Source of the DNA: Pseudodesulfovibrio hydrargyri
Lineage (GTDB): Bacteria; Desulfobacterota; Desulfovibrionia; Desulfovibrionales; Desulfovibrionaceae
DNA: 64,000 bases
Assembly: GCF_001874525.1 (NCBI RefSeq)
Contig: NZ_LKAQ01000001.1
Location: 620,001 to 684,000, forward strand
Direction: 5' to 3'
Numbering within the stretch: position 1 is the first letter of the stretch; every line of letters starts with the position of its first letter. Below the pieces are notes generated by a model. That model saw only the letters and a list, made by a program, of their open reading frames with translations. It was not told the DNA's origin and did not search any database. Position numbers and translations under genes: made by a program. This document shows, piece after piece, positions 1-64,000 of this stretch.

Positions 1-144
1 CGGACCACCCAGGGCGTGTCCACCGCCGAGGTGGATTTCGACGAGATCCGCAACTTCCGCACCGGCTGGGGCTTCTACCGCGACCGGCGGCCCGCGCATT
101 ACCACACGCTCATGACCCTGGACGGCAAAACGCCGATCAAATAG
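1..144 (+). CDS. Carbon-nitrogen hydrolase (nitrilase superfamily), C-terminal fragment
   Basis: The reading frame is open from the first base to a TAG at 142-144 and gives 47 residues. The fragment reads ...AEVDFDEIRNFR...YRDRRPAHYHTLM, the usual ending of nitrilase/amidase-family hydrolases, where an Asp-x-x-x-(I/V)-R helix is followed by a DRRPxxY motif. The catalytic Glu-Lys-Cys triad would lie upstream, outside the window, so the substrate cannot be guessed. A roughly 180-base gap follows before the next gene on the same strand. Confidence 0.6.
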   Translation, partial: RTTQGVSTAEVDFDEIRNFRTGWGFYRDRRPAHYHTLMTLDGKTPIK

Positions 145-324
145 GAGCCAATATTCCGGAAGGGATGGCACGATTCGCCGCAAGGCCGATCCGGGGCCAA
201 AGCCCGCCATACTGTTTTCATGCATTTCGTGATTGATATTTTATATCCCGACAATACCATTCCACACCATGAATGGCGACGCTCCATACGCTTTGCAATC
301 TTCACACACGAGAGAGGAGTACAC

Positions 325-2094
325 ATGAAAAGCATCAGTTCAAGGGTTTCGAGACAAACGTTACTATGCGCCTTGACGGCATTCCTGCTGTTAGCGTTTG
401 GCAGCGTATCATATTCAGCCGAGACAAAAAGTTACGCGGAAGGTTTTTCCTTCGGCCAAAGCCACCGCAAGGCCGTTGAGGATAATGTCGGCGCAATGCT
501 GGAAAAAGCCCGCGACAAGCATGTCGACATGCGGCCCGTCATCGAGAGCGCCCTGGAATCCGAAGCGCTCTACAAGGAAATCCTGCCTGAAAAGGTGGAC
601 TGGCTGAAAGGCGTCGCGGCGGGTTCCGGAGTTGCCTACGAAAACCTTCTGGTTTTCAACACCAACAACCGAATGGCAACGGGATTCTCCGGAGAATGCA
701 CCACGTTCATGGCCCAGGGAAAGGCGCTGGCCTCCGGCAAAGGGACCATCATCACCAAGAACCGCGATCTCGGCACCAAGACGCTCAGCGAAGTCGATTG
801 CCGCGAAGCCGCCGCCCACCCTCGGGGGGCCGTGTACAAGGCCGCCTACATCAACATCCCCGAACAGGAAAAGACCTGCAAATTCATCGGGTCGCGCAGT
901 GCGGGGCGGTGGGGATACGGCATGGGCGTCAACGAATACCAAGTCATCGTGTCGGACAACGACGCCCCCAGCCGGGACACGCTCGCCTTTGAAAAGGGGT
1001 TGCACGACAACGACCTTGTCCGGCTGGTCCTGGAGCGGGCCAAGACGGCCCGCCAGGGGGTTGACGTCATCGCCGCCCTGGTCCCCGAATTCGGGCAGGC
1101 CTGGAACGGCATCATGTTCGAAATCGGCGACCCCAACGAACTCTGGGTAGTCGCCATCACCGGCCCCCGCTGGGTCGCCAAGCGGTACACGGACACGGTC
1201 ACCGCCCGATCCAACCAATACGAGATCGGGGACGACTACGACCTGGCCTCGCCCGACCTGGTCGGCTTCGCCGTGAAGCAAGGCTGGGTGCCCGCCGGCA
1301 CCAAGCGGATCAACTTCACCAAGGTCTATTCCACCGACGAGCTCTACCCCGAGGACAACGACCTGCAAAAACGGCACAAGGCCGAGAGCATGTACAACAC
1401 CGAAATCCGCTACCAGCGGGCCATGGAATTGCTGAAGGGCAAGGAAGGCAGGCTGCAACCCGAGGATTTCATGGCCTTTGCCCGCGACCACTTCGATACA
1501 TACACCCTGCCCGGCGGCAAGGTGATCGACATGCACCAGACCCCCTTCTACAGCTCCGGGCAAATGGAGTGGAAGGAGTGGCTGACGTCCGAGCCCGAGC
1601 GCGCGACCACGGACAAGAACATGTTCATCCGGGCCATCTGCCATCACGGAGTGGAAGACGCCACCGCAGCCTCGGCAGTGATGATGGCCAGGCCGGGCGT
1701 GCCCAACGAACTCGGATACATGCTCCATGCCTTCATGCAGCCGTGCAACTCCGTCTACGTCCCCTTCTATGTAGGCATCACGGACGTGGACAACCGGTTC
1801 AAGGGCCCGGAGGCGGCCGCCGCCTACCAGAACATCGCTGCCAGGGCCTTCACCCGCTATACGGATTACCATGCGGTCATCCGCAAGGCCTTCGATCCCT
1901 TTGAGGCATCGCTCTTCAAGGACATGGCCCAGGCGGAAGCCCTGTTCATGAAAACCGCCAAGAACGGCCAGCATGACGAAGCCGTTACCGGGCTCACCGA
2001 CTTTGTCAGGGACAAGAGCATCCAGGCGTTCAACCTGGCCGGCGTCGCCCAAGACAACATCACCAAGGCGGCTGTGGACTCCAGCTCCTGGTAG
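325..2094 (+). CDS. Secreted NTN hydrolase of the C45/C69 (acyltransferase/dipeptidase) type
   Basis: 589-residue protein starting at ATG 325 behind AGAGAGGAG (311-319); an in-frame ATG at 220 has no such signal. Residues 1-31 form a signal peptide (basic start, hydrophobic core, then SYSAE), so it should act in the periplasm or outside the cell. The likely N-terminal nucleophile is Cys125 in GECTTFMA, followed by TIITKNRD, the arrangement of NTN hydrolases that cleave a propeptide to expose Cys. The roughly 90-residue stretch before Cys resembles the C45 (acyltransferase) propeptide, whereas the distal part (RAICHH, then PCNSVYVPFY) resembles C69 dipeptidases/secernins. It may cleave an amide or dipeptide bond; the substrate is unknown. 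It stands alone and ends at a strong terminator. Confidence 0.7.
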   Translation: MKSISSRVSRQTLLCALTAFLLLAFGSVSYSAETKSYAEGFSFGQSHRKAVEDNVGAMLEKARDKHVDMRPVIESALESEALYKEILPEKVDWLKGVAAGSGVAYENLLVFNTNNRMATGFSGECTTFMAQGKALASGKGTIITKNRDLGTKTLSEVDCREAAAHPRGAVYKAAYINIPEQEKTCKFIGSRSAGRWGYGMGVNEYQVIVSDNDAPSRDTLAFEKGLHDNDLVRLVLERAKTARQGVDVIAALVPEFGQAWNGIMFEIGDPNELWVVAITGPRWVAKRYTDTVTARSNQYEIGDDYDLASPDLVGFAVKQGWVPAGTKRINFTKVYSTDELYPEDNDLQKRHKAESMYNTEIRYQRAMELLKGKEGRLQPEDFMAFARDHFDTYTLPGGKVIDMHQTPFYSSGQMEWKEWLTSEPERATTDKNMFIRAICHHGVEDATAASAVMMARPGVPNELGYMLHAFMQPCNSVYVPFYVGITDVDNRFKGPEAAAAYQNIAARAFTRYTDYHAVIRKAFDPFEASLFKDMAQAEALFMKTAKNGQHDEAVTGLTDFVRDKSIQAFNLAGVAQDNITKAAVDSSSW

Positions 2095-2121
2095 ATCCAA
2101 CCGTCACCCACCCAAAAGACT

Positions 2122-2153
2122 CGGCGCGCAATGCAATATTGCGCGCCGTTTTC
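2122..2153 (+). terminator. Rho-independent terminator after the NTN hydrolase
   Basis: A perfect 11-bp stem (2122-2132 with 2138-2148, GGCGCGCAAT/ATTGCGCGCC core) with a GCAAT loop is followed by GTTTTC. It lies 28 bases after the NTN hydrolase stop and before the tail of the convergent radical SAM gene, so it may serve both strands weakly. Confidence 0.85.
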
Positions 2154-2213
2154 ATTTCCCCAGGGGAAGGATCCAATTAATTCAAGGAAGGATAATTCGC
2201 GGTCGGGACCGTC

Positions 2214-3575
2214 TTACAACAAACACTGCAACCCGCCCATGCACCACAGGCAGTGGCCGCAAGGGATGGTTGCGCCCAGGCAGTCGCAGTCGAAGGGAAG
2301 GGGCGCGCCCTTGATGTCGTCGCACGGCACGAAGGGACAGTTGGCGCAATAGGGGTAGTCGTAGGCCAGGACCTGGCGGCGGAAGTCCGCGTAGGCCGCG
2401 CCCCGCCAGATGTCCACCAGGTCCTGTTCGCGGATGTTGCCGAACAGCCACGGGCGGATCACTTTCCTGTCGCCGTCCAGGTGGCAGGCGTACTGGTGCC
2501 ACAGGAACTGGCACGGGCTGACGTCGCCCCGGGAAGTGACGAAGGCCGTGCCGTCCTCCACGAAACGGCAATGCCGCTCGTCCAGGGCCTGAAGCGGCGG
2601 CAGGCGCAATTCCATGCCCGCACGCCTCGCCAGGTCTCCGGCCTGGCGGAACAGGTGGGCCAGATGCCGCCCGGCCCCTTCCCGGTTGCGGCGGTCCCAT
2701 TCGAGCAGGCGGGGCAGATGGACCCACACGCCGGACGCCTCGGCCTCGCCGAGCAGTCCCCGGACCAGTTCGTGCAGCCGCTTTTCGCGGTCGGACTTGA
2801 CGAACTTCCAGGCCACGCCGTGCTGGCCGTGAAGATCGAGCCCCTCGGCCCGCGCCTTGGCCTGCCACTTTTCGAACAGGGCCGTGGCCGCGGGCGTGTT
2901 GGGATTGAACAGGGACTGGTCCTGCATGGCCTGGTCATAGGGCAGCATGTGGGAGACCACGGCGAAGTCCAGGCCGAGTTCTCCGGCCCAGCGGATGACC
3001 AGGGGCAATTGGTCGGCCGTGTCGCGCATGAATACGAGTTCCACCCCGAGGCGCAGCGTGCGGCCGTACCGCTCCCCGGCCTCGCGCAGCAGGCGGAAGG
3101 CGCGCTCCAGCCGGGCCGAACCGGTCCCGCCGTGCAGTTCGCCGCCGCCGTCGGGCTGCCCGCAGCCGCCCATTTCCAGGGTGTCCACCGAAATGCAGAA
3201 AGTGTCCACGCCCGCCTCGACCAGCCGGTCGGCCAGGCTTTCGGTGACCAGCAGCCCGTTGGTCTGGAAGCCGATCCAGCCGGACTCGGGCATGGCCGTG
3301 CGGGCGAACGCGGCCATGTCGGCCAGGTCCGGGTTGAGCAGGGGCTCGCCTATGCCGTTCAGGACCAACGCCCGGCACCGGGCCAGGGCCGGGCCCAGCC
3401 GGGTGAAGGCCGCCAGGTCGAGATCGGTTTCGGGAATATGGCTGTCCGGGGCGGACTTGACGCACATGGCGCAACGCATGTTGCAGCGCGTGGTCACCTC
3501 CACCTGGAGCCTCGACGGAAACGACGGTTCCAGCCCGGGGGCAACGGAAGTCGGGATCGGTTGAAGGCGGTTCAT
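2214..3575 (-). CDS. Radical SAM/SPASM protein, putative metalloenzyme maturase
   Basis: 453 residues from the ATG at 3575; an upstream in-frame start at 3662 would add an unlikely Arg-rich leader. The radical SAM cluster motif CNMRCAMC (Cys31, Cys35, Cys38) sits near the N-terminus and should bind a 4Fe-4S cluster and S-adenosylmethionine. The C-terminal third is Cys-rich: CRF..., SPCQFLW, YCANCPFVPC and a final CDCLGATIPCGHCLWC, a SPASM-type region for auxiliary Fe-S clusters. The layout resembles the family described as putative metalloenzyme maturases in Geobacter and Desulfovibrio (from memory). It is probably cotranscribed with the thioredoxin-like gene just upstream. No peptide precursor gene was recognised nearby, so the substrate is unknown. 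Confidence 0.75.
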   Translation of the reverse strand: MNRLQPIPTSVAPGLEPSFPSRLQVEVTTRCNMRCAMCVKSAPDSHIPETDLDLAAFTRLGPALARCRALVLNGIGEPLLNPDLADMAAFARTAMPESGWIGFQTNGLLVTESLADRLVEAGVDTFCISVDTLEMGGCGQPDGGGELHGGTGSARLERAFRLLREAGERYGRTLRLGVELVFMRDTADQLPLVIRWAGELGLDFAVVSHMLPYDQAMQDQSLFNPNTPAATALFEKWQAKARAEGLDLHGQHGVAWKFVKSDREKRLHELVRGLLGEAEASGVWVHLPRLLEWDRRNREGAGRHLAHLFRQAGDLARRAGMELRLPPLQALDERHCRFVEDGTAFVTSRGDVSPCQFLWHQYACHLDGDRKVIRPWLFGNIREQDLVDIWRGAAYADFRRQVLAYDYPYCANCPFVPCDDIKGAPLPFDCDCLGATIPCGHCLWCMGGLQCLL

Positions 3576-3671
3576 GGTCGGCGGTTCTATCGGGTTGATT
3601 CGGGAAAAACGCCTGTATACGGCAAACGGCCGCCGCCGTCGAGAGGCCGCCCGGTACGGCATACGGCCGTC

Positions 3672-4019
3672 CTAGGAACGGACGGCGCCCGACAGCCCCT
3701 CCACCGAGGCGTCAATGAACTCGTCCAGGGTGGGGCCGTCCGACTCGCCGATCAGCCGGTTGACCTCCCGCCCGCCGTGGAACAGCAGGAAAGTGGGCGT
3801 GCCCTTGACCGCGAACCGGTCGGTGGCCGTGTCCAGGTAGTCCGTATTGTACAAGAAACACCTGACCGCTCCGCCGTGCGTCCGGCAGGCCGCTTCCAGG
3901 ACCGCCACCTGGCCGGAGTATTTCTCGTTCCGTTTCAGGAATGCGACGAGGAGCGGCCCGCCCCCGCTCTGCAATTCCATGTCTATGGCTTGTGGCTCGA
4001 TGATCTTGACCGTACGCAT
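3672..4019 (-). CDS. Thioredoxin-fold protein lacking the CxxC active site
   Basis: 115 residues from the ATG at 4019, preceded by GGGGAGGAG at good spacing; the longer frame from 4058 adds 13 residues without support. The fold signature is thioredoxin-like: a beta strand PLLVAFLKR at the usual active-site position and GTPTFLLFHGG with the cis-proline, then a C-terminal helix. The WCxxC motif is absent, being replaced by KRNEKYSGQ, so it cannot do dithiol exchange in the normal way. It lies directly upstream of the radical SAM gene on the same strand and may be a partner or chaperone for that enzyme (inference). Confidence 0.7.
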   Translation of the reverse strand: MRTVKIIEPQAIDMELQSGGGPLLVAFLKRNEKYSGQVAVLEAACRTHGGAVRCFLYNTDYLDTATDRFAVKGTPTFLLFHGGREVNRLIGESDGPTLDEFIDASVEGLSGAVRS

Positions 4020-4177
4020 GTTTTCACTCCTCCCCGGGCCGCGAGCGCGGAAGTCCACCGTCCGGGCCTGCCTTGAAACATAGCAGGGAGCGGTCCGTGA
4101 TGCATTACATCAACACGTTAGTATGGTTATAAATTTACGGAAGGCAACCGGTTGCGCCCCGGTCCGGGCGGTCGGGG

Positions 4178-7054
4178 TCAGGCGTCCAGACCCCAGGCCT
4201 TGAGCTTGCGGTACAGGGTGGCCCGATGAATGCCCAGCCTGCGGGCGGCCTGGACCTTGTTGCCCCCGCAGTCGCGCAGCACGGCCAGGATATCGTCCCT
4301 GCCCGGCCTGTACGGCATGAACGACGCAGGGACGCCCGGCTCCGCCGCCGTGGCTGAAGCCGGTTCCTGGGCGCTGTTGCGGATCTGGTCCACCAGGTCC
4401 TTGCGGATGTGCCTGAGCTCCACGGTCTTGCCCTGGCACAGGATGCAGGCGTGCTCCAGGGCGTGCTTGAGCTCGCGCACGTTGCCCGGCCAGGAATAGG
4501 TCAGGAGCAGGTCCATGACCTCCTCGGACACCCCGTCGAAATGCTTGCCGAAGTTCTCCGCGAACATGGACAGGAAATGGTCCGTCAACATGGGGATGTC
4601 CGCCTGCCGGTCGCGCAGGGGCGGCAGGGTCACGGGCATGACGTTGAGCCGGTAGTACAGATCCTCGCGGAAGGAGCCCCGACGCACGGCCTCGCGCAGG
4701 TCCGCGTTGGTGGCCGCGATGATGCGCACGTCCGCGGTATAGGTCCGGGACTCGCCCACCCGCTCGTACTCCCGGCTCTCCAGGAAGCGCAAGAGCTTGA
4801 GCTGGAGCATGGGCGAGATGTCGCCGATCTCGTCCAGGAACAGGGTCCCCCCCTGGGCCGCCTGGATGCGCCCGACCTTGTCCCGGACCGCCCCGGTGAA
4901 GGCCCCGCGCACGTGCCCGAACAATTCACTCTCAAGCAGGCTCTCGGACAGGGCCGAACAGTTGACCTTGATCAGCGGCTTGCCCGCGCGAACTCCGCCG
5001 TAGAGCAGGGCCTCGGCCGCCAGTTCCTTGCCCGTGCCCGACTCGCCCAGGATGAGCACGATGGAATCCAGCGACGAAAGTTGTTCCAGGAGCTGGTAGA
5101 TGTCCTGCATGGGGCCGCTGCGGCCCACGATCCCCCGAAAGCCGTGCCGCTGCTGCAACTGCTTTTCCAGGTCAGCGATGTGGGAGATGTCGCGCACGAT
5201 GAGCACCGCGCCCGCGTGCCGCCGGTCCTTGTCCACCAGGGGCGAGCAGTTGATCTCGACCATGCGGTCGCCCATGGACGCGGTCTTCAGTTCGATCTCG
5301 TAACCGTGCACCGGCTTGTCCGTCCTGAGGACCTGACGCAGCACCTGGACGCACGGATTGTTCTCGTCCCGGACCACGTCCTCGAGCCGATGCCCCCTGG
5401 AGCGCTCCTCCTCGAACCCGAACAGGCTCTTGGCCGCGTTGTTGGTGGCGATGACCGACAGTCCGGAGTCCACGGTCAGGATGGCGTCCGGGATGGAGGC
5501 GAAAGTGGCCTCCAGATTCAGCCGGTACTGCTCCTTCTCCTGGGTGGCCCGGGCCAGGGCGTTCTCGGCCGCCTTGTGCTCGGTCACGTCACGGCCCACG
5601 GCCTGGATTTCGACCACCGAGTTGCGGTCGTTGAGCACGGCCCGGTGGGTCCACGATATCCAGCGTTCCTCCCCGTTGGGGCGGATGTGCAGGACCTCCC
5701 GGTCGAGCACGGGACGGGACGGGTCGAAATGGTCGAGCCACTCGGTCAGGATCCGGCGGTCCATGGACCCCATGGAGGCGAAGAAGTCGCTGCCCAGGAC
5801 GTCCTCCTCGTCCTGGCCCACGAACCGCTCGAAGGCGTTGTTCACGAATGTCAGCTTACCGTCCGGCGCGTAGCGGCAGATCAACTCGGTCTGGTCCTCG
5901 ACCACGGCCCGGTACAGCCGCGCGCCCTCGCGCAGGGCCTCCTCCACGATCCGGCGCCGGGAGATGTCCTGGGCGTAGAGGATGCACACGTCCCGGCCCG
6001 CGTTGGTGAAATAACTCATGGACATCTCCACCGGGAGCGACGAGCCGTTCTTGCGTTTGAGATAGTCGTAGGACACCCGTTTGCCGCCCTGGTTCATGGC
6101 CGCCATGATCTGCTCCGGGTGGGCCACCATATCCTGCACGGCCATGCCGCGCACCTCGGCCGAATCGTAGCCCAGAACGCGGCAGGCCGCGTCGTTGCAC
6201 TCCATGACCGTGCCGTGCTCCCGGTCCGCCAGGATGATCGCGTCCGAGGCCCCGGCGAACACGCTGCGGTACTGCTTCTCGCTCTCGGCCAGCCCGACCT
6301 CGCCGCGCCGCCTGGTGGTGATGTCCCGCAGGGAGACCACAAAGCCGGACAGGGTGTCCCCCTGGAGCACGGGCCGCACACGGGTCTCCAGGACCATGCC
6401 GCTGCGGTGCTCCTCGAGCCGGGCCGCCTCGCGGGTGGTCCGCGCCTTGGCGATGGCCCCCTCGTGCAGGTTGGCCACGGCATCCGAAAAAAGCGAGGGA
6501 TAGGGCCGCCCGGCGCACTCGCCCACCTCCCGGCCCAGCAGGCTCTCCACCGGGCCGCTGCAGTCGATGACTTCGGCCTCGTCGTCCAGGAGGAAGATGA
6601 CCCCCTCGTCGGCGTTGAGCATGGACTTCAGGAACGCCTGGGCCGTGGACAGCCGGGCCTCCTGAAGGGTGGCCGTGGAGCGCAGCTCGTTCTCGGCCAG
6701 GCCGAGGCGGACGAGCATCTCGAGCTGGGAGCGGATCACGGGCTTCTGGAGATAGGCCATGGCCCCGCAGTCGCGGGCCAGACGGCCGGGATTGTCCGAG
6801 GTGGAGGAAATGAGCAGGATGACCGGGGTGACCAGGCCGAGCCGGGCCGCCTCGTGCACCAGGGAGCCGCCGTCGTCCTCCTCGCCGTGGGCGGCCAGGA
6901 CCAGGGCCGGCCCCCGGCGGGCCATGAGCGCGGCCGCCGAGGCCGGGCTGGAGGCGGTCTCCACCTGGTAGCCCCTGGCCTCGAGGATGTCTTTGATCAG
7001 CGCCCGTATGGAGGCGTCGCCGTCGGCGACGAGAATGGTCGAACTCACCGGCAT
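4178..7054 (-). CDS. Sigma54-dependent activator with degenerate receiver and four PAS domains
   Basis: 958 residues. Order: receiver-like domain (1-115), PAS domains near 138-250, 258-370, 378-495 and 508-630, AAA+ sigma54-interaction domain (about 640-875) and a Fis-type helix-turn-helix (last 45 residues). The AAA+ domain has Walker A GESGTGKE (670-677), the sigma54-contacting GAFTGA (717-722) and Walker B GGTLFLDEIGD. The receiver lacks the phospho-acceptor: the expected Asp is Ala55 in LVLAAHGEE. Control therefore probably comes through the PAS domains (redox, haem or small-molecule sensing) rather than phosphorylation. It is monocistronic and its targets are unknown. The start at 7054 is conventional but the ribosome site (AGGAGAT) is modest. 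Confidence 0.9.
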   Translation of the reverse strand: MPVSSTILVADGDASIRALIKDILEARGYQVETASSPASAAALMARRGPALVLAAHGEEDDGGSLVHEAARLGLVTPVILLISSTSDNPGRLARDCGAMAYLQKPVIRSQLEMLVRLGLAENELRSTATLQEARLSTAQAFLKSMLNADEGVIFLLDDEAEVIDCSGPVESLLGREVGECAGRPYPSLFSDAVANLHEGAIAKARTTREAARLEEHRSGMVLETRVRPVLQGDTLSGFVVSLRDITTRRRGEVGLAESEKQYRSVFAGASDAIILADREHGTVMECNDAACRVLGYDSAEVRGMAVQDMVAHPEQIMAAMNQGGKRVSYDYLKRKNGSSLPVEMSMSYFTNAGRDVCILYAQDISRRRIVEEALREGARLYRAVVEDQTELICRYAPDGKLTFVNNAFERFVGQDEEDVLGSDFFASMGSMDRRILTEWLDHFDPSRPVLDREVLHIRPNGEERWISWTHRAVLNDRNSVVEIQAVGRDVTEHKAAENALARATQEKEQYRLNLEATFASIPDAILTVDSGLSVIATNNAAKSLFGFEEERSRGHRLEDVVRDENNPCVQVLRQVLRTDKPVHGYEIELKTASMGDRMVEINCSPLVDKDRRHAGAVLIVRDISHIADLEKQLQQRHGFRGIVGRSGPMQDIYQLLEQLSSLDSIVLILGESGTGKELAAEALLYGGVRAGKPLIKVNCSALSESLLESELFGHVRGAFTGAVRDKVGRIQAAQGGTLFLDEIGDISPMLQLKLLRFLESREYERVGESRTYTADVRIIAATNADLREAVRRGSFREDLYYRLNVMPVTLPPLRDRQADIPMLTDHFLSMFAENFGKHFDGVSEEVMDLLLTYSWPGNVRELKHALEHACILCQGKTVELRHIRKDLVDQIRNSAQEPASATAAEPGVPASFMPYRPGRDDILAVLRDCGGNKVQAARRLGIHRATLYRKLKAWGLDA

Positions 7055-7197
7055 ATCTCCTGGAATGACTCATACATCACTTGCCCGTCGAAAACCAGCC
7101 CCGCGCCGCCTCCTTCCCTTTTTGGCTGTTCATTTCCCTTTTCAAGGTGTATAGCCCAAACCATGGTGGGGTCTTTTCCATAACTCAGGAGGATAGT

Positions 7198-7440
7198 ATG
7201 TCATCTTTTACCGAAGCCGATCTGCCCGTCGATGTCCATCATGGAGAAATGATCACCCTCGCTGACGGAACCACGGTCAGGTTCGAATCCAATGGCGAGG
7301 CCAAGGATATCATGATCAATGATGGCTTTGCGGCCGCCTGCACCCTGTTCCCCGGCAACGATTTCGTCGTCGAGACCAGTGGTGGCAACTACAAGGTCAC
7401 CTGTGATTTCGGTGACGTCATGCACGTCGAAAAGGCCTGA
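7198..7440 (+). CDS. Small acidic conserved hypothetical protein
   Basis: 80 residues from ATG 7198, with a strong AGGAGG at 7187-7192; the open frame begins at 7081 but has no ribosome site there. There is no signal peptide and no membrane segment. The sequence is rich in Asp, Glu and Gly with alternating beta-strand-like patches (GEMITLADGTTVRFE, then NDFVVETSGGNYKV), suggesting a small all-beta domain. I do not recognise the family. It is divergent from the sigma54 activator and shares its upstream region. Confidence 0.7.
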   Translation: MSSFTEADLPVDVHHGEMITLADGTTVRFESNGEAKDIMINDGFAAACTLFPGNDFVVETSGGNYKVTCDFGDVMHVEKA

Positions 7441-7634
7441 TTTCCCGGCCGCGCCCGCCCCGGCGGACGCGGCCCCCCAGTCCCTTCCCTTCCCAGCCCC
7501 GGCAGACGCCAGCCCGTTATTTTTTGTGCATGGGCATCGCCAAGACCGATGACACGGCGGCCGTTGTCTGCTAATCTCAATTTCTTATCGCCCACCATAA
7601 TCGAACGCCGCGCCAAAACGAGGGGAGGTCGGCC

Positions 7635-8024
7635 ATGGCCAAGATACTGATCGCCGAGGATGACCGCATATCCCAGAAACTCGCCGCCAAGATCGTCGAG
7701 GAGCTGGGGCACACCGCATTTGTCAGCCCGCATGGGAAGCACGCCTACGAAACGCTCATGGCCAACAACGACATCGACCTGCTGCTGACCGACATCATGA
7801 TGCCCGAGATGGACGGCCAGCAGCTGATCAAGACCCTGCGCGGCGACCAGCAGTTCAACGACCTGCCGATCATCATCATGTCCGCCGTGGTCGGCATAAG
7901 CGACATCTCCAACCTGCTCAAGCTCGGTGCCACCCTGTTCCTGGCCAAGCCGCTGGAACGCGCGGAACTGCAGGGCTACATCGCCCGTTGCCTCGGCAAC
8001 GGCGGCAAGCACCTGAACAACTGA
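7635..8024 (+). CDS. Stand-alone CheY-like response regulator receiver
   Basis: 129 residues from ATG 7635, preceded by GGGGAGG. It is a single receiver domain: acidic pair near 9-10 (AEDD), phospho-acceptor Asp53 in LLLTDIMMPEMDG, a Ser switch residue in IIIMSA and the conserved Lys in LAKPL. There is no output domain, so it probably relays phosphate or binds a partner protein as CheY or Spo0F do. No kinase gene is adjacent; the hybrid kinase at 8910 is the closest candidate. Confidence 0.9.
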   Translation: MAKILIAEDDRISQKLAAKIVEELGHTAFVSPHGKHAYETLMANNDIDLLLTDIMMPEMDGQQLIKTLRGDQQFNDLPIIIMSAVVGISDISNLLKLGATLFLAKPLERAELQGYIARCLGNGGKHLNN

Positions 8025-8151
8025 CCCGACGCCGCCCCGCGCGAAAACCGCTTCCCGCGGCTTCCATTCCCCGGCGAAAATCGCTACATCCGTGGGGACG
8101 CGGCCCGCTCGGGCCGCGCCGCCTCATGCAAACACAACCCACGGGAGCGAA

Positions 8152-8697
8152 ATGAAAATCCTGCTGCAATCCCTCTTCGCCTGCGCCGTCATGGTCCTGC
8201 TGGCCTGCCCGGCCGCCCAGGCCCAGGACCCGGAAAACACCCTCTACCTGGATCTCGCCGACGGGCGGGTGGTCATAGAAATGCGCCCCGACCTGGCCCC
8301 CAAACACGTGGCCCGAATCAAGGAACTGGCGCGCATGAAATTCTACGACGGCATCGTCTTCCACCGGGTCATCGACGGCTTCATGGCTCAGACCGGGGAT
8401 CCCACCGGCACCGGCCGGGGCGGCTCCGGCCAGAACCTGCCCGCCGAGTTCAGCAACGCCCCGTTCCAGCGCGGCACCGTGGGCATGGCCCGCGCCACGG
8501 ACCCGGACAGCGCGGACAGCCAGTTCTTCATCTGCTTTGCCCCGGCTCCGTTCCTCGACGGCCAGTACACGGTCTGGGGCCAGGTCACCTCGGGCATGGA
8601 GTTCGTGGACAAGATCAAGAAGGGGACCGGCCAGAGCGGCATGGTCAGCAACCCGGACAAGATCGTCCGCCTGCGCGTGGCCGCCGACGTAAAGTAA
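8152..8697 (+). CDS. Exported cyclophilin-type peptidyl-prolyl isomerase
   Basis: 181 residues from ATG 8152, after GGGAG; the upstream in-frame start at 8092 would bury the signal peptide. Residues 1-23 form a signal peptide ending in AAQAQ, so the enzyme should work in the periplasm. The body is a compact cyclophilin: [20 protein letters not shown] carries the catalytic Arg and Phe, followed by [20 protein letters not shown] with the substrate-pocket residues. It isomerises Xaa-Pro bonds during folding of exported proteins. It stands alone on the plus strand. Confidence 0.9.
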
Positions 8698-8909
8698 ACC
8701 ATTCCGGGGGAGGATGGGCCTTTCGACAGGGCTCCCTCCCCCCTTCCTTCCCTCTTCCAGCCTCCCTCTCCGCCCCGCGCCTCCAGCCCCTTCCTACGCA
8801 TACTGAATATTTGCCATTGGACATCGTCGATGTTTTTTGTTTTGATGGCGATGATCGGAGTTGTCCCGCTTCCTCCAACGAACGAACACGGATTCGGCAC
8901 GGACCCGCC

Positions 8910-11117
8910 ATGGCCGCAGACAGAGAGACACGCCCGAACCGGCACGTCGTCCGACAGCGCCACTCACCCGAGCCCCGCTTGCGGGTCCGCAACACGCGGC
9001 CTCTCATCCCGGTCCTGCTCGCCTGCCTCCTGCTGGCGGCCACGGGGCAAGCCCTTGCAACGCCCGATCCGTCCCTCCGTCTGACGCTCGAGGAAACCGC
9101 CTGGCTCGAAGCCAACAAGGACGCCATCCGCTACGGCCCCAATCCCTCCTGGCCGCCGGGCGACTACATGGAGGACGGGCGGCACAAGGGGATCGTCTCC
9201 GACTACATCGGAATATTCGAGGAAAGGCTCGGCGTCCGCTTCCAGCGCGTCTACTACGACAGCTGGGGCCCCTACTACCACGGGTTGATGACCGGCGAGT
9301 ACGATCTGGTGGGTGCGTGCCAGAAGACCGAGGAGCGCGAAAAGGTGCTCGCCTTCACCCAGCCCTTCCTGAAGACCCGGCTGGTCATCCTGACCCGGAC
9401 CAAGAGCCCGCGCATGAAATCCCTGGACCAGCTCAACTCCATGACCCTGGCCGGAATCGAAGGGTATTCCAGCCTGGACTACGTGAAACGGCACTATCCC
9501 GGGGCCAGGATCGTCAACTGCGGCGACGACCTGACCGTTCTGCTCAAGGTCTCGGCGGGCGCGGCCCAGGGCGCGATCGTGGACTACATGATGGCCAGCT
9601 ACCTGATCGAGAAATACGGCATCACCAATCTCCGCTACGACGCGGAACTCGATTTCCACTGGGACCTGCGGTTCGCGGTGAACAGATCCAAGGCCCCGCT
9701 CCGGTCGATCCTGGACAAGGTCCTCAACACCATCGGCGAGAAGCAGCGCCAAGCCATCTACAACAAGTGGGTGACCCTCAACCTGGAGCGCAAGCCGGGC
9801 TTCTTCGAGCGCAATCTGAAGGGCATCGCCGCCATCTTCCTGACGGTCCTGCTCCTCCTGGTCGGGGTGATCCTCTTCAACCACTCCCTGCGGCGTCAGG
9901 TCGCGGCGCGCACCTGGGAGTTGCGGCGCAACGAACGGAGGCTGAAGGACGCCAAGGAGGCGGCCGAAGCCGCCAACGAGGCCAAATCCGCGTTTCTGGC
10001 CAACATGAGCCACGAAATCCGCACGCCGCTCAACGGCATCGTGGGCATGCTCCAGCTCATGGAGATGACCCCGCTGGACGACGAACAGGCGGAGTACGTG
10101 GGCACGGCCATCCTGTCCAGCAACCGGCTGACCCGGCTGCTCTCCGACATCCTCGACCTGTCCAGGGTGGAGGCGGGGCATATCGCCATGGTCCGCGACC
10201 CCTTTGATCTGCAAGACGCCATGGACGCCATTGCCCAGCTCTTCGGCCCGAGCGCCAGGGAGAAGGGGCTGGACTTCCGGGTGCGCGTGCACCCGGGCAT
10301 TCCCGCCGAACTGCTCGGCGACGCCCCCCGCCTGCAGCAGGTGCTCAGCAACATCGTGGGCAACGCCATCAAGTTCACCGACCGGGGGGCCGTGGAGGTG
10401 GACGCCATGCCCATGCCGGGAGCGGGGCCGGACGAGCGCCGCGTGCTGTTCACGGTCTCGGACACGGGAATCGGCATCGGCGACCAGGCGCTGGCGGCCC
10501 TTTTCACCCCGTTCACTCAGACCGACTCCAGTTTTTCCCGCCAATACCAGGGGGCCGGGCTGGGGCTGGCCATAACCAAACGCCTGACCGGGCTCATGGG
10601 CGGGACGATCGGCGTGGAAAGCAACGAGGGGCTGGGAACGACGTTCTACATCAACATCCCGTTCGGCCTGGCCGACCACGCCCCGGACACTGCGCCCGAG
10701 GCCGTACGGCCCGCCGGAGATAGCGAGGCTGCCTCCCCGCTCAAGGTGCTGGTCGTGGAGGACGATCCGGTCAACATGATCGCCGCCAACAAACTCGTCA
10801 AGCGGCTGGGGCACGAGGCCGTGGCCGCCATGGACGGGCAAAAGGCCCTGGACGCCCTGCGCGAGCATCCCTTCGACCTGGTTCTGATGGACGTGCAGAT
10901 GCCGGTCATGGACGGCGTGGAGACCACCAGGCGCATCCGGGACGGCGAGGCGGGCGAGGCGAACAAGTCCATCCCGATCATCGCCATGACGGCCTACGCC
11001 ATGCTGGGCGACAAGGAAAGGTTCCTGGCCGCGGGCATGGACGACTATCTGGCCAAACCCGTGGACATGGAAGACCTGCAGACCGCGCTGGCCAGGACGG
11101 CCCAAACATCGCACTAG
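8910..11117 (+). CDS. Hybrid sensor histidine kinase with periplasmic solute-binding domain
   Basis: 735 residues from ATG 8910; a longer frame opens at TTG 8811, so the start is uncertain. After an N-terminal hydrophobic segment (about 30-50) comes a bacterial extracellular solute-binding domain type 3 (about 62-292: [20 protein letters not shown], then [12 protein letters not shown]), a membrane helix (305-324), HisKA with His368 in [12 protein letters not shown], an HATPase domain (N-box NAIKFTD, then DTGIGIG and GAGLGLAI) and a C-terminal receiver with [12 protein letters not shown]. Such BvgS/EvgS-like kinases sense small molecules, often amino acids, in the periplasm. No cognate regulator is adjacent; the receiver at 7635 is 0.9 kb upstream. 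Confidence 0.88.
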
Positions 11118-11119
11118 CT

Positions 11120-11140
11120 CGCGGCGCGCCCTGCGCCGCG
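11120..11140. terminator. Hairpin between convergent genes
   Basis: A perfect 8-bp GC stem, CGCGGCGC/GCGCCGCG, with loop GCCCT fills the 23 bases between the convergent stops of the hybrid kinase and the acyl-CoA synthetase. No T-run follows on either strand, so termination would need Rho or be inefficient. Confidence 0.45.
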
Positions 11141-13012
11141 CTACTGGTCGGTGTACAAAAACCGCTTGATCTTCTGGGTGGGCGTCTTCTCGAAGGGCTC
11201 GGTCTGTTCGACCACGCGGTTGAGCCGGGCAAAGGAGGAGACCTTGGAATTGACGTCCTGGTGGATGCCGTCGAGGATTTTGCGCACGCGCTCGCGGACC
11301 TCGGACTCGATCATCTTCTTGACGTCGAACTGCTCGTCCAGGGCCTCGTAGTTGAGGTGGATGCGGGCCACCAGCCTGCCGCCGGACTCGTGGACCAGGG
11401 ATTCCTGGACATAGTCGTTGGCGTTGATGATGGACTCCACCTCTTCGGGATAGATGTTCTCGCCGCTGGGGCCGATGACCACGTTCTTGAGCCGTCCCTT
11501 GAGGATCAGGTAGCCATCCTCGAACTTGCCCAGATCGCCGGTCCTGAGCCAGCCGTCCTCGGTGAAGGTCCCGGCCGTGTCGTTGGGGGCCTTGTGGTAG
11601 CCGACCATGATGTTCGGGCCCTTGGCCAGGATCTCGCCCTCCCCGGTCTCGGGGTCGGGGTCGTCGATCTTGAGCTCCACGCCCGGAACGGCCGGGCCGA
11701 TGGCCTTGAACCGCTGGTCGTCCGTGTTGATCCCGGCCAGCAGGGGCGCGGACTCGGTCATGCCGTACCCCTTGGCGTAGGGTACTTTGGCGTCGATCAG
11801 GAAAAGCTCCACCTCCGGGGCCAGGGGGGCCCCGCCGATGCACAGGCAGCGCAGGTCGCCGCCGAACGCCTCGATGAGCTTTTTGCCCGCCACCTGGGAG
11901 AGCTTGCGCCGGGTCACGCCGATCTTCATCAGCCCGCGCGTCACGCCCGAGCCGGTCAGCTTCTTCTTGATCCGGCTCTTGTAAATTTTCTCGATGATCA
12001 GCGGAACCACGTTCATGACCGTGGGCTTGACCTTCTGCATGGCGGGCAGCAGGGTCTTGGGAGTCGGCGGCTTCTGCAGGTAAAAGACCGAACTGCCGGA
12101 CAGAATGGGGATGAGCAGCCCCACGGTGCACTCGTAGGTGTGAGCCATGGGCAGCACGGACAGGAACCGGTCGGTCTCGAAGACCGGGATGGTGTTGACC
12201 CCGGAAATACAGTTCTGGACCAGGTTGCGGTGGGTCAGGACCACGCCCTTGGAGTGGCCGGTGGTGCCCGAGGTGTACAGGATGGCGGCCACGTGGTCGT
12301 CGGTCAGTTCGAACGGCTTGCCGGTCTTCCAGTCGATGAACCGGCGGGCCGAGGCGCTGAACCATTCCACGGTTTCCTTGACCGTCTCCTTGTAGGAGTC
12401 GGAGAACCGGCCCATCTTCTCCCGCGCGCTGTCGCTGAACTTGTGCATCTTCTCCCTGGCGGAGTCGGACAGTTTGTCCCGGGCTGCCTCGCCCAGGTGC
12501 TCCACCCGCTCGCGGGCCGCCTCGGCGAACTGCTCGATGCGCTCGCCAGCGTTTTCCAGGGCCTCGCGGTAGGTCGTCCGCGTGCCCTCCCCATCCTCCA
12601 TGGAGAAGTCGTCCATGACCATGACGGTCTCGAGGCTGGGGATGTTCTCGCCCTCGACCTTGTCCATGTAGCGGCGCGAGGCCACGACCATCCTTGCCTC
12701 GGAGTGGCGCAGGATGTGATGCACCGAACTGGGGTGAAACTCCTGCAGGATGGGCACCACGATGGCCCCCATGGAGGTCACGGCAAAGTAGGCGATGGCC
12801 CAGTTGGGCATATTCTCGCCGATCAGGGCGACCTTGTCCTCGGGCTTGATGCCGATGCCGCGCAGGACGGTTTGCAGTTCTTCCACGAGCAGACCGAACC
12901 GGGCGTAAGTCATGGGCTCGCCGTCCACAAAGGACAGGGCGACGCGGTCCGGGAACCGCTCCACGGAACGGTTCAGCAAATCCTTCAAGGTCATGTCGGC
13001 AGTCTCGCTCAC
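11141..13012 (-). CDS. AMP-forming long-chain acyl-CoA synthetase with inserted 11-residue repeats
   Basis: 623 residues if it starts at GTG 13012, preceded by GGGGAGG; ATG 12994 is the alternative. It belongs to the ANL adenylating family: P-loop YTSGTTGHSKGV (about 246-257), GYGMTES, the DGWLRTGD motif and a C-terminal catalytic lysine region near TPTQKIKRF. It should activate fatty acids to acyl-CoA, feeding beta-oxidation or phospholipid synthesis. Between the N-terminal lobe and the P-loop (residues 158-228) lies a Lys/Glu/Ala/Ser-rich amphipathic insert with a clear 11-residue period, not usual for the family. The acyl-CoA dehydrogenase/ETF genes lie 15 kb away. Confidence 0.88.
   Translation of the reverse strand: MSETADMTLKDLLNRSVERFPDRVALSFVDGEPMTYARFGLLVEELQTVLRGIGIKPEDKVALIGENMPNWAIAYFAVTSMGAIVVPILQEFHPSSVHHILRHSEARMVVASRRYMDKVEGENIPSLETVMVMDDFSMEDGEGTRTTYREALENAGERIEQFAEAARERVEHLGEAARDKLSDSAREKMHKFSDSAREKMGRFSDSYKETVKETVEWFSASARRFIDWKTGKPFELTDDHVAAILYTSGTTGHSKGVVLTHRNLVQNCISGVNTIPVFETDRFLSVLPMAHTYECTVGLLIPILSGSSVFYLQKPPTPKTLLPAMQKVKPTVMNVVPLIIEKIYKSRIKKKLTGSGVTRGLMKIGVTRRKLSQVAGKKLIEAFGGDLRCLCIGGAPLAPEVELFLIDAKVPYAKGYGMTESAPLLAGINTDDQRFKAIGPAVPGVELKIDDPDPETGEGEILAKGPNIMVGYHKAPNDTAGTFTEDGWLRTGDLGKFEDGYLILKGRLKNVVIGPSGENIYPEEVESIINANDYVQESLVHESGGRLVARIHLNYEALDEQFDVKKMIESEVRERVRKILDGIHQDVNSKVSSFARLNRVVEQTEPFEKTPTQKIKRFLYTDQ
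12329..12541 (-). repeat. Protein-level 11-mer amphipathic repeats inside the acyl-CoA synthetase
   Basis: Residues 158-228 divide into units of 11: RIEQFAEAARE, RVEHLGEAARD, KLSDSAREKMH, KFSDSAREKMG, RFSDSYKETVK, ETVEWFSASAR, then RFIDW. Each unit begins with a basic or charged residue and a hydrophobic residue, and SDSAREKM recurs. An 11-residue period is typical of long lipid-binding helices such as LEA proteins, apolipoproteins and synucleins. Confidence 0.8.
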
Positions 13013-13152
13013 ACACCCTCCCCGATGATCATGAGACAAAAGCGGGCCCCCGCGGCACGCCAACATGGCATATCACGTTACGGGAGCGCGTCAAGCGCGG
13101 GATGGGGGCAACGGCCGGACAGCCGGGATTGACCGGGCGAAGCGGGCCGGTG

Positions 13153-13842
13153 TCAGCCCAGGGCGATCTCCACCACCCTCTCGGCGTGAATGCGGCAGGT
13201 GTCCAGGGTGGGCACACCGGTGTCGCCGGGACGGACGAGCAGGCCGATCTCGGTGCAGCCAAGGACCACCGCCTCGGCCCCCCGGGCGGCCAGCCCGTCG
13301 ATGATGCGCACGAACTCGGTGCGGGAGCCGTCCAGGAACAACCCCTTGCACATTTCGTCGAAGATGACCCGGTCCACCAGCTTGCGGTCCTCGGCTTCGG
13401 GCACCAGGACCTCGAAGCCATGGCCCCTGAGGCGGCCCACGTAGAAGTCGTCCTCCATGGTCAGGGCGGTCCCGAGCAGGGCCACCCGGGAGAAGCCGCC
13501 CGCGCGGGCCGCCTCGGCCGTGGCGTCGGCGATGTGGACGAGCGGCACGGAGACCGCCGCCTCCACCTCCGGGGCCACCTTGTGCATGGTGTTGGTGCCG
13601 ATGACCATGAGTTCGGCCCCGGCCCGTTCCAGTGCGCGGGACGCGTCGGCCAATTGGCCGCCCACGGCCGCCCAGTCGTCCGCTCGCATCAGTTCGCGCA
13701 AGGGGGCGAAGTCCACGGAGTTCATGAGGATGCGGGCCGAGTGCAGGCCGCCCAGGCGCGCCTTCACGGCCTCGTTCATGATCCGGTAATATTCCAGGGA
13801 GGATTCCCAACTCATGCCGCCGATCAGTCCGATGGTCTTCAT
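13153..13842 (-). CDS. Aspartate/glutamate-family amino acid racemase (YgeA-like)
   Basis: 229 residues from ATG 13842. It is a PLP-independent racemase of the Asp/Glu racemase family, with the N-terminal signature IGLIGGMSWESS. The two-base catalytic site is Thr83 (IGTNTMHK) and Cys196 (LGCTEIG) rather than two Cys. From memory, the same Thr/Cys pair occurs in E. coli YgeA (L-Asp/Glu or broad-specificity racemase). It is the last gene of a minus-strand operon, 9 bases after azlD, and so should be coexpressed with the AzlCD amino-acid exporter. Together they suggest handling or export of D- or L-amino acids. Confidence 0.85.
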   Translation of the reverse strand: MKTIGLIGGMSWESSLEYYRIMNEAVKARLGGLHSARILMNSVDFAPLRELMRADDWAAVGGQLADASRALERAGAELMVIGTNTMHKVAPEVEAAVSVPLVHIADATAEAARAGGFSRVALLGTALTMEDDFYVGRLRGHGFEVLVPEAEDRKLVDRVIFDEMCKGLFLDGSRTEFVRIIDGLAARGAEAVVLGCTEIGLLVRPGDTGVPTLDTCRIHAERVVEIALG

Positions 13843-13851
13843 GATCCGCTC

Positions 13852-14178
13852 CTATCCGATGAAATGACGGCCCGCGGCCACGAGGGCCATGCCCAGGGCC
13901 ACGGTGCCGAAAAAGGACCTGGTCCGCCAGGCCAGGATGAAGGCCGGGACGGCCGCCCACAGAAAGTAGTTGTCCGGGGAAACGTCCACACCGCCGTCCT
14001 TGAGCAGCAAGGCCGGGAAGAGCATGGACGCGAGCACGGCGGCCGGAACATAGGACAGCCAGCGGACCACGGGTTCGGGCAGGGTCCGGGAGGCCAATGC
14101 AACCAGCGGCACCATGCGCGGTATGTAGGTCACGGCGAGCATGCCGACGATGGTCAAAAAGACTATTTTCTGGTCCAT
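13852..14178 (-). CDS. azlD: AzlD-type branched-chain amino acid exporter subunit
   Basis: 108 residues from ATG 14178, overlapping the end of azlC by 16 bases, which suggests translational coupling. It is a small membrane protein with about four hydrophobic segments (IVFLTIVGMLAVTYIPRMVP, the LSYVPAAVLASMLFPALLL region, FLWAAVPAFILAW and a C-terminal helix). The TYIPRMVP motif and size are typical of AzlD/YgaH. It pairs with AzlC to form the LIV-E exporter for leucine, isoleucine, valine and analogues. The racemase follows after 9 bases. Confidence 0.88.
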   Translation of the reverse strand: MDQKIVFLTIVGMLAVTYIPRMVPLVALASRTLPEPVVRWLSYVPAAVLASMLFPALLLKDGGVDVSPDNYFLWAAVPAFILAWRTRSFFGTVALGMALVAAGRHFIG

Positions 14179-14873
14179 GATTCCACTCCCGCGCCAAAGG
14201 TTGCGCCGATGACCGTGGCCAGGATGACCGACCACTGGTCCGCCCCGGCCTGGTTCAGAACAAGGGCGAGCAACCCGCTGAACCCGGCCACCAGGACGTG
14301 CAGACCGTTCTTCATCTGCATGACCAGGAGCGCGATGAACATGGCGGGCAGGGCGTAGTCGATGCCCAGCGGCTCCACGCTCGGGATGGACGCCCCGGCG
14401 AAATAGCCCGCGAACGAGGCCAGCACCCAGGATATCTGGGCCAGGCCGTTGATGCCGAAACAGGTAGTCTTGTTCAGGTCGCCGCGCGCGAAACGCACCG
14501 AGTGCACGGCGAACGACTCGTCCGTGATCTCGTAGGCGAACAGGGCCAGTTCCCATTTGTTCCAGCTTTTCAGGTTCGGGGCGAGCGACGCGCTCATGAG
14601 CAGGTGGCGCAGATTGACCACGAAGGTGGTGGCGATGATCGATACCGGATTCAACCCGGCCGCGAACATGGCCACGGCGATGAGCTGGGCGGAACCGGCG
14701 TAGACCAGGACCGACATGAGCACGGTGTTGAGCAGGGAAAGCCCGGCCTGCTGGGCCAGAACCCCGTAGGCCGCGCCCACGGGCAGGTAGCCCATGACGA
14801 TGGGCGCCACCTGCCGGGCGGCGGCCATCATGGGGGAACCGGACTGCTCTCCGGCAAGGGCTTTGGTGGTCAT
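14163..14873 (-). CDS. azlC: AzlC-type branched-chain amino acid exporter subunit
   Basis: 236 residues from ATG 14873. It is a polytopic inner-membrane protein: GYLPVGAAYGVLAQQAG, VYAGSAQLIAVAMF and NLRHLLMSASLAP are characteristic AzlC/YgaZ motifs. It is the first gene of the azlC-azlD-racemase operon, divergent from a MocR regulator 139 bases away. The family exports branched-chain amino acids (azaleucine resistance in Bacillus). Regulation by the divergent MocR protein is likely from the arrangement and the repeated half-sites between them. Confidence 0.9.
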   Translation of the reverse strand: MTTKALAGEQSGSPMMAAARQVAPIVMGYLPVGAAYGVLAQQAGLSLLNTVLMSVLVYAGSAQLIAVAMFAAGLNPVSIIATTFVVNLRHLLMSASLAPNLKSWNKWELALFAYEITDESFAVHSVRFARGDLNKTTCFGINGLAQISWVLASFAGYFAGASIPSVEPLGIDYALPAMFIALLVMQMKNGLHVLVAGFSGLLALVLNQAGADQWSVILATVIGATFGAGVESWTRK

Positions 14874-14921
14874 GAACAGCCTCTCTCCAAACGGTTTTCA
14901 GGCCATGGCCCGGTTAATCTG

Positions 14922-14974
14922 CTGTATCCGTGCCTTGCAGTAAAGCCGATTTTCTGTAATCGGTACAGATACAG
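14922..14974. promoter_or_regulatory. Repeated CTGTA/TACAG half-sites, candidate MocR operator
   Basis: The azlC-mocR intergenic region holds CTGTATC (14922-14928), a perfect CTGTA-N5-TACAG palindrome (14954-14968) and an overlapping tandem TACAG (14970-14974). The outer CTGTATC and GATACAG (14968-14974) are also mutually inverted. MocR regulators commonly bind spaced direct or inverted half-sites in such divergent regions. Confidence 0.5.
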
Positions 14975-15012
14975 TTCAAACAAAAAGCATACGAAACAGA
15001 TTCAGGTGAACC

Positions 15013-16437
15013 ATGGAGACATACCGTTACCGGAACGTGGAGAAGAACGTCATGTCCATGATCGACGCGGGCGCGCTCGGGCTGGGCGACAAGCTTCCCT
15101 CCCTGCGCTCCCTGAGCGCCAAGCTCGGGGTGTCCGTTTCCACGGTCAACCAGGCGTACCTGGAACTCGAACGCAAGGGTGTCATCGAAGCCCGGCCCCG
15201 ATCCGGATTCTTCGTGCGCCGCGAATCCAAGCGGCTGCCGCGCACCGAGACCGCGCCCGCGCCCCTGGCCCAGCCCAGGCCGGTGACCCGCATAGGGTTG
15301 ATACAGAGCGTGCTCGAATCCGTGGGCGCGGCGGACCGCGTGGCGCTGGACGTCATAGCGCCCGGCCCCCAGCGCATGCCCCTGCGCGAGCTCGGACGGA
15401 TAACGGCGGCCATGGTCCGGGCCGAGCCCGAGCGGGCCATGGGTTACGCGCCCATCCCCGGCGACCAAAAGCTCATTCACCAGATCGCCTACCGTTCCAT
15501 GGAGTTCGGCATCCCGGCCGACCCCGACGACCCGCTGATCACCGCCGGATGCCTGGAGGCCCTGTACATCTCCCTGCGCTCCACCTGCCGCATGGGCGAC
15601 ACCGTGCTCATCCAGTCGCCCACCTATTACTGCTTCCTGCAACTGCTCGAGACCCTGGGGCTGCGCGCCGTGGAGGTGCCGTCCGACCCGGACCACGGGG
15701 TCGCGCCCGAGGAGTTGGCCCGGGCGCTCAAGACCTTCGACATCGCGGCCTGCGTGTTCGCGCCCAACTTCAACAACCCGGATTCCAGCCTGACCCCGGA
15801 CGAGGCCAAGGAGGAGATCGTGGCCATGCTGGCCAGACGCGACATCCCCCTGGTGGAGGACGACGTGTACACGGACCTGCACTTCGGCCCCAAGCGGCCG
15901 GGGACTTACAAGCAGTTCGACCAAAAGGGGCTGGTCCTGCTCTGCTCCTCCTTTTCCAAGACCATAGCGCCGGGCTTCCGAGTGGGCTGGATGCTGCCCG
16001 GCCGGTACCGCCAGAAGGCGCTTGAGATCAAGGCCACCACCAACGTGTCCAGCTCCTCCCCGGCCCAGATGGCCATCGCCGAATACCTGCGCCAGGGCCG
16101 CATGGAGCGCCACCTCAAGAAGCTGCGCACCGACCTGGAGCGGCAGATGGACACCATGCAGCTCCACCTGGGCCGCCATTTCCCGGCCGGGACCCGGGTG
16201 ACCCACCCGGTGGGCGGCGCGGTCCTCTGGCTGGAGCTGCCCAAGTCCGTGGACTCGGTGGAGCTGTTCTTCCAGGCCCGGGCCGAGGGCGTGGGCATAG
16301 CGCCCGGAGCCATCTTCTCCACCCAGGACAAGTTTTCCAACTATATCCGTCTGAGCTGCGGCTACCCGTGGACCGATGATCTGGAACGGGGCGTGCGCAC
16401 CCTGGGCAGGCTGGCCGGGTCCATGTGCCGCCCCTGA
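15013..16437 (+). CDS. MocR-family regulator (GntR helix-turn-helix fused to aminotransferase fold)
   Basis: 474 residues from ATG 15013. Residues 1-75 form a GntR winged helix (LPSLRSLSAKLGVSVSTVNQ, then YLELERKGVIEARPRSGFFV); a linker leads to a fold-type I aminotransferase-like domain (about 110-470). The PLP-binding lysine is in LLCSSFSKTIAPGFRVGW, preceded by FAPNFNNPDSS and EDDVYTDLHFG. MocR proteins use bound PLP, or its adduct with an amino acid, as an effector. It faces azlC-azlD-racemase and probably controls them according to amino acid levels. The half-sites at 14922-14974 are candidate binding sites. Confidence 0.9.
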   Translation: METYRYRNVEKNVMSMIDAGALGLGDKLPSLRSLSAKLGVSVSTVNQAYLELERKGVIEARPRSGFFVRRESKRLPRTETAPAPLAQPRPVTRIGLIQSVLESVGAADRVALDVIAPGPQRMPLRELGRITAAMVRAEPERAMGYAPIPGDQKLIHQIAYRSMEFGIPADPDDPLITAGCLEALYISLRSTCRMGDTVLIQSPTYYCFLQLLETLGLRAVEVPSDPDHGVAPEELARALKTFDIAACVFAPNFNNPDSSLTPDEAKEEIVAMLARRDIPLVEDDVYTDLHFGPKRPGTYKQFDQKGLVLLCSSFSKTIAPGFRVGWMLPGRYRQKALEIKATTNVSSSSPAQMAIAEYLRQGRMERHLKKLRTDLERQMDTMQLHLGRHFPAGTRVTHPVGGAVLWLELPKSVDSVELFFQARAEGVGIAPGAIFSTQDKFSNYIRLSCGYPWTDDLERGVRTLGRLAGSMCRP

Positions 16438-16518
16438 TCGGGGCCATCACCATTTCCGACTTTACCCGGTCCGCGTCCCCGAGTATCTTCTCGCTCCGAC
16501 ACCCGGAGAGAGGACCCC

Positions 16519-17442
16519 ATGCCCCCAATCGATCCCAAGCAGAAAACCTACGGCTTTGCCGCCGCCCTGGCCGCCTTCTTCGGCTGGGGACTCCTTCCTG
16601 TCTACTGGAAGGCCCTGATCACCGTGAATCCCTTCGAGATCCTCTGCCACAGGGTGGTCTGGTCCCTGATCTTCATCGCGATCATCCTGACCCTGCGCCG
16701 GGGATGGCGCGAGACCCTCGTGCCGCTCAGATCCAGGCGCGACCTGCTCATCCTGACCGCCAGTTCGCTGATGATCGGGTTCAACTGGCTGCTGTACATC
16801 TGGGCCGTGAACAACGACCACGTCCTGGACACCAGCCTGGGCTACTACATCAATCCCCTGGTCAACGTCCTGCTCGGCTTCGTCTTCCTCCGCGAACGGC
16901 TGCGTCCGCTCCAGATGATCGCCATCGGCCTGGCCGCCCTGGGAGTGGTCAACTCCGTGGTCGCCCAGGGCCAGCTTCCCTGGATATCCCTGGCCCTGGC
17001 GATCAGCTTCGGCCTGTACGGGCTGTTGCGCAAAATCGCCTCGGTGGAGTCCCTGCCCGGCCTGTTCCTCGAAACAATGGTCCTGGGCCCCTTTGCCCTG
17101 GGCTACATCCTCTGGCTCCAGGCCCACGGGGCGTCCGCCCTGTTCCACCAGGGGCTCGACGTGGACCTGCTGCTCGTGGGCGCGGGCGTGGCCACGGCCT
17201 CGCCGCTCATCGGCTTTGCCTACGGCGCCCGGCGGCTGCAGCTGACCACCCTGGGCCTGCTCCAGTACCTGGCCCCGTCCATCGCCTTCCTGCTCGGCGT
17301 GTTCGTCTACCGGGAGCCATTCAACGCCAGCCACCTGCTGACCTTTGCCCTGATCTGGTCCGGCCTGGCCGTGTACACCGCGGAATCGGTCATGACCATG
17401 CGCGCCCAGCGCCGCCTGGCCGGGGCCAGACCCGCGGCCTGA
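16519..17442 (+). CDS. rarD: RarD-type EamA/DMT family transporter
   Basis: 307 residues from ATG 16519, preceded by GGAGAGAGGA. It has ten predicted membrane segments in two EamA repeats. The N-terminal GFAAALAAFFGWGLLPVYWK and the HRVVWSL and NWLLYIWAVNNDHVLD motifs are diagnostic of RarD. The substrate of RarD is not established; relatives export amino acids or metabolites. It lies 76 bases upstream of arsR-hgcAB on the same strand, but a good promoter between them suggests separate transcription. Confidence 0.9.
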   Translation: MPPIDPKQKTYGFAAALAAFFGWGLLPVYWKALITVNPFEILCHRVVWSLIFIAIILTLRRGWRETLVPLRSRRDLLILTASSLMIGFNWLLYIWAVNNDHVLDTSLGYYINPLVNVLLGFVFLRERLRPLQMIAIGLAALGVVNSVVAQGQLPWISLALAISFGLYGLLRKIASVESLPGLFLETMVLGPFALGYILWLQAHGASALFHQGLDVDLLLVGAGVATASPLIGFAYGARRLQLTTLGLLQYLAPSIAFLLGVFVYREPFNASHLLTFALIWSGLAVYTAESVMTMRAQRRLAGARPAA

Positions 17443-17457
17443 ACTATCGGACAACCG

Positions 17458-17486
17458 TTGACAATCACATGGCTATCGTCTATCGT
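17458..17486 (+). promoter_or_regulatory. Sigma70-type promoter of arsR-hgcA-hgcB
   Basis: TTGACA (17458-17463) is a perfect -35 hexamer. Seventeen bases later TATCGT (17481-17486) serves as -10 (4 of 6 consensus, including the key first A). Transcription would start near 17493, about 25 bases before the arsR ATG, which has GGAGG at 17509-17513. Confidence 0.6.
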
Positions 17487-17498
17487 CGATTTACGATA
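17474..17498 (+). promoter_or_regulatory. Candidate ArsR operator overlapping the -10 element
   Basis: TATCGT-CGATTT-ACGATA is a perfect 6-bp inverted repeat (17481-17498) and is preceded by a direct copy TATCGTC (17474-17480). It covers the -10 hexamer and the likely start site. ArsR-family repressors typically bind such dyads and release DNA on metal(loid) or redox signals, so this is probably the autoregulatory site. Confidence 0.6.
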
Positions 17499-17517
17499 AT
17501 GCAACCCCGGAGGCGCC

Positions 17518-17835
17518 ATGTTTTTTACTCCTCCCCTGCACAGTGAAGACGAAACATTCCTGGCCGAGGTCTGCAAGGGGCTGGCCCACCCGGCCCGCAT
17601 ACGCATCCTCAGGCAGTTGATGACCGAGCACAGCTGTACCTGCGGGCAGCTCGTGGGCGAGTTGCCCCTGGCCCAATCCACGGTCAGTCAGCACCTCAAG
17701 GTCCTCCGCGACGCCGGCCTGGTGCGCGGCGAGGTGGAAGGGCCCCGGACCTGCTACTGCGTGAACCGGAAAACCATGGACCGGTTCGGGCCGCTCATCC
17801 GCGCGCTCCTGTCGATAACGCCGGAGGCCTCATGA
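17518..17835 (+). CDS. ArsR-family transcriptional regulator of the hgcAB operon
   Basis: 105 residues from ATG 17518 with GGAGG at ideal spacing. A winged helix-turn-helix spans about 15-85: ICK-like start LAEVCKGLAHPARIRILR, recognition helix LAQSTVSQHLKVLRDAGLV. A Cys pair in HSCTCGQLV sits where ArsR carries its ELCVCDL metal(loid)-binding motif, and another Cys is in TCYCVNRK, so As(III) or another thiophilic metal could be the inducer. The stop overlaps the ATG at 17832 (ATGA), coupling it to hgcA. An arsR-like gene upstream of hgcAB, cotranscribed with it, has been reported for Desulfovibrio (from memory). Confidence 0.9.
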   Translation: MFFTPPLHSEDETFLAEVCKGLAHPARIRILRQLMTEHSCTCGQLVGELPLAQSTVSQHLKVLRDAGLVRGEVEGPRTCYCVNRKTMDRFGPLIRALLSITPEAS

Positions 17836-19037
17836 ATCCGTTAACGCCCCGCCCCGAGGAAAAAGACCTCAAGCCTCTGGAGCTGATGGCCCCGTCCCAG
17901 GCCCGCGCGGCAGCCCTCTGTCCCCCCGTCTCGCCTGAGGACGACGCGCCCTGTTGAGGCCCCAGGCCCGACCCCCGTGCCGGGGTCTTCGAAAAACCGG
18001 GATACGCCATAAAGCCGTTCGTGGACGGATTCGTGGACACGCCCGTCGGGCCGGTGCCGCGCGTGCGTACCCGCATGCTTCCGTCCGACCGGCTGGGCAC
18101 GGCCCTGGCCCGGCTTGGGGCGACCCGCAGCGATTACAAGGTCGTGCCCGGCCTGTACTGCGTGGGCGATCCCACCCCGGATTCCCCGGTCCTGGTCACG
18201 GCCAACTACAAGCTGACCTTCGACGCGGTGCGCCGCGAGTTGGCGGGCATCGACGCCTGGCTGCTGGTGGCGGACACGCGCGGCATCAACGTGTGGTGCG
18301 CGGCGGGCAAGGGACTGTTCGCCACCGACGAGATCGTCTACAGCGTGAACCGCTCCCGACTCCACCAGGTGGCGGCACACCGCGACCTCATCCTGCCCCA
18401 GCTCGGGGCCACGGGCGTGGCCGGACGCGAGGTCAGAAAGGCGTGCGGCTTCAAAGTGATCTGGGGCCCTGTGCGGGCCGAAGACCTGCCCGAATTCCTG
18501 GCCAACGGCAACCAGGCGGACCGGGAAATGCGCATGGTCACCTTCCCCTTGAAGGAACGGGCCGTGCTCATCCCGGTGGAGATATTCCTGCTCTGGAAGT
18601 CCCTGGCCTGGGCCCTGCCCGCGCTCTTCCTGCTCTCGGCCATCGGCCCGGACGTCTTCTCGCTCTCCGCGCTGTGGCACCGGGGGCTCAATGCCCTGCT
18701 GGCCACCCTGTTCGGCGTGCTGGCGGGCTGCGCGGCGGTGCCCCTGCTCCTCGACCGGCTGCCGTGGCGCTCCTTCTGGCCCAAGGGTGCGCTCACCGGC
18801 GCCGTGGCCGGACTTGCGGCCGCGCTGCTGCTGCCGCTGAACGGATTGCTCGAACCCCTGGCCGTCCTGTTGTGGACCACGGCCGTGTCGTCCTATCTGG
18901 CCATGAACTTCACCGGCTCCACGCCGTACACCTCGCCCTCGGGCGTGGAAAAGGAAATGCGCCGGGGCATCCCGCTCCAGGCGCTGGCCGGGCTCGCGGC
19001 CCTGGCTCTGTGGCTGGCGGCGCCGTTTCTCAAATAA
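17832..19037 (+). CDS. hgcA: HgcA, corrinoid methyltransferase for mercury methylation, with in-frame TGA
   Basis: HgcA carries a methyl-corrinoid and transfers the methyl group to Hg(II), giving methylmercury. Its signature cap-helix motif NVWCAAGKG is present; the cobalt-ligand Cys is Cys93 counted from GTG 18021, followed by C-terminal membrane helices (about residues 165-335 in that numbering). The conventional gene is 18021-19037 (338 residues), but that GTG has no ribosome site. The frame is open upstream without another start codon to TGA 17955-17957, and beyond it to ATG 17832, which has GGAGG (17823-17827) and overlaps the arsR stop. I annotate the full frame: 41 residues ending in DDAPC, the TGA, 21 residues including EKPGYAIKPF, then the classical protein. 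Selenocysteine at TGA is my inference; otherwise the 41-codon frame is a leader peptide. hgcB follows after 11 bases. Confidence 0.9.
17955..17957 (+). other. In-frame TGA in hgcA, candidate selenocysteine codon
   Basis: This TGA is the only stop between ATG 17832 and the hgcA stop at 19035-19037, and it is in the same frame. It follows a Cys codon (TGT) and precedes Gly (GGC), giving Cys-Sec-Gly if recoded. As I remember HgcA family sequences, a Cys-Cys-Gly-like site occurs at this N-terminal position, so Sec would replace Cys. Confidence 0.5.
17970..17987 (+). promoter_or_regulatory. Candidate bacterial SECIS hairpin
   Basis: GACCCC (17970-17975) pairs perfectly with GGGGTC (17982-17987), leaving a six-base loop CGTGCC with G in its second position. 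The loop starts 18 bases after the TGA. Bacterial SECIS elements lie directly downstream of the UGA in coding sequence, with the apical loop roughly 16-37 bases away and a G among the first loop bases. Short GC hairpins also arise by chance in this GC-rich DNA. Confidence 0.4.
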
Positions 19038-19048
19038 AGGAGGCCGTG

Positions 19049-19336
19049 ATGAAGAATTTCCGTTATCTGGACGGCGTGGCCACCCTGGCGCTCGATACGG
19101 ACGCCTGCGTCGGCTGCGGCTCGTGCGTGGAGGTCTGCCCGCACCGCATCCTCGAGATGCGCGGGAAAAAGGCGGCCATCCTCGACCCGGATGCCTGCAT
19201 GGAGTGCGGGGCCTGCGCCACCAACTGCCCGGTTCGGGCGGTCACGGTCACGCCCGGCGTGGGCTGCGCCTCCTACCTCATCTCGGTCTGGCTGCACAAG
19301 CTTACCGGCCGCAAGGTCGATTCCGCCTGCTGCTAG
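19049..19336 (+). CDS. hgcB: HgcB, 2[4Fe-4S] ferredoxin of mercury methylation
   Basis: 95 residues from ATG 19049 with AAAGGAGG at 19037-19044. Two ferredoxin motifs, CVGCGSCVEVC and CMECGACATNC, bind two 4Fe-4S clusters. Cys73 (VGCASY) and the vicinal C-terminal pair Cys94-Cys95 (DSACC) are the HgcB-specific residues implicated in Hg(II) binding and transfer. HgcB is thought to reduce the HgcA corrinoid to Co(I) and deliver mercury. It is the third gene of arsR-hgcA-hgcB. Its last four bases, CTAG, are shared with the stop of the convergent isochorismatase-like gene. Confidence 0.97.
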   Translation: MKNFRYLDGVATLALDTDACVGCGSCVEVCPHRILEMRGKKAAILDPDACMECGACATNCPVRAVTVTPGVGCASYLISVWLHKLTGRKVDSACC

Positions 19337-19887
19337 AGGCCGAGGAACGACGGCATCTCGTCCACGGTTATGACCGGCGCGTAGGCGGCCTGAAGCGCCG
19401 CGAGGAACGCGCCGTGCACCTGGGCCGCAGGGACGATCCGGCCGTCGAACTCCAGGTCGCGGGTGGCCGAGGCGTCGGACAGGACCGCGCATTCGAAGCC
19501 GAGGTCCACGGCCGCGCGCACCCCGGCGTCCAGGCACATATGGGTCATCATCCCGGCCACGGCCAGGCGGGTCGCCCCCGCCTCGCGCAGCCGTTCGAGC
19601 AGGTCCGTCTCGCGGAAACTGTTGGGGTAGTGCTTGGTGACCACCGGCTCGCCGTCAACGGGCGTGACCGCGTCGTGGATGGCCGCGCCCGCAGTGCCGG
19701 GCAAAAAGAACGCCGCCCCGGCCTGAAGCGCCTCGTGGCGTACGTGGACGACCGGCAGGCCGCGCTCCCTGAACAGCTTGAGGGCCCGTGCCGCGCGGGC
19801 GGCGGCGGACTCGGAACCGACGAGTTCCATGCGCCCGCCCGGGAAATAGTCGTTTTGCAGATCGATGAGCATCAGGGCCGTTTTCAT
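19333..19887 (-). CDS. Isochorismatase-family cysteine hydrolase
   Basis: 184 residues from ATG 19887; the open frame reaches 19998 but MKTALMLIDLQNDYF is the canonical beginning. The catalytic triad is visible: Asp in LIDLQNDYF, Lys in VVTKHYPNSF and nucleophile Cys in VAGMMTHMCLDAG. The family includes nicotinamidases, isochorismatases and ureidoacrylate hydrolases. The MTHMC.D signature is that of general cysteine hydrolases (YcaC/PncA-like), and the substrate is unclear. It is convergent with hgcB, sharing the CTAG stop overlap, and monocistronic. Confidence 0.88.
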   Translation of the reverse strand: MKTALMLIDLQNDYFPGGRMELVGSESAAARAARALKLFRERGLPVVHVRHEALQAGAAFFLPGTAGAAIHDAVTPVDGEPVVTKHYPNSFRETDLLERLREAGATRLAVAGMMTHMCLDAGVRAAVDLGFECAVLSDASATRDLEFDGRIVPAAQVHGAFLAALQAAYAPVITVDEMPSFLGL

Positions 19888-20073
19888 GGGCACCTCCGTT
19901 TTGACGCCACCATACCCGTTCCCTCCGGGTGGGGTCCAATCGGTTTCCCCGATACGCCCATCAATGTATCCAATATTCATCATCTGAAGGCTTGCCACAA
20001 AAACTCCACTGGGCTATGTATTGGATAATCAAACTATTAACCGGTGCGAAGAGCGCCGCTCACAGGCTTGACG

Positions 20074-20427
20074 ATGAATGATATCCCCGCGCGCGACGCC
20101 CTGTGCGTCATCTGGAGTTCCCCCAACCCAGAAGTGGCCGACAATCTGGTCTTCATGTACACCCAGAATGCCGTGAACAAGAGTTGGTGGAAGCAGGTCC
20201 GGCTGATCATCTGGGGCCCCACGGCCCCGCTCGTGGCCAGCGACGAACCCGTCCGGGCGCGCCTCAGGGAGATGATGGCCGACGGCGTGGAGGTCTGGGC
20301 CTGCCGGGCGTGCGCCGAAAACTACGGGGTGGTCGAGGAACTCGAAACCCTGGGAGCGAACGTACTCTATGTTGGTGAACCCTTTACCGAAATGCTGAAA
20401 AGCGGCTGGACGCAGTTGACATTCTGA
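20074..20427 (+). CDS. DsrE-like small sulfur-relay/oxidoreductase family protein
   Basis: 117 residues from ATG 20074; an in-frame GTG at 20044 is an alternative, and neither has a strong ribosome site. The fold pattern is DsrE/DsrF-like: an N-terminal strand CVIWSSPNPEVADNLVFMYT, a central LIIWGPTAPLVAS, and a Cys-containing stretch VEVWACRACAENYGV followed by the usual final segment. Two Cys in WACRAC could carry persulfide. DsrE-fold proteins often relay sulfur, common in sulfate reducers, but many have unknown roles. It precedes the receiver/kinase pair by 45 bases. Confidence 0.75.
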   Translation: MNDIPARDALCVIWSSPNPEVADNLVFMYTQNAVNKSWWKQVRLIIWGPTAPLVASDEPVRARLREMMADGVEVWACRACAENYGVVEELETLGANVLYVGEPFTEMLKSGWTQLTF

Positions 20428-20472
20428 CCAGTCGCCCACACAGTACGGAAACCGGACAACAGGGAGACGATA

Positions 20473-20901
20473 GTGAACAGCATGCCACCCGCAAGGGACG
20501 ACGGGCCGGACAAACCCGTGCACATCCTCGTCGCCGAGGACTCGGAGAGCAACCAGATGCTCCTCTCCCTGTATTTCACCGACTCCGGTTACACCCTGGA
20601 CTTTGCCGAAAACGGGCGCGAGGCCGTGGCCCGGTTCAAGAAGGGCTCCTATGAGCTGGTGCTCATGGACATCTTCATGCCGGTCATGGACGGCCTCGAC
20701 GCCACCCGCGAGATCCGCAGCTTCGAGAAGGAGCGCGGCCTGTCTCCCGTGCCCATCGTGGCCGTGTCCGCCAACGCGTTCGCCGAGGACAGGCAACGCT
20801 CCATGAAGGCAGGCTGCTCGGACTTCATGGCCAAGCCGATCCGCAAGGTTCCGCTGCTCAAATTCGTCGCCCGCACCCTGGGGGAGACGCCTCAACCATG
20901 A
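20473..20901 (+). CDS. Response regulator receiver protein
   Basis: 142 residues from GTG 20473, chosen because AGGGAGA lies 6 bases upstream; the inner ATG (20482) is the alternative. It is a single receiver: HILVAEDSESNQ, phospho-acceptor Asp in LVLMDIFMPVMDG, Ser switch in IVAVSANAF and Lys in FMAKPIRK. There is no output domain. The stop overlaps the start of the hybrid kinase (ATGA), so the two are coupled and the receiver probably accepts phosphate from that kinase or works in a phosphorelay. Confidence 0.9.
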   Translation: MNSMPPARDDGPDKPVHILVAEDSESNQMLLSLYFTDSGYTLDFAENGREAVARFKKGSYELVLMDIFMPVMDGLDATREIRSFEKERGLSPVPIVAVSANAFAEDRQRSMKAGCSDFMAKPIRKVPLLKFVARTLGETPQP

Positions 20902-22946
20902 GCAGCGCCGATCTCCTCCGCAACATCCTCAAACTGCAGGAACCGGAAGCCGCCCTGGCCTGCCGGACGGAGGGGAGGCAACCAAGCGAAGCCCGCATCA
21001 TCGAAGCCAACGAGGCCGCCTGCGTCCTGCTCGGCATGACCCGAGAGGAACTTCTGGCCCGCACCCCGGGCCGGGTCATCACCAATTTCGCCGCCCTTGC
21101 CGAGGGCCAGAGCCTGTTCGAGACGGGCTCCCGGCGCATTGAGCATACCCTGTGCGGACAGGACCGGGCCACGCCCGTGGAGATCCGCTCCCACGCGCTT
21201 GAACTGGACGGCGACTCCCTGTTCGTGATCATCCTGCGCGACATCACCGTGCGCCGTCGGCGCGAGATGCAATCCGACCTGGACGAACAGCGGTTCAAGA
21301 CCCTGTACACCCTGTCGCGCATGTTCGACCGCACCGAGGAGGAAATTCTCGACTACGCCCTGGTCCAGAGCGTGTACATGACCGACAGCCGCATGGGCTA
21401 CATCGGCTTCCTGGACGAGGCCGAGTCCGAACTGCGCCTGCGCCCCTGGTCCGTGCCGGACCTGGGCGAATGCACCGTGCGCAATCCGTCCCGGGCCTTC
21501 AGGATCGACGGGGCCGGGCTGTGGGCCGACGCCATCCGGGAGCGCCGGGCGATCATCACCAACGACTATCACAACAGTCCCGACAGACGGGGCACCCCCG
21601 AGGGCCACGTCCCCCTCGTCCGGCATATGAACGTGCCGATCATCGAAAAGGACCGCATCCGCATGCTGGTCGGGGTGGCCAACAAGGACGAGGACTACAC
21701 CGATGCCGACGCGGTCCAGCTCGCCCTGATCATGGAGCGGGTCTGGTACCTCATCCAGCGCAAACGCATGGAGGCGGACCTGATCCGGGCCATGCGCGAG
21801 GCCCGGCAGGCCGACCGGGCCAAGAGCCAGTTCCTGGCCAACATGAGCCACGAACTGCGCACGCCCTTGAACGGCATCATGGGCATGACCCAGTTGCTCC
21901 TGGGCACCGAAGGGCTGACCGACGAGCAGCGGGAATACCTGCGGCTCAGCCTGGAATCGAGCGCCCACCTGTCCGGGGTCCTCTCCTCGCTGCTCGATCT
22001 GTCGAACATCGAATCCGGCGGCACCGGCCTGAACTGCGTGGACTTCGACCTGCCCGCCATCATCCGCTCGGCGGTCGATCCCCTGCTTCACCAGGCCGAG
22101 GCCAAGGGGCTGCGCCTGCACTGCCGACTGGGCCGGGGGTTTCCGGCCCTGGTCCGGGGCGATGCGGAGAAACTGCGCCAGGTGCTCATCAACCTGGTGC
22201 ACAACGCCGTAAAATTCACAGAGAGCGGATCGGTCACGGTGTCCGCGAGCTGGGAACCGGTCCAGAATGCGCCGGAACGGATCAGCCTGTCCGTCGCGGT
22301 GGCCGACACCGGCGTGGGAATCCCGGACGACAAGCGGGAGGCCGTGTTCGAAAGCTTCATGCTCGGCGAGGAGTACATGACCAAGCGCTACAGCGGCGCT
22401 GGGCTGGGGCTGGCCATCTCCCGCAAGCTGGCCGGGATCATGGGCGGGACCATAGGCCTGGAGAGCCGCCCGGGCGAGGGCTCGGTCTTCACCCTGACCG
22501 TGCCCCTGCGCCACTGTCCGGACCGGGCCGACGCCGGCCTGGCCGAGCAAAAGGCCCGCCTGAACCTGAATATCCTCGTGGCCGAGGACGAGGAGGTCAA
22601 CGCCCTGGCCACCTCGCAGCTGCTGCGCAACCACGGCCACGCCGCCACCGTGGTGGACAACGGCCAGCAGGCCATAGACGCCCTGATGGACGGCGGCTTC
22701 GACCTGGTGCTCATGGACGTGCAGATGCCGGTCATCAACGGCATGGAGGTCACGGAAATCATCCGCTCGGGCGCGGCCGAGGGCATCGATGCCGACATCC
22801 CGATCATCGGCCTGACCGCCTACTCCGGCGAGGAGGACCGCAAGCGCTTCCTCACCGCGGGCATGAACAGGGTGATGACCAAGCCCTTCGACGCCTGGGA
22901 GCTGCTCGACGCCGTGTGCACGACAGCCGCCGACAGGCCTATCTGA
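20898..22946 (+). CDS. Cytoplasmic hybrid histidine kinase (PAS-GAF-HisKA-HATPase-receiver)
   Basis: 682 residues from ATG 20898, overlapping the preceding receiver gene by 4 bases. Order: PAS (about 10-120; IEANEAACVLLGMTREELLART), GAF-like domain (about 135-290), HisKA with His in NMSHELRTPLNGIMG (about 315), HATPase ([27 protein letters not shown]) and a C-terminal receiver with [12 protein letters not shown] (phospho-acceptor near 612). No membrane segment is seen, so it senses a cytoplasmic signal. With the upstream receiver it makes a multi-step phosphorelay. No DNA-binding output is encoded in the operon. Confidence 0.9.
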   Translation: MSSADLLRNILKLQEPEAALACRTEGRQPSEARIIEANEAACVLLGMTREELLARTPGRVITNFAALAEGQSLFETGSRRIEHTLCGQDRATPVEIRSHALELDGDSLFVIILRDITVRRRREMQSDLDEQRFKTLYTLSRMFDRTEEEILDYALVQSVYMTDSRMGYIGFLDEAESELRLRPWSVPDLGECTVRNPSRAFRIDGAGLWADAIRERRAIITNDYHNSPDRRGTPEGHVPLVRHMNVPIIEKDRIRMLVGVANKDEDYTDADAVQLALIMERVWYLIQRKRMEADLIRAMREARQADRAKSQFLANMSHELRTPLNGIMGMTQLLLGTEGLTDEQREYLRLSLESSAHLSGVLSSLLDLSNIESGGTGLNCVDFDLPAIIRSAVDPLLHQAEAKGLRLHCRLGRGFPALVRGDAEKLRQVLINLVHNAVKFTESGSVTVSASWEPVQNAPERISLSVAVADTGVGIPDDKREAVFESFMLGEEYMTKRYSGAGLGLAISRKLAGIMGGTIGLESRPGEGSVFTLTVPLRHCPDRADAGLAEQKARLNLNILVAEDEEVNALATSQLLRNHGHAATVVDNGQQAIDALMDGGFDLVLMDVQMPVINGMEVTEIIRSGAAEGIDADIPIIGLTAYSGEEDRKRFLTAGMNRVMTKPFDAWELLDAVCTTAADRPI

Positions 22947-23346
22947 CCAGCGGCAGCCCCTGCCCCTGCCAGTCCCTGATCCCCTTCGACATGTGCAGAA
23001 TCCGGGTGAAGCCGAGCCGCCCGAAGACCTTCATGGCCCGGGCGCTGCGGTTGCCCGACCGGCAGTAGACGAGATACTTCGCGTCCGGGTCGAGCTCGCC
23101 CAGCCGCTTTACGAAATCCGCGCCCATGAAGTCGATGTTCAGCGCGCCCCGGACATGCCCTTCGGCGTATTCGGCCGGGGTCCGGATGTCGAGCACGCGG
23201 ATATCCGGGTCGGCGGCCAGAGCGGCCCGCGCCTCGGCCGCGCTCACCGCGGCGACGCCCTCCGGCGCGGCCTGGCCGTATTGCCTGTACAGGAGAAAGG
23301 CCACGGACAGCGCGGCCAGGATGAGAACGATATATCGTGGATTCAC
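22939..23346 (-). CDS. Membrane-anchored rhodanese-domain protein
   Basis: 135 residues from GTG 23346, which has GGAGG upstream. A single N-terminal membrane helix (about 5-20: YIVLILAALSVAFLLYRQYG) is followed by a rhodanese domain with active-site Cys in YCRSGNRSARAM. The catalytic loop CRSGNRS suits sulfur transfer from thiosulfate or a persulfide; the domain would face the periplasm. It is convergent with the hybrid kinase (8-base overlap). Confidence 0.88.
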   Translation of the reverse strand: MNPRYIVLILAALSVAFLLYRQYGQAAPEGVAAVSAAEARAALAADPDIRVLDIRTPAEYAEGHVRGALNIDFMGADFVKRLGELDPDAKYLVYCRSGNRSARAMKVFGRLGFTRILHMSKGIRDWQGQGLPLVR

Positions 23347-23426
23347 TCGGGTCCTCCGAAACGCTTATAGGAAAAGAGGCCGCACCCGGAACAGGCGCGG
23401 CCTCCATTGTCTCATACCCGCCCGGA

Positions 23427-24434
23427 TCAGCCGAGCAGTTCGTTGACCTTGGCCATGATGGCGAAGGCGTCGCCCACGTAGAGCACGTCGCACTTGCCCT
23501 GGGCCCAGCCGCAACCGGCGTCCAGGTTGATGGCCCTCCGCTCCTTGATGAAGCGCCAGCCGACCACGTGCGGCTCCTCGCCGTGGCAGCAGGTGGACAG
23601 TCCCTTGGGATGGCGCGGGGTCGCGCCGGTCTGCCCCACCTGGTGCATGTGCGTCAGAAACGAAATGACCGCGCCGCCCTCGCCCGAGATGTCCACCAGG
23701 GACTTGGACGAGCCGAGAGAGGACTTGGTGGCGTCCAGGAAGGCACGAATAGTCGACTCGGCCTCGGGAACGTGCGTGGCACCGTCGGCCTGCTTCTTGG
23801 TCCAGCCCGCGCCGGCCACGAAGAGCAGATCCGCATCCGGGCGGATGGTCTGCTGGTCCTCGGAGGCGCACTCCATGCCCGCCACCTTGGTCCGCGAGGA
23901 CACGTTCACGGTCAATGCCTCCACATCCGCCGCGCCCGCGCCCGCAAAGGGCTCGGCGCAGCCGGAATCGAGTGTCAGCACCCAGGGCCGCTCGTCGCGG
24001 GTCAGGGTCCCTTCCATGCGCTGGCGGTAGAACCACCGCTTGGCCACGGGCTTGCCGTCCTCGGCCGCCAGCCCGGACAGGTGGGTGTCCACCCGGCCGC
24101 CCAGGCGGATGGCCAGGCCGGGCAGGGCCCGGCTGAAGCGGGACGTGGCCGGGGCCACCACCACTTCGGGCGAGCACGCCTTGGCCATGGCCTCGGCGGC
24201 GGCCAAATCGGAAGCGTAGCGTCCGTCCGCAAACTCGGGACCGGACACCGCGTAGAATTTGGCATTGCAGCCGCCGATGGTTCCGGCGGCCTCGGCCACG
24301 TCAGCGCCGATGAGCCCCACCGCCAGGTCGGTGCCCAGGCCGTCGGCCAGCGCCTTGGCGGCGGTCAGCGCCTCAAGGGCGGACTTGTGCAGGGAGTTGT
24401 CGCATTCGGTGTGCGCAAGATACAAAACAGTCAT
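23427..24434 (-). CDS. etfA: Electron transfer flavoprotein alpha subunit
   Basis: 335 residues from ATG 24434; GGGGGA precedes it. The C-terminal FAD-binding domain shows SRTKVAG-like, SLGSSKSLVDISGEGG and THMHQVGQTG stretches, then the family-typical AINLDAGCGWAQ and DVLYVGDAFAIM ending. With EtfB it forms the FAD-carrying electron carrier that takes electrons from acyl-CoA dehydrogenase. It lies 11 bases after etfB, last in a block of acyl-CoA dehydrogenase, ETF-quinone oxidoreductase, etfB, etfA. The divergent N-terminal domain is typical of the large Desulfovibrio-type ETFs. Confidence 0.88.
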   Translation of the reverse strand: MTVLYLAHTECDNSLHKSALEALTAAKALADGLGTDLAVGLIGADVAEAAGTIGGCNAKFYAVSGPEFADGRYASDLAAAEAMAKACSPEVVVAPATSRFSRALPGLAIRLGGRVDTHLSGLAAEDGKPVAKRWFYRQRMEGTLTRDERPWVLTLDSGCAEPFAGAGAADVEALTVNVSSRTKVAGMECASEDQQTIRPDADLLFVAGAGWTKKQADGATHVPEAESTIRAFLDATKSSLGSSKSLVDISGEGGAVISFLTHMHQVGQTGATPRHPKGLSTCCHGEEPHVVGWRFIKERRAINLDAGCGWAQGKCDVLYVGDAFAIMAKVNELLG

Positions 24435-24445
24435 GGCGATTCCCC

Positions 24446-25255
24446 CTAACCCTTGATCCATTCGACGATTTCTTTGGCCATCTCATCCACCGGCACGTCC
24501 TTGACGATGCGCGTCTCGCGGCGCTGTTTGGGCAGCTCCACCGAGGAGAACTTCAGGCTCGTGCCGGACAGGTCGGCGGGCTTGGCCTGCATCAGCGCGG
24601 GCATGTTCTTCTGCATGTTCTGCATGCCCACCTGCGGATTGTTCGGCGGCTCGGGCAGCTCGCCCGTGGCCCAGCCGAACGCGGCGGGCGCGCCGTCCAC
24701 CACGGACTTCTGGTACGCGCCGCCCTCCACGCGCTCAAGCACTTCCAGGGAGCCGTCGCCACCCACGGTGAGCCGGTCCACGCCCTGGAACTGTTCGGTC
24801 ACGCCGAGCAGCTCGCCGACCATCTGGATGACCGCGCCGGAACCGCGCGAAGCGGACTGCCAGCCGCCGAAGAGCAGCATCTTGGACTTGTCCAGCCCGC
24901 CTATGCCCTCAATGGTCTCGGCCAGGACCCTGGCGGTCTCGTAGGCATCGGTGAAGCCCGAAGCCGAGCCGTCGGCCACGACCAGCTGGAAGGGGGCCTT
25001 CTGGGAAACGGACATCATGACCTGCTGCAACTTGGCCTTGGGGCCGAGGCTGACCAGCCAGACCTGGCTGCCCGGGTTCTTGGCCGCCAGGTTCGCGGCT
25101 TCAAACAGGGCGTGCCCGGCCCACGGGTCGAGCACGGCGGGAAGCATCATTTCGTTCTTCAGGGACGGCCCGGCAGGCCCGTCCTGGGGCGCGAGGGTCT
25201 GGAGCGGGTCCGGGACGATGGAGCCGCAGACCACGATGTGGAATTCACTACCCAT
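24446..25255 (-). CDS. etfB: Electron transfer flavoprotein beta subunit
   Basis: 269 residues from ATG 25255, preceded by AAGGAGA. It has the EtfB pattern: N-terminal IVVCGSIVPDP, DPWAGHALFEAANLAAK, VWLVSLGPKAK and the GWQSASRGSGAVIQMVGELL helix, with a C-terminal arm that should embrace EtfA (KQRRETRIV). It is slightly longer than ordinary EtfB (about 255). It is separated from the upstream quinone-oxidoreductase gene by a 300-base region that holds a complete inverted-repeat element, so transcription may be partly uncoupled there. Confidence 0.9.
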   Translation of the reverse strand: MGSEFHIVVCGSIVPDPLQTLAPQDGPAGPSLKNEMMLPAVLDPWAGHALFEAANLAAKNPGSQVWLVSLGPKAKLQQVMMSVSQKAPFQLVVADGSASGFTDAYETARVLAETIEGIGGLDKSKMLLFGGWQSASRGSGAVIQMVGELLGVTEQFQGVDRLTVGGDGSLEVLERVEGGAYQKSVVDGAPAAFGWATGELPEPPNNPQVGMQNMQKNMPALMQAKPADLSGTSLKFSSVELPKQRRETRIVKDVPVDEMAKEIVEWIKG

Positions 25256-25337
25256 TCAATGTTCTCCTTGATTAGCGGCGGCAATCGCATTTCTCATGCC
25301 GTCCATTCGATGCCTTCGGCCACCGCTGCGCGGGGAT

Positions 25338-25509
25338 GCCTCCGGCGGCCTAAGAACCTTTTGAAAAAGGTTCTTAGGAATCTCCAAAACTTTTTATCGC
25401 CGCTGCGCGGGGGTGCGTCCGCGCGAATACGGCTCTCTTTTTTATGAACAACTTCGCCGAAGGCGACAATGGGGTTCCAAGGGGTCATAACCCCTTGGCC
25501 GCCGGAGGC
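25338..25509. repeat. Complete intergenic inverted-repeat element (copy A)
   Basis: A 172-bp unit with perfect 13-bp inverted termini GCCTCCGGCGGCC (25338-25350) and GGCCGCCGGAGGC (25497-25509). A 13-bp-stem hairpin (25349-25378; CCTAAGAACC/GGTTCTTAGG) lies at one end and an 8-bp hairpin (25477-25498; CCAAGGGG/CCCCTTGG) at the other. The centre has AAACTTTTT and CGCCGCTGCGCGG, shared with the other copies. It fills the etfB-ETF-QO gap (25256-25556), where no gene is visible. The hairpins may act as terminators or mRNA processing sites. Confidence 0.75.
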
Positions 25510-25556
25510 GAAATCACCCGTCCAATTCGCCGCAGGCGATTCGATCCTTCTTTATC

Positions 25557-27398
25557 CTAATTCTCCACGGAATGCAGCCCGCCGGAACCGGCCATGAACT
25601 TGACGTTGGTCCGTTCGTGGTCTTCGGGGTTGGACTTGCTGCAATTCCACATGCACGCCCCGCAGTGGACGCACTTTTCGCGGTCGAACAGCGGCACACC
25701 CCCGTCGGGATTGGTGTAGATGGCCTGGCCCGAGCACGCCTCGATGCAGACCTGTTCGCGGCACTTGGCGCACAGGGCCGTGTCCGCGAAGCGCACGTGG
25801 TCGCCATAGCCGGGGTTGGCCTGGACCTTGCCGCCCATGAGCAGCGCGTCCTGGTGGGAGACCAGCAACTGGCCGTCCAGGGGAATTTCGGGCCAGCCCG
25901 CACGGTCCATGAGCGCGTCGTGCAGGCTCGCGCCCTTCTTGGCGCACTCGGCGCGGATGGCCGCGATCTCGCCCGCCGGGATGACGTCGCGGTAGTAGTC
26001 CTCCACGGACGGGATGCGGTCCTGGGGCTTGACCGCCTTGCCCGGCATGTTCAGCAGCCCGTTGGTCAGGCCGCTCAGCCCCATGCCGAAAATGCCGGAG
26101 ATGACGGACTTGGTGAAGCCGTCGCGGGACTTCTTGGCCACCTCGGCCTCCTTTTCGACCCAGGAGGCGCGGCGGCGCGAAACATAGGTGTTTTCCAGAT
26201 TTTCCTTGGTGAACTCGCGGCCGGACCTGAGCAGTTCGAGCACGGCCTCGCCGAGTTGCACGCCCGTGGCCCAGGCCTCGTCCACGCCCGATCCGGTCAG
26301 GATGTTGGTTGAGCCCGAGCCCTCGCCGATGCGGGCGAACCCGTCGCCGCACAGGATCGGCTCGCCGCGCTTGCCCGATTCGTTCAGAGACTTGGCCCCC
26401 CAGGAGCGCAGGGTGCCGCCTTTCAGCCCCTTCCACAGGTACGGATGGAGCATCCAGTGCTGCATGTAGCGGTAGGCGGTGCGCACCGGGTTGTCGAACC
26501 AGGACGGCACGAAGATGCCCAGGGAAGCGACGTTGCCGGGATAGACGTACAGAAAACCGAAGATTTCGGGCTCGGGATAACCGATGGTATGCAGCACCGT
26601 GCCCGGCTCCCAGTGGCAGCCCTCGGGCAGGTCGACCACGCATTTCATGCCCACGGCCCACTCGCGCTGGTGGTTGCCCTCGGGCATGCCCAGCTTGCGG
26701 TTGAGCCGCTGGCCCACCGGGCCCACCGGACCGTCCGCGACCACGGTCAGGGCGGCCTTCATGTCCATGCCGGGCATGTAGCCCGCATTGGGGGTGCCGT
26801 CCTTTTCCACGCCCTGGTCGGCCATGCGCACGCCCTTGACCGCCGAGCCTTCCAGCAGCGGCTCGGCCACCGGGCTGGACGGCCAGATCTGGGCCATGCC
26901 CGTGCCCATCAGGTTCGCGCCCACCCACTGGTTGAGCTGGCCGACGGAAAACAGCATGCCCGGATGCTTTTCCAGAAATTTCGGGATGTACGGCAGTTCA
27001 TAGGCGTCGTCCTTCATGAACGCGCCGAGGACCTTGTCGGCCACCTTGAACGCGCCCGGCCTGCGGCTCGCGCCCACCGGGTCCTTGAGGAACAGGACCT
27101 TCTCCTCCTTGACCTCGCAGGCCATGGGGATCTGGGACAGGTCCAGGTCCGGGAACGTGGCCTTGATGGCGCGCCCTTTGGTGACCACGCCCGACACGCC
27201 GAAGCCGATGTCGTCGGCGCGCTCGTAGCAGATGACCTGCGGCGGCATGCCCGGCATGACCTTCGACTCGGCCACGGGCGTGCCGTCCTCGTTCATCAGG
27301 CCGCGCGTCAGGGTGGTCAGGAAACCGCCCGCGGCCGGGCCGAAGCCCACACATACAATGTCCGTTTCCATCTCGACACGCGGCGTCTCGTCGCTCAT
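25557..27398 (-). CDS. ETF:quinone oxidoreductase-like flavoprotein with ferredoxin tail
   Basis: 613 residues from ATG 27398, whose ribosome site GGAGGC lies in the terminal repeat of an intergenic element. An N-terminal FAD-binding motif (VGFGPAAGG, about 18-26) and a central FAD region ILCGDGFARIGEGSGS mark the GG-reductase/ETF-QO family. The C-terminus has a 4Fe-4S motif CVHCGACMWNC and a second Cys set CAKCREQVCIEAC. It should pass electrons from reduced ETF to the membrane quinone pool. It sits between the acyl-CoA dehydrogenase and etfBA genes, consistent with a fatty-acid or aromatic acyl-CoA oxidation module. Confidence 0.88.
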   Translation of the reverse strand: MSDETPRVEMETDIVCVGFGPAAGGFLTTLTRGLMNEDGTPVAESKVMPGMPPQVICYERADDIGFGVSGVVTKGRAIKATFPDLDLSQIPMACEVKEEKVLFLKDPVGASRRPGAFKVADKVLGAFMKDDAYELPYIPKFLEKHPGMLFSVGQLNQWVGANLMGTGMAQIWPSSPVAEPLLEGSAVKGVRMADQGVEKDGTPNAGYMPGMDMKAALTVVADGPVGPVGQRLNRKLGMPEGNHQREWAVGMKCVVDLPEGCHWEPGTVLHTIGYPEPEIFGFLYVYPGNVASLGIFVPSWFDNPVRTAYRYMQHWMLHPYLWKGLKGGTLRSWGAKSLNESGKRGEPILCGDGFARIGEGSGSTNILTGSGVDEAWATGVQLGEAVLELLRSGREFTKENLENTYVSRRRASWVEKEAEVAKKSRDGFTKSVISGIFGMGLSGLTNGLLNMPGKAVKPQDRIPSVEDYYRDVIPAGEIAAIRAECAKKGASLHDALMDRAGWPEIPLDGQLLVSHQDALLMGGKVQANPGYGDHVRFADTALCAKCREQVCIEACSGQAIYTNPDGGVPLFDREKCVHCGACMWNCSKSNPEDHERTNVKFMAGSGGLHSVEN

Positions 27399-27403
27399 GG
27401 GGT

Positions 27404-27742
27404 GCCTCCGGCGGCCGGGGGAAGGGGAGAGGGGAACCCTTTGAAAAGGGCTTCCCCTCTCCCCTTCCCCCGGGACCCCCCATCCCCCTCTTCCCTCCTA
27501 AACTTTTTGGGCCGCTTCGCGGGGTGTGTCGGGAGGTTGTTCAGGCGTGCCCCTTCCCGGTGCGCCTGTGGGGGGTGGGTTTGGTTGAAGTTTGTTTCTC
27601 AGGACGCGAAATTCGGCTCCGCATCCCCGCGCCGCCAGTATCATATTCGGCTGCCCTCTCCCCTTCCAGGCGGCGCGGCGACAAAAAGTTTTGGAAGGGA
27701 GAGCGCGAGAGGGAAACCTTTCTCAAAAGGTTTCCCTCTCGC
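27404..27742. repeat. Intergenic inverted-repeat element, partly degraded (copy B)
   Basis: Left terminus GCCTCCGGCGGCC (27404-27416) leads into a near-perfect hairpin of 59 bases (27415-27473; GGGGGAAGGGGAGAGGGGAA pairs with the following pyrimidine tract). AAACTTTTT with GCCGCTTCGCGG follows. On the far side AAAAAGTTTT precedes a perfect 17-bp hairpin (27705-27742), but the right terminal repeat is missing. The 359 bases between the two genes contain no visible CDS. The 27705-27742 hairpin lies just after the acyl-CoA dehydrogenase stop and is its likely terminator. Confidence 0.7.
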
Positions 27743-27757
27743 ATCTTGCTATCTTTT

Positions 27758-29926
27758 CTAACCCTGCGGGTAATCGAGGGCTTCGGGGATCATCACTTCG
27801 GCCAGGGCGTTGCCCGCGCGGTCCTTGGCCAGGCGGGAACCGGCCAGGCACATGTCGAGCGTGGCCTTGAGTTCGCGGAAACGGACGAGGTCCGGGCGCG
27901 CGCACTTGGACTGGTCGCCCAGCGTGCCGTCCTGGGCGCATTCCTCCTTGGACTTGAGCTCGGGCTCGCACTTCTCGGCTATGCCGCCGTCCGGGGTCGG
28001 GCAACGATTCCAGTTGTAGCCGTAGACCAGTTCGGAACAGATGCGGGCCACTTCGCCGGCGGCGCGGGCGGCCTGCACGTGGCACAGGTCCTTGTAGAAC
28101 CCGGTCAGATCGTCCAGCCCCTCGGCCAGGGTCATGGACATGGGGCCCTTTTCGATGAGCTCCATGACGTCGCAGGCCAGGAAGTAGGGTCCGAGAATCC
28201 AGCCCAGGGCATCGGCCATGGGGAAGGTCACGCCCTGCCGCTTGTTGTGGTAGAGCTTGCGGCCGTCCTGGTCCGTGGCCTCCTGCAGGAAGGCCAGGGT
28301 CCACTGCCACAGCTCCATGGCCGAGGCGAGCACGTAGCCGCCCAGACCCGGGACGTCCTGGCCCGCGCGGCGCATCTGCCCGATCCAGTTCTCCATGACG
28401 CAGCCGAAGATGTCGGAGGTCATGGTCATGGTCAGGTGGCGGCGCTGCACGGCCTCGGGGCCCTCGTAGGTGGCCTCGAGCTGGCAGTCGCTCCACTTCT
28501 GCATAAGGAAGCCGGGACAGTCCTCGGTGATGCCGTAGCCGCCGACCAGGGCCACGGCCTCGCGCATCTTGTTGGCGCCCTCGCCCGTGTTCCAGAGCTT
28601 CACGCCCGGGTTGAGGATGCCCGCCAGGGCCTCCATGTAGGCGTACTGGACCAGGGTGTCGCTGGAAAGTTCATTGTAGCGGGCCTCATCGCGAGTGCCC
28701 GGAGCGGAATATTCCAGCTTGATGAATTCGCGGACCTGGTCGTGGAGCTTGCGCAGGGCGGCCATCTGCTTGCGGATGGAGGTCACGCCCTCGGCCGCGA
28801 AATGGGCCTCCTTGGCCTTTTCGATGGGGTCGAAGCGGTCGGCCAGGCGCGCGGCCGCAAACGCCAGGGAACAGCCCGCCTCGCCGCTGGCCCAGACGTC
28901 GGCCAGGCGCTGCAGGGCGTCCTCGTTGATCTGCAACCCCTTGTCGAAGCGCGGGGAGCCTTCCTTGCAGGCGTCGCCGCCCCGGAAGCGGTTGCGGTGG
29001 TAGCGGATAACCGGCTCCACGGCGGAAAGCAGCTTGGCCGAGGTCATCAGCCCCACGGGGATACGGGTGCGGTGAAAGACCGCGCCGATGATCTCGGAAT
29101 GATTGTATTTGGGCACGATCACGCCGTCGACCACGTCGTATCCGCCGATGATGCGGGAGGCGGGCACCTTGAGGTTGAGCACGGGATCGCGGGTGGAGGA
29201 AAGCTGGTGGACCATCTTGAGGGTGGGCGCGCCCCGGTCGAAGGTGCCCTCGTCGCCCTCTTCGAGGATGACCATGAAGGTCCCCTTGATGCGCTCGTCG
29301 TTGGACTCCACGGCGGCGGTCACGAAGTTGGCGAAGTCCATGTTGGTGATGAACCGGCCGCGCTTGTCGACCTGGAGCATGGGCTCCTCGCCGTCCTTCC
29401 ACTCGGCCACGGTGGCCTTGCCGCAGAGCACGCCGGTGTCCACGCCCACGTAGGGCAGCGGCTCGGTCAGGGCGAACGCCCCGCGCCAGATCTCGCGATC
29501 CTCGCCCGGCTGGGGCGGGACGCAGGCGGCCATGTACTTGTCGCGCTGCTCCGGGGTCCCCTTCTCGTGGATCGGGGCCAGGGCCAGGCAGGAGGCCAGG
29601 GAGGAGGTGGCCGCGCCGGCGTCCACCCAGGCCAATTCGAAAGCGACCAGGGCCAGGGCCAGGTTCTTGGGGCCCTCGATGAAACCGCCCTGGTGGGGGT
29701 CCATGAACAGCGCGGTCAGCCCGGCCTGGTCAAAGGCGGTCAGCAGCTCGCCCTTCTGCTCGGTCCATTCGTGCGTGTTGCGTGCCCCTTCGGCCACCAG
29801 TTTGGCCACAGTGGTGCGGGCGATGGACCGGGCGCTCTGCACGGACATCTGGAGATCGAAACGCTCGGCGAAACGCCACATGAGTTGACGGACATCGTCT
29901 CCCGGAAGGGTACGAAGTGTATACAT
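27758..29926 (-). CDS. Acyl-CoA dehydrogenase, large form
   Basis: 722 residues from ATG 29926. The FAD-binding acyl-CoA dehydrogenase core is visible: GAFALTEP near residue 150, MDFANFVTAA, VPASRIIGGYDVVDGV, and EATYEGPEAVQRR, which carries the family's YEG(T/P)..IQR motif and likely catalytic Glu. It is larger than the usual 380-600 residues. A Cys-rich stretch near the C-terminus (NRC, EKCEP, EECAQD, SKCARPD) is not part of the standard fold. It should oxidise an acyl-CoA and pass electrons to the ETF encoded downstream, hence to the quinone pool. Confidence 0.88.
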   Translation of the reverse strand: MYTLRTLPGDDVRQLMWRFAERFDLQMSVQSARSIARTTVAKLVAEGARNTHEWTEQKGELLTAFDQAGLTALFMDPHQGGFIEGPKNLALALVAFELAWVDAGAATSSLASCLALAPIHEKGTPEQRDKYMAACVPPQPGEDREIWRGAFALTEPLPYVGVDTGVLCGKATVAEWKDGEEPMLQVDKRGRFITNMDFANFVTAAVESNDERIKGTFMVILEEGDEGTFDRGAPTLKMVHQLSSTRDPVLNLKVPASRIIGGYDVVDGVIVPKYNHSEIIGAVFHRTRIPVGLMTSAKLLSAVEPVIRYHRNRFRGGDACKEGSPRFDKGLQINEDALQRLADVWASGEAGCSLAFAAARLADRFDPIEKAKEAHFAAEGVTSIRKQMAALRKLHDQVREFIKLEYSAPGTRDEARYNELSSDTLVQYAYMEALAGILNPGVKLWNTGEGANKMREAVALVGGYGITEDCPGFLMQKWSDCQLEATYEGPEAVQRRHLTMTMTSDIFGCVMENWIGQMRRAGQDVPGLGGYVLASAMELWQWTLAFLQEATDQDGRKLYHNKRQGVTFPMADALGWILGPYFLACDVMELIEKGPMSMTLAEGLDDLTGFYKDLCHVQAARAAGEVARICSELVYGYNWNRCPTPDGGIAEKCEPELKSKEECAQDGTLGDQSKCARPDLVRFRELKATLDMCLAGSRLAKDRAGNALAEVMIPEALDYPQG

Positions 29927-30131
29927 AAGCAGCTTCCCTGAAAGGTTGTTATTTGACTGGAATTTTCAGTTCTCAATAATAGTCCGGGACGATAGGCCAT
30001 TGTCCCTGGTGAGTCAAAGTGTTTTTGCCTCTTAAACAAGCGTTTCAGCGGCTTTCCGGGCGGTTCGGACCCATTTTCGCCCCCCGGAAACCGATCTTTT
30101 TCCAAAAACCGGGGAACGCCGGGCAAGGAGG

Positions 30132-33100
30132 ATGGAATCGCGCTTTGACTTCGCCCCCGATTCCCTGCACTATCGCGCAATCTCAGAAAAGGCGGCAACG
30201 GCGATGGGCCAAGACATTCCGAACATACGAACCCTGGCGAGGGACATCGGCGCCCTTTCCGAGGGCGCGCCTTCCGGCGGCCCCGGCATCGGGGAACTGA
30301 CGGCGGATGTCATGCGCTGGTGCGACGCCACGCCCCACCCGGCCCACGGCGAGGCCGTGCCCCTGGCCGAGGCCCTCCTGGCCCTGTACCGATTGGCCGC
30401 GAACTCGGCCGACATCCACACGGTCCAGGCCTGCCTCCAGGCACTGGTCCGATCGAACCGGTTCGGCCGGACCCTGTGCGTCCGGTGCCTCAACGCCCGC
30501 AACACCCCCCTGCCCCGCCTGGAGCCCAAAGTGGCGGCCTGGCCCGCCCGCGACCGGCTGGCCCTGGCCCACGCGATGCTCAAGGACTTTCCCGGCGACA
30601 TGGACCGCGACACCCTGACCTGGATCGAGGAACGGCTCAAGCCGCTCATGGGCACGGACCCCGAGGAGCTGGTCCCGTTCGTGGCCCGGCTCGGCGAGCA
30701 GGACGAGGTCCTGGCCTTCCCGGTCAGGCAGGTCATCGTGGGCGGATTGTTCGGCCGCCACCTCAACTCCAGACTGACCAACGGCGTGGCCGAGGCCTAC
30801 CTGGAAGAGCTCTGCCGGGTCATCCGGGGCCTGGGCGACTCGGCGCACGGCGAGGCCCTGGCCCAAGGGGTGGCCCTCGGCCGTTTCAAGGCGAACGAGA
30901 CGCTTCTGCGGACCATCGCGGCCGTGGGCGAGGCGGGCAACAAGACCATCCTGGACACGCTGCTCAAGATCCTGCCCAAAGCCGACGCCAAGGTCGGCGG
31001 GGCGTGCCTGGAAGCGCTCATCCGCCAGGACCACCCGGGCATGGGCAAGCTGCTGGCCTCGGTCCGCTCCCGCATGCCGGGCATCCGCGCCGCCGCCATC
31101 GCCCGCGCCCCCCTGCTCGGCGACATCGGCTACGTCCAGTACATCTCCTCCCAGCCCGAGGAGCGCCGGGCCGACGTCCAACTCGAGATGCTCGGCGCGC
31201 TCGAGGCCATCGCGCCGGACTTCGTGCGCAACGTGTCCGGAGAATGCCCGGCCAGGGGAACCGGCTCCCCCCGCGTCCTGGAGGCCGCCCCTCCGGCCCA
31301 GCCCCGCCGGGACGCGCCCGAGGCGCAGAGGACCGGCTTCCTCAAGGGGCTGTTCCGGTCCAGGCCCCGGACCCTGCAGGATATACTGCCCAAGCCCGGC
31401 AACGTCCGCGACCAGGACCTGCCCGGCTCGGCCGTGGACGGCGGCCAGCTGGAAAACCGGGAGCTGACCGGGCTCGGCCTGGCCGGGTCCTCGTTCGTCA
31501 ACACCGGTTTCTTCCGGGGAAAGCTCTCCAACGTCGACCTGGCCGACGGACTCATGCGCGACTGCACCTTGTCCGGCATCGAGTTCCGGGAGGTGCGCCT
31601 GACCGGCATGGAGTTCGCGGGCACCCGGTTCGAGGAGTGCGTGTTCACGGACTGCACTTTCACGGGCGCGTTTTTCTCCGGCTGTGCTTTCAAGGGGTGC
31701 CGCTTCCGGACCTCGACGTTCAGCGAGACCGCCCTGCGCGACTGCCGGATGGACCGCAGCGATTTCACGGCCTGCACCCTGGCCGGAAGCATCCTGCACG
31801 GCTGCTCCGTGCGCTCCTCCCGGTTCGAGGAGTGCGACCTGTCCTTCAGCGAATGGATCGGCGACGATTTCCGGGGCGTGGAGTTTTGCCGCGCCTGCCT
31901 GCACGGACTGTACATCCGGGACTGCGTGCTCCTGTCCATGGAGCTGCCCGGCTCGTCCGTGACCCGGTCCGTGATCAAGAACTCGGACGCCGGGCACCCG
32001 CAATTTATGGCCAACCGGCTGCGCCAGCTGACCGTGTTCGCCAGGGAGGCGGAAAAAAACGGGGTCTCCAAAAGCCGGGAGACCGACCCATTCCGGGCGC
32101 AGAGGGCGCTGGCAGCGTGGTCCAGGGAGTTGACCTTCATGCGCAGGGAACGGCGCATGCTCGACAACAACCGCCAGCGCATGCACCGGGCCATGGGCAC
32201 CCTGACCCGCGACCAGCAGGCCTTTCTGCGCATGCTCCCCCTGCTCCTGGACAGCGACCTGTTCGAGCGCCGCCACAATTTCGGCAACATCCCGTCCAGC
32301 CGGGTCTGGGGCTACTACCCCTGCCTGACCGAGCTGGAACTGGTCGGCGAGCGGATGGGGCTGGAGCCGGAGTTCGAGCCCTCGCCCGAGGTGCGCATCC
32401 AGGCGGTCTACGCCATGGGCAGCCTGGGCACCGTGGCCCAGACCTCCAGTTCGGACCTGGACTGCTGGGTCTGCTACGATGGCGACGTGACCATGACCGT
32501 GGAAAACGGTCTGCGGCGCAAGCTCGACGCCATGGCCCTGTGGGCGGACAGCGATTTCGGCCTGGAAGTGCACTTCTACCCGATGCGCATGGACGACGTG
32601 CGCGACAACCGTTTTCTGTCCGGGGACGAGGAGAGTTCGGGCTCGGCCCAGGTCCTGCTGCTCAAGGAGGAGTTCTACCGCACGGCGCTCAAACTGGCGG
32701 GCAAGAACATCGCCTGGTGGGTCACTCCGGCCGGGGCCAGCCGCAAGATGTACGAGTCGTGCATCCGCGCGGCCCGGCGCTACCCCCTGTGCGGCAAGCC
32801 GCGCCTGGAGGACTTCGGCCACCTGGCCGAGGTGCCGCCGGCCGAATATTTCGGCGGGTCCCTGTGGCAGATGGTCAAGGCCATCCACTCGCCCTTCAAG
32901 TCCGTGCTCAAGCTCGGCCTGCTCGAGACCTACGCCGCGCCCGGCGCATCCGCCCTGCCCCTGTGCGACCGCATCAAACGCAACCTGATCCGCAACCGCC
33001 AAGGGCGGCAGGACACCGACCCGTACACCGCTCTCTACTCCACCCTGCATGACTACTACTCCGGGCGCGGGGAGGACAACGCCGCGGCCCTGCTCAAGGA

Positions 33101-34043
33101 GTCCTTCCGGCTCAAGGCCAATCTGTCGGACATCCCCCTGTTCATGAACCTACCCACCCGGCCCGAGGACGAGTCCCTGATCTCGGTCCTGTTCGGCTCG
33201 GGCTACGTGGAGCCGGGCAGGCTGGCCGAGTCGCACCGCACCTGGCCCTTCGACAAGTCCCTGCGCATGGGCGCGCACGTGCGCCGGTACATGGTCGACA
33301 CGTACCAGCGCATCCAGGAGGGGCTGTCCGCCGGAAGGCGGGACAAGGGCAGGACCAGGGCTCTGATCAATCCAGAGGACCTGACGCGCATGGGCCGCCG
33401 CATCGCGGCCAACTTCGCGCGCAAGAACCACAAGATCATGCGCGTGCCGTTCATGGACACCCGCGAAAACGGTTTCCCCCTGCTGCACTTCTCCGCGGAA
33501 AAGGCGACCGGCAAGCCGACCGTCTGGACGGTGCGCGGCGGCACCCGGGTGCAGGCCAAACAGGCGGCCGAGCATCTCCAGCTGCTGCACCGCAACCAGT
33601 TTCCCGTCCATCTGCTGGCCTGGCTGCTGGCCAACCGAATCTTCCACCCCAAGAGCCTGCTGCAGGCCGACCGGTCCATCGCGCCCATCGCCCTGGCCGA
33701 CCTGCAGAAGCTGATGGCCGCCCTGCACGACGCCTTCCCCTTTGCCGAGACCTTTGAACCGGACATCAACGAGGGTCTGCGCGCCGAGGAAATCTCCCGG
33801 GCCTTCTTCATCGTCAACATGGCCGTCCCGCGCGAGGCCAGCCGCATCGAACGGGTCTCGGTGATCTACTCGACCAACTGGGGCGAGATGTTCTGCCGCA
33901 CCTTCCTGCAACCCGGTCCGCTGTTCGAGCGCGACCCGGCCCGCTTCCTGGCCGAAAAGGTCGGCCAGACGCTGTCCGAAACCGTCAAACTGGGGCTGTT
34001 CACGCCCAAGGGATCGCAATGCCGAAGAATCACTCTGATCTGA
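30132..34043 (+). CDS. cya: Class I adenylate cyclase with HEAT-like and pentapeptide-repeat N-terminus
   Basis: 1303 residues. Residues 1-400 are helical, HEAT-like repeats; about 430-615 form pentapeptide repeats with ALxxCxF/DFTACTLAGS-type units; the remainder matches class I (enterobacterial CyaA) adenylate cyclase, with the nucleotidyltransferase motif GSLGTVAQTSSSDLDCWVC at about 763-781. It should make cAMP from ATP. In E. coli the catalytic domain is N-terminal and the regulatory part C-terminal, so this order is unusual. Start uncertain: AAGGAGG abuts ATG 30132 with no spacing, and ATG 30204 (with AAGGCGG 8 bases upstream) may be used instead. Confidence 0.85.
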   Translation: MESRFDFAPDSLHYRAISEKAATAMGQDIPNIRTLARDIGALSEGAPSGGPGIGELTADVMRWCDATPHPAHGEAVPLAEALLALYRLAANSADIHTVQACLQALVRSNRFGRTLCVRCLNARNTPLPRLEPKVAAWPARDRLALAHAMLKDFPGDMDRDTLTWIEERLKPLMGTDPEELVPFVARLGEQDEVLAFPVRQVIVGGLFGRHLNSRLTNGVAEAYLEELCRVIRGLGDSAHGEALAQGVALGRFKANETLLRTIAAVGEAGNKTILDTLLKILPKADAKVGGACLEALIRQDHPGMGKLLASVRSRMPGIRAAAIARAPLLGDIGYVQYISSQPEERRADVQLEMLGALEAIAPDFVRNVSGECPARGTGSPRVLEAAPPAQPRRDAPEAQRTGFLKGLFRSRPRTLQDILPKPGNVRDQDLPGSAVDGGQLENRELTGLGLAGSSFVNTGFFRGKLSNVDLADGLMRDCTLSGIEFREVRLTGMEFAGTRFEECVFTDCTFTGAFFSGCAFKGCRFRTSTFSETALRDCRMDRSDFTACTLAGSILHGCSVRSSRFEECDLSFSEWIGDDFRGVEFCRACLHGLYIRDCVLLSMELPGSSVTRSVIKNSDAGHPQFMANRLRQLTVFAREAEKNGVSKSRETDPFRAQRALAAWSRELTFMRRERRMLDNNRQRMHRAMGTLTRDQQAFLRMLPLLLDSDLFERRHNFGNIPSSRVWGYYPCLTELELVGERMGLEPEFEPSPEVRIQAVYAMGSLGTVAQTSSSDLDCWVCYDGDVTMTVENGLRRKLDAMALWADSDFGLEVHFYPMRMDDVRDNRFLSGDEESSGSAQVLLLKEEFYRTALKLAGKNIAWWVTPAGASRKMYESCIRAARRYPLCGKPRLEDFGHLAEVPPAEYFGGSLWQMVKAIHSPFKSVLKLGLLETYAAPGASALPLCDRIKRNLIRNRQGRQDTDPYTALYSTLHDYYSGRGEDNAAALLKESFRLKANLSDIPLFMNLPTRPEDESLISVLFGSGYVEPGRLAESHRTWPFDKSLRMGAHVRRYMVDTYQRIQEGLSAGRRDKGRTRALINPEDLTRMGRRIAANFARKNHKIMRVPFMDTRENGFPLLHFSAEKATGKPTVWTVRGGTRVQAKQAAEHLQLLHRNQFPVHLLAWLLANRIFHPKSLLQADRSIAPIALADLQKLMAALHDAFPFAETFEPDINEGLRAEEISRAFFIVNMAVPREASRIERVSVIYSTNWGEMFCRTFLQPGPLFERDPARFLAEKVGQTLSETVKLGLFTPKGSQCRRITLI

Positions 34044-34342
34044 ACGGCCCCGCCTGCTGGGCCGTGATCTTCACCTCCGTGCGCACGGACACGGACGAGG
34101 GCTACGCCGAAACCGCCGGGCGCATGCTCGAACTGGCCCGGTCCATGCCCGGCTTCCTGGGCGTGGATTCCGCCCGCGAGGAGGTCGGCATCACCGTGTC
34201 CTACTGGGAAAGCCCGGAAGCCATCCGGGCGTGGCGCGAGCACCCCGAGCACCAGGCCGCCCAGGCGCGGGGCCGCAGGGAGTGGTACGCGTCCTTCGCC
34301 ACCCGCGTCTGCAAGGTGGAGCGCGAAAGCCGCTTTCCCTGA
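34019..34342 (+). CDS. Antibiotic biosynthesis monooxygenase (ABM) domain protein
   Basis: 107 residues from ATG 34019, overlapping the adenylate cyclase gene by 25 bases. It shows the ABM/ferredoxin-like dimeric alpha-beta pattern: AVIFTSVRTDTDEGYAETAG, MPGFLGVDSAREEVGITVSYW and EAIRAWREHPEHQAA. Such small proteins include haem-degrading or quinol monooxygenases, and many have no known substrate. Coupling to the cyclase suggests coexpression, not necessarily shared function. Confidence 0.82.
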   Translation: MPKNHSDLNGPACWAVIFTSVRTDTDEGYAETAGRMLELARSMPGFLGVDSAREEVGITVSYWESPEAIRAWREHPEHQAAQARGRREWYASFATRVCKVERESRFP

Positions 34343-34522
34343 CCGGGCGGCGCGGGACTTCCCTTTTTTGGCAATTCATCCGGAAGCCGATATCCCTTCC
34401 CCATCGACAAAACCTGATGAATGATATATGCCTGCTCTCCGTCGGCGCAGAATACAATTTTGTATTTCCGTGCCGATTCCGATTATTCCGTACTCCAACG
34501 AGCATATTTCAAAGGGAACGTC

Positions 34523-36220
34523 ATGCGCAAACCTCTCATACTGTCGGCCGCCTGTCTGGCGGCCTTTCTCATGCCCGCCTCCGCCCTGGCCGCCGATCCT
34601 GTGGTGGCCGCCGCCAACGCGGAACACTGGGGGCTGTTGACCCTGATCCCGCCGCTGCTGGCCATCGCCCTGGCCTTTGCCAGCAAAAACGTCGTCCTGT
34701 CGCTGTTCATCGGCGTGTTCTCGGGCTGTTTCATGCTCGAACTCAAGGGGTACGACGTGTACCACGCCCTGGTCGGCGGGTTCCTGCACCTGTCCACCCA
34801 GGTCCTGACCTCCCTTGCCGATCCGTGGGACGCGGGCATTGTGCTCCAGGTCCTGGCCATCGGCGGGCTCATTGCGCTGATTTCCAAGATGGGCGGCGCC
34901 CAGGCCATAGCCGGGGCCATCTCCCGCTGGGCCCGGACCCCGCGCTCCTCCCAGCTGGCAGCCTGGCTCATGGGGCTGTTCATTTTCTTCGACGACTACG
35001 CCAACTCCCTGACCGTGGGCCCGATCATGCGCCCGGTGACCGACCGCCTGAAGGTCTCGCGCGAGAAGCTGGCCTTCATCATCGACGCCACGGCCGCGCC
35101 CATCGCGGGCATCGCGCTGATCTCCACCTGGGTGGCCTACGAGGTCGGCCTGATCCGCGACGGCTACCAGACCATCGGCATCAGCGGCAACGCCTACGGC
35201 ATCTTCGTCCAGACCATCCCGTACAGGTTCTACAACATCTATATCCTGCTCTTCATCCTCCTGGCCGTGTGGCTCAAACGCGACTTCGGGCCCATGTACG
35301 CGGCCGAGATGCGCGCCCGGACCCACGGCAAGGTCCTCGGCGACAACGCCGTGCCCATGGCCTCGGACGAGGCCACCACCCTGGAGCCCGCCGCCCACGT
35401 GAAACCGTCCGTGTGGAGCGCCATCCTGCCCATCGGCACCCTCATGGTCGCCGCCTTCCTGGGTTTCTATTTCAACGGCTACCGGAACCTGGACGATCCG
35501 ACCTTGCTGGCCTCGGTCAACGCCTCGCCTCTGTCGTTCGCCTCCATGCGCATCTGCTTCGGGGCCTCGGACGCCTCGGTGGTCCTGTTCCAGGCCGCCC
35601 TGCTCGCCTCCCTGGTGGCCATCGCCATGGCCGTGTCCCGCAGGATCATGCCGCTCAAGGAGGCCATCGAGACCTTTGTCACCGGCATCAAGTCCATGAA
35701 CATCACCGCCGTCATCCTGCTCCTGGCCTGGTCCCTGTCCGGAGTCATGAAGGAGCTGGGCACGGCCACCTATCTGGTGGGCGCGCTGTCCGACGCCCTG
35801 CCCGCCTACCTGCTGCCGTCCATCATCTTCATCCTCGGCTCGGTCATCTCCTTCGCCACCGGGACCTCCTACGGGACCATGGGCATCCTCATGCCCCTGA
35901 CCATCCCCCTGGCGTTTGCCCTGAACCCGGCCCCGGAGTTCGTGGTCCTGTCCGTGGGCTCGGTCCTGACCGGAGCCATCTTCGGCGACCACTGCTCGCC
36001 CATCTCGGACACGACCATCCTGTCCTCCATGGGCGCGGGCTGCGACCACATCGACCACGTGCGCACCCAGCTGACCTACGCCGTGGTCGTGGCCGGGCTG
36101 GCCATCGTCACCGGCTACCTTCCGGCCGGACTGGGTCTGCCCGTCTCCCTGACCCTGCCGCTCGGCATCCTGGCCACGGCCCTGGTCATCCGTTTCGCGG
36201 GCAAGAAGGTCGACGCCTAG
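34523..36220 (+). CDS. NhaC-type Na+/H+ antiporter family protein
   Basis: 565 residues from ATG 34523 (AAAGGGA upstream); the open frame starts at 34421. An N-terminal hydrophobic, signal-like segment ending in ALAADP is followed by about eleven membrane helices. Family hallmarks are FIFFDDYANSLTVGPIMRPVTD, ATAAPIAGIALISTWVAYEVG, TGTSYGTMGILMPLT and IFGDHCSPISDTTILSSMGAG. NhaC-family proteins exchange Na+ for H+, though some take up amino acids or organic acids in antiport. It ends at a strong bidirectional terminator. Confidence 0.88.
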   Translation: MRKPLILSAACLAAFLMPASALAADPVVAAANAEHWGLLTLIPPLLAIALAFASKNVVLSLFIGVFSGCFMLELKGYDVYHALVGGFLHLSTQVLTSLADPWDAGIVLQVLAIGGLIALISKMGGAQAIAGAISRWARTPRSSQLAAWLMGLFIFFDDYANSLTVGPIMRPVTDRLKVSREKLAFIIDATAAPIAGIALISTWVAYEVGLIRDGYQTIGISGNAYGIFVQTIPYRFYNIYILLFILLAVWLKRDFGPMYAAEMRARTHGKVLGDNAVPMASDEATTLEPAAHVKPSVWSAILPIGTLMVAAFLGFYFNGYRNLDDPTLLASVNASPLSFASMRICFGASDASVVLFQAALLASLVAIAMAVSRRIMPLKEAIETFVTGIKSMNITAVILLLAWSLSGVMKELGTATYLVGALSDALPAYLLPSIIFILGSVISFATGTSYGTMGILMPLTIPLAFALNPAPEFVVLSVGSVLTGAIFGDHCSPISDTTILSSMGAGCDHIDHVRTQLTYAVVVAGLAIVTGYLPAGLGLPVSLTLPLGILATALVIRFAGKKVDA

Positions 36221-36235
36221 CCCGGCCGCAGGACA

Positions 36236-36277
36236 CAAAAAAAGCCCGGATCGAAGAACCGATCCGGGCTTTTTTTC
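36236..36277. terminator. Bidirectional rho-independent terminator
   Basis: AAAAAGCCCGGATCG pairs with CGATCCGGGCTTTTTTT around loop AAGAAC (stem 36241-36253 with 36260-36272). A-run and T-run flank it, so it can stop transcription of the antiporter (plus strand) and of the endolysin-like gene ending at 36306 (minus strand). Confidence 0.92.
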
Positions 36278-36305
36278 ATGCCCGCCGACAGACATTCCGT
36301 CCCCG

Positions 36306-36761
36306 TCAGTACAGCCGCCGGATCCCCAGGACCCGGCTCTTGGGGTAGGCGGCGATGTTGACCTCGTCCTTCTGGTTGCCGCCCAGGACCAGCACCCTGC
36401 CGTTCTCCTCGCCAGCGTAGAAACCCACGTGGCCGGGAGCGTCGAGCACCTCGGGGCCGGGCTGCTTGCCGGTGCCCCGCTTGAGGACGACCACGTCGAA
36501 ACCGGGCTCGGCCTCCCCGCCCACGGCCCGGCCCACCTTGAGCCAGGAACGGGCCATCAGGCTCTTGGACCGGGGCAGGCGAAGCAGCCAGGCCACGTAG
36601 TTGGCAAAGGCGGAACACCAGGGCACGTCGTCTCCCTCGGGCCAATCGTCGTCGAGTTTGAGCATGGCCAGGACCGCCGGATTGGACTGGCTCCCGGGCA
36701 CTTCCCGGACCCCGACGAAACGCTGGGCCATGTCGAACGCCGTCATTTGGATCGCACGCAT
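36306..36761 (-). CDS. NlpC/P60-CHAP-like hydrolase (TIGR02594-type)
   Basis: 151 residues from ATG 36761 with GGAGGTG upstream. The core DDVPWCSAFANYVAWLL has the catalytic Cys and APGHVGFYAG has the His of a Cys-His peptidase, as in CHAP and TIGR02594 proteins. These are usually phage or integrated-element peptidoglycan hydrolases, but no other phage gene is near. There is no signal peptide. It lies 64 bases after the GNAT gene and ends at the bidirectional terminator. Confidence 0.75.
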   Translation of the reverse strand: MRAIQMTAFDMAQRFVGVREVPGSQSNPAVLAMLKLDDDWPEGDDVPWCSAFANYVAWLLRLPRSKSLMARSWLKVGRAVGGEAEPGFDVVVLKRGTGKQPGPEVLDAPGHVGFYAGEENGRVLVLGGNQKDEVNIAAYPKSRVLGIRRLY

Positions 36762-36825
36762 ACCCACCTCCGAACCGCTAGAGTTCAAAGCCACCTATGC
36801 GTCCATACCATGCGGGGGATAAAAA

Positions 36826-37317
36826 TCAAAAGCGGTAGCGGTAGTATTTGACGTCCACGTCCATGAGCGGGACCGTGTCCGGGACCTCGTCCCGGGCGAC
36901 CTCGATGAAGCCGGACTTCTCGTAGAAGCGGTGCGCCGCGTGGTACACGTCCACAGTGCCGAGGTAGACCTCGCGCACGCCGTGCTCCCGCGCCCAGTCG
37001 AGCAGGGTCCGCATGAGCTTCGCGCCCACGCCGCGCTCCCTGCCGCGCCAGGCTTTTTTGACGAACATCTTGCGCAGGGCGCAGACGCCGTCGCCCACGT
37101 CCTTCAGCGCGATGGTCCCGATGAGTTCGCCGCCCTCGAAGGCGAGCCAGAAGCTGCCCGCGCCGTACTGGTAGTATCCGGGGATGTCCCGCAGGTCCGG
37201 CTGCTTCTCGGCCGAGGTGGCCACGCCGAATTCCTCGATCTGGATGGTGGTGATGAGCCTGACGATGGAGTCGGCGTCGTGCTCGGGGTCGAGCTGATCG
37301 TATTGGACGATGCGCAT
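36826..37317 (-). CDS. GNAT-family N-acetyltransferase
   Basis: 163 residues from ATG 37317, 3 bases after holB, so it is probably cotranscribed. It has the GNAT pattern: the beta4 strand GELIGTIALKDVG, then CALRKMFVKKAWRGRERGVGAKLM with the R-x-x-G-x-G/A acetyl-CoA pyrophosphate loop, and the terminal HRFYEKSGFIEV. The substrate is unknown; it could be an amine, a small molecule or a protein N-terminus. Confidence 0.88.
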   Translation of the reverse strand: MRIVQYDQLDPEHDADSIVRLITTIQIEEFGVATSAEKQPDLRDIPGYYQYGAGSFWLAFEGGELIGTIALKDVGDGVCALRKMFVKKAWRGRERGVGAKLMRTLLDWAREHGVREVYLGTVDVYHAAHRFYEKSGFIEVARDEVPDTVPLMDVDVKYYRYRF

Positions 37318-37320
37318 GGC

Positions 37321-38160
37321 CTACGCCATCCGGGTGGCGACCCAGTCGAGGACCATGGTCGGATTGACCGGGACCTGGGTGTTCAGGGCGTCCTGGGCCT
37401 GTTCCAGGACCAGGCCGATGCGCCGCAGGTCGGCCGGGCCGTAGGCCCTGGCCATGCCCGCCGACAGAGGCGTCGAGCAGGCCCCGGACAGGGCCTCGCG
37501 CAGTTCGCGCTGCATGCCTATGACCACGTCCATGGCCAGATTGCGGTCCACCGCGCCGCGCACCTGGGTGCGCTCGAACCATCCCCGCCCGGTCTGCCAG
37601 AAATCGACCAGGGCCGTGGTCCACTCGGTCACCTCGGGCGGGTTCACGCGCACGTCCGGCCAGGACAGGGTGACCACCCAGGAGCGGGAGACCAGGGTCT
37701 CCAGGAGCCGCTCACGCTGGGGCGCGGCCAGGACGAAGACGTTGCCGGGCCTGGGCTCCTCCAGGGACTTGAGCAGGGCGTTGGCCGCCTCGGTCATGAA
37801 CATCTGGGCCTCGGCGAAGATGGATACGCGGTAGCCGTCGCCGTGAGGCGGCTGGCCCCAGGTGGAGCGCTTCTCGCGCACCGAGTCCACCTTGATCAGC
37901 CCCTCGCGGCCGTCGAAGAACAGCAGGTCGTTGAAGGCCAGGTCCGCGATCTGCCTGCAAGCCGGGCACTGGCCGCAGGGCACGGAGCCGGACGCGCAGT
38001 TCAGGCGCATGGCCCAATACAGGGCGAGGGCGACGCGCGAATCCGCGTCGCCCCCCTCGATGACAATGGATTGGGGCGGGTCGTGGGCGATGGCGTTGAG
38101 CCGCCGGACCGCGTGCTCCTGCCCAACCAGGGCCGCCAGCGGATCGTCGTGCAGCGTCAT
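37321..38160 (-). CDS. holB: DNA polymerase III delta-prime subunit
   Basis: 279 residues from ATG 38160 (GGGAG upstream); a TTG at 38166 is the longer alternative. The clamp-loader fold includes LVGQEHAVRRL and a zinc-binding set CASGSVPCGQCPACRQ. The P-loop is degenerate (IEGGDADSRV, no GKT/S), fitting delta-prime, which does not hydrolyse ATP. Sensor-like MTEAANALLKSLEEPRPGNV is clear. It lies 12 bases after purA and 3 before the GNAT gene. Confidence 0.85.
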   Translation of the reverse strand: MTLHDDPLAALVGQEHAVRRLNAIAHDPPQSIVIEGGDADSRVALALYWAMRLNCASGSVPCGQCPACRQIADLAFNDLLFFDGREGLIKVDSVREKRSTWGQPPHGDGYRVSIFAEAQMFMTEAANALLKSLEEPRPGNVFVLAAPQRERLLETLVSRSWVVTLSWPDVRVNPPEVTEWTTALVDFWQTGRGWFERTQVRGAVDRNLAMDVVIGMQRELREALSGACSTPLSAGMARAYGPADLRRIGLVLEQAQDALNTQVPVNPTMVLDWVATRMA

Positions 38161-38172
38161 GCCCAACGCTCC

Positions 38173-39546
<1,374 letters not shown>

Positions 39547-39942
39547 CTACTTGCCGTTCTTGGGCGTCAGGGTGAGCAGCTTGCCCCGCCGGTCCTTCTT
39601 GTCCGGCCCGGCCCCATGGTCCTGGTCCCGGGCCGAGGCGAGGTCGCCGTTCACCGGCCCGGAACCCTTTTCCGGCGCGGTCAGGGCGGCCAGGTCTATC
39701 TCCACCGGCCCTTCCCCGGGCTGGCGGGACTGCGCCCAATTATAGTTGAAAAGCTGGTTCTTGAGGCGGGTGGACTGGATGAGATTGAACACCAGGACCG
39801 ATTCCTCCCACCGTTTGGTGGGCTCGAAATGGCGGACCTTTTCCGCATATTTTTCCCAAAGGCTCATGAGCGAGGCCTCGTCGTAGGCATTGATCTGACG
39901 GGCGAGTTTCAAGAGCGCCTTTTCCATGTAGCTTTCTGACAT
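39547..39942 (-). CDS. Conserved hypothetical protein
   Basis: 131 residues from ATG 39942. The N-terminal two-thirds is helical and charged (SESYMEKALLKLARQINAYD, then LWEKYAEKVRHFEPTKRWEES and FNLIQSTRLKNQLFNYNW); the tail is Gly/Asp/Lys-rich and probably disordered. No signal peptide or membrane segment. I do not recognise a domain; the well-kept helical part suggests a lineage-restricted protein. It is 111 bases upstream of purA on the same strand. Confidence 0.7.
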   Translation of the reverse strand: MSESYMEKALLKLARQINAYDEASLMSLWEKYAEKVRHFEPTKRWEESVLVFNLIQSTRLKNQLFNYNWAQSRQPGEGPVEIDLAALTAPEKGSGPVNGDLASARDQDHGAGPDKKDRRGKLLTLTPKNGK

Positions 39943-40036
39943 CGGTGTTCCTTGATTACTGAAAAACGCATGCCGGGATTTTCTGCATAACAAATATTGA
40001 GCTCCCCCGCCAAGGCAAAATCACGGTCCGTCCCGG

Positions 40037-40066
40037 ACAAAAAAGACCGCCCGGAGAACCGGGCGG
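40037..40066 (-). terminator. Terminator of the chemotaxis receptor gene
   Basis: An 8-bp stem CCGCCCGG/CCGGGCGG (40047-40054 with 40059-40066) with a 4-base loop is followed on the minus strand by a T-rich run (TCTTTTTTG). It lies about 30 bases after the receptor gene stop. Confidence 0.85.
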
Positions 40067-40094
40067 CCATATCGTTCACAGGGGCGCGTGCGGA

Positions 40095-41777
40095 TCAGAA
40101 GCGCTCGAAATCGCCGTCGTCCATTTCGTTCATGTCCAGGTCCATCCCGCCGGAGGCGGCGGGCGGCGCGGAGGAGGCGGCGGGCTTGGAAGCCCCCTTG
40201 CCGATGGCCGGAGCCTTGGGCTTGGACACCGTGACCTTGTTGGCGGCCGGGACGTAGGCGGTCCCGCCGAGCTTGAAGAAGCTGATGACCTTCTGCAACT
40301 GCACGGCCTGGGACGAGAGCTCCTCGGCCGTGGAGGCCACTTCCTCGGACGCGGCCGCGTTCTGCTGGATGACCTTGTCCATGTCCTGGATGGCCGCGTT
40401 GACCTGGGTGCCGCCCGCGTTCTGCTCGTTGGTTGCGGCGGATATCTCCTGGACCAGCTCGGCCGTCTTCTGGATGTCGGGAACGATCTGGGCCAGCAGG
40501 TTCCCGGCCTCTTCGGCCACCTCGACGCTGGACGAGGACAGTTCGCTGATCTCGGCGGCGGACGCGCCGCTGCGTTCGGCCAGCTTGCGGACCTCGGCCG
40601 CGACCACGGCGAATCCCTTGCCGTGTTCCCCGGCGCGGGCAGCCTCAATGGCCGCGTTGAGCGCCAACAGGTTGGTCTGGCGGGCGATCTCCTCGATGAT
40701 GGAGATCTTTTCCGCGATCTGCTTCATGGCCCCGACCGTCTTGGTCACGGCCTTGCCGCCGGATTCGGTGTCGCGTGCCGCCTTGTTGGTCATGGTGTTG
40801 GTGGTCTGAGCGTTCTCCGCGTTCTGGCCGATGGACGAGGTCATCTCCTCCATGGCCGCCGAGACCTCCTCCACGGCCGAGGCCTGTTCGGTGGCCCCGT
40901 GGGACAGGTCGATGGCCGAGGAGGCCAGCTCCTCGCTGCCCGAGGTGACCTGTTCCGAGGCCAGGCTGACCTCGGAGACCACGTTGCGCAGGGCCCCGAG
41001 CATGTTGGACATGGCCGCGGTCAACTGGCCGACCTCGTCCTTGCTCCGGGAAACGATGTCCACGGTCAGGTCGCCCTCGGCCATGGCGTTGGACACGGCC
41101 ACGGCCTCGCGCAGAGGCCGGATGATGCCGCGAAGCACCAGAAAGACCACGAGGATGAGGACGCCCATGCCCAGCACGGTGGGGATGAGAATCTTCCAGC
41201 GCAGGGAGGAGACCTGGGCGTCCACGTCATCCACGTAGATGCCCGAGCCCACGACCCAGCCCCAGGGCTTGTACAGCTTGACGTAGGAGATCTTGGGAAC
41301 GGGCCGGTCCGAACCGGGCTTGGGCCACATGTAATTGACGAAGCCCTGACCCTCGGCCTTGGCCACCTTGACCATTTCCTGGAAGAGATACACCCCGTGG
41401 GGGTCCTTCATGTCCGTCAGGTCCTTGCCGTTGAGTTCCGCCTTGACCCCGTGGACCACGATGACCTGGTGCAGGTCGTTGATCCAGAAGTACTCCTGTC
41501 CATGGTAGCGCAGCTCCGCGACTTCCTCCTTGGCGGCCTTTTGCGCGGCCTCCAGGGTCACGGCCCCGGACTCGGCCTTGGCGGCCCAGGACGCGATCGT
41601 CCCGTAGGCCACCTCGACCACGCCCTGCGTGGCCATGCGCTTCTCCTGCATGAGCGAATCGCCCACCACGGGCAGGAAATATCCGAGCAAACCCGCCAGG
41701 ATCAGGATTACCGCAGCCAGGAAGAAACTGAGGATCTTGCTCTGCAGTCCCCAGTCCTTGAAGTTGAATATACGCAT
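40095..41777 (-). CDS. Methyl-accepting chemotaxis protein with Cache domain
   Basis: 560 residues from ATG 41777 with AGGAGG upstream. Order: membrane helix (about 14-35), periplasmic single Cache domain (about 36-190; [13 protein letters not shown], then [20 protein letters not shown]), second membrane helix (195-215), HAMP (about 215-270) and the cytoplasmic signalling coiled coil with the conserved tip [21 protein letters not shown]. The C-terminal tail is Pro/Ala/Lys-rich and ends without a CheR-tethering pentapeptide. It probably senses a small organic acid in the periplasm and feeds the CheA pathway; flagellar genes lie 10 kb away. Confidence 0.92.
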
Positions 41778-42019
41778 AACGCCTCCTGTTCGCTGAAAAT
41801 TCCAACGACGACTACAGCGCCGAGCGAAAACCGTGCTCATTACAATTGGTTTTCGCCTGATTCAAGCTTACTATGTTATCGCGTTAGAACAATTATTATT
41901 TATCGGAAATTTCAAACAGATGCTTGAGTTCCGGGACGATACGGGCTCCAGTCATTGCCCGCCTGTGGAAGGTGTGTTATGACCGCCCCCTCACACGGCA
42001 ACAACAGGGAGTCCAAGCG

Positions 42020-43294
42020 ATGAGCGATTTGAAAAAGATGTACCATACCTTGCAGCAGGACCCGTTTCCGGCGGACATGAAACTGACCCTGGGCGACCAG
42101 GAACTGGTCTTCAAAAAACGGACCTGGGAGATCGACGGCGAGACCAAGGGGTTGCGCTACGGCGAGAACCCGGACCAGCCCGCCGCGCTCTACGAGTTGG
42201 CGCGGGGGCAGCTTGAAGTCGGCGGCGTCAAGTTCATCGGCGCGGGCCAGGGGCTCGTCTCGGCCCTGACCGAGGAGCACATGCTCCAGGCGGGCAAGCA
42301 CCCCGGCAAGACCAACCTGACCGACGTGGACAACGCCCTGAACATCTTGCAGTATCTTTCCGCCAAACCGGCCGCGCTCATCCTCAAGCACAACAACCCG
42401 TGCGGGGCCGCCTGGACCGACGAGGGCGTGGCCGTGGCCCTGAAGCGGGCGTTCGAGGCCGACCGCATCGCCGCCTTCGGCGGGGCCGTGGTGGTCAACC
42501 GCACGCTCGACCTGGCCACCGCCGAGTTGATCAACTCCGTATATTTCGAAGTCGTGGCCGCGCCCGCGTTCGACGCCGACGCCTTAGACGTGCTCAAGAG
42601 GAAGAAGAACCTGCGCATCCTGGAGATTCCGGGCATCACCGAACTGGAATCCCTGTCCACCACGCCGTTTCTGGACATCAAGTCCCTGTCCGACGGCGGC
42701 ATGGTCCTACAGTTCTCCTTCCGCAACGCCATCCTCGCCGTCGACGACTTCCTCCCGGCCGAAGCCGAGAAGGACGGCAACGCCTTCGTGGCCCGCGCCC
42801 CTTCCAAACAGGAGGCGGACGACCTGCTCTTCGCCTGGGCCGTGGAAGCGGGGGTGACGTCGAACTCCGTGATCTTCGCCCGCGACGGCGTGACCACCGC
42901 CATCGGCACCGGCGAACAGGACCGCGTGGGCTGCGTGCTCCTGGCCGTGACCAAGGCGTACATCAAATACGCGGACCTGCTGGCCTCCAAGGAACTGGGC
43001 ATGTCCCTGTTCGAGCTCAAGCTCAAGGCCATCAAGGACCCGGAGATGAAGGCCAAGCTGGCCGACATCGACAGGCGCACCGAAGAGGCGCGTGGCGGCC
43101 TGCCCGGCTCCGTGGTGGTCTCGGACGGGTTCTTCCCGTTCCGCGACGGCGTGGACCTGTGCATCGACCAGGGCGTGACCGCCATCGCCCAGCCCGGCGG
43201 CTCCATCCGCGACTTTGAAGTCATCCAGGCGGTCAACGAGGCCGAGCCGCAGGTGGCCATGGTCTTCACCGGACAGCGCTCCTTCAAGCACTAG
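42020..43294 (+). CDS. purH: AICAR transformylase, stand-alone half of PurH
   Basis: 424 residues from ATG 42020, with CAGGGAG upstream; the open frame begins at 41924 without support. It contains only the AICAR formyltransferase domain: KHNNPCG (123-129) carries the catalytic Lys-His pair, followed by VLLAVTKAYIKYAD, SDGFFPFRDGVDLC and GGSIRDFEVIQ. It transfers a formyl group from 10-formyl-THF to AICAR, giving FAICAR. The IMP cyclohydrolase domain that normally precedes it is a separate gene at 49942-50538. A terminator follows. Confidence 0.93.
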   Translation: MSDLKKMYHTLQQDPFPADMKLTLGDQELVFKKRTWEIDGETKGLRYGENPDQPAALYELARGQLEVGGVKFIGAGQGLVSALTEEHMLQAGKHPGKTNLTDVDNALNILQYLSAKPAALILKHNNPCGAAWTDEGVAVALKRAFEADRIAAFGGAVVVNRTLDLATAELINSVYFEVVAAPAFDADALDVLKRKKNLRILEIPGITELESLSTTPFLDIKSLSDGGMVLQFSFRNAILAVDDFLPAEAEKDGNAFVARAPSKQEADDLLFAWAVEAGVTSNSVIFARDGVTTAIGTGEQDRVGCVLLAVTKAYIKYADLLASKELGMSLFELKLKAIKDPEMKAKLADIDRRTEEARGGLPGSVVVSDGFFPFRDGVDLCIDQGVTAIAQPGGSIRDFEVIQAVNEAEPQVAMVFTGQRSFKH

Positions 43295-43317
43295 TTCGAA
43301 ACGATCGAAAGGGAATG

Positions 43318-43351
43318 GGCTTCGCCGGGCAGGAGTTCGGCGAAGCCTTTT
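43318..43351 (+). terminator. Rho-independent terminator after the AICAR transformylase gene
   Basis: A perfect 10-bp stem GGCTTCGCCG/CGGCGAAGCC (43318-43327 with 43338-43347) is followed by TTTTA. It lies between this gene and the convergent SemiSWEET gene. Confidence 0.85.
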
Positions 43352-43646
43352 ATTTGGGACGGCGGCCGTTCCCCTTGCGGGAAGGATCGTCGTAAGCGAG
43401 TTTCATGACCAGGATGGACGCGGCCAGAACCAGGGTGACGCCGTTGGCCAGGGCCACGGCCAGCGAACCGATGTGGATGCCGTAGACCAGCCAGAGCAGG
43501 ACCCCCAGGGTGAACAGCAGGTACATGCGCAGGGACAGGTCCGCCACGGAGCGGGTCCGCCAGGTGTGCAGGACCTGCGGGAAAAACGCCGCCGTGGTGC
43601 AGCATCCGGCCGCCAGGCCGATGAGTTCCGGATAATCCATCTGCAT
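43350..43646 (-). CDS. SemiSWEET (PQ-loop) transporter
   Basis: 98 residues from ATG 43646 (a second ATG follows two codons later). It has three membrane helices and the PQ-loop FFPQVLHTWRTRSVADLSL, which is diagnostic of SemiSWEET half-transporters of sugars. Homodimers form the transport path. It is alone on the minus strand, divergent from the RNase II/R gene. Confidence 0.9.
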   Translation of the reverse strand: MQMDYPELIGLAAGCCTTAAFFPQVLHTWRTRSVADLSLRMYLLFTLGVLLWLVYGIHIGSLAVALANGVTLVLAASILVMKLAYDDPSRKGNGRRPK

Positions 43647-43734
43647 GTATTTCCCATACGCGCACGGTCTTACGCTGACAACCGTTTCATGCTAACCGAA
43701 CCCTTAAGCGCAACGAAAAAGAATCGACTGACAT

Positions 43735-45789
43735 ATGGCTAAAACAACCCCGCTCGGCCCCTTGGTCCGCCCCGGCACGGTGGTGGAATTCATGCACGGC
43801 GACCAGCCCCAGCTCGCCTGGGTGCTCGAGGAATCGTCCGGCAAGCTCCGCCTGCTGACCATCAACAAGCGCGAGATGAAACTGCCCGCCGCCCGGCTGC
43901 TGCCGTGGCACGGCCCGGTGCTGTCCGCCGACGCCTCGCGCCAGGATATCCAGAATATCCTCAACGAGCGCCAGGAGGCGCGCGGCGAAATCCAGGCCGG
44001 GCTGAACGTCATGGAACTGTGGGACCTGGCCCAGGGCGAACTGGAATCCGCGCCCCTGACCTGGTTCGCCGATCTGCTCTGGGAGGAGTGGGACGAGGAC
44101 CGGCTGGCCGCGCTGGGCCGGGCCATGCTCCAGGCCAAGACCCACTTCAAGTTCCGCCCGCCCGTCTTCGAGATCTGGCCCGCCGAAAAGGTGGAGCAGA
44201 AACTCCGGCAACAGGCCGAGGAAAAGGAACGGGAGGCCATCACCGGCGCGGGCCAGACCCTGCTCAAGGACCTCTGGGCCGCCCACGGCCAGGGCCGCAG
44301 GCCGAACCTGCCCGACCTGGACCCGGAGCTGGCCAAAGGGCTTGCCCGCATCCTCAGGGGCAAGGTGGGCGAGAACCTGGACGAGAACGACCGCAAGATA
44401 TGGACGGCCATCTCCAAGGGGCTGCCCGACGTCCCGCACCTGGCCCTGCTCCTGGCCCAGACCTGGGGCGTGCTGCCCATGCACCACAACTATCACCTGG
44501 ACGAGGCCGACTACGCCTGGGGCGACGAGTGGTCGCAATCCTTCATCAATGAAATAGAAGAGATAGAAAACAGGTTTTTCAATCAGGCAGAGACGCCGGA
44601 GATCGAGGACCTGGTCTCCATCGACGGCAGTACCACCCGGGACATCGACGATGCCTTCCGCATCGAAAAACGCGGCGCGGGCTACAAGCTGTCAATCGTT
44701 CTGGCCCGGCCCGAGGCCCACTGGACCTTCGGCTCCCCCCTGGACCGGGCGGTCCTGCACCGGGCCACCAGCCTCTACCTGCCCGAAGGCACCAGCCACA
44801 TGATGCCCGAACGGCTCGGCACCGGCCAGTATTCCCTGTTGCAGGGAGAGGCGCGTCCGGCTCTGGTCGCGGACTTCTTCCTGGCGGCCGACGGCGCCCT
44901 GGACAAAGTCGAGCCGCGCACGGCCTGGGTCCGGGTCAAGGCCAACACCACCTACGAGGACGCGGACCGGGCCATCCGGGAGCGGACCGACGAATCCCTG
45001 ATGCTGGCCCATGACCTGGCCACCCACCTCCTGGAGCGGCGGCTGGCCTCGGGGGCGTGCGTCATCCGCAAGCCCGAGCCCATCGTCACCCTTACGGGCA
45101 GCGGCGCGCAGACCTCGGTGGATATCGAGCTCAAGACGCCCAGCCCGCGCTCGGAGCTGGTCATCAGCGAATTCATGATCCTGGCCAATTCGGGGCTGGC
45201 CCTGTGGGCAAAGGACAACGGCGTGCCCCTGCTCCACCGCACCCAGGACATCGCCCTGCCCCCGGAGGCCGCTGGCATCTTCACCGAGCCCGCCGAGATA
45301 CTGCGTTCGGTCAAGCTGCTCCTACCTCCGACACTGGAGACCGCGCCCAAGCGGCACGCGGCGCTCGGCGTGGCGGCCTACGCGCCGATCACCTCGCCGC
45401 TGCGGCGCTACACCGATTTCATCAACATGGCCCAGGTCAGCGCCTTTCTGGCTTCGGGCGAGCCGAGGCTCGACCGCGAGGAACTGGACCAGCTGATCAC
45501 CCACCTGAACATGCGCATCCAGTCGGTCAGCACGGTGCAGCGGTTCCGGCCCCGGTACTGGAAACTGGTCTACCTGGCCAAGCGCCGCCGCGAGTTCCAG
45601 CCCGCCGTGCTGGTGGACGAGGCCGGCCCCATGGCCACCCTGGCCATGCCGCACCTCCAGGTCAACGTGCGCGCGCCCAGAAAGATGCTCGGCGACAAGC
45701 TCTATCCGGGCCAGCGGTTCCAGATCAGCTTCTCGCGCATCGACCCGCTGACCAACGAAATCCGTCTGAGCGAGGCCCTGGAGGAATAA
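43735..45789 (+). CDS. RNase II/RNase R-family exoribonuclease
   Basis: 684 residues from ATG 43735. The central RNB domain (about 285-600) has the catalytic Asp cluster SIDGSTTRDIDDAFRIEK, a LYLPEGTSHMMPERLG segment and YAPITSPLRRYTDF(I/V)N. It degrades RNA processively 3' to 5'. The N-terminal 280 residues do not show the usual cold-shock domains; there is a helical region with LWEEWDEDR instead. This is typical of the RNB proteins of cyanobacteria and some deltaproteobacteria. It is followed by plsY after 70 bases. Confidence 0.88.
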   Translation: MAKTTPLGPLVRPGTVVEFMHGDQPQLAWVLEESSGKLRLLTINKREMKLPAARLLPWHGPVLSADASRQDIQNILNERQEARGEIQAGLNVMELWDLAQGELESAPLTWFADLLWEEWDEDRLAALGRAMLQAKTHFKFRPPVFEIWPAEKVEQKLRQQAEEKEREAITGAGQTLLKDLWAAHGQGRRPNLPDLDPELAKGLARILRGKVGENLDENDRKIWTAISKGLPDVPHLALLLAQTWGVLPMHHNYHLDEADYAWGDEWSQSFINEIEEIENRFFNQAETPEIEDLVSIDGSTTRDIDDAFRIEKRGAGYKLSIVLARPEAHWTFGSPLDRAVLHRATSLYLPEGTSHMMPERLGTGQYSLLQGEARPALVADFFLAADGALDKVEPRTAWVRVKANTTYEDADRAIRERTDESLMLAHDLATHLLERRLASGACVIRKPEPIVTLTGSGAQTSVDIELKTPSPRSELVISEFMILANSGLALWAKDNGVPLLHRTQDIALPPEAAGIFTEPAEILRSVKLLLPPTLETAPKRHAALGVAAYAPITSPLRRYTDFINMAQVSAFLASGEPRLDREELDQLITHLNMRIQSVSTVQRFRPRYWKLVYLAKRRREFQPAVLVDEAGPMATLAMPHLQVNVRAPRKMLGDKLYPGQRFQISFSRIDPLTNEIRLSEALEE

Positions 45790-45859
45790 GCGTGCTTTTC
45801 AACGTGCCGCAAAATCTGTAATATCACGCAGCAATCGCGATTTATCAGGAGAAATCACC

Positions 45860-46447
45860 ATGACCTTCATTTTCTGGGCCCTGCTCGCCTATGTCCTCGG
45901 CTCCATCCCCTTCGGGCTGGTCATCGCCAAGTCCGCGTGCGGCATCGACCCGCGGAAGGACGGCAGCAGGAACACCGGGGCCACCAACGTGGCCCGGCTG
46001 TGCGGCATGAAGTACGGCATCGCCACCCTGGCCTGCGACCTGCTCAAGGGACTGCTCCCCGTGGTCTTCGCCGCCTCCTGGCTCGAATCCCCGTTCGCCC
46101 TGTCCCTGGTCGCCCTGGCGGCCATCCTGGGCCACGTCTTTTCCTGCTTCATGGGCTTCAAAGGCGGCAAGGCCGTGGCCACCACCGTGGGCGCGTTCCT
46201 GGGGCTGGCCTTCTGGCCCGCGCTGATCTGCATCGTCCTGTGCCTGCTCATGGTCTGGCTCACCGGGCACGTGTCCATGGGCTCCCTGACCTTCGCCCTG
46301 TCCCTGCCCGTACTCATGCTCCTGTCCGGCAACTTCGCCTTCATCCCCGTGGCCGTGGTGGTCATGCTCGTCCTGTTCTGGCGACACAGGGAGAACATCC
46401 GCCGCCTGGCCAGGGGCGAGGAAAATCCCTGGCTCAAAAAGGGGTAA
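45860..46447 (+). CDS. plsY: Acyl-phosphate:glycerol-3-phosphate acyltransferase
   Basis: 195 residues from ATG 45860 with AGGAGA upstream. It transfers acyl groups from acyl-phosphate to glycerol-3-phosphate, the first step of phospholipid synthesis, in the inner membrane. Motifs: GSIPFGLVIAK, DGSRNTGATNVAR (phosphate loop) and FKGGKAVATTVGAFLG. About five membrane segments. A CDF transporter gene begins 5 bases after its stop, so they are probably coupled. Confidence 0.95.
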   Translation: MTFIFWALLAYVLGSIPFGLVIAKSACGIDPRKDGSRNTGATNVARLCGMKYGIATLACDLLKGLLPVVFAASWLESPFALSLVALAAILGHVFSCFMGFKGGKAVATTVGAFLGLAFWPALICIVLCLLMVWLTGHVSMGSLTFALSLPVLMLLSGNFAFIPVAVVVMLVLFWRHRENIRRLARGEENPWLKKG

Positions 46448-46451
46448 CCCC

Positions 46452-47423
46452 GTGCAGAAGGCCTCCCCCAAGCGCTACGCCGTCTACTCCATCGGGGCGT
46501 CCATCGTGACCCTGGTGCTGAAGTTCGGCGCATGGGGGATGACCGGCTCGGTCGGCCTGCTCTCGGACGCCACCGAATCCCTGGTCAACCTGACCGCGGG
46601 CGTCCTCGCCCTGACGGCCATCACCATCGCTCTGCGCCCGGCCGACGCGGACCACGCCTACGGCCACGGCAAGGCGGAATATTTCTCCAGCGGCATCGAG
46701 GGCTCGCTGATCATCGTGGCCGCCTTCGGCATCGGCTACGCGGCCGTGGACCGCTTCCTCTCGCCCCAGGACCTGCGCCACCTCGGCCCCGGCCTGGTCC
46801 TGGCCCTGGTCTCCTCGGCCGTCAACTTCCTGGTCGCCCGGATCATGCTCCGCGCGGCCGACCGGTTCGACTCCATCACCCTGGAGGCGGACGCCCGGCA
46901 CCTGCTGACCGACGTCTGGACCTCGGTGGGGATGGTGGCCGGGCTGGCCGTGATCATCGTCATGCCCCAATGGAAGATCCTGGACCCGATCATCGCCGTG
47001 ATCATGGCCGTGAACATCGTCTTCACCGGGATCGGGCTGCTCAAGCGGTCCGTGGGCGGGCTCATGGACGACGCCCTGCCCGAAGAGGAACTCAAGCTCA
47101 TCGCCAACGCCATCCACAGCTACGCGGGCACGGAGTCGTCCTTCCACGGCCTGCGCACGCGCAAGTCCGGGCCCAAGCGATTCATCGATTTTCATTTGGT
47201 GGTGCCCGGTTCCATGACTGTGCACGATTCCCATGAACTGTGTGAACTCATTGAAGAACTCATCCACTCCAAGCTGCCCCGCGCCGAGGTGACCATCCAC
47301 GTCGAGCCGCTGGAATGCGACACCTCCTATGACGGGAGGGACGTGGGCGGAGCCTGCGCGGCCAGTCTTGGCGGAGAATGTCCCATGATGTCGCCTCCTT
47401 TGACGGACAAATCGGGCGAGTAG
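46452..47423 (+). CDS. Cation diffusion facilitator (CDF) efflux transporter
   Basis: 323 residues from GTG 46452, 5 bases after plsY. Six membrane helices carry the metal site: LLSDATESLVNLTA in helix 2 and EADARHLLTDVWTSVG in helix 5 (D-x-x-H-x-x-x-D pattern), with a His loop ADADHAYGHGKAEYF. A cytoplasmic ferredoxin-like domain (about 210-300) has H-containing strands (FIDFHLVVPG, TIHVEPLE) and a Cys-rich tail. It exports divalent metal, Zn2+, Fe2+ or Mn2+; which one is not decided by these residues. Confidence 0.92.
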   Translation: MQKASPKRYAVYSIGASIVTLVLKFGAWGMTGSVGLLSDATESLVNLTAGVLALTAITIALRPADADHAYGHGKAEYFSSGIEGSLIIVAAFGIGYAAVDRFLSPQDLRHLGPGLVLALVSSAVNFLVARIMLRAADRFDSITLEADARHLLTDVWTSVGMVAGLAVIIVMPQWKILDPIIAVIMAVNIVFTGIGLLKRSVGGLMDDALPEEELKLIANAIHSYAGTESSFHGLRTRKSGPKRFIDFHLVVPGSMTVHDSHELCELIEELIHSKLPRAEVTIHVEPLECDTSYDGRDVGGACAASLGGECPMMSPPLTDKSGE

Positions 47424-47518
47424 ACCCTGCTCCCCCACCTCTTTCGAGGTCCATGGGCCGAGGCCCATGTCTTTTGTCACGTCCTTAACCGGCCCTGGCG
47501 CCGGACACGAGGTAACAC

Positions 47519-48088
47519 ATGGATATTCTGCTTCAGATATGGGGCGGGTCTTCGTACCTGCTCAACAAGATATGCTTTTCCCGGGCGGAGCGCAGCGCCG
47601 CCCCGGAATCCAACAAGGCCTGGCGGCTGCGGTCGTGGGCCATCTTCCTGGCCGGGCTGCCCGCCTGGGTCACCGTTTTCATCCTGGAACACAACTGGAT
47701 CGCGGCCGCCGTGGAGGCGGGCGGCGCGCCGGCCATGCTCATGGGCTTCATCATCGCCCTGCGCGGCCATGGGCGCGAACCGAGATGGCTCGACTACATG
47801 GCGCGCTTCTCGGTGGTCTTCGGGCTGGCGGCAAGCCTGTATGATTTCGGTGGGATAACGACCCTGACGCAGATCTACGAACTGTGCGTGGCCGCCGGAT
47901 TCCTGATCGGCACCTACTTCTCGGCCAAAGACAACGTGAACGGCTACTTCGGGTTCATGCTCGGGAACCTCAGTTGCGCGGTCCTGATGGGCAGCCAGGG
48001 CTATTACATCCTCATGGCCCAGCAACTGGTCTCGCTGATCTTTGTGGCCGACGCCTACCGCGCCCGCCGCAGGGCGGGCCGCGGGTAA
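47519..48088 (+). CDS. Multi-pass membrane protein of unknown function
   Basis: 189 residues from ATG 47519. About six hydrophobic segments (SWAIFLAGLPAWVTVFIL, PAMLMGFIIAL, FSVVFGLAASLYDFGGI, YELCVAAGFLIGTYFSA, YFGFMLGNLSCAVLMGS, AQQLVSLIFVADAY) with a GSSYLLNKICFSRAE start. Length and topology recall PnuC-type or PQ-loop carriers, but no signature motif was recognised. It is convergent with hflX. Confidence 0.75.
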   Translation: MDILLQIWGGSSYLLNKICFSRAERSAAPESNKAWRLRSWAIFLAGLPAWVTVFILEHNWIAAAVEAGGAPAMLMGFIIALRGHGREPRWLDYMARFSVVFGLAASLYDFGGITTLTQIYELCVAAGFLIGTYFSAKDNVNGYFGFMLGNLSCAVLMGSQGYYILMAQQLVSLIFVADAYRARRRAGRG

Positions 48089-48103
48089 TGGGCCGGGAAG
48101 ACC

Positions 48104-49822
48104 TCAGGCGCCCTGCTTCTCCCACGGGAGGTTGCCGAGGATGGCCTCGACCACCGGCTCCAGAGAGGCGCGGTCCACGGCCACGGCCGGGATGCCCTCG
48201 GGGAAGACGCGGGCCATCGCTTCGCGTCCTTCCTCGTCGAGCCTGTCCCACTTGTTCAGGACCAGGATGGACGGGATCTCGGCCAGCTCCATTTCGTCGA
48301 GAATGGCGCGGACCGCCTCCACCTGCTCCTCCACCTCCGGGTGGGAGGCGTCGCAGACGAGCACGAGCAGGTCGGCCGAGTCCAGCTCCTCCAGGGTGGC
48401 CCTGAAGGCCTCCTTGAGGTCCGGCGGCAACCGGCGGATGAAGCCGACCGTGTCGGTCAGGACCACCTCGCGCTCCTCGGGAAAACGGATGCGGCGGCTG
48501 GTCGGGTCCAGGGTGGCGAAGAGCTTGTCCTCGGCCAGGACCTTGGAACTGGTCAGAGTGTTCAGCAGCGTGGACTTGCCCGCGTTGGTGTAGCCCACCA
48601 GCGAGACGATGGGCAGCCCGGCCTTGGCCCGGCGCTCGCGGGTCTGGGAGCGGTGTCTGCGGACCTGCTTGAGCTCGGCCTTGAGCCGGGTCAGCCGGTC
48701 GTTGGCCCGGCGGCGGTCGATCTCGAGCTTGGTCTCGCCCGGCCCGCGCCCGCCGATGCCGCCCATGAGCCGGGACATGGCCCGGTTCTTTCCCACCAGC
48801 CTGGGCAGAGTGTACTTGAGCTGGGCCATCTCCACCTGGAGCTTGCCCGACTTGGAAGTGGCGTGCTGGGCGAAGATGTCCAGGATGAGTTGGGTGCGGT
48901 CCAGGATCTTGCGCTCGGTGATCTCGGCCAGGTTGCGCATCTGGGTGGGCGACAGCTCCTGGTCGAAGATGATGATCGAGGCGTTGGCCTGCAACGCCCG
49001 GACCTCGAGATCGGCCAGCTTGCCCTTGCCCATGATGAACTTGGGATTGCGCTGGCGCACCCGCTGGATCATGGTTCCGGCCGCCACCAGCCCGGCGGTA
49101 TCGGCCAGTTCGGCCAGCTCCTCCAGGGAGAGTTCCTGCACCGGGCGCGGGGTCTCGTCCACGCTGACCAAAAGCGCCCGGTCCTCGTCCGAGCCCAGCC
49201 CCTGCCCGTCCGCCTGGCGGCCGAACTCGTCCTCGATGGCCGAGGTGATGGCCCCCAGGTCATGGTCGAAGCGGTCCCAGCGCACGGGCGGGAAAAGTTC
49301 GTAGCTCTTCTCGTCCGTGTTGGGCGGCAGCAGGTGGGCGGCCTCCACGGCCACCGGAAATCCCTCGCGCACGGTCAGGGAGGCCACGGAGTCCAGCCGC
49401 AGGAAGACCATGTCCATGAGGTCCTCCTGGCTCAGGCTCTCCTCGGCCAGGTGGGTGTGCAGCAGGCGCAGGCCGCGCAGACGGCCCGAACTCATGCGCG
49501 CCCTGGGCAGCTCCGGGATGTAGATGGACCGGTTGTCGCCGACCAGGACCATGGCCACCTTGCCCTGGCGGTCGATGAGCAGGCCGAGTTGGCGGCCGGT
49601 GTCCTCGGACAGCTCGGCCAGTTCGCGGGCCTGCTCGTTGGTGTAGGCCTCGCTGACCGGGAACTGACGCTGGTACAGGCGGGACAGCCGCTTGATCTGG
49701 CTGGGCTTCAACCCTTGCAGGTTGCCCTTGGGCTTCTGGGCTATGATGACGCTCCTGGATAAAACGTGTCCGCGGCGGTCCCACGACCGATTTCCGCAGC
49801 CGAAAAATTTCTGGAATCCCAT
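48104..49822 (-). CDS. hflX: HflX ribosome-associated GTPase
   Basis: 572 residues from ATG 49822; start uncertain, because a hairpin (49826-49866) sits directly before it. The N-terminal 200 residues are an extension, followed by the HflX nucleotide-binding domain (DQELSPTQMRNL, GGIGGRGPGETKLE) and a GTPase domain with P-loop VGYTNAGKSTLLNTL, switch II LTDTVGFIRRLPPDL and NKWDRLD. HflX splits or rescues stalled ribosomes under stress. It lies 120 bases downstream of the IMP cyclohydrolase gene on the same strand. Confidence 0.92.
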   Translation of the reverse strand: MGFQKFFGCGNRSWDRRGHVLSRSVIIAQKPKGNLQGLKPSQIKRLSRLYQRQFPVSEAYTNEQARELAELSEDTGRQLGLLIDRQGKVAMVLVGDNRSIYIPELPRARMSSGRLRGLRLLHTHLAEESLSQEDLMDMVFLRLDSVASLTVREGFPVAVEAAHLLPPNTDEKSYELFPPVRWDRFDHDLGAITSAIEDEFGRQADGQGLGSDEDRALLVSVDETPRPVQELSLEELAELADTAGLVAAGTMIQRVRQRNPKFIMGKGKLADLEVRALQANASIIIFDQELSPTQMRNLAEITERKILDRTQLILDIFAQHATSKSGKLQVEMAQLKYTLPRLVGKNRAMSRLMGGIGGRGPGETKLEIDRRRANDRLTRLKAELKQVRRHRSQTRERRAKAGLPIVSLVGYTNAGKSTLLNTLTSSKVLAEDKLFATLDPTSRRIRFPEEREVVLTDTVGFIRRLPPDLKEAFRATLEELDSADLLVLVCDASHPEVEEQVEAVRAILDEMELAEIPSILVLNKWDRLDEEGREAMARVFPEGIPAVAVDRASLEPVVEAILGNLPWEKQGA

Positions 49823-49825
49823 TGT

Positions 49826-49866
49826 CGATCAGGGAGCCGGGACCCTTGATCCCAACTCCCTGATCG
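49826..49866 (-). promoter_or_regulatory. Inverted repeat in the hflX leader
   Basis: CGATCAGGGAG (49826-49836) pairs perfectly with CTCCCTGATCG (49856-49866) around a 19-base loop that contains GGGA...TCCC. It sits between the IMP cyclohydrolase stop and the hflX start. It could be an attenuator, a processing site or an operator; no T-run follows on the minus strand. Confidence 0.45.
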
Positions 49867-49941
49867 GCGTGATTCGACTATGCACCCTCAAACGCCGCGC
49901 GGCAATCCCCCCGACGCCGCGCGGCGGACGAAAAACAACGC

Positions 49942-50538
49942 CTAGGCGTCGTTTTCGCTGAGGTATTTCGTGATCATGGCGTCGTATTCGCTGGTCAGCC
50001 GGAAGGTCAGGGTGGCCATCTCCTTGCGGAATTCCAGGGTCAGGCCGCCATGCTCCTCGATCTCCTTTACCACGGTCTCGTAGTACTGGGGATCGGGGAC
50101 CACACAGATGGAGTGGAAGTTCTTGGCCGTGGCCCGCAGCATGGTCGGGCCGCCGATGTCGATCTGCTCCACCGCCGCCTTGAGGTCCAACCCCTTGGCC
50201 ACCGCGTCGGCGAAGTTGTACAGGTTGACGCAGACCAGGTCGAAGGGCTCGATGCCGAAATCGCGCAGGGTCTCCATGTGCGCCTCGTCGTCCTTGTCGG
50301 CCAGGATGCCGCCGTGGATGTGCGGGTGCAGGGTCTTGACCCGGCCGCCCAGGATTTCGGGGAAATCGGTGACGTCGGACACCGAGGTGACCGGCAGCCC
50401 GGCGTCCTTCAGCATCTTCTTGGTCCCTCCGGTGGACACCAGTTCGCAATCCCGGTCCACCAGGAATTTGCCGAACTCGGCCAGACCGGTCTTGTCCGTA
50501 ACGGATAGTATCGCTCTCTTAACAGGCAACAGATTCAT
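49942..50538 (-). CDS. purH: IMP cyclohydrolase, stand-alone half of PurH
   Basis: 198 residues from ATG 50538. It is only the IMPCH (MGS-like) domain: AILSVTDKTGLAEFGKFL, VSTGGTKKML, SVSDVTDFPEILGGRVKTLHP and the GGPTMLRATAKNF loop. It closes FAICAR to IMP, the last step of purine synthesis. The partner AICAR transformylase is encoded 6.6 kb away on the other strand (42020-43294). Bifunctional PurH is the norm in most bacteria; here the two activities are separate proteins. Confidence 0.93.
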   Translation of the reverse strand: MNLLPVKRAILSVTDKTGLAEFGKFLVDRDCELVSTGGTKKMLKDAGLPVTSVSDVTDFPEILGGRVKTLHPHIHGGILADKDDEAHMETLRDFGIEPFDLVCVNLYNFADAVAKGLDLKAAVEQIDIGGPTMLRATAKNFHSICVVPDPQYYETVVKEIEEHGGLTLEFRKEMATLTFRLTSEYDAMITKYLSENDA

Positions 50539-50995
50539 CGCAACCTCACTTGATGTTTTGAGTGCCTGTGCCAGATTTGCCGCCCAAACGCAAGGCGCGG
50601 AAGGCCATGGTTTCCGGCGAAAAACCGCCCGACGGGACTCTGGTTTTCCACAGGTGTGTATAACGGGAAAAAGAGTGAATCCGAAAAAACCGGAAAAACC
50701 GGGAGTTAGGCGCCCGATGCGCGGCCAGAGTCATACCCCGCGGGGATCGCCTACTATGGACGGAAGATCAACGAAAACAGCACAAAAGCCATTTCCGGAT
50801 ATGGCTCGAGGGAACGGGCGCGCGCGGGGCAAGGGGGATGGGAAGCGGAAAGCAGACAAGACCGTGCGCAGGCTGATGCGCGAACGGTTGCCACGTGGGT
50901 GGCGGCCGGGCCGCCGGACGGTCTCAAGGCTGATTTCCCGCCCCGCCTCCGCAAGGGACGCGGGACGGGAAATCAACGGGGAGGGGAGACCGTTG
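50539..50995. other. 457-base gap with no visible gene
   Basis: No coding frame here looks real on either strand; composition is GC-rich with poly-Arg shadow translations. It contains the hairpin at 50931-50975. The part next to the IMP cyclohydrolase gene (50539-50720) is A-rich on the plus strand with scattered GAAAAA and GGGAAAAA runs and probably carries that gene's promoter. Confidence 0.6.
50931..50975. repeat. Long imperfect hairpin downstream of the TPR gene
   Basis: Left arm 50931-50950 and right arm 50956-50975 match at 18 of 20 positions around the loop GCAAG (ends TGATTTCCCG / CGGGAAATCA). It lies 20 bases past the TPR gene stop. There is no T-run on the minus strand, so it may stabilise the mRNA 3' end rather than terminate. 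Confidence 0.5.
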
Positions 50996-51559
50996 TCAGG
51001 ACCGGAACTGGTCGAGCATTTCCTTGGCCGGCGCGTTCTCGGGATCCTTTTCCAGGATCGTCTCGAGTTCCTTGACGGCCGCGTCCTTCTGCCCGACGCA
51101 GGCGAGGCACCCGGCCAGGGAGTAGCGCACTTCGTGCTTGGCCGGATCGATTTCGAGATAGTTCTCGAGGTGCGGGATGATTTCGCCGATGCGTTCCAGT
51201 TCATGGCCGAGCCTGATCAGGCTGAACAGGGCGACCATGTTTTCGGGATTCATCCCGATGGCCTCGACGAACAGGGAAAAAGCCTGCTCCCTGTCGTTGT
51301 TCTCCATGCGGATGAGCGCTATCCCGGAAAGACTCTTGTCCGAAGGCGCGATCTTGTGGGCCTTCCTGTACATCAGTTCGGCGTCTTCCAGATCGCCGCG
51401 CTGAACGGCGACAGTGGCCAGCCCGAGATACGGGTCCGGATGGACGCCGTTGGAACTGACCGCCTTCTTGTAGTACTCCTCGGCCTTGTCCAGCTCACCC
51501 ATGAACAGGTAGCATTCGCCGAGTTCCTTGTTGATTTCGTAATCCAGATGACCACTCAT
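50996..51559 (-). CDS. TPR-repeat protein
   Basis: 187 residues from ATG 51559 with GGAGGGGA upstream; the open frame to 51643 adds an unlikely leader. At least four tetratricopeptide repeats are visible (GECYLFMGELDKAEEYYKKA, GLATVAVQRGDLEDAELMYRKA, then two to three further copies ending AAVKELETILEKDPENAPA). It should be a protein-binding scaffold in the cytoplasm. It is divergent from the flagellar operon 434 bases away, but its partner is unknown. Confidence 0.85.
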   Translation of the reverse strand: MSGHLDYEINKELGECYLFMGELDKAEEYYKKAVSSNGVHPDPYLGLATVAVQRGDLEDAELMYRKAHKIAPSDKSLSGIALIRMENNDREQAFSLFVEAIGMNPENMVALFSLIRLGHELERIGEIIPHLENYLEIDPAKHEVRYSLAGCLACVGQKDAAVKELETILEKDPENAPAKEMLDQFRS

Positions 51560-51993
51560 AGTTCCCCTCCATTTCTCCTTTGCCCGAGAGCGGGCTGAAA
51601 AGATCTCCATGGCCGAATCGGCCGCAACCGATCTAGCAATCAATGTGCCAAAAAGGGAAAAAACGAATTTTCCAGCACGGACACTATTTTCTTAATACGC
51701 TGTAATAAATATATTTTCACACAAACCGGCCAGCAAGCTCCAGAGCCTCAATCCTGCCCGAAACCACCCCGGGAGGCAGATTCTACCCTATTTTTATGCC
51801 CTGCCCGGACGGCACCGCCCCGAGCTCTTTGACCGGGAGTCTGACGCACGACAGGCCCATTGTCTACAAATTCTCTTCGATTTCAATAAGTTGTTTGATT
51901 GGAACGGGAGTTGCTAAGTCTCCTGCGGACTCGGCGGAAAAACATGCCTCCGCCGCCCCCAGGAACGTCACGCGAACGCAGGAGGAGCAAGGA
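51560..51993. other. 434-base divergent region between TPR gene and flgB
   Basis: The part next to the TPR gene (51640-51720) is AT-rich, with AAAAAGGG, TTTTCTTAATACG and TAATAAATATATTTTC stretches, and probably holds its promoter. The plus-strand half carries the sigma54 site at 51900 and, close to flgB, AGGAGGAGCAAGGA as ribosome site. No gene was recognised. Confidence 0.6.
51900..51915 (+). promoter_or_regulatory. Sigma54 promoter of the flagellar operon
   Basis: TGGAACG-GGAG-TTGCT matches the consensus TGGCACG-N4-TTGC(A/T) with one change; the invariant GG (51901-51902) and GC (51913-51914) have the exact 10-base spacing. Transcription should start near 51926, about 68 bases before flgB. 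Sigma54 control of middle flagellar genes is common. Confidence 0.75.
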
Positions 51994-52404
51994 ATGCGAG
52001 GACTTTTCGAGCATCACCTCAACATAACGGCAAAGGTCATGGACCTGCGCCTGCAACGTCAAAATATCGTCACGGGCAACATCGCCAACGTGAACACGCC
52101 GGGCTACAAAGCCCGCCGCCTCGAATTCGAGAACCAGCTCCAGGCCGCCTTGAACCAGGACGGACTGGGCAAGCTGACCCGCACCAAGCAGGACCACCTG
52201 CCCGCCACCTTCGACCCCGACGGATTCAAGGGCGAGGGGCTGGACGATTTCCGGGGCCGCGAGGTCTGGGGCCAGGACGAGGTCAACCTGGAAAAGGAAA
52301 TGGCCACCAACACGAAGAACACCATGATGTACAATGCCCTGGCCTCGGTCATCAAGAAGAGCTTCGACGGCATGAACAGAGTCATCCAGGAAGGGAGCAA
52401 GTAA
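51994..52404 (+). CDS. flgB: Flagellar basal-body rod protein FlgB
   Basis: 136 residues from ATG 51994 with AGGAGG upstream. It is a proximal rod subunit with the conserved N-terminal flagellar rod motif RQNIVTGNIANVNTPGYKAR and the paired C-terminal helix (NTMMYNALASVIKKSFDGM). It is exported through the flagellar type III apparatus. First gene of the flgB-flgC-fliE-fliF-fliG-fliH-fliI cluster; its stop is directly followed by the flgC ATG. Confidence 0.95.
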   Translation: MRGLFEHHLNITAKVMDLRLQRQNIVTGNIANVNTPGYKARRLEFENQLQAALNQDGLGKLTRTKQDHLPATFDPDGFKGEGLDDFRGREVWGQDEVNLEKEMATNTKNTMMYNALASVIKKSFDGMNRVIQEGSK

Positions 52405-52845
52405 ATGGATATCATGACCGCCCTCGACATCGGCGCGTCCGGGCTCTCGGCCCAGCGGGCGCAGCTGAACGTCATTTCCATGAACATGGCCAACATCCGG
52501 ACCACCAAGACCGAGGCGGGCGGCCCGTACCAGCGCAAGTCCGTGTCCTTCGAGGCCACACCGGTCTACTCGCCCTTCGACCAGGCCATGCAGGACCAGC
52601 TCAACCGCAACCTGGAAGGGGTCAAGGTGCTCGGCGTGATCCGTGACGAGCGTCCGTTCAAGCAGGTCTACGACCCGAACCATCCGGACGCCAACGACCA
52701 GGGCTACGTGTTCTACCCGGACATCAACGTGGTCGAGGAAATGGCCAACATGATGCAGGCCATGCGCGGATACGAGTCCAACGTCCAGACCATCGAAAGC
52801 GCCAAACGCATGTTCCAGAAAGCCCTGACCATCGGGCAGAGCTAG
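52405..52845 (+). CDS. flgC: Flagellar basal-body rod protein FlgC
   Basis: 146 residues from ATG 52405, zero bases after flgB. It has the rod-protein N-terminal motif LDIGASGLSAQRAQLNVISMNMANI and the C-terminal NVVEEMANMMQAMRGYESNVQTIESAK, typical of FlgC. It forms the proximal rod with FlgB and FlgF. fliE follows after 17 bases. Confidence 0.95.
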   Translation: MDIMTALDIGASGLSAQRAQLNVISMNMANIRTTKTEAGGPYQRKSVSFEATPVYSPFDQAMQDQLNRNLEGVKVLGVIRDERPFKQVYDPNHPDANDQGYVFYPDINVVEEMANMMQAMRGYESNVQTIESAKRMFQKALTIGQS

Positions 52846-52862
52846 GAAAAGGAGAAGAGCAA

Positions 52863-53192
52863 ATGGTCGTCAAAAGCGTCGCATTCAATGCCTATCAGAA
52901 CGCCATGGACCTCCGCCGCCGCACGGTGGACTCCACGGTCTCCCAGAGTCTCAGGAAGCCCCAGGCACCCGCCACCAGCTTCCAGGACACCCTCAAGTCC
53001 TCCCTGGTCAAGGTCAATGACCTCCAGGAGACCAAGGAATCCATGATCAAGGAATTCGCCTCCGGCAAGACCCAGAACGTGCACGAATTGATGATCGCGA
53101 TGCAGAAGGCGGGCATGGCCATGCAGATGACCGGCGCCGTCCGCTCCAAGATCATGACCGCGTACAAGGAAATCATGCAGATGCCCTTCTAG
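52863..53192 (+). CDS. fliE: Flagellar hook-basal body protein FliE
   Basis: 109 residues from ATG 52863, with AAGGAGAAG upstream. FliE is the MS ring-to-rod adapter. The C-terminal region SGKTQNVHELMIAMQKAGMAMQMTGAVRSKIMTAYKEIMQM is the FliE signature (shown here by position, residues about 70-108). It is between flgC and fliF as in many bacteria. Confidence 0.92.
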   Translation: MVVKSVAFNAYQNAMDLRRRTVDSTVSQSLRKPQAPATSFQDTLKSSLVKVNDLQETKESMIKEFASGKTQNVHELMIAMQKAGMAMQMTGAVRSKIMTAYKEIMQMPF

Positions 53193-53242
53193 GCGTCGCA
53201 GCAACCGGATCACACCGCCACCGCAAGCTGGAGAAATAGAAG

Positions 53243-54835
53243 ATGCCTCCGTTCGTCGACGAATACTGGAACAAAATGCAAGGGCTCTGGACCGACCGCA
53301 CCGTGTCCCAGCGCATCCTCATCGGAGGATTGGCCGCCGCCGTGGTCATCTCCTTCGCGCTGATGATCTACTGGATGAACAAGCCGGACTACCGGGTCCT
53401 GATGACCAACCTCTATCCCGAGGACGCGTCCCGGGTCGTGGGCATGCTCCAGGCCCAGAAAGAGGACTACAAGCTCGAGAACAACGGCACGACCATCATG
53501 GTCCCGGCCGACCGGGTCTACGAGCTGCGGCTCAAGGTGGCGGGTGAAGGCAACCTGCACGGCCAGGGCATCGGCTTCGAGATCTTCGACGAGGTCCAGA
53601 TCGGCCAGACCGACTTTGTCCAGCACGTCAACTACCAGCGGGCGCTCCAGGGCGAACTGGCCCGCACCATCACCGAATTTCCCATCGTGGACAAGGCCAG
53701 GGTGCACCTGGTCATCCCGCAGAAGTCCCTGTTCATCGAGGACCAGATCCCGCCGTCCGCGTCCATCGTCCTGCAGCTCAAGGGCGACGGCAAGCTCGAG
53801 CCCGACGAGATCCAAGGCATCGTCAACCTGGTGTCCATGGCCGTGGAAGGGCTCGAACCCAAGAACATCACGGTCACGGACATGAAGGGGCACCCCCTGT
53901 ACACCCCGCAGGACGAGGCCTCCGGCCTGGCCATGTCCAACGCCCAGCTCGAACACAAGGCGGGCGTGGAAAGCAAGCTGCAACGCCGCATCCTCGAGCT
54001 GCTCGGACCGGCCGTGGGCCCGGAGAAGGTCATCGCCCGGGTCAACGCGGACCTCGATTTCAGCCAGCGGACCGTGCGCAAGGAGACCTACGATCCGGCC
54101 AGCGCCGTGGTCCGTTCCGAAACCCGCAACGAGGAGACCACCAACGGCGCGGCCAACCTGGCGGGCGGCGCGCCCGACACCAACTTCCGGGGCGACGGCT
54201 TCACCGGCACCCAGACCACCCAGGACTCCACCCGCGAGTCCCGGACCACCAACTTCGAGATCGACAAGCAGGAAGAAAATATCGTAGCCCCCGTCGGGGA
54301 ATTGAAACGTTTGACCGTTGCGGTTATCGTGGACGGGACGTGGCAGGCTGACGCCGACGGCAATCAGGTCTACGTGCCCCGCACCGCCGAGGAGATCGAC
54401 CGCATCCGCACCCTGATCGAGAACGCGGTGGGCTTCGACGAGGCGCGCGGCGACACCATCGAAGTCAGCAACATCTCGTTCGGCGAACCGCAGCTGGCCA
54501 GCGGCGATTCCCTGATGCGGACCATGCTGGAATACGCCCAGCGGCTGGGCAAGCCGTTCCTGAACGGACTGCTGATCTTCCTCTTCCTGATCCTGGTCGT
54601 CCGCCCGGTGGTCATGGCCCTGATCCGGCCGAGGGTCGCCGAGCAGGAGATCGAGGAGATGGCCGGGCTGCCCGGTTCCGAGCGCCTGGCCCTGGAGGAC
54701 GACGAGATGGACGAGGAGGCCCTGGACACTTCCCGTCGGCTCGAAAACGCCAAAAACCACGCCATTCAGCTGTCCGACGAGAACATCGACCAGGCGGTCC
54801 ACCTGCTCAAAACCTGGCTTACCCAGGAGGCGTAA
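53243..54835 (+). CDS. fliF: Flagellar MS-ring protein FliF
   Basis: 530 residues from ATG 53243. N-terminal membrane helix (about 26-45), YscJ/FliF ring-building domains (about 48-260; MVPADRVYELRLKVAGEGN, IEDQIPPSASIVLQLK), a variable periplasmic loop and a C-terminal membrane helix (about 438-460: LLIFLFLILVVRPVVMALIR). The cytoplasmic tail ends in a helix (DENIDQAVHLLKTWL) that binds FliG. It overlaps nothing; fliG starts 3 bases later. Confidence 0.95.
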   Translation: MPPFVDEYWNKMQGLWTDRTVSQRILIGGLAAAVVISFALMIYWMNKPDYRVLMTNLYPEDASRVVGMLQAQKEDYKLENNGTTIMVPADRVYELRLKVAGEGNLHGQGIGFEIFDEVQIGQTDFVQHVNYQRALQGELARTITEFPIVDKARVHLVIPQKSLFIEDQIPPSASIVLQLKGDGKLEPDEIQGIVNLVSMAVEGLEPKNITVTDMKGHPLYTPQDEASGLAMSNAQLEHKAGVESKLQRRILELLGPAVGPEKVIARVNADLDFSQRTVRKETYDPASAVVRSETRNEETTNGAANLAGGAPDTNFRGDGFTGTQTTQDSTRESRTTNFEIDKQEENIVAPVGELKRLTVAVIVDGTWQADADGNQVYVPRTAEEIDRIRTLIENAVGFDEARGDTIEVSNISFGEPQLASGDSLMRTMLEYAQRLGKPFLNGLLIFLFLILVVRPVVMALIRPRVAEQEIEEMAGLPGSERLALEDDEMDEEALDTSRRLENAKNHAIQLSDENIDQAVHLLKTWLTQEA

Positions 54836-54838
54836 GAA

Positions 54839-55837
54839 ATGGCAGACTTCACCGGCCCCCAGAAAACGGCCATCGTGCTCCTCTCCCTGGGAGAGAAGTT
54901 CACGGCGGAGGTGTTCAAGCGCATGGAGCGCAACGAGATCGCCGCCGTGTCCAAGGCCATGCTCGAAACCGACTCCGTGCCCAAGGAGGAGGTCCTGGAA
55001 GTGCTCAAGGAGTACAACGAGTCCCTGGCCTACGGCGCGGAGCTTCTGGTGGGCGGGCCGGAACAGGTCAAGCGGTTGCTGACCCAGTCCCTGGACGCGG
55101 AGACCGCCAAGTACATCATGGATTCCCTGGACCTGGACACCGGCCCCACGCCGTTCCAGGAGCTGGAGAACGTCAGCCCGCGCATTCTGGCCCAGATCCT
55201 GCGCAACGAGCACCCGCAGACCCTGGCTCTCATCCTGGGCCACCTGCACCCGGACCAGGCCGCCGAGCTCATCCAGAACCTGCCCGCCGGCGTGCGCGCC
55301 GAGGTGCTCATGCGCCTGGCCAAGCTCGAGGCCGTGGCCGAGGAGATGCTCATGGAAGTGGACAAGGTCCTGCAGAGCCAGCTCATCGCCATGGGCGGCA
55401 AGGAAGGCAAGAAGGTCGGCGGCGTCAATTCCGTGGCCGAGATTCTCAACGCGGTGGACCGCAACACCGAGGAAGAGGTCCTGTCCGAAATCGAGGAGGA
55501 GTCCACCCAGATGGCCGAGGACATCCGCAACCTCATGTTCGTGTTCGAGGACGTCAAGGGCATCGACGACATCGCCATCCGCGAGCTGCTCAAGGAGGTC
55601 TCCAACGAGGACCTCACCGTGGCGCTGAAGGGCGCCAGCGAGGACCTGCGCGAAAAGTTCTTCAAGAACCTGTCCGAGCGCGCCTCGGCCATGATCAAGG
55701 AGGACCTGGAGATCATGCCGCCCAAGAAGCTCTCCGAGGTGGAGGCCGCCCAGCAGTCCATCGTCAAGACCGTCCGCCGCCTGGAGGACGAGGGCAAGAT
55801 CGTCATCAGCCGAGGTGGCAGCGATGTCTTTATCTAA
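54839..55837 (+). CDS. fliG: Flagellar motor switch protein FliG
   Basis: 332 residues from ATG 54839, 3 bases after fliF. The N-terminal domain binds FliF, the EHPQT motif (NEHPQTLALILGHLHPDQA) binds FliM, and the C-terminal torque helix keeps the charged pattern KNLSERASAMIKEDLEIMPP that meets the stator. It is part of the C ring and sets rotation direction. Its end overlaps the start of fliH. Confidence 0.96.
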   Translation: MADFTGPQKTAIVLLSLGEKFTAEVFKRMERNEIAAVSKAMLETDSVPKEEVLEVLKEYNESLAYGAELLVGGPEQVKRLLTQSLDAETAKYIMDSLDLDTGPTPFQELENVSPRILAQILRNEHPQTLALILGHLHPDQAAELIQNLPAGVRAEVLMRLAKLEAVAEEMLMEVDKVLQSQLIAMGGKEGKKVGGVNSVAEILNAVDRNTEEEVLSEIEEESTQMAEDIRNLMFVFEDVKGIDDIAIRELLKEVSNEDLTVALKGASEDLREKFFKNLSERASAMIKEDLEIMPPKKLSEVEAAQQSIVKTVRRLEDEGKIVISRGGSDVFI

Positions 55838-56573
55838 GCTCCAGCCCCACCGTCCGCGCATGACCGGCAAGGTCGTGGTCGGCATGGACACCCCCGGTCC
55901 GGATGAAATGACCATCCAGGAGCTGGAGGGCAAGCGCCAGCTCATCTGGGACGACTCGACCAACGAGGAGTATTTGGCCCGCGTGCGCGAAAAAGCCCGC
56001 GAGGCGGCCAAGGAGATCAAGATGCTGGCCGAGCTCGAGGCCGAGGCCCTGCGCGCCACGGCCCGGCACGAGGGGTTCGCCCAGGGCATGGCCGAGGCCC
56101 AGGATTTCGTGGACCAGCACATCCAGGACGTCTCGGCCAAGGCCGAGGCCCTGTTCGCCCAGCTCGGGGCCCAAGGGAGCGACATCTACGAGACCAGGCG
56201 GCAGGACGTGGTCACGCTCATCCGCCTGGCCCTGAAAAAAACCCTCAAGGTGGAGCTGGACGAGAAGCGCGGCCAGGCCCTCGAAGTCCTCATGGCCGAG
56301 GCCCTGGAGCGCATCGAGTCCCAGCGGCGGATCGAGATCCGCTGCAACCCCGAGGAGACCGCCGAACTGGACGAGTTCGTCAAGATCATCCAGGACCGCA
56401 ACCCGACCCTCAAGTACTGGACCGTCAAAGGCGACGCCTCCATCGAGATGGGCGGCGTGGTCATCGAGGCCGAGGGCGGCAAGGTGGACAATACCATCGA
56501 CACCCGCTGGAAGCTGGTCGAGCCGATCTTCGACCGACTGGCCGAGCAGATCACCTCGGGGAGCAAGGAGTAG
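55824..56573 (+). CDS. fliH: Flagellar assembly protein FliH
   Basis: 249 residues from ATG 55824; a GTG at 55815 is three codons earlier. Both overlap the end of fliG by 14-23 bases. The middle is a long Glu/Ala/Arg-rich coiled coil (EEYLARVREKAREAAKEIKML, then AQGMAEAQDFVDQHIQDV) followed by a globular C-terminal domain with TSGSKE-type end. FliH is the stator of the FliI ATPase in the export apparatus. fliI begins 2 bases after its stop. Confidence 0.9.
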   Translation: MSLSKLQPHRPRMTGKVVVGMDTPGPDEMTIQELEGKRQLIWDDSTNEEYLARVREKAREAAKEIKMLAELEAEALRATARHEGFAQGMAEAQDFVDQHIQDVSAKAEALFAQLGAQGSDIYETRRQDVVTLIRLALKKTLKVELDEKRGQALEVLMAEALERIESQRRIEIRCNPEETAELDEFVKIIQDRNPTLKYWTVKGDASIEMGGVVIEAEGGKVDNTIDTRWKLVEPIFDRLAEQITSGSKE

Positions 56574-56575
56574 GC

Positions 56576-57994
56576 ATGGACTCGCGGCTCGGACTGCTGG
56601 AAGAGCTCGATCCCTGCCAGACCTTCGGCAAGGTCACCAAGGTGGTCGGCCTGATCGCCGAGGGCCACGGCATCAAGGCCCCGCTCGGCTCGGTCTGCTA
56701 TCTCCTGCCCACGGGGCACGACCCCATCCCGGCCGAGGTGGTCGGCTTCCGCGACGGAGCCTGCCTGTTCATGCCCTATTCGGACATGCGCGGCATCGGA
56801 CCGGGCTCGCTCATCCAGAACGCGGCCACCCCGCCGCACGTCCCGGTGGGCTCCGCCCTGCTCGGCCGGGCCGTGGACGCCTTCGGCGACCCCCTGGACG
56901 GCAAGGGCGCCATTCACGCCGAAACCTACGCCCCCCTGCACCGCGAGCCGCCCAACCCGCTGGAGCGCCCGCGCATCAACGAGCCCCTGGACGTCGGCAT
57001 CCGCTCGGTCAACGCCCTTTTGACGCTGGGCAAGGGCCAGCGCGTGGGCATCATGGCCGGTTCCGGCGTGGGCAAGTCGACCACTCTGGGCATGATGGCC
57101 CGCTATACCAAGGCGGACATCAACGTCATCGCCCTGGTCGGCGAGCGCGGTAGAGAGGTGGTCGAATTCATGGAGCGCGACCTCGGCCCCGAAGGCATGG
57201 CCCGGTCCGTCCTGGTGGTGGCCACGTCGGACAAAAGCCCGCTCATCCGCATGCGCGCGGCCTACGCGGCCACGGCCATCGCCGAATATTTCCGGGACCA
57301 GGGCAAGGACGTGCTGCTGATGATGGACTCGGTCACCCGCTTCGCCATGGCGGGCCGCGAGGTCGGCCTGGCCGCCGGCGAACCGCCCACGCGCGGCGGC
57401 TACACCCCGTCGGTCTTCGCCCACCTGCCCCAGCTCCTCGAGCGCGCGGGCAAGAACCGCGAGGGGTCCATCACCGGCATCTACACGGTCCTGGTGGACG
57501 GCGACGACTTCACCGAACCCATCGCGGACTCCACCCGCTCCATCCTGGACGGGCACATCGTCCTGACCCGCGACCTGGCCGACATGGGCCACTATCCGGC
57601 CATCGACGTGCTCAAGTCCATCAGCCGTCTGCGCAGCGACATCACCACCAAACAGGCCCAGGCGGACGGCCGCGCCCTGCTGCGGCACATGGCCACCTTC
57701 AAGCGCGTGGAGGACATGGTCAACATCGGGGCGTACCAGAAGGGGGCCAACGCCGAGGTGGACAAGGCCATCGCCATGGTCGGGCCCATCAACCGATTCC
57801 TGCGCCAGCTGGTGGAGGAGCAGGAGCCCCTGGACGGCGCGTTCGCGGCCATGCACGAACTGGTGGGCGAGGACGCCGCCCCGACAGCCCCCAGAAAGCC
57901 CGCCGCCCCGGCGGCCAAGTCGCGGCAGCAGCTCAAAAAGGTGGCCCGCCCGAACGGGACGTCCCCGGCCAACATCAAGGTGAAGGCCCGCTAG
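56576..57994 (+). CDS. fliI: Flagellar type III export ATPase FliI
   Basis: 472 residues from ATG 56576. It is an F1-beta-like ATPase: Walker A AGSGVGKST (161-169), GERGREV, Walker B VLLMMDSVTRFAMAGREV and the DLGPEGM-type loop. It energises and unfolds export substrates with FliH. The C-terminus carries an Ala/Pro/Lys-rich extension not common in FliI. fliJ, which usually follows, is not found here; the convergent AsmA-like gene overlaps the fliI stop by 4 bases. Confidence 0.95.
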   Translation: MDSRLGLLEELDPCQTFGKVTKVVGLIAEGHGIKAPLGSVCYLLPTGHDPIPAEVVGFRDGACLFMPYSDMRGIGPGSLIQNAATPPHVPVGSALLGRAVDAFGDPLDGKGAIHAETYAPLHREPPNPLERPRINEPLDVGIRSVNALLTLGKGQRVGIMAGSGVGKSTTLGMMARYTKADINVIALVGERGREVVEFMERDLGPEGMARSVLVVATSDKSPLIRMRAAYAATAIAEYFRDQGKDVLLMMDSVTRFAMAGREVGLAAGEPPTRGGYTPSVFAHLPQLLERAGKNREGSITGIYTVLVDGDDFTEPIADSTRSILDGHIVLTRDLADMGHYPAIDVLKSISRLRSDITTKQAQADGRALLRHMATFKRVEDMVNIGAYQKGANAEVDKAIAMVGPINRFLRQLVEEQEPLDGAFAAMHELVGEDAAPTAPRKPAAPAAKSRQQLKKVARPNGTSPANIKVKAR

Positions 57995-59763
57995 AATATT
58001 CCGAGAAACTTCTTGCGCCCGGACTTGCCGGACTCCTCGTCCCCGCCGGACGAATTGTCCAGGGCCGAGCCCACGCCCCTGACCACGCTCTTCACCCCGC
58101 CGAGCACCGTGCCCACGGTGTCGACCACCACGCCGCCCAGCGCCTTGACGTACTCCTGGATCGAGACCCAGTAGCGCGGCCTGTCGATGGTTCCGGTCAC
58201 GTGGATGGGGACCATGACCCCGATGAGGTTTTCGGACGACTTGCCGCCCTGCCCCTCGCTCGTGGGCACCAGCTTGGCCCGGACCATGTAGTCGATCCGG
58301 CGGGTGACCAGGGAGACCGCGCCGTGCCCGTCGGCGCGCAGCCCCGGGGCCTTGACCTCCAGGTCTCTGTTGCGGACCACGCCGTCCAGGACGGTCCCGG
58401 TGCCCGAGATGGAGCCGAACCGGGTGGAGCCGGTCTCCCCCTCCACCGTGCCCTGCCTGTCCCGGGCCGAATGGGTGGACCGGGCCAGGCCGATCAAATC
58501 CACGCCGGGAAACACCCCGTCCGACAACTTGAAGGAAAAATCGCCGCCCAGGGTGCCCAAGATATCGCGCACGCGCTGACCCCGCGCGCTCAGGGAGGAA
58601 TCGTAGTCAGCCACACCCGCGTACTCGTCCTTGCCGGTCACATCCCGGGCCAGACCGGCCACGTCCAGGTGGGCCACCACGGTGCGGGTCCGGGTCACGG
58701 GCACGCCGCTGCGGGCGTCCACCGTGCCGGTCAGCCTGATGGTCCCGCCGTAGGCCTCGGCAAAGAAGGGATCGACCGTCACCAATCCGTCAACACCGCT
58801 TGCCGCCACGGCCACGTTGCTGAAAAGCGCCCCGCCGAGCTTGAGTCTGGCGACCTTGGCGTCCAGGCCGAAATCGAGCCGCCGGAGGACTCTCCCGGGC
58901 AGGATCGTGGCATCAGACAGGCCGGCCCCGGCAGCCCCATGCCCGGATGGCAGATAGCGGTCCAGATCCAGGTCGCCCACGTCCACCTGGGCCGTGATCC
59001 GGGGCCATTCGCCGCTCCGCTCCACCGTCACCCGGCCGACAATGCGGGTCCCGTCCACGGACAACTCCATATCCTCTATGACCAGTCGGCCGGGCTTGAA
59101 ATCCACCCGGGCCGTGCCGTCCGCCTCAATCCGTGTCTTGATGTCGGGATGCCCGCAGTCGAAACGAGCGGACAATTTGACCGGAAACAGCCCGTCCTTG
59201 CCGACCGCGCCCGCTGTCACTTCCAGGCCGTTCAGGGCGAACCGGACGTCCGTCCCGCGGTCGTCCCAGGTCAGTTCGCCGCCGGTCACGGACACGCCCG
59301 CCAGGTCCACCAGGTCGAAGGACCGGCCGCGATCCCCCTTTCCGCCCTTCCCCGGTTCGCGCCCCACCAGGTCGTCCCAGTTGGCCCGGCCCTGCGCGTC
59401 GCGGCCCAAATTCAGGACCGGCCCGTCCAGTTCCAGTTCCCCGAACCGGACCTTGCCCGTGAGCAGGGGCAGGAGGCGCACGGTCACCCGGGCCGAACGC
59501 ACTGAAACCATGGGCCCGGCCCCGAACCCATCCGCGTTGCTCAGGGAGAGCCCTCCCAGCCGCACGCCCGGGCTCGGGAAAAACGTCACCCCGATGTCGC
59601 CGTCAAAGGTCAGGGCCCTGCCCGTCTCCTTGAGCACGGCCCGGCTGATGCGGTCCTTGTAGTCGTTGGGATCGAACACGGCCATGAAGACCACGGCCGC
59701 GACCGCACACAGGACAAGGCAGACACCAAGGCCGATCAGCCCGAATTTCAGGAGGCTGCCCAT
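57991..59763 (-). CDS. AsmA-family protein
   Basis: 590 residues from ATG 59763. One N-terminal membrane helix (about 6-30) anchors a long periplasmic repeating beta-groove domain (YKDRISRAVLKETGRALTFDGD... is the AsmA beginning). C-terminal segments include DRPRYWVSIQEYVKALGG. AsmA-family proteins are linked to outer-membrane lipid transport and biogenesis. It is 26 bases after the MerR gene and overlaps the convergent fliI by 4 bases. Confidence 0.88.
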   Translation of the reverse strand: MGSLLKFGLIGLGVCLVLCAVAAVVFMAVFDPNDYKDRISRAVLKETGRALTFDGDIGVTFFPSPGVRLGGLSLSNADGFGAGPMVSVRSARVTVRLLPLLTGKVRFGELELDGPVLNLGRDAQGRANWDDLVGREPGKGGKGDRGRSFDLVDLAGVSVTGGELTWDDRGTDVRFALNGLEVTAGAVGKDGLFPVKLSARFDCGHPDIKTRIEADGTARVDFKPGRLVIEDMELSVDGTRIVGRVTVERSGEWPRITAQVDVGDLDLDRYLPSGHGAAGAGLSDATILPGRVLRRLDFGLDAKVARLKLGGALFSNVAVAASGVDGLVTVDPFFAEAYGGTIRLTGTVDARSGVPVTRTRTVVAHLDVAGLARDVTGKDEYAGVADYDSSLSARGQRVRDILGTLGGDFSFKLSDGVFPGVDLIGLARSTHSARDRQGTVEGETGSTRFGSISGTGTVLDGVVRNRDLEVKAPGLRADGHGAVSLVTRRIDYMVRAKLVPTSEGQGGKSSENLIGVMVPIHVTGTIDRPRYWVSIQEYVKALGGVVVDTVGTVLGGVKSVVRGVGSALDNSSGGDEESGKSGRKKFLGIF

Positions 59764-59789
59764 GGTCCGCCCCTTTGCGGAATATCCCG

Positions 59790-60098
59790 CTATTTTTTCA
59801 GGAGGTTGCGGATGGCCAGCAGTTCGTCGCGCACTTCGCACAAAATGTCGCTGTGCTCGCGGCTGCGCAGTTTCTTCTTGGCTCCGTCGATGGTCAGCCC
59901 CTCGTCATACAGGAGCCGCTTGATCTCGCGAATGATTTCCAGGTGCTCCTCGGTGTACAGCCGCTGGCCGCTCTCCGTGCGGATCGGGTCGATCTCGTCG
60001 AACTCGCCCTCCCAAAACCGGAGCACGTAGGTCTTGACCCCGATGGCCTTGGCCGCCTGCCCGATCTTGTACCGCTTGAATTCCTGCAAATCTTCCAT
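59790..60098 (-). CDS. MerR-family transcriptional regulator
   Basis: 102 residues from ATG 60098. The winged helix-turn-helix shows YKIGQAAKAIGVKTYVLRFWE and RTESGQRLYTEEHLEIIREI, followed by a short dimerisation helix with no metal-binding Cys cluster. The Y-x-I-G-x-x-A and RFWE pattern is of the small MerR proteins that often follow the pheST/ihfA region in proteobacteria. The target is unknown. The AsmA-like gene follows it. Confidence 0.9.
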   Translation of the reverse strand: MEDLQEFKRYKIGQAAKAIGVKTYVLRFWEGEFDEIDPIRTESGQRLYTEEHLEIIREIKRLLYDEGLTIDGAKKKLRSREHSDILCEVRDELLAIRNLLKK

Positions 60099-60150
60099 CC
60101 CCTACGTCTACCAAATACCCCCGCCGCCTTCAACTATGTTTGGGAGGAAG

Positions 60151-60379
60151 ATGCCTCCCCCTTCCCCCCTGGCCGCCCCCCAACCCCCTCTCACCCTCCC
60201 AAACTTTTTATTGCCGCTTCGCGGATGGTGCGAGCTTGGAACTATCCTCATTCACTCACACTTCCGTGCACGCACGGCCTTGCCGAAGGCACATAAAAAG
60301 TTTTGGAGATTCTCAAGAACCTTTTTCAAAAGGTTCTTGAGCGGGGTCCGGGGCAGCGCCCCGGCCGCCGGAGGCATCC
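60151..60379. repeat. Intergenic inverted-repeat element (copy C)
   Basis: A degraded left half (GATGCCTCC..., AAACTTTTTATTGCCGCTTCGCGG, 60151-60224) faces a well-kept right half: AAAAAGTTTTGGAG, a 13-14 bp hairpin CTCAAGAACC/GGTTCTTGAG (60312-60341) and GGCCGCCGGAGGC near 60362-60375. It occupies most of the 343-base gap (60099-60441) between pheT and the MerR gene, where no CDS is visible. Confidence 0.7.
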
Positions 60380-60384
60380 GTACA

Positions 60385-60422
60385 GCACAAAAAAGGCCCC
60401 GTTCCTTTCGGAGCGGGGCCTT
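60385..60422 (-). terminator. Rho-independent terminator of pheT
   Basis: On the minus strand AAGGCCCCGCTCC pairs with GGAACGGGGCCTT (60393-60405 with 60410-60422, one G-T pair) around GAAA, followed by TTTTTT. It lies about 20 bases after the pheT stop. Confidence 0.92.
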
Positions 60423-60441
60423 GGCGTTCTTGTTCGGGCGG

Positions 60442-62844
60442 CTAGAACCGGATGGGCAGGTTCTTTTCCAGGGCGTCCAGGATGTTCTTGTGTTCCTTGT
60501 CGATCTGCTTGTCCTTGAGGGTCTTGGTCGGCGAGCGGTAGGTCAGGCGGAAGGACAGGTTGCGTTCCTCCTCCTGGCCTTCGGGCACGAACTCGGCCAC
60601 GAGCTCCACGGACTCCAGGATGTCCACGCCCGCGGACAGGATGGTCTCGCGGATGGCGTCGGCATGCAGGGTCACGGGGCCGATGACGGTTACGTCGCGG
60701 CGGCTGGGCGGGAAGACCGGCAGCGACTGGAAGTTGATTTTGTGCGCATCGACCATGTCGCGCAGGCCGTCCAGGTTGAAGTCGGCCAGCCAGACGTCCT
60801 TGCGGGCGTGGTAGTAGTCGGCCATTTCCTCGCGCACCCGGCCGATGACGCCCACGGGTTCGCCGGACACGGCCACCCGCACGCAGGGCGTGAGGTAGGG
60901 GTGCTCGCCCTCGGCCATGGTGAAGACCGGGGCTTCGAGCTTGAGGGTGTCGGCCAGCAGGTGCTCCACGTGGCCCTTGATGTCCAGGTAGTCCACGTCG
61001 CCGTGTGCCCAGGGCCATTCCTCGGCGTGGCGCGGACCATAGAGCAGCATGCCCAGCCGGGTCTGCTCGCGGGTCTCGGTCTCGGAGGTCTCGTCAAAGA
61101 CGAACTGCTTGGCCACCTCGAACAGGCGGATGTGGTTGTTGCCCTTGGACAGGTTGTTCTTGAGCGCGCCCAGCAGGCCGGGGGCGAGTTCGGTGCGCAT
61201 GACGTTCTGTTCCTCGGACAACGGGTTGGCGATGAACACGCGGCCCTCTTCGGGCAGGGAAAGGCGGTCGAGGTCGTCGGAGCCGGTGAAGCTGTAGTTG
61301 ATCGCCTCGTTCAGGCCCACGCCGCGTCCCCACAGCTTGACCCGCCTGATGAAATCGTACACCGGGGTCCCGGCCACGCCCTCCAGGGACTTGGCCACCT
61401 TGGGAAGCACCGCCGGGATGCGGTCCAGGCCGTAGACGCGGCCCACTTCCTCGTACAGGTCCACCTCGCGCTCAAGGTCCAACCGGTGGGACGGGGAATT
61501 CACGGTCCAGTTGTCCGGATCGGCATCGTCCACGGTGCACCCTTCAAGCTCGAAGACCTTCTTGGCGAAGGCCGGTTCCAGGTCCAGGCCGAGCAGGGAC
61601 ATGCACCGTTTGTGGCGGTAGCCGTGGGTGCGGTCCTGCCAGGGCCGGGGCTCGTTGGAGACCACGCCCGTAAGCACGGTGCCGCCCGAGGTCTCGGCCA
61701 TGAGCTGGGCCGCGCGGTCGATGCAGAACCGGTTGAGCTGCTGGTCCACACCGCGCTCGAAGCGGTAGGACGCCTCGGAAGGCAGGGCCAGGCGGCGGGC
61801 GGTCTTGCGGATGGTGCCGGGACGAAACACGGCGGCCTCCAGCAGGACGTTGGTGGACCCGGCGTGCATCTCGGTATTGGAACCGCCCATGACGCCGGCC
61901 AGGCCCACAGCCCGCTTGCCGTCGCGGATGAGCAGGTCGTTGGCCGTGAGCGTGCGCTCCACGTCGTCCAGGGTGGTGAACTTCATGCCCTCTTCGGCCA
62001 GGGCCACGCGCAGCGTGGAGTCCTCGACCCGGTCGAGATCGTATGAGTGCATGGGCTGGCCCAGTTCGAACATGATGTAGTTGGTCACGTCCACGATATT
62101 GGAGATGGGACGCTGGCCCAGGGCGAGCAGCTTGAAGCGCATCCAGTCCGGAGCCTTGCGGGTCTCCACGCCCTTGATGACGCGTCCGTTGAAAAGCGGG
62201 CAGTACTCGGGGTCGTCGATCAGAATCTTGATCTCGTCCGCGGCATTGCCGCCGCCCTCGACCAGGTTCAGCTGAGGCATGGTCAGGGGCAGGTCGAAGG
62301 CCAGCGCGGTCTCGCGCGCGAAACCGAGGATGGAAAGACAGTCGGCGCGGTTGGGGGTGATGTCGAAGTCGAAGACCACCCGCTCCAGGTTCAGGGCGTC
62401 CACCAGCTTGTCGCCGACCGTAAGCGAGTCGTCGAGCACCCAGATGCCCTCGTGATCCTCGGAAAAGCCCAGTTCGCGCTCGGAGCAGATCATGCCCATG
62501 GACTTGACGCCCCGGAGCTTGGCCTTCTTGATCTTCATGCCGTCGGGCATGGTCGTGCCGACCATGGCCACGGGCACCTTCTGGCCCTTGGCCACGTTGG
62601 GCGCGCCGCACACGATGGTCAGGGTCTCCGGGCCGCCCACATCCACGGTGCAGACCGACAGGTGGTCGGACTCGGGATGAGGCTCGCGCTCGGCCACAAA
62701 GCCGACCACGATGTCCTGCACGGCCTCGAAGGGATCGGTGATGCCGTCCAGCTCAAGGCCGAGCATGGTCAACTTGTCCCCCAGGACCTGGATATCCCCC
62801 TCGTAGGGGACGAATTCACGCAACCAATTCAAGCTAACTAACAT
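60442..62844 (-). CDS. pheT: Phenylalanyl-tRNA synthetase beta subunit
   Basis: 800 residues from ATG 62844; its ribosome site GGAGGC is the end of an intergenic repeat. Domains: tRNA-binding OB fold (about 40-150, GFVAEREPHPESDHLSVCTVDVG), B3/B4 editing domain, B5, catalytic-like core, and the C-terminal anticodon-binding FDX-ACB domain (FPPSRRDVTVIGPV). It charges tRNA-Phe with the alpha subunit. Cotranscription with pheS is likely, although they are 232 bases apart. Confidence 0.96.
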   Translation of the reverse strand: MLVSLNWLREFVPYEGDIQVLGDKLTMLGLELDGITDPFEAVQDIVVGFVAEREPHPESDHLSVCTVDVGGPETLTIVCGAPNVAKGQKVPVAMVGTTMPDGMKIKKAKLRGVKSMGMICSERELGFSEDHEGIWVLDDSLTVGDKLVDALNLERVVFDFDITPNRADCLSILGFARETALAFDLPLTMPQLNLVEGGGNAADEIKILIDDPEYCPLFNGRVIKGVETRKAPDWMRFKLLALGQRPISNIVDVTNYIMFELGQPMHSYDLDRVEDSTLRVALAEEGMKFTTLDDVERTLTANDLLIRDGKRAVGLAGVMGGSNTEMHAGSTNVLLEAAVFRPGTIRKTARRLALPSEASYRFERGVDQQLNRFCIDRAAQLMAETSGGTVLTGVVSNEPRPWQDRTHGYRHKRCMSLLGLDLEPAFAKKVFELEGCTVDDADPDNWTVNSPSHRLDLEREVDLYEEVGRVYGLDRIPAVLPKVAKSLEGVAGTPVYDFIRRVKLWGRGVGLNEAINYSFTGSDDLDRLSLPEEGRVFIANPLSEEQNVMRTELAPGLLGALKNNLSKGNNHIRLFEVAKQFVFDETSETETREQTRLGMLLYGPRHAEEWPWAHGDVDYLDIKGHVEHLLADTLKLEAPVFTMAEGEHPYLTPCVRVAVSGEPVGVIGRVREEMADYYHARKDVWLADFNLDGLRDMVDAHKINFQSLPVFPPSRRDVTVIGPVTLHADAIRETILSAGVDILESVELVAEFVPEGQEEERNLSFRLTYRSPTKTLKDKQIDKEHKNILDALEKNLPIRF

Positions 62845-62848
62845 GAGT

Positions 62849-62952
62849 GCCTCCGGCGGCCGGGGGAAGGGGAAGAGGGGAACCCTTTGAAAAGGCTTCC
62901 CTCTTCCCTTCCCCGGACCCCCATCCCCATCTCCCCTCCTAAACTTTTTTGG
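62849..62952. repeat. Intergenic inverted-repeat element, half copy (copy D)
   Basis: Terminal sequence GCCTCCGGCGGCC (62849-62861) leads into a near-perfect hairpin (62861-62916, GGGGGAAGGGGAAGAGGGGAA with its pyrimidine complement) and then TCCTAAACTTTTTTGG. The right half is absent. It lies between pheS and pheT in the same orientation and position as copy B before the ETF-QO gene. Confidence 0.7.
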
Positions 62953-63027
62953 ATGCGCAGTGCGCGCGTTCGGAGGGGGAGGAAAAGTTGTCTTCGTAAG
63001 AGGTGAACCCTGTCGAGTTCAGTATGT

Positions 63028-63066
63028 CAAAAGGGGCACGCGGGAAGGCTGACGCCCTCCCGTGCC
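63028..63066 (-). terminator. Possible weak terminator after pheS
   Basis: GGCAC/GTGCC with GGGA/TCCC and a small bulge forms a hairpin (63035-63066) followed on the minus strand by CCCCTTTTG. It could reduce pheT expression relative to pheS. Confidence 0.35.
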
Positions 63067-63076
63067 GCCACAAAAT

Positions 63077-64000
63077 CTAGGCGAACTGTTCCAGGAAACG
63101 GACGTCGTTCTCGAAGAACATGCGCAGATCGTCGATGCCGTACTTGAGCATGGCCATGCGCTCGACGCCGAGCCCGAAGGCGAAGCCCGTGTAGACCTCG
63201 GGGTCGTAGCCCACCGACCTGAATACGTTGGGATCGACCATGCCGCAGCCCAGGATCTCCACCCAGCCGGTGCCCTTGCAGACACGGCAGGTCTTTCCGT
63301 GCATCTCGCCCTTGCCGCCGCACACGGCGCAGGAGATGTCGACCTCGGCGCTGGGTTCGGTGAACGGGAAGAAGCTCGGACGGAAACGGACGTTGGTCTT
63401 GGGACCGAAGACCTTGCGCACGAACACGGTCAGGGTGCCGCGCAGATCGCCCATGGACACGTTTTTATCGACCAGCAGCCCCTCGATCTGATGGAACATG
63501 GGGGTGTGGGTCAGATCCGAGTCGCGGCGATAGACCTTGCCCGGGGCGATGACCGCCACCGGCGGCTGGCGCTTGAGCATGGAACGAATCTGCATGCCCG
63601 AGGTGTGGGTGCGCAGGACGATCTTCTCCGACACGTACAGCGTGTCCTGCATGTCGCGGGCCGGGTGGTCCGGCGGCATGTTCAGGGCCTCGAAGTTGTG
63701 CCAGTCGTTCTCCACCTCGGGCCCGGCGGCGTGCTCGAAGCCGAGCCCGACCAGGACCGAGGCGATCTCGTCCATGACCAGGGTCACGGGATGCAGGGAA
63801 CCGGCCCACGGCTTGCGGCCCGGCATGGAGGGATCGAAGCGCGACATGGCCTGGCCCGCCTCGGCGGCGTTCAGCTCGGCCTCCCACGCGTCAAGCGTGG
63901 CCGTGATGGCCTGCTTGACCTCGTTGGCCTTCTTGCCGGCCTCGGGCTTGTCGGAATTGTCGAGCTTGCCGAGCCTGCCCATGATCTGGGCGAGCTTGCC
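63077..64000 (-). CDS. pheS: Phenylalanyl-tRNA synthetase alpha subunit, N-terminus missing
   Basis: The frame is open to the end of the window and reads [15 protein letters not shown]... at the edge, so the start lies beyond 64000; the Met at 63982 is internal. Class II motifs are present: motif 1 [20 protein letters not shown], motif 2 [14 protein letters not shown], the region [19 protein letters not shown] and motif 3 [20 protein letters not shown] Cys set ([18 protein letters not shown]) forms a zinc-ribbon-like insert. It precedes pheT. Confidence 0.96.

What the first reader, a model, noticed from the sequence alone, without database searches (positions are those of the whole stretch)
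17832..18020. hgcA frame continues upstream through one TGA: possible selenocysteine form of HgcA
The usual GTG start of hgcA (18021) has no Shine-Dalgarno sequence. The same frame upstream has no ATG, GTG or TTG up to TGA 17955-17957. Past the TGA it is open to ATG 17832, which has GGAGG and overlaps the arsR stop (ATGA). The 21 residues between TGA and GTG (ending in EKPGYAIKPF) match the N-terminal pattern I remember for HgcA proteins, so the annotated start probably truncates the protein. If TGA is read as Sec, HgcA gains a Cys-Sec-Gly site, a strong candidate ligand for Hg(II), complementing the Cys-Cys tail of HgcB. I know of no description of this; a literature check is needed.
Basis: partly seen in the sequence, partly recalled or inferred. 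Interest (0 to 1): 0.95.

Follow-up and report, generated by a model that had tools for sequence, protein, structure and literature searches.

The report
Selenocysteine-tailed HgcA, the mercury-methylation protein
In this hgcAB-carrying bacterium the gene hgcA reads upstream through a UGA codon at the exact place where relatives have a cysteine, so HgcA is predicted to carry selenocysteine in a flexible tail that would likely bind mercury; selenocysteine HgcA was already predicted in print in 2023, and this gene adds a well-supported case.

Summary
The hgcA frame is open from ATG 17832 (GGAGG, ATGA overlap with arsR) through one TGA (17955-17957) to TAA 19037. The Sec reading is strongly supported. 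The genome has selA, selB, tRNA-Sec and a TGA-containing selD. TGA aligns with the second Cys of a CCG motif (53 of 53 aligned Cys relatives that reach it). The codon at GTG 18021 is GTG in 41 of 97 TGA homologues; the closest relative has GTC. In the order sample, 55 of 74 genomes examined carry TGA beside Cys.

It is not new as a kind. A 2026 review lists HgcA (NF040863, motif CU) as a selenoprotein, citing Haft & Gwadz 2023, and a 2024 PNAS paper repeats it. What I add: the hairpin evidence, the non-conserved GTG start, the distribution, alternative Sec sites, and the inference that the P. mercurii ND132 protein used in biochemistry (C93 numbering, 37 kDa) lacks this tail. A role in Hg(II) binding is plausible but untested.

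The parts
17518..17835 (+). arsR/smtB-type regulator gene; its stop TGA overlaps the hgcA ATG
   Evidence: NF033788 74.5 bits, PF01022
17823..17827 (+). GGAGG Shine-Dalgarno-like sequence, 4 nt before ATG 17832
17832..19037 (+). full hgcA coding sequence with one in-frame TGA read as Sec (401 residues plus stop)
   Evidence: homologues; NF040863 437.5 bits, cut-off 275
17832..17954 (+). N-terminal extension, 41 codons up to Cys41
   Evidence: dN < dS in 6 of 6 pairs of the four closest genes; low-confidence, probably disordered in the model
17955..17957 (+). TGA predicted to be read as selenocysteine 42 (Cys41-Sec42-Gly43)
   Evidence: aligned with Cys in 53 of 53 relatives that reach it; TGA beside Cys in 55 of 74 order genomes examined
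17970..17987 (+). SECIS-like hairpin: 6-bp stem GACCCC/GGGGTC, loop CGTGCC at 17976-17981, loop begins 18 nt after the TGA, -10.2 kcal/mol
   Evidence: consensus as given in PMC13188914
18021..18023 (+). GTG proposed as start; more likely internal Val64
   Evidence: GTG in 41 of 97 TGA-CU homologues, GTC in the closest one; first residue of a predicted beta strand 64-70
19049..19336 (+). hgcB, 95 aa, Cys form (GVGC73, C-terminal Cys94-Cys95)
   Evidence: NF040864 125 bits, cut-off 99

Best explanation
hgcA here is an arsR-hgcA-hgcB cluster gene whose in-frame UGA (17955-17957) is predicted to be read as selenocysteine, giving an HgcA with a Cys41-Sec42 pair in a likely flexible N-terminal tail that would bind Hg(II) and pass it towards the corrinoid. 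Proposed working: ribosomes start at ATG 17832, coupled to the end of arsR. At UGA 17955 the hairpin 17970-17987 recruits SelB with Sec-tRNA (selC on contig C4) and Sec is inserted. The product is about 43 kDa: tail 1-63, then the corrinoid domain with the cap-helix Cys156 (Cys93 in published numbering), then the membrane helices. The tail pair would work like the Cys94-Cys95 tail of HgcB, as a mobile thiolate/selenolate pair that hands Hg(II) (or takes CH3Hg+) near the Co-CH3 centre. Shown from sequence: frame, TGA/Cys pairing, hairpin, machinery, non-conserved GTG. Inferred: actual Sec insertion in the cell, and the start at ATG. Speculative: the Hg(II) relay. My estimates: Sec encoding 0.95; Hg(II)/CH3Hg+ handling by the pair 0.45.
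For: Frame and TGA. Machinery in the same genome: selA 608.6 bits, selB 386.8 bits, tRNA-Sec 79.6 bits with anticodon tca, selD 329.2 bits with one TGA; two of four formate dehydrogenase alpha genes over the cut-off contain one TGA. TGA/Cys pairing. SECIS-like hairpin at 106 of 115 TGA sites against 30 of 87 Cys sites, 36.9% in mononucleotide shuffles; stability against synonymous recoding, mean z -1.16 (TGA, n=115) against 0.07 (Cys, n=86); the six stem pairs form in 81% of cells of 65 distinct TGA sequences (shuffles mean 70.9%, maximum 74.1%) against 34.5% in 42 Cys sequences. GTG not conserved, 41 of 97; 32 of 97 have no start codon between TGA and 8 codons into the core. dN < dS upstream of TGA in 6 of 6 pairs. 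For the role: CC/CU pairs sit at different tail positions, the tail is of low model confidence, as disorder would give, and the HgcB Cys pair is needed for full methylation (double mutant 95% down, PMC7305189, passage).
Against: The window's own hairpin is no more stable than synonymous recodings of the same peptide (z -0.17); the hairpin case rests on homologues. In one search only 29 of 67 equally spaced TGA sites form all six pairs in this register, and the count of pairs with changes on both sides does not discriminate (5 of 6 in TGA, 6 of 6 in the Cys control). The free 44-nt RNA folds best into a competing structure (-20.2 kcal/mol). 2 of 55 TGA genomes in the order sample have no selA match (G013, G293; 94% and 84% complete), and G069 (77% complete, outside the 74) has a TGA and no selA match either. 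10 selA-positive genomes of the order have only Cys pairs, so Sec is not required. E. coli lysates with ND132 HgcAB (37 kDa HgcA, so apparently without the tail) make MeHg (PMC11588087), so the tail is not strictly needed for activity. No protein-level evidence exists here.
Confidence: 0.85

Rival explanations
1. The TGA is an ordinary stop and HgcA starts at GTG 18021; the upstream frame is a leader remnant.
For: Five deposited Pseudodesulfovibrio proteins start at or within a few residues of there. Published C93 numbering and a 37 kDa recombinant HgcA fit this start.
Against: No Shine-Dalgarno before GTG. The codon is GTG in 41 of 97 TGA-CU homologues; the closest relative L022 has GTC and no start codon in reach. 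The start would lie on the first residue of a predicted strand. The tail is protein-conserved on both sides of the TGA.
Confidence: 0.03
2. Both forms are made: full-length Sec-HgcA plus a shorter form from an internal start, the ratio set by selenium supply.
For: 41 of 97 TGA homologues keep GTG at Val64 and some have ATG 4 codons earlier. Sec insertion is generally inefficient (recalled). Recombinant HgcA of tail-less size has some activity in lysate (PMC11588087).
Against: Only 2 of the 41 GTG sites have an SD-like sequence, and 32 of 97 loci have no candidate start.
Confidence: 0.1
3. The UGA is read as Sec, but the Cys-Sec pair serves a redox or structural role (reductant of Co or of a disulfide, or a metal other than Hg) rather than Hg relay.
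For: Sec serves redox chemistry in many known selenoproteins (PMC13188914, passages). [quoted passage not shown] An arsR gene lies next to it.
Against: Adjacent CC/CU pairs, not CxxC, in a tail of low model confidence, as in HgcB; this fits metal binding better. No direct test.
Confidence: 0.35
4. The TGA is a sequencing or assembly error, or a fresh nonsense mutation.
For: None found.
Against: TGA beside Cys in 55 of 74 order genomes examined and in 25 of the 80 named contigs kept.
Confidence: 0.005

Closest known systems
Selenoprotein HgcA, NCBIfam NF040863, motif CU (Haft & Gwadz 2023, as listed in PMC13188914)
   Same: HgcA equivalog above cut-off; Cys-Sec pair; in-frame UGA
   Different: No difference found, but the original paper is not held, so whether it treats this species, the exact site or the hairpin is unknown to me. 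The NF040863 match begins at residue 75, downstream of the Sec.
Cys-form HgcA with N-terminal CCG motif
   Same: Same core and tail, CCGPPxGP...EKPGY in place of CUGPRPDP...EKPGY
   Different: Cys instead of Sec; SECIS-like hairpins only at about the shuffle rate (30 of 87)
HgcB C-terminal Cys94-Cys95 tail
   Same: Adjacent chalcogen pair on a flexible tail in the same complex (PMC7305189, passages)
   Different: Different protein and terminus; present here in the Cys form (19328-19333)
Selenoprotein HgcB, NF040864, motif GVGU
   Same: Same complex, also a UGA form (PMC13188914)
   Different: HgcB in this window is GVGC, not Sec

Membership tests
HgcA (mercury-methylation corrinoid protein) | Match to NF040863 above its curated cut-off | tested here: met
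   437.5 bits against 275
HgcA (mercury-methylation corrinoid protein) | Cap-helix motif with the Cys numbered 93 (motif consensus recalled; Cys93 in PMC7305189) | tested here: met
   NVWCAAGK; Cys156 = Cys93 counted from GTG; Cys in 61 of 61 aligned
HgcA (mercury-methylation corrinoid protein) | hgcB directly downstream | tested here: met
   NF040864 125 bits, cut-off 99
HgcA (mercury-methylation corrinoid protein) | Methylates Hg(II) | not testable with these tools
   needs culture assay
Bacterial selenoprotein | In-frame UGA with homologues carrying Cys at that codon | tested here: met
   53 of 53 aligned relatives that reach it have Cys (mostly chosen for full length); more
Bacterial selenoprotein | selA, selB, selC, selD in the genome | tested here: met
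Bacterial selenoprotein | bSECIS: G in first two loop bases, loop 3-9 nt, stem 4-16 bp, spacing 16-37 nt, MFE at most -7.5 (PMC13188914) | tested here: met
   loop CGUGCC, 6 bp, spacing 18 nt, -10.2 kcal/mol for the hairpin alone; recurs in homologues; a competing fold exists
Bacterial selenoprotein | Selenium present in the protein | not testable with these tools
   75Se labelling or mass spectrometry

The most novel reading that the evidence does not exclude
The native HgcA of the model methylator P. mercurii ND132 and of most hgcA carriers of this order is a selenoprotein with a Cys-Sec mercury-handling tail, whereas the ND132 HgcA used in biochemistry so far is cut off behind the Sec; selenium supply would then gate the tail and possibly methylmercury formation in these bacteria.
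Probability: 0.35. Interest if true: 0.8.

Novelty: new member of a known kind. Interest (0 to 1): 0.45.

Why it matters
Methylmercury formation depends on HgcAB, and how Hg(II) reaches the methyl-corrinoid is open (PMC11588087, passage). A conserved Cys-Sec or Cys-Cys pair in front of the corrinoid domain is a testable candidate ligand that annotation removes from Sec-type sequences: the deposited P. indicus, P. sediminis, P. cashew and strain S3 proteins all begin behind the TGA. It also suggests a selenium-mercury link inside the methylating enzyme itself. The Sec prediction is published; I saw no functional test of it in the passages I read, but the primary paper could not be read.

Tried and rejected
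Sequencing error or pseudogene: rejected, since the TGA recurs. GTG start: rejected. TGA as a genome-wide sense codon: rejected by inference, since arsR ends at TGA 17833-17835 and overlaps the very ATG of hgcA. Rfam scan of the window: 0 matches at gathering scores. Test 'TGA only where selA exists': little power, because 168 of the 180 genomes given to the selA search passed the cut-off. The three selA-negative genomes at least 98% complete (G577, G662, G572) show no TGA beside Cys in the tail printed (two of them were set aside as 'aligned late'). Solved structures of HgcA: none; only 4 CFeSP sequences matched. ND132 DNA: not found among the 36 genus genomes held, nor by exact match among the loci I had placed, so its TGA is inferred, not seen. 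PLoS Genet 2008 (PMC2398784), cited by the review for this family, holds none of the four terms I looked for. The second protein was given in the wrong frame; its result (0 families) is void and was replaced. Covariation by counting pairs with double-sided changes: rejected as uninformative (Cys control as high).

Limits of the counts. One search scored only 8000 candidates and listed 120; I aligned 61 chains (P0001 and 60 of the 120), chosen mostly for full length, so Sec forms (truncated in databases) are under-represented there. One search placed 154 of 155 loci (L175 had no hit); one search placed 109 of 109. One search dropped 12 of these 263 loci as exact duplicates and left 49 without a CC/CU/UC pair. 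The 115 TGA sites include L295, whose TGA looks like the ordinary stop of an upstream gene. The hairpin scan used a contiguous stem of 5 or more, loop 3-12, spacing 14-37 and G in the first two loop bases, slightly wider than the review's limits. From, 11 of 85 matching genomes were not examined (9 weak corrinoid-domain matches, 2 cut by contig ends). The wider set of 105 genomes is 104 of the 296 matching genomes (mostly the better-scoring ones) plus G298.

Full report
WHAT IS THERE. The window holds arsR (17518-17835), hgcA and hgcB (19049-19336) in a row. The frame of hgcA is open from ATG 17832 to TAA 19037 with one TGA at 17955-17957. ATG 17832 has GGAGG at 17823-17827 and overlaps the arsR stop as ATGA. 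GTG 18021 has no Shine-Dalgarno sequence. HgcA matches NF040863 (437.5 bits, cut-off 275) and HgcB matches NF040864 (125 bits, cut-off 99). HgcB is the ordinary Cys form. The genus is Pseudodesulfovibrio by inference: four genomes labelled 'same genus' encode, letter for letter after the first residue, the deposited proteins of P. indicus, P. sediminis, P. cashew and Pseudodesulfovibrio sp. S3. An arsR gene before hgcA, and its control of hgcAB in ND132, are already described (PMC10349881, passages).

SEC MACHINERY. The genome holds selA (608.6 bits), selB (386.8 bits), tRNA-Sec (79.6 bits; ARAGORN tRNA-SeC with anticodon tca) and selD (329.2 bits, itself with one TGA). Two of four formate dehydrogenase alpha genes over the cut-off also contain one TGA. 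Sec decoding is therefore expected to be active in this organism.

CYS/SEC PAIRING. In one search, 85 of 297 genomes of the order matched. I had the N-terminal DNA for 74 of the 85 and placed the frame using only the core from residue 63 on. 55 of 74 have TGA directly beside a Cys codon in the 60 codons before the core; 11 have CC pairs only; 3 have a TGA not beside Cys; 2 were cut by a contig end; 1 (G185) is a broken gene that aligned late; 2 have none of these. The motif reads CUGPxPDPRAGVFEKPGY in close relatives and CCGPPxGP...EKPGY in Cys relatives. In an alignment of 61 proteins, 54 reach the site, and all 53 relatives among them have Cys-Cys-Gly there. They were mostly picked for full length, so this shows what stands at the codon when it is not TGA, not how common Cys is. 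Wider, of 105 further genomes examined 39 have TGA beside Cys, 31 CC only, 10 TGA not beside Cys, 15 neither, 9 aligned too late and 1 was cut. Of the 80 named contigs kept, 25 have CU or UC, among them Pseudodesulfovibrio, Desulfoprunum and Desulfopila.

SECIS. After the TGA lies GACCCC-CGTGCC-GGGGTC (17970-17987): 6 bp, loop of 6 with G at position 2, 18 nt from the TGA, -10.2 kcal/mol. This meets the four constraints printed in PMC13188914 (passage). Among 115 distinct TGA sites 106 have a SECIS-like hairpin, against 30 of 87 Cys sites and 36.9% in mononucleotide shuffles; in 80 of the 106 the loop begins 18 or 19 nt after the TGA. Against synonymous recodings the TGA sites are more stable (mean z -1.16, n=115; Cys 0.07, n=86; Mann-Whitney p 7e-14; 31 of 115 against 5 of 86 rank in the lowest 5%). 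In 65 distinct TGA sequences of equal spacing the six stem pairs form in 81% of cells (shuffles mean 70.9%, maximum 74.1%; slid registers 33-65%); in 42 Cys sequences they form in 34.5%, no more than in shuffles (37.5%). Stems such as GTCCCC/GGGGAC, GCCCCC/GGGGGC, GATCCC/GGGATC and GTGTCC/GGACAC replace each other. Against: all six pairs form in this register in 29 of 67 sites, others using a shifted stem; counting pairs with double-sided changes does not discriminate (5 of 6, Cys control 6 of 6); sequences are related, so shuffles overstate significance; the window's own hairpin is not more stable than its recodings (z -0.17); and the whole 44-nt RNA prefers another fold. That fold needs bases 17958-17963 and disappears when the sequence is taken from 17964, as would be so with a ribosome paused at the UGA (inference).

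THE GTG START. At the position of GTG 18021, 97 TGA-CU homologues have GTG 41 times, GTC 34, GTA 10, GTT 9, ATC 2, ATA 1. Two of the 41 GTGs have an SD-like sequence. 32 of 97 have no ATG, GTG or TTG from the TGA to 8 codons into the core, among them the closest relative L022 (86% identical). The model places residue 64 on the first residue of a beta strand (64-70), with residues 1-46 and 49-58 below pLDDT 50. Upstream of the TGA dN is lower than dS in 6 of 6 pairs of the four closest genes (32-41 codons each), and synonymous change between TGA and GTG is lower than in the core in the same 6 pairs (dS 0.07-0.44 against 0.33-0.76), as a SECIS would impose. These segments are short.

WHAT IS KNOWN. 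PMC13188914 (2026 review; search listing, passages and one part of the reference list seen) lists 'Mercury methylation corrinoid protein HgcA, NF040863, CU' and 'HgcB, NF040864, GVGU' as selenoproteins, citing Haft & Gwadz 2023 (not held). PMC11588087 (2024; [quoted passage not shown] So the kind is known, and this gene is a further member. I saw no statement that ND132 HgcA is a Sec form in the listings or the passages read, but the primary paper could not be read.

THE ND132 POINT. The deposited P. mercurii protein (P0023, 338 aa, 36.7 kDa) starts at the residue equivalent to Val64, and its cap-helix Cys is number 93. Papers use C93, and a recombinant 'full-length' HgcA is given as 37 kDa (PMC11588087; C93 also in PMC7305189). 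Window HgcA counted from GTG also gives Cys93 and 36.4 kDa; read through the TGA it has 401 residues and 43.1 kDa. The P. indicus, P. sediminis, P. cashew and strain S3 proteins, whose DNA I matched, all lack the part up to and including the Sec. ND132 DNA itself was not available, so its TGA is inferred.

HOW IT MAY WORK. The tail has low model confidence, as a disordered segment would, and holds an adjacent Cys-Sec or Cys-Cys pair. In some lineages the Sec sits at another pair (CUPPK 38-52 codons before the core in L105, L119, L157, and in the upstream tails of L154, L161, L162), or the order is UC (6 of 115 sites, one of them, L295, probably an ordinary stop). Pairs that can move along a floppy tail fit a mobile metal ligand better than a fixed catalytic centre. 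HgcB has the same kind of tail, and loss of both its Cys cuts methylation by 95% (PMC7305189, passage). I therefore favour Hg(II) or CH3Hg+ hand-over, at about 0.45, with redox or other roles at about 0.35. Against: recombinant HgcAB of tail-less size is active in lysate (PMC11588087).

Noticed in passing
L105, L119, L154, L157, L161, L162 (N-terminal tails): A second type of Sec site: TGA in a CUPPK motif well upstream of the usual CCG position. L105, L119 and L157 fold into a strong hairpin after it; the genomes of L154, L157, L161 and L162 are selA-positive.
   Followed up: partly
L123, L241, L247, L253, L262 (tails): TGA precedes Cys (UC) instead of following it, at tails before the HgcA core (for L123, for the rest). 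The sixth UC site, L295, looks like an ordinary upstream stop.
   Followed up: partly
L047, L268, L273, L278 (tails): In-frame TGA in the tail without a neighbouring Cys; 13 of 179 genomes examined fall in this class.
   Followed up: no
G013 (L166), G293 (L050), G069: TGA-type hgcA in genomes without a selA match (94%, 84% and 77% complete): assembly gaps or a lost machinery.
   Followed up: no
L174 (genome G185): hgcA found only in pieces, one with a TAG inside: looks like a decayed hgcA.
   Followed up: no
L018; L308 and L310 (contigs C4 and C5 of the window's genome): selD and two formate dehydrogenase alpha genes carry one in-frame TGA each: likely further selenoproteins of this organism.
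   Followed up: partly
NF040863 model: NCBI's HgcA model matches from residue 75 on, so the match does not include the Cys-Sec site.
   Followed up: no
19333-19998 (-), 16519-17442 (+), 15013-16437 (+): ORFs of 221, 307 and 474 aa flank the cluster; from sequence alone they look like an isochorismatase-type hydrolase, an EamA-type transporter and a MocR-type regulator (recalled patterns, no family search).
   Followed up: no
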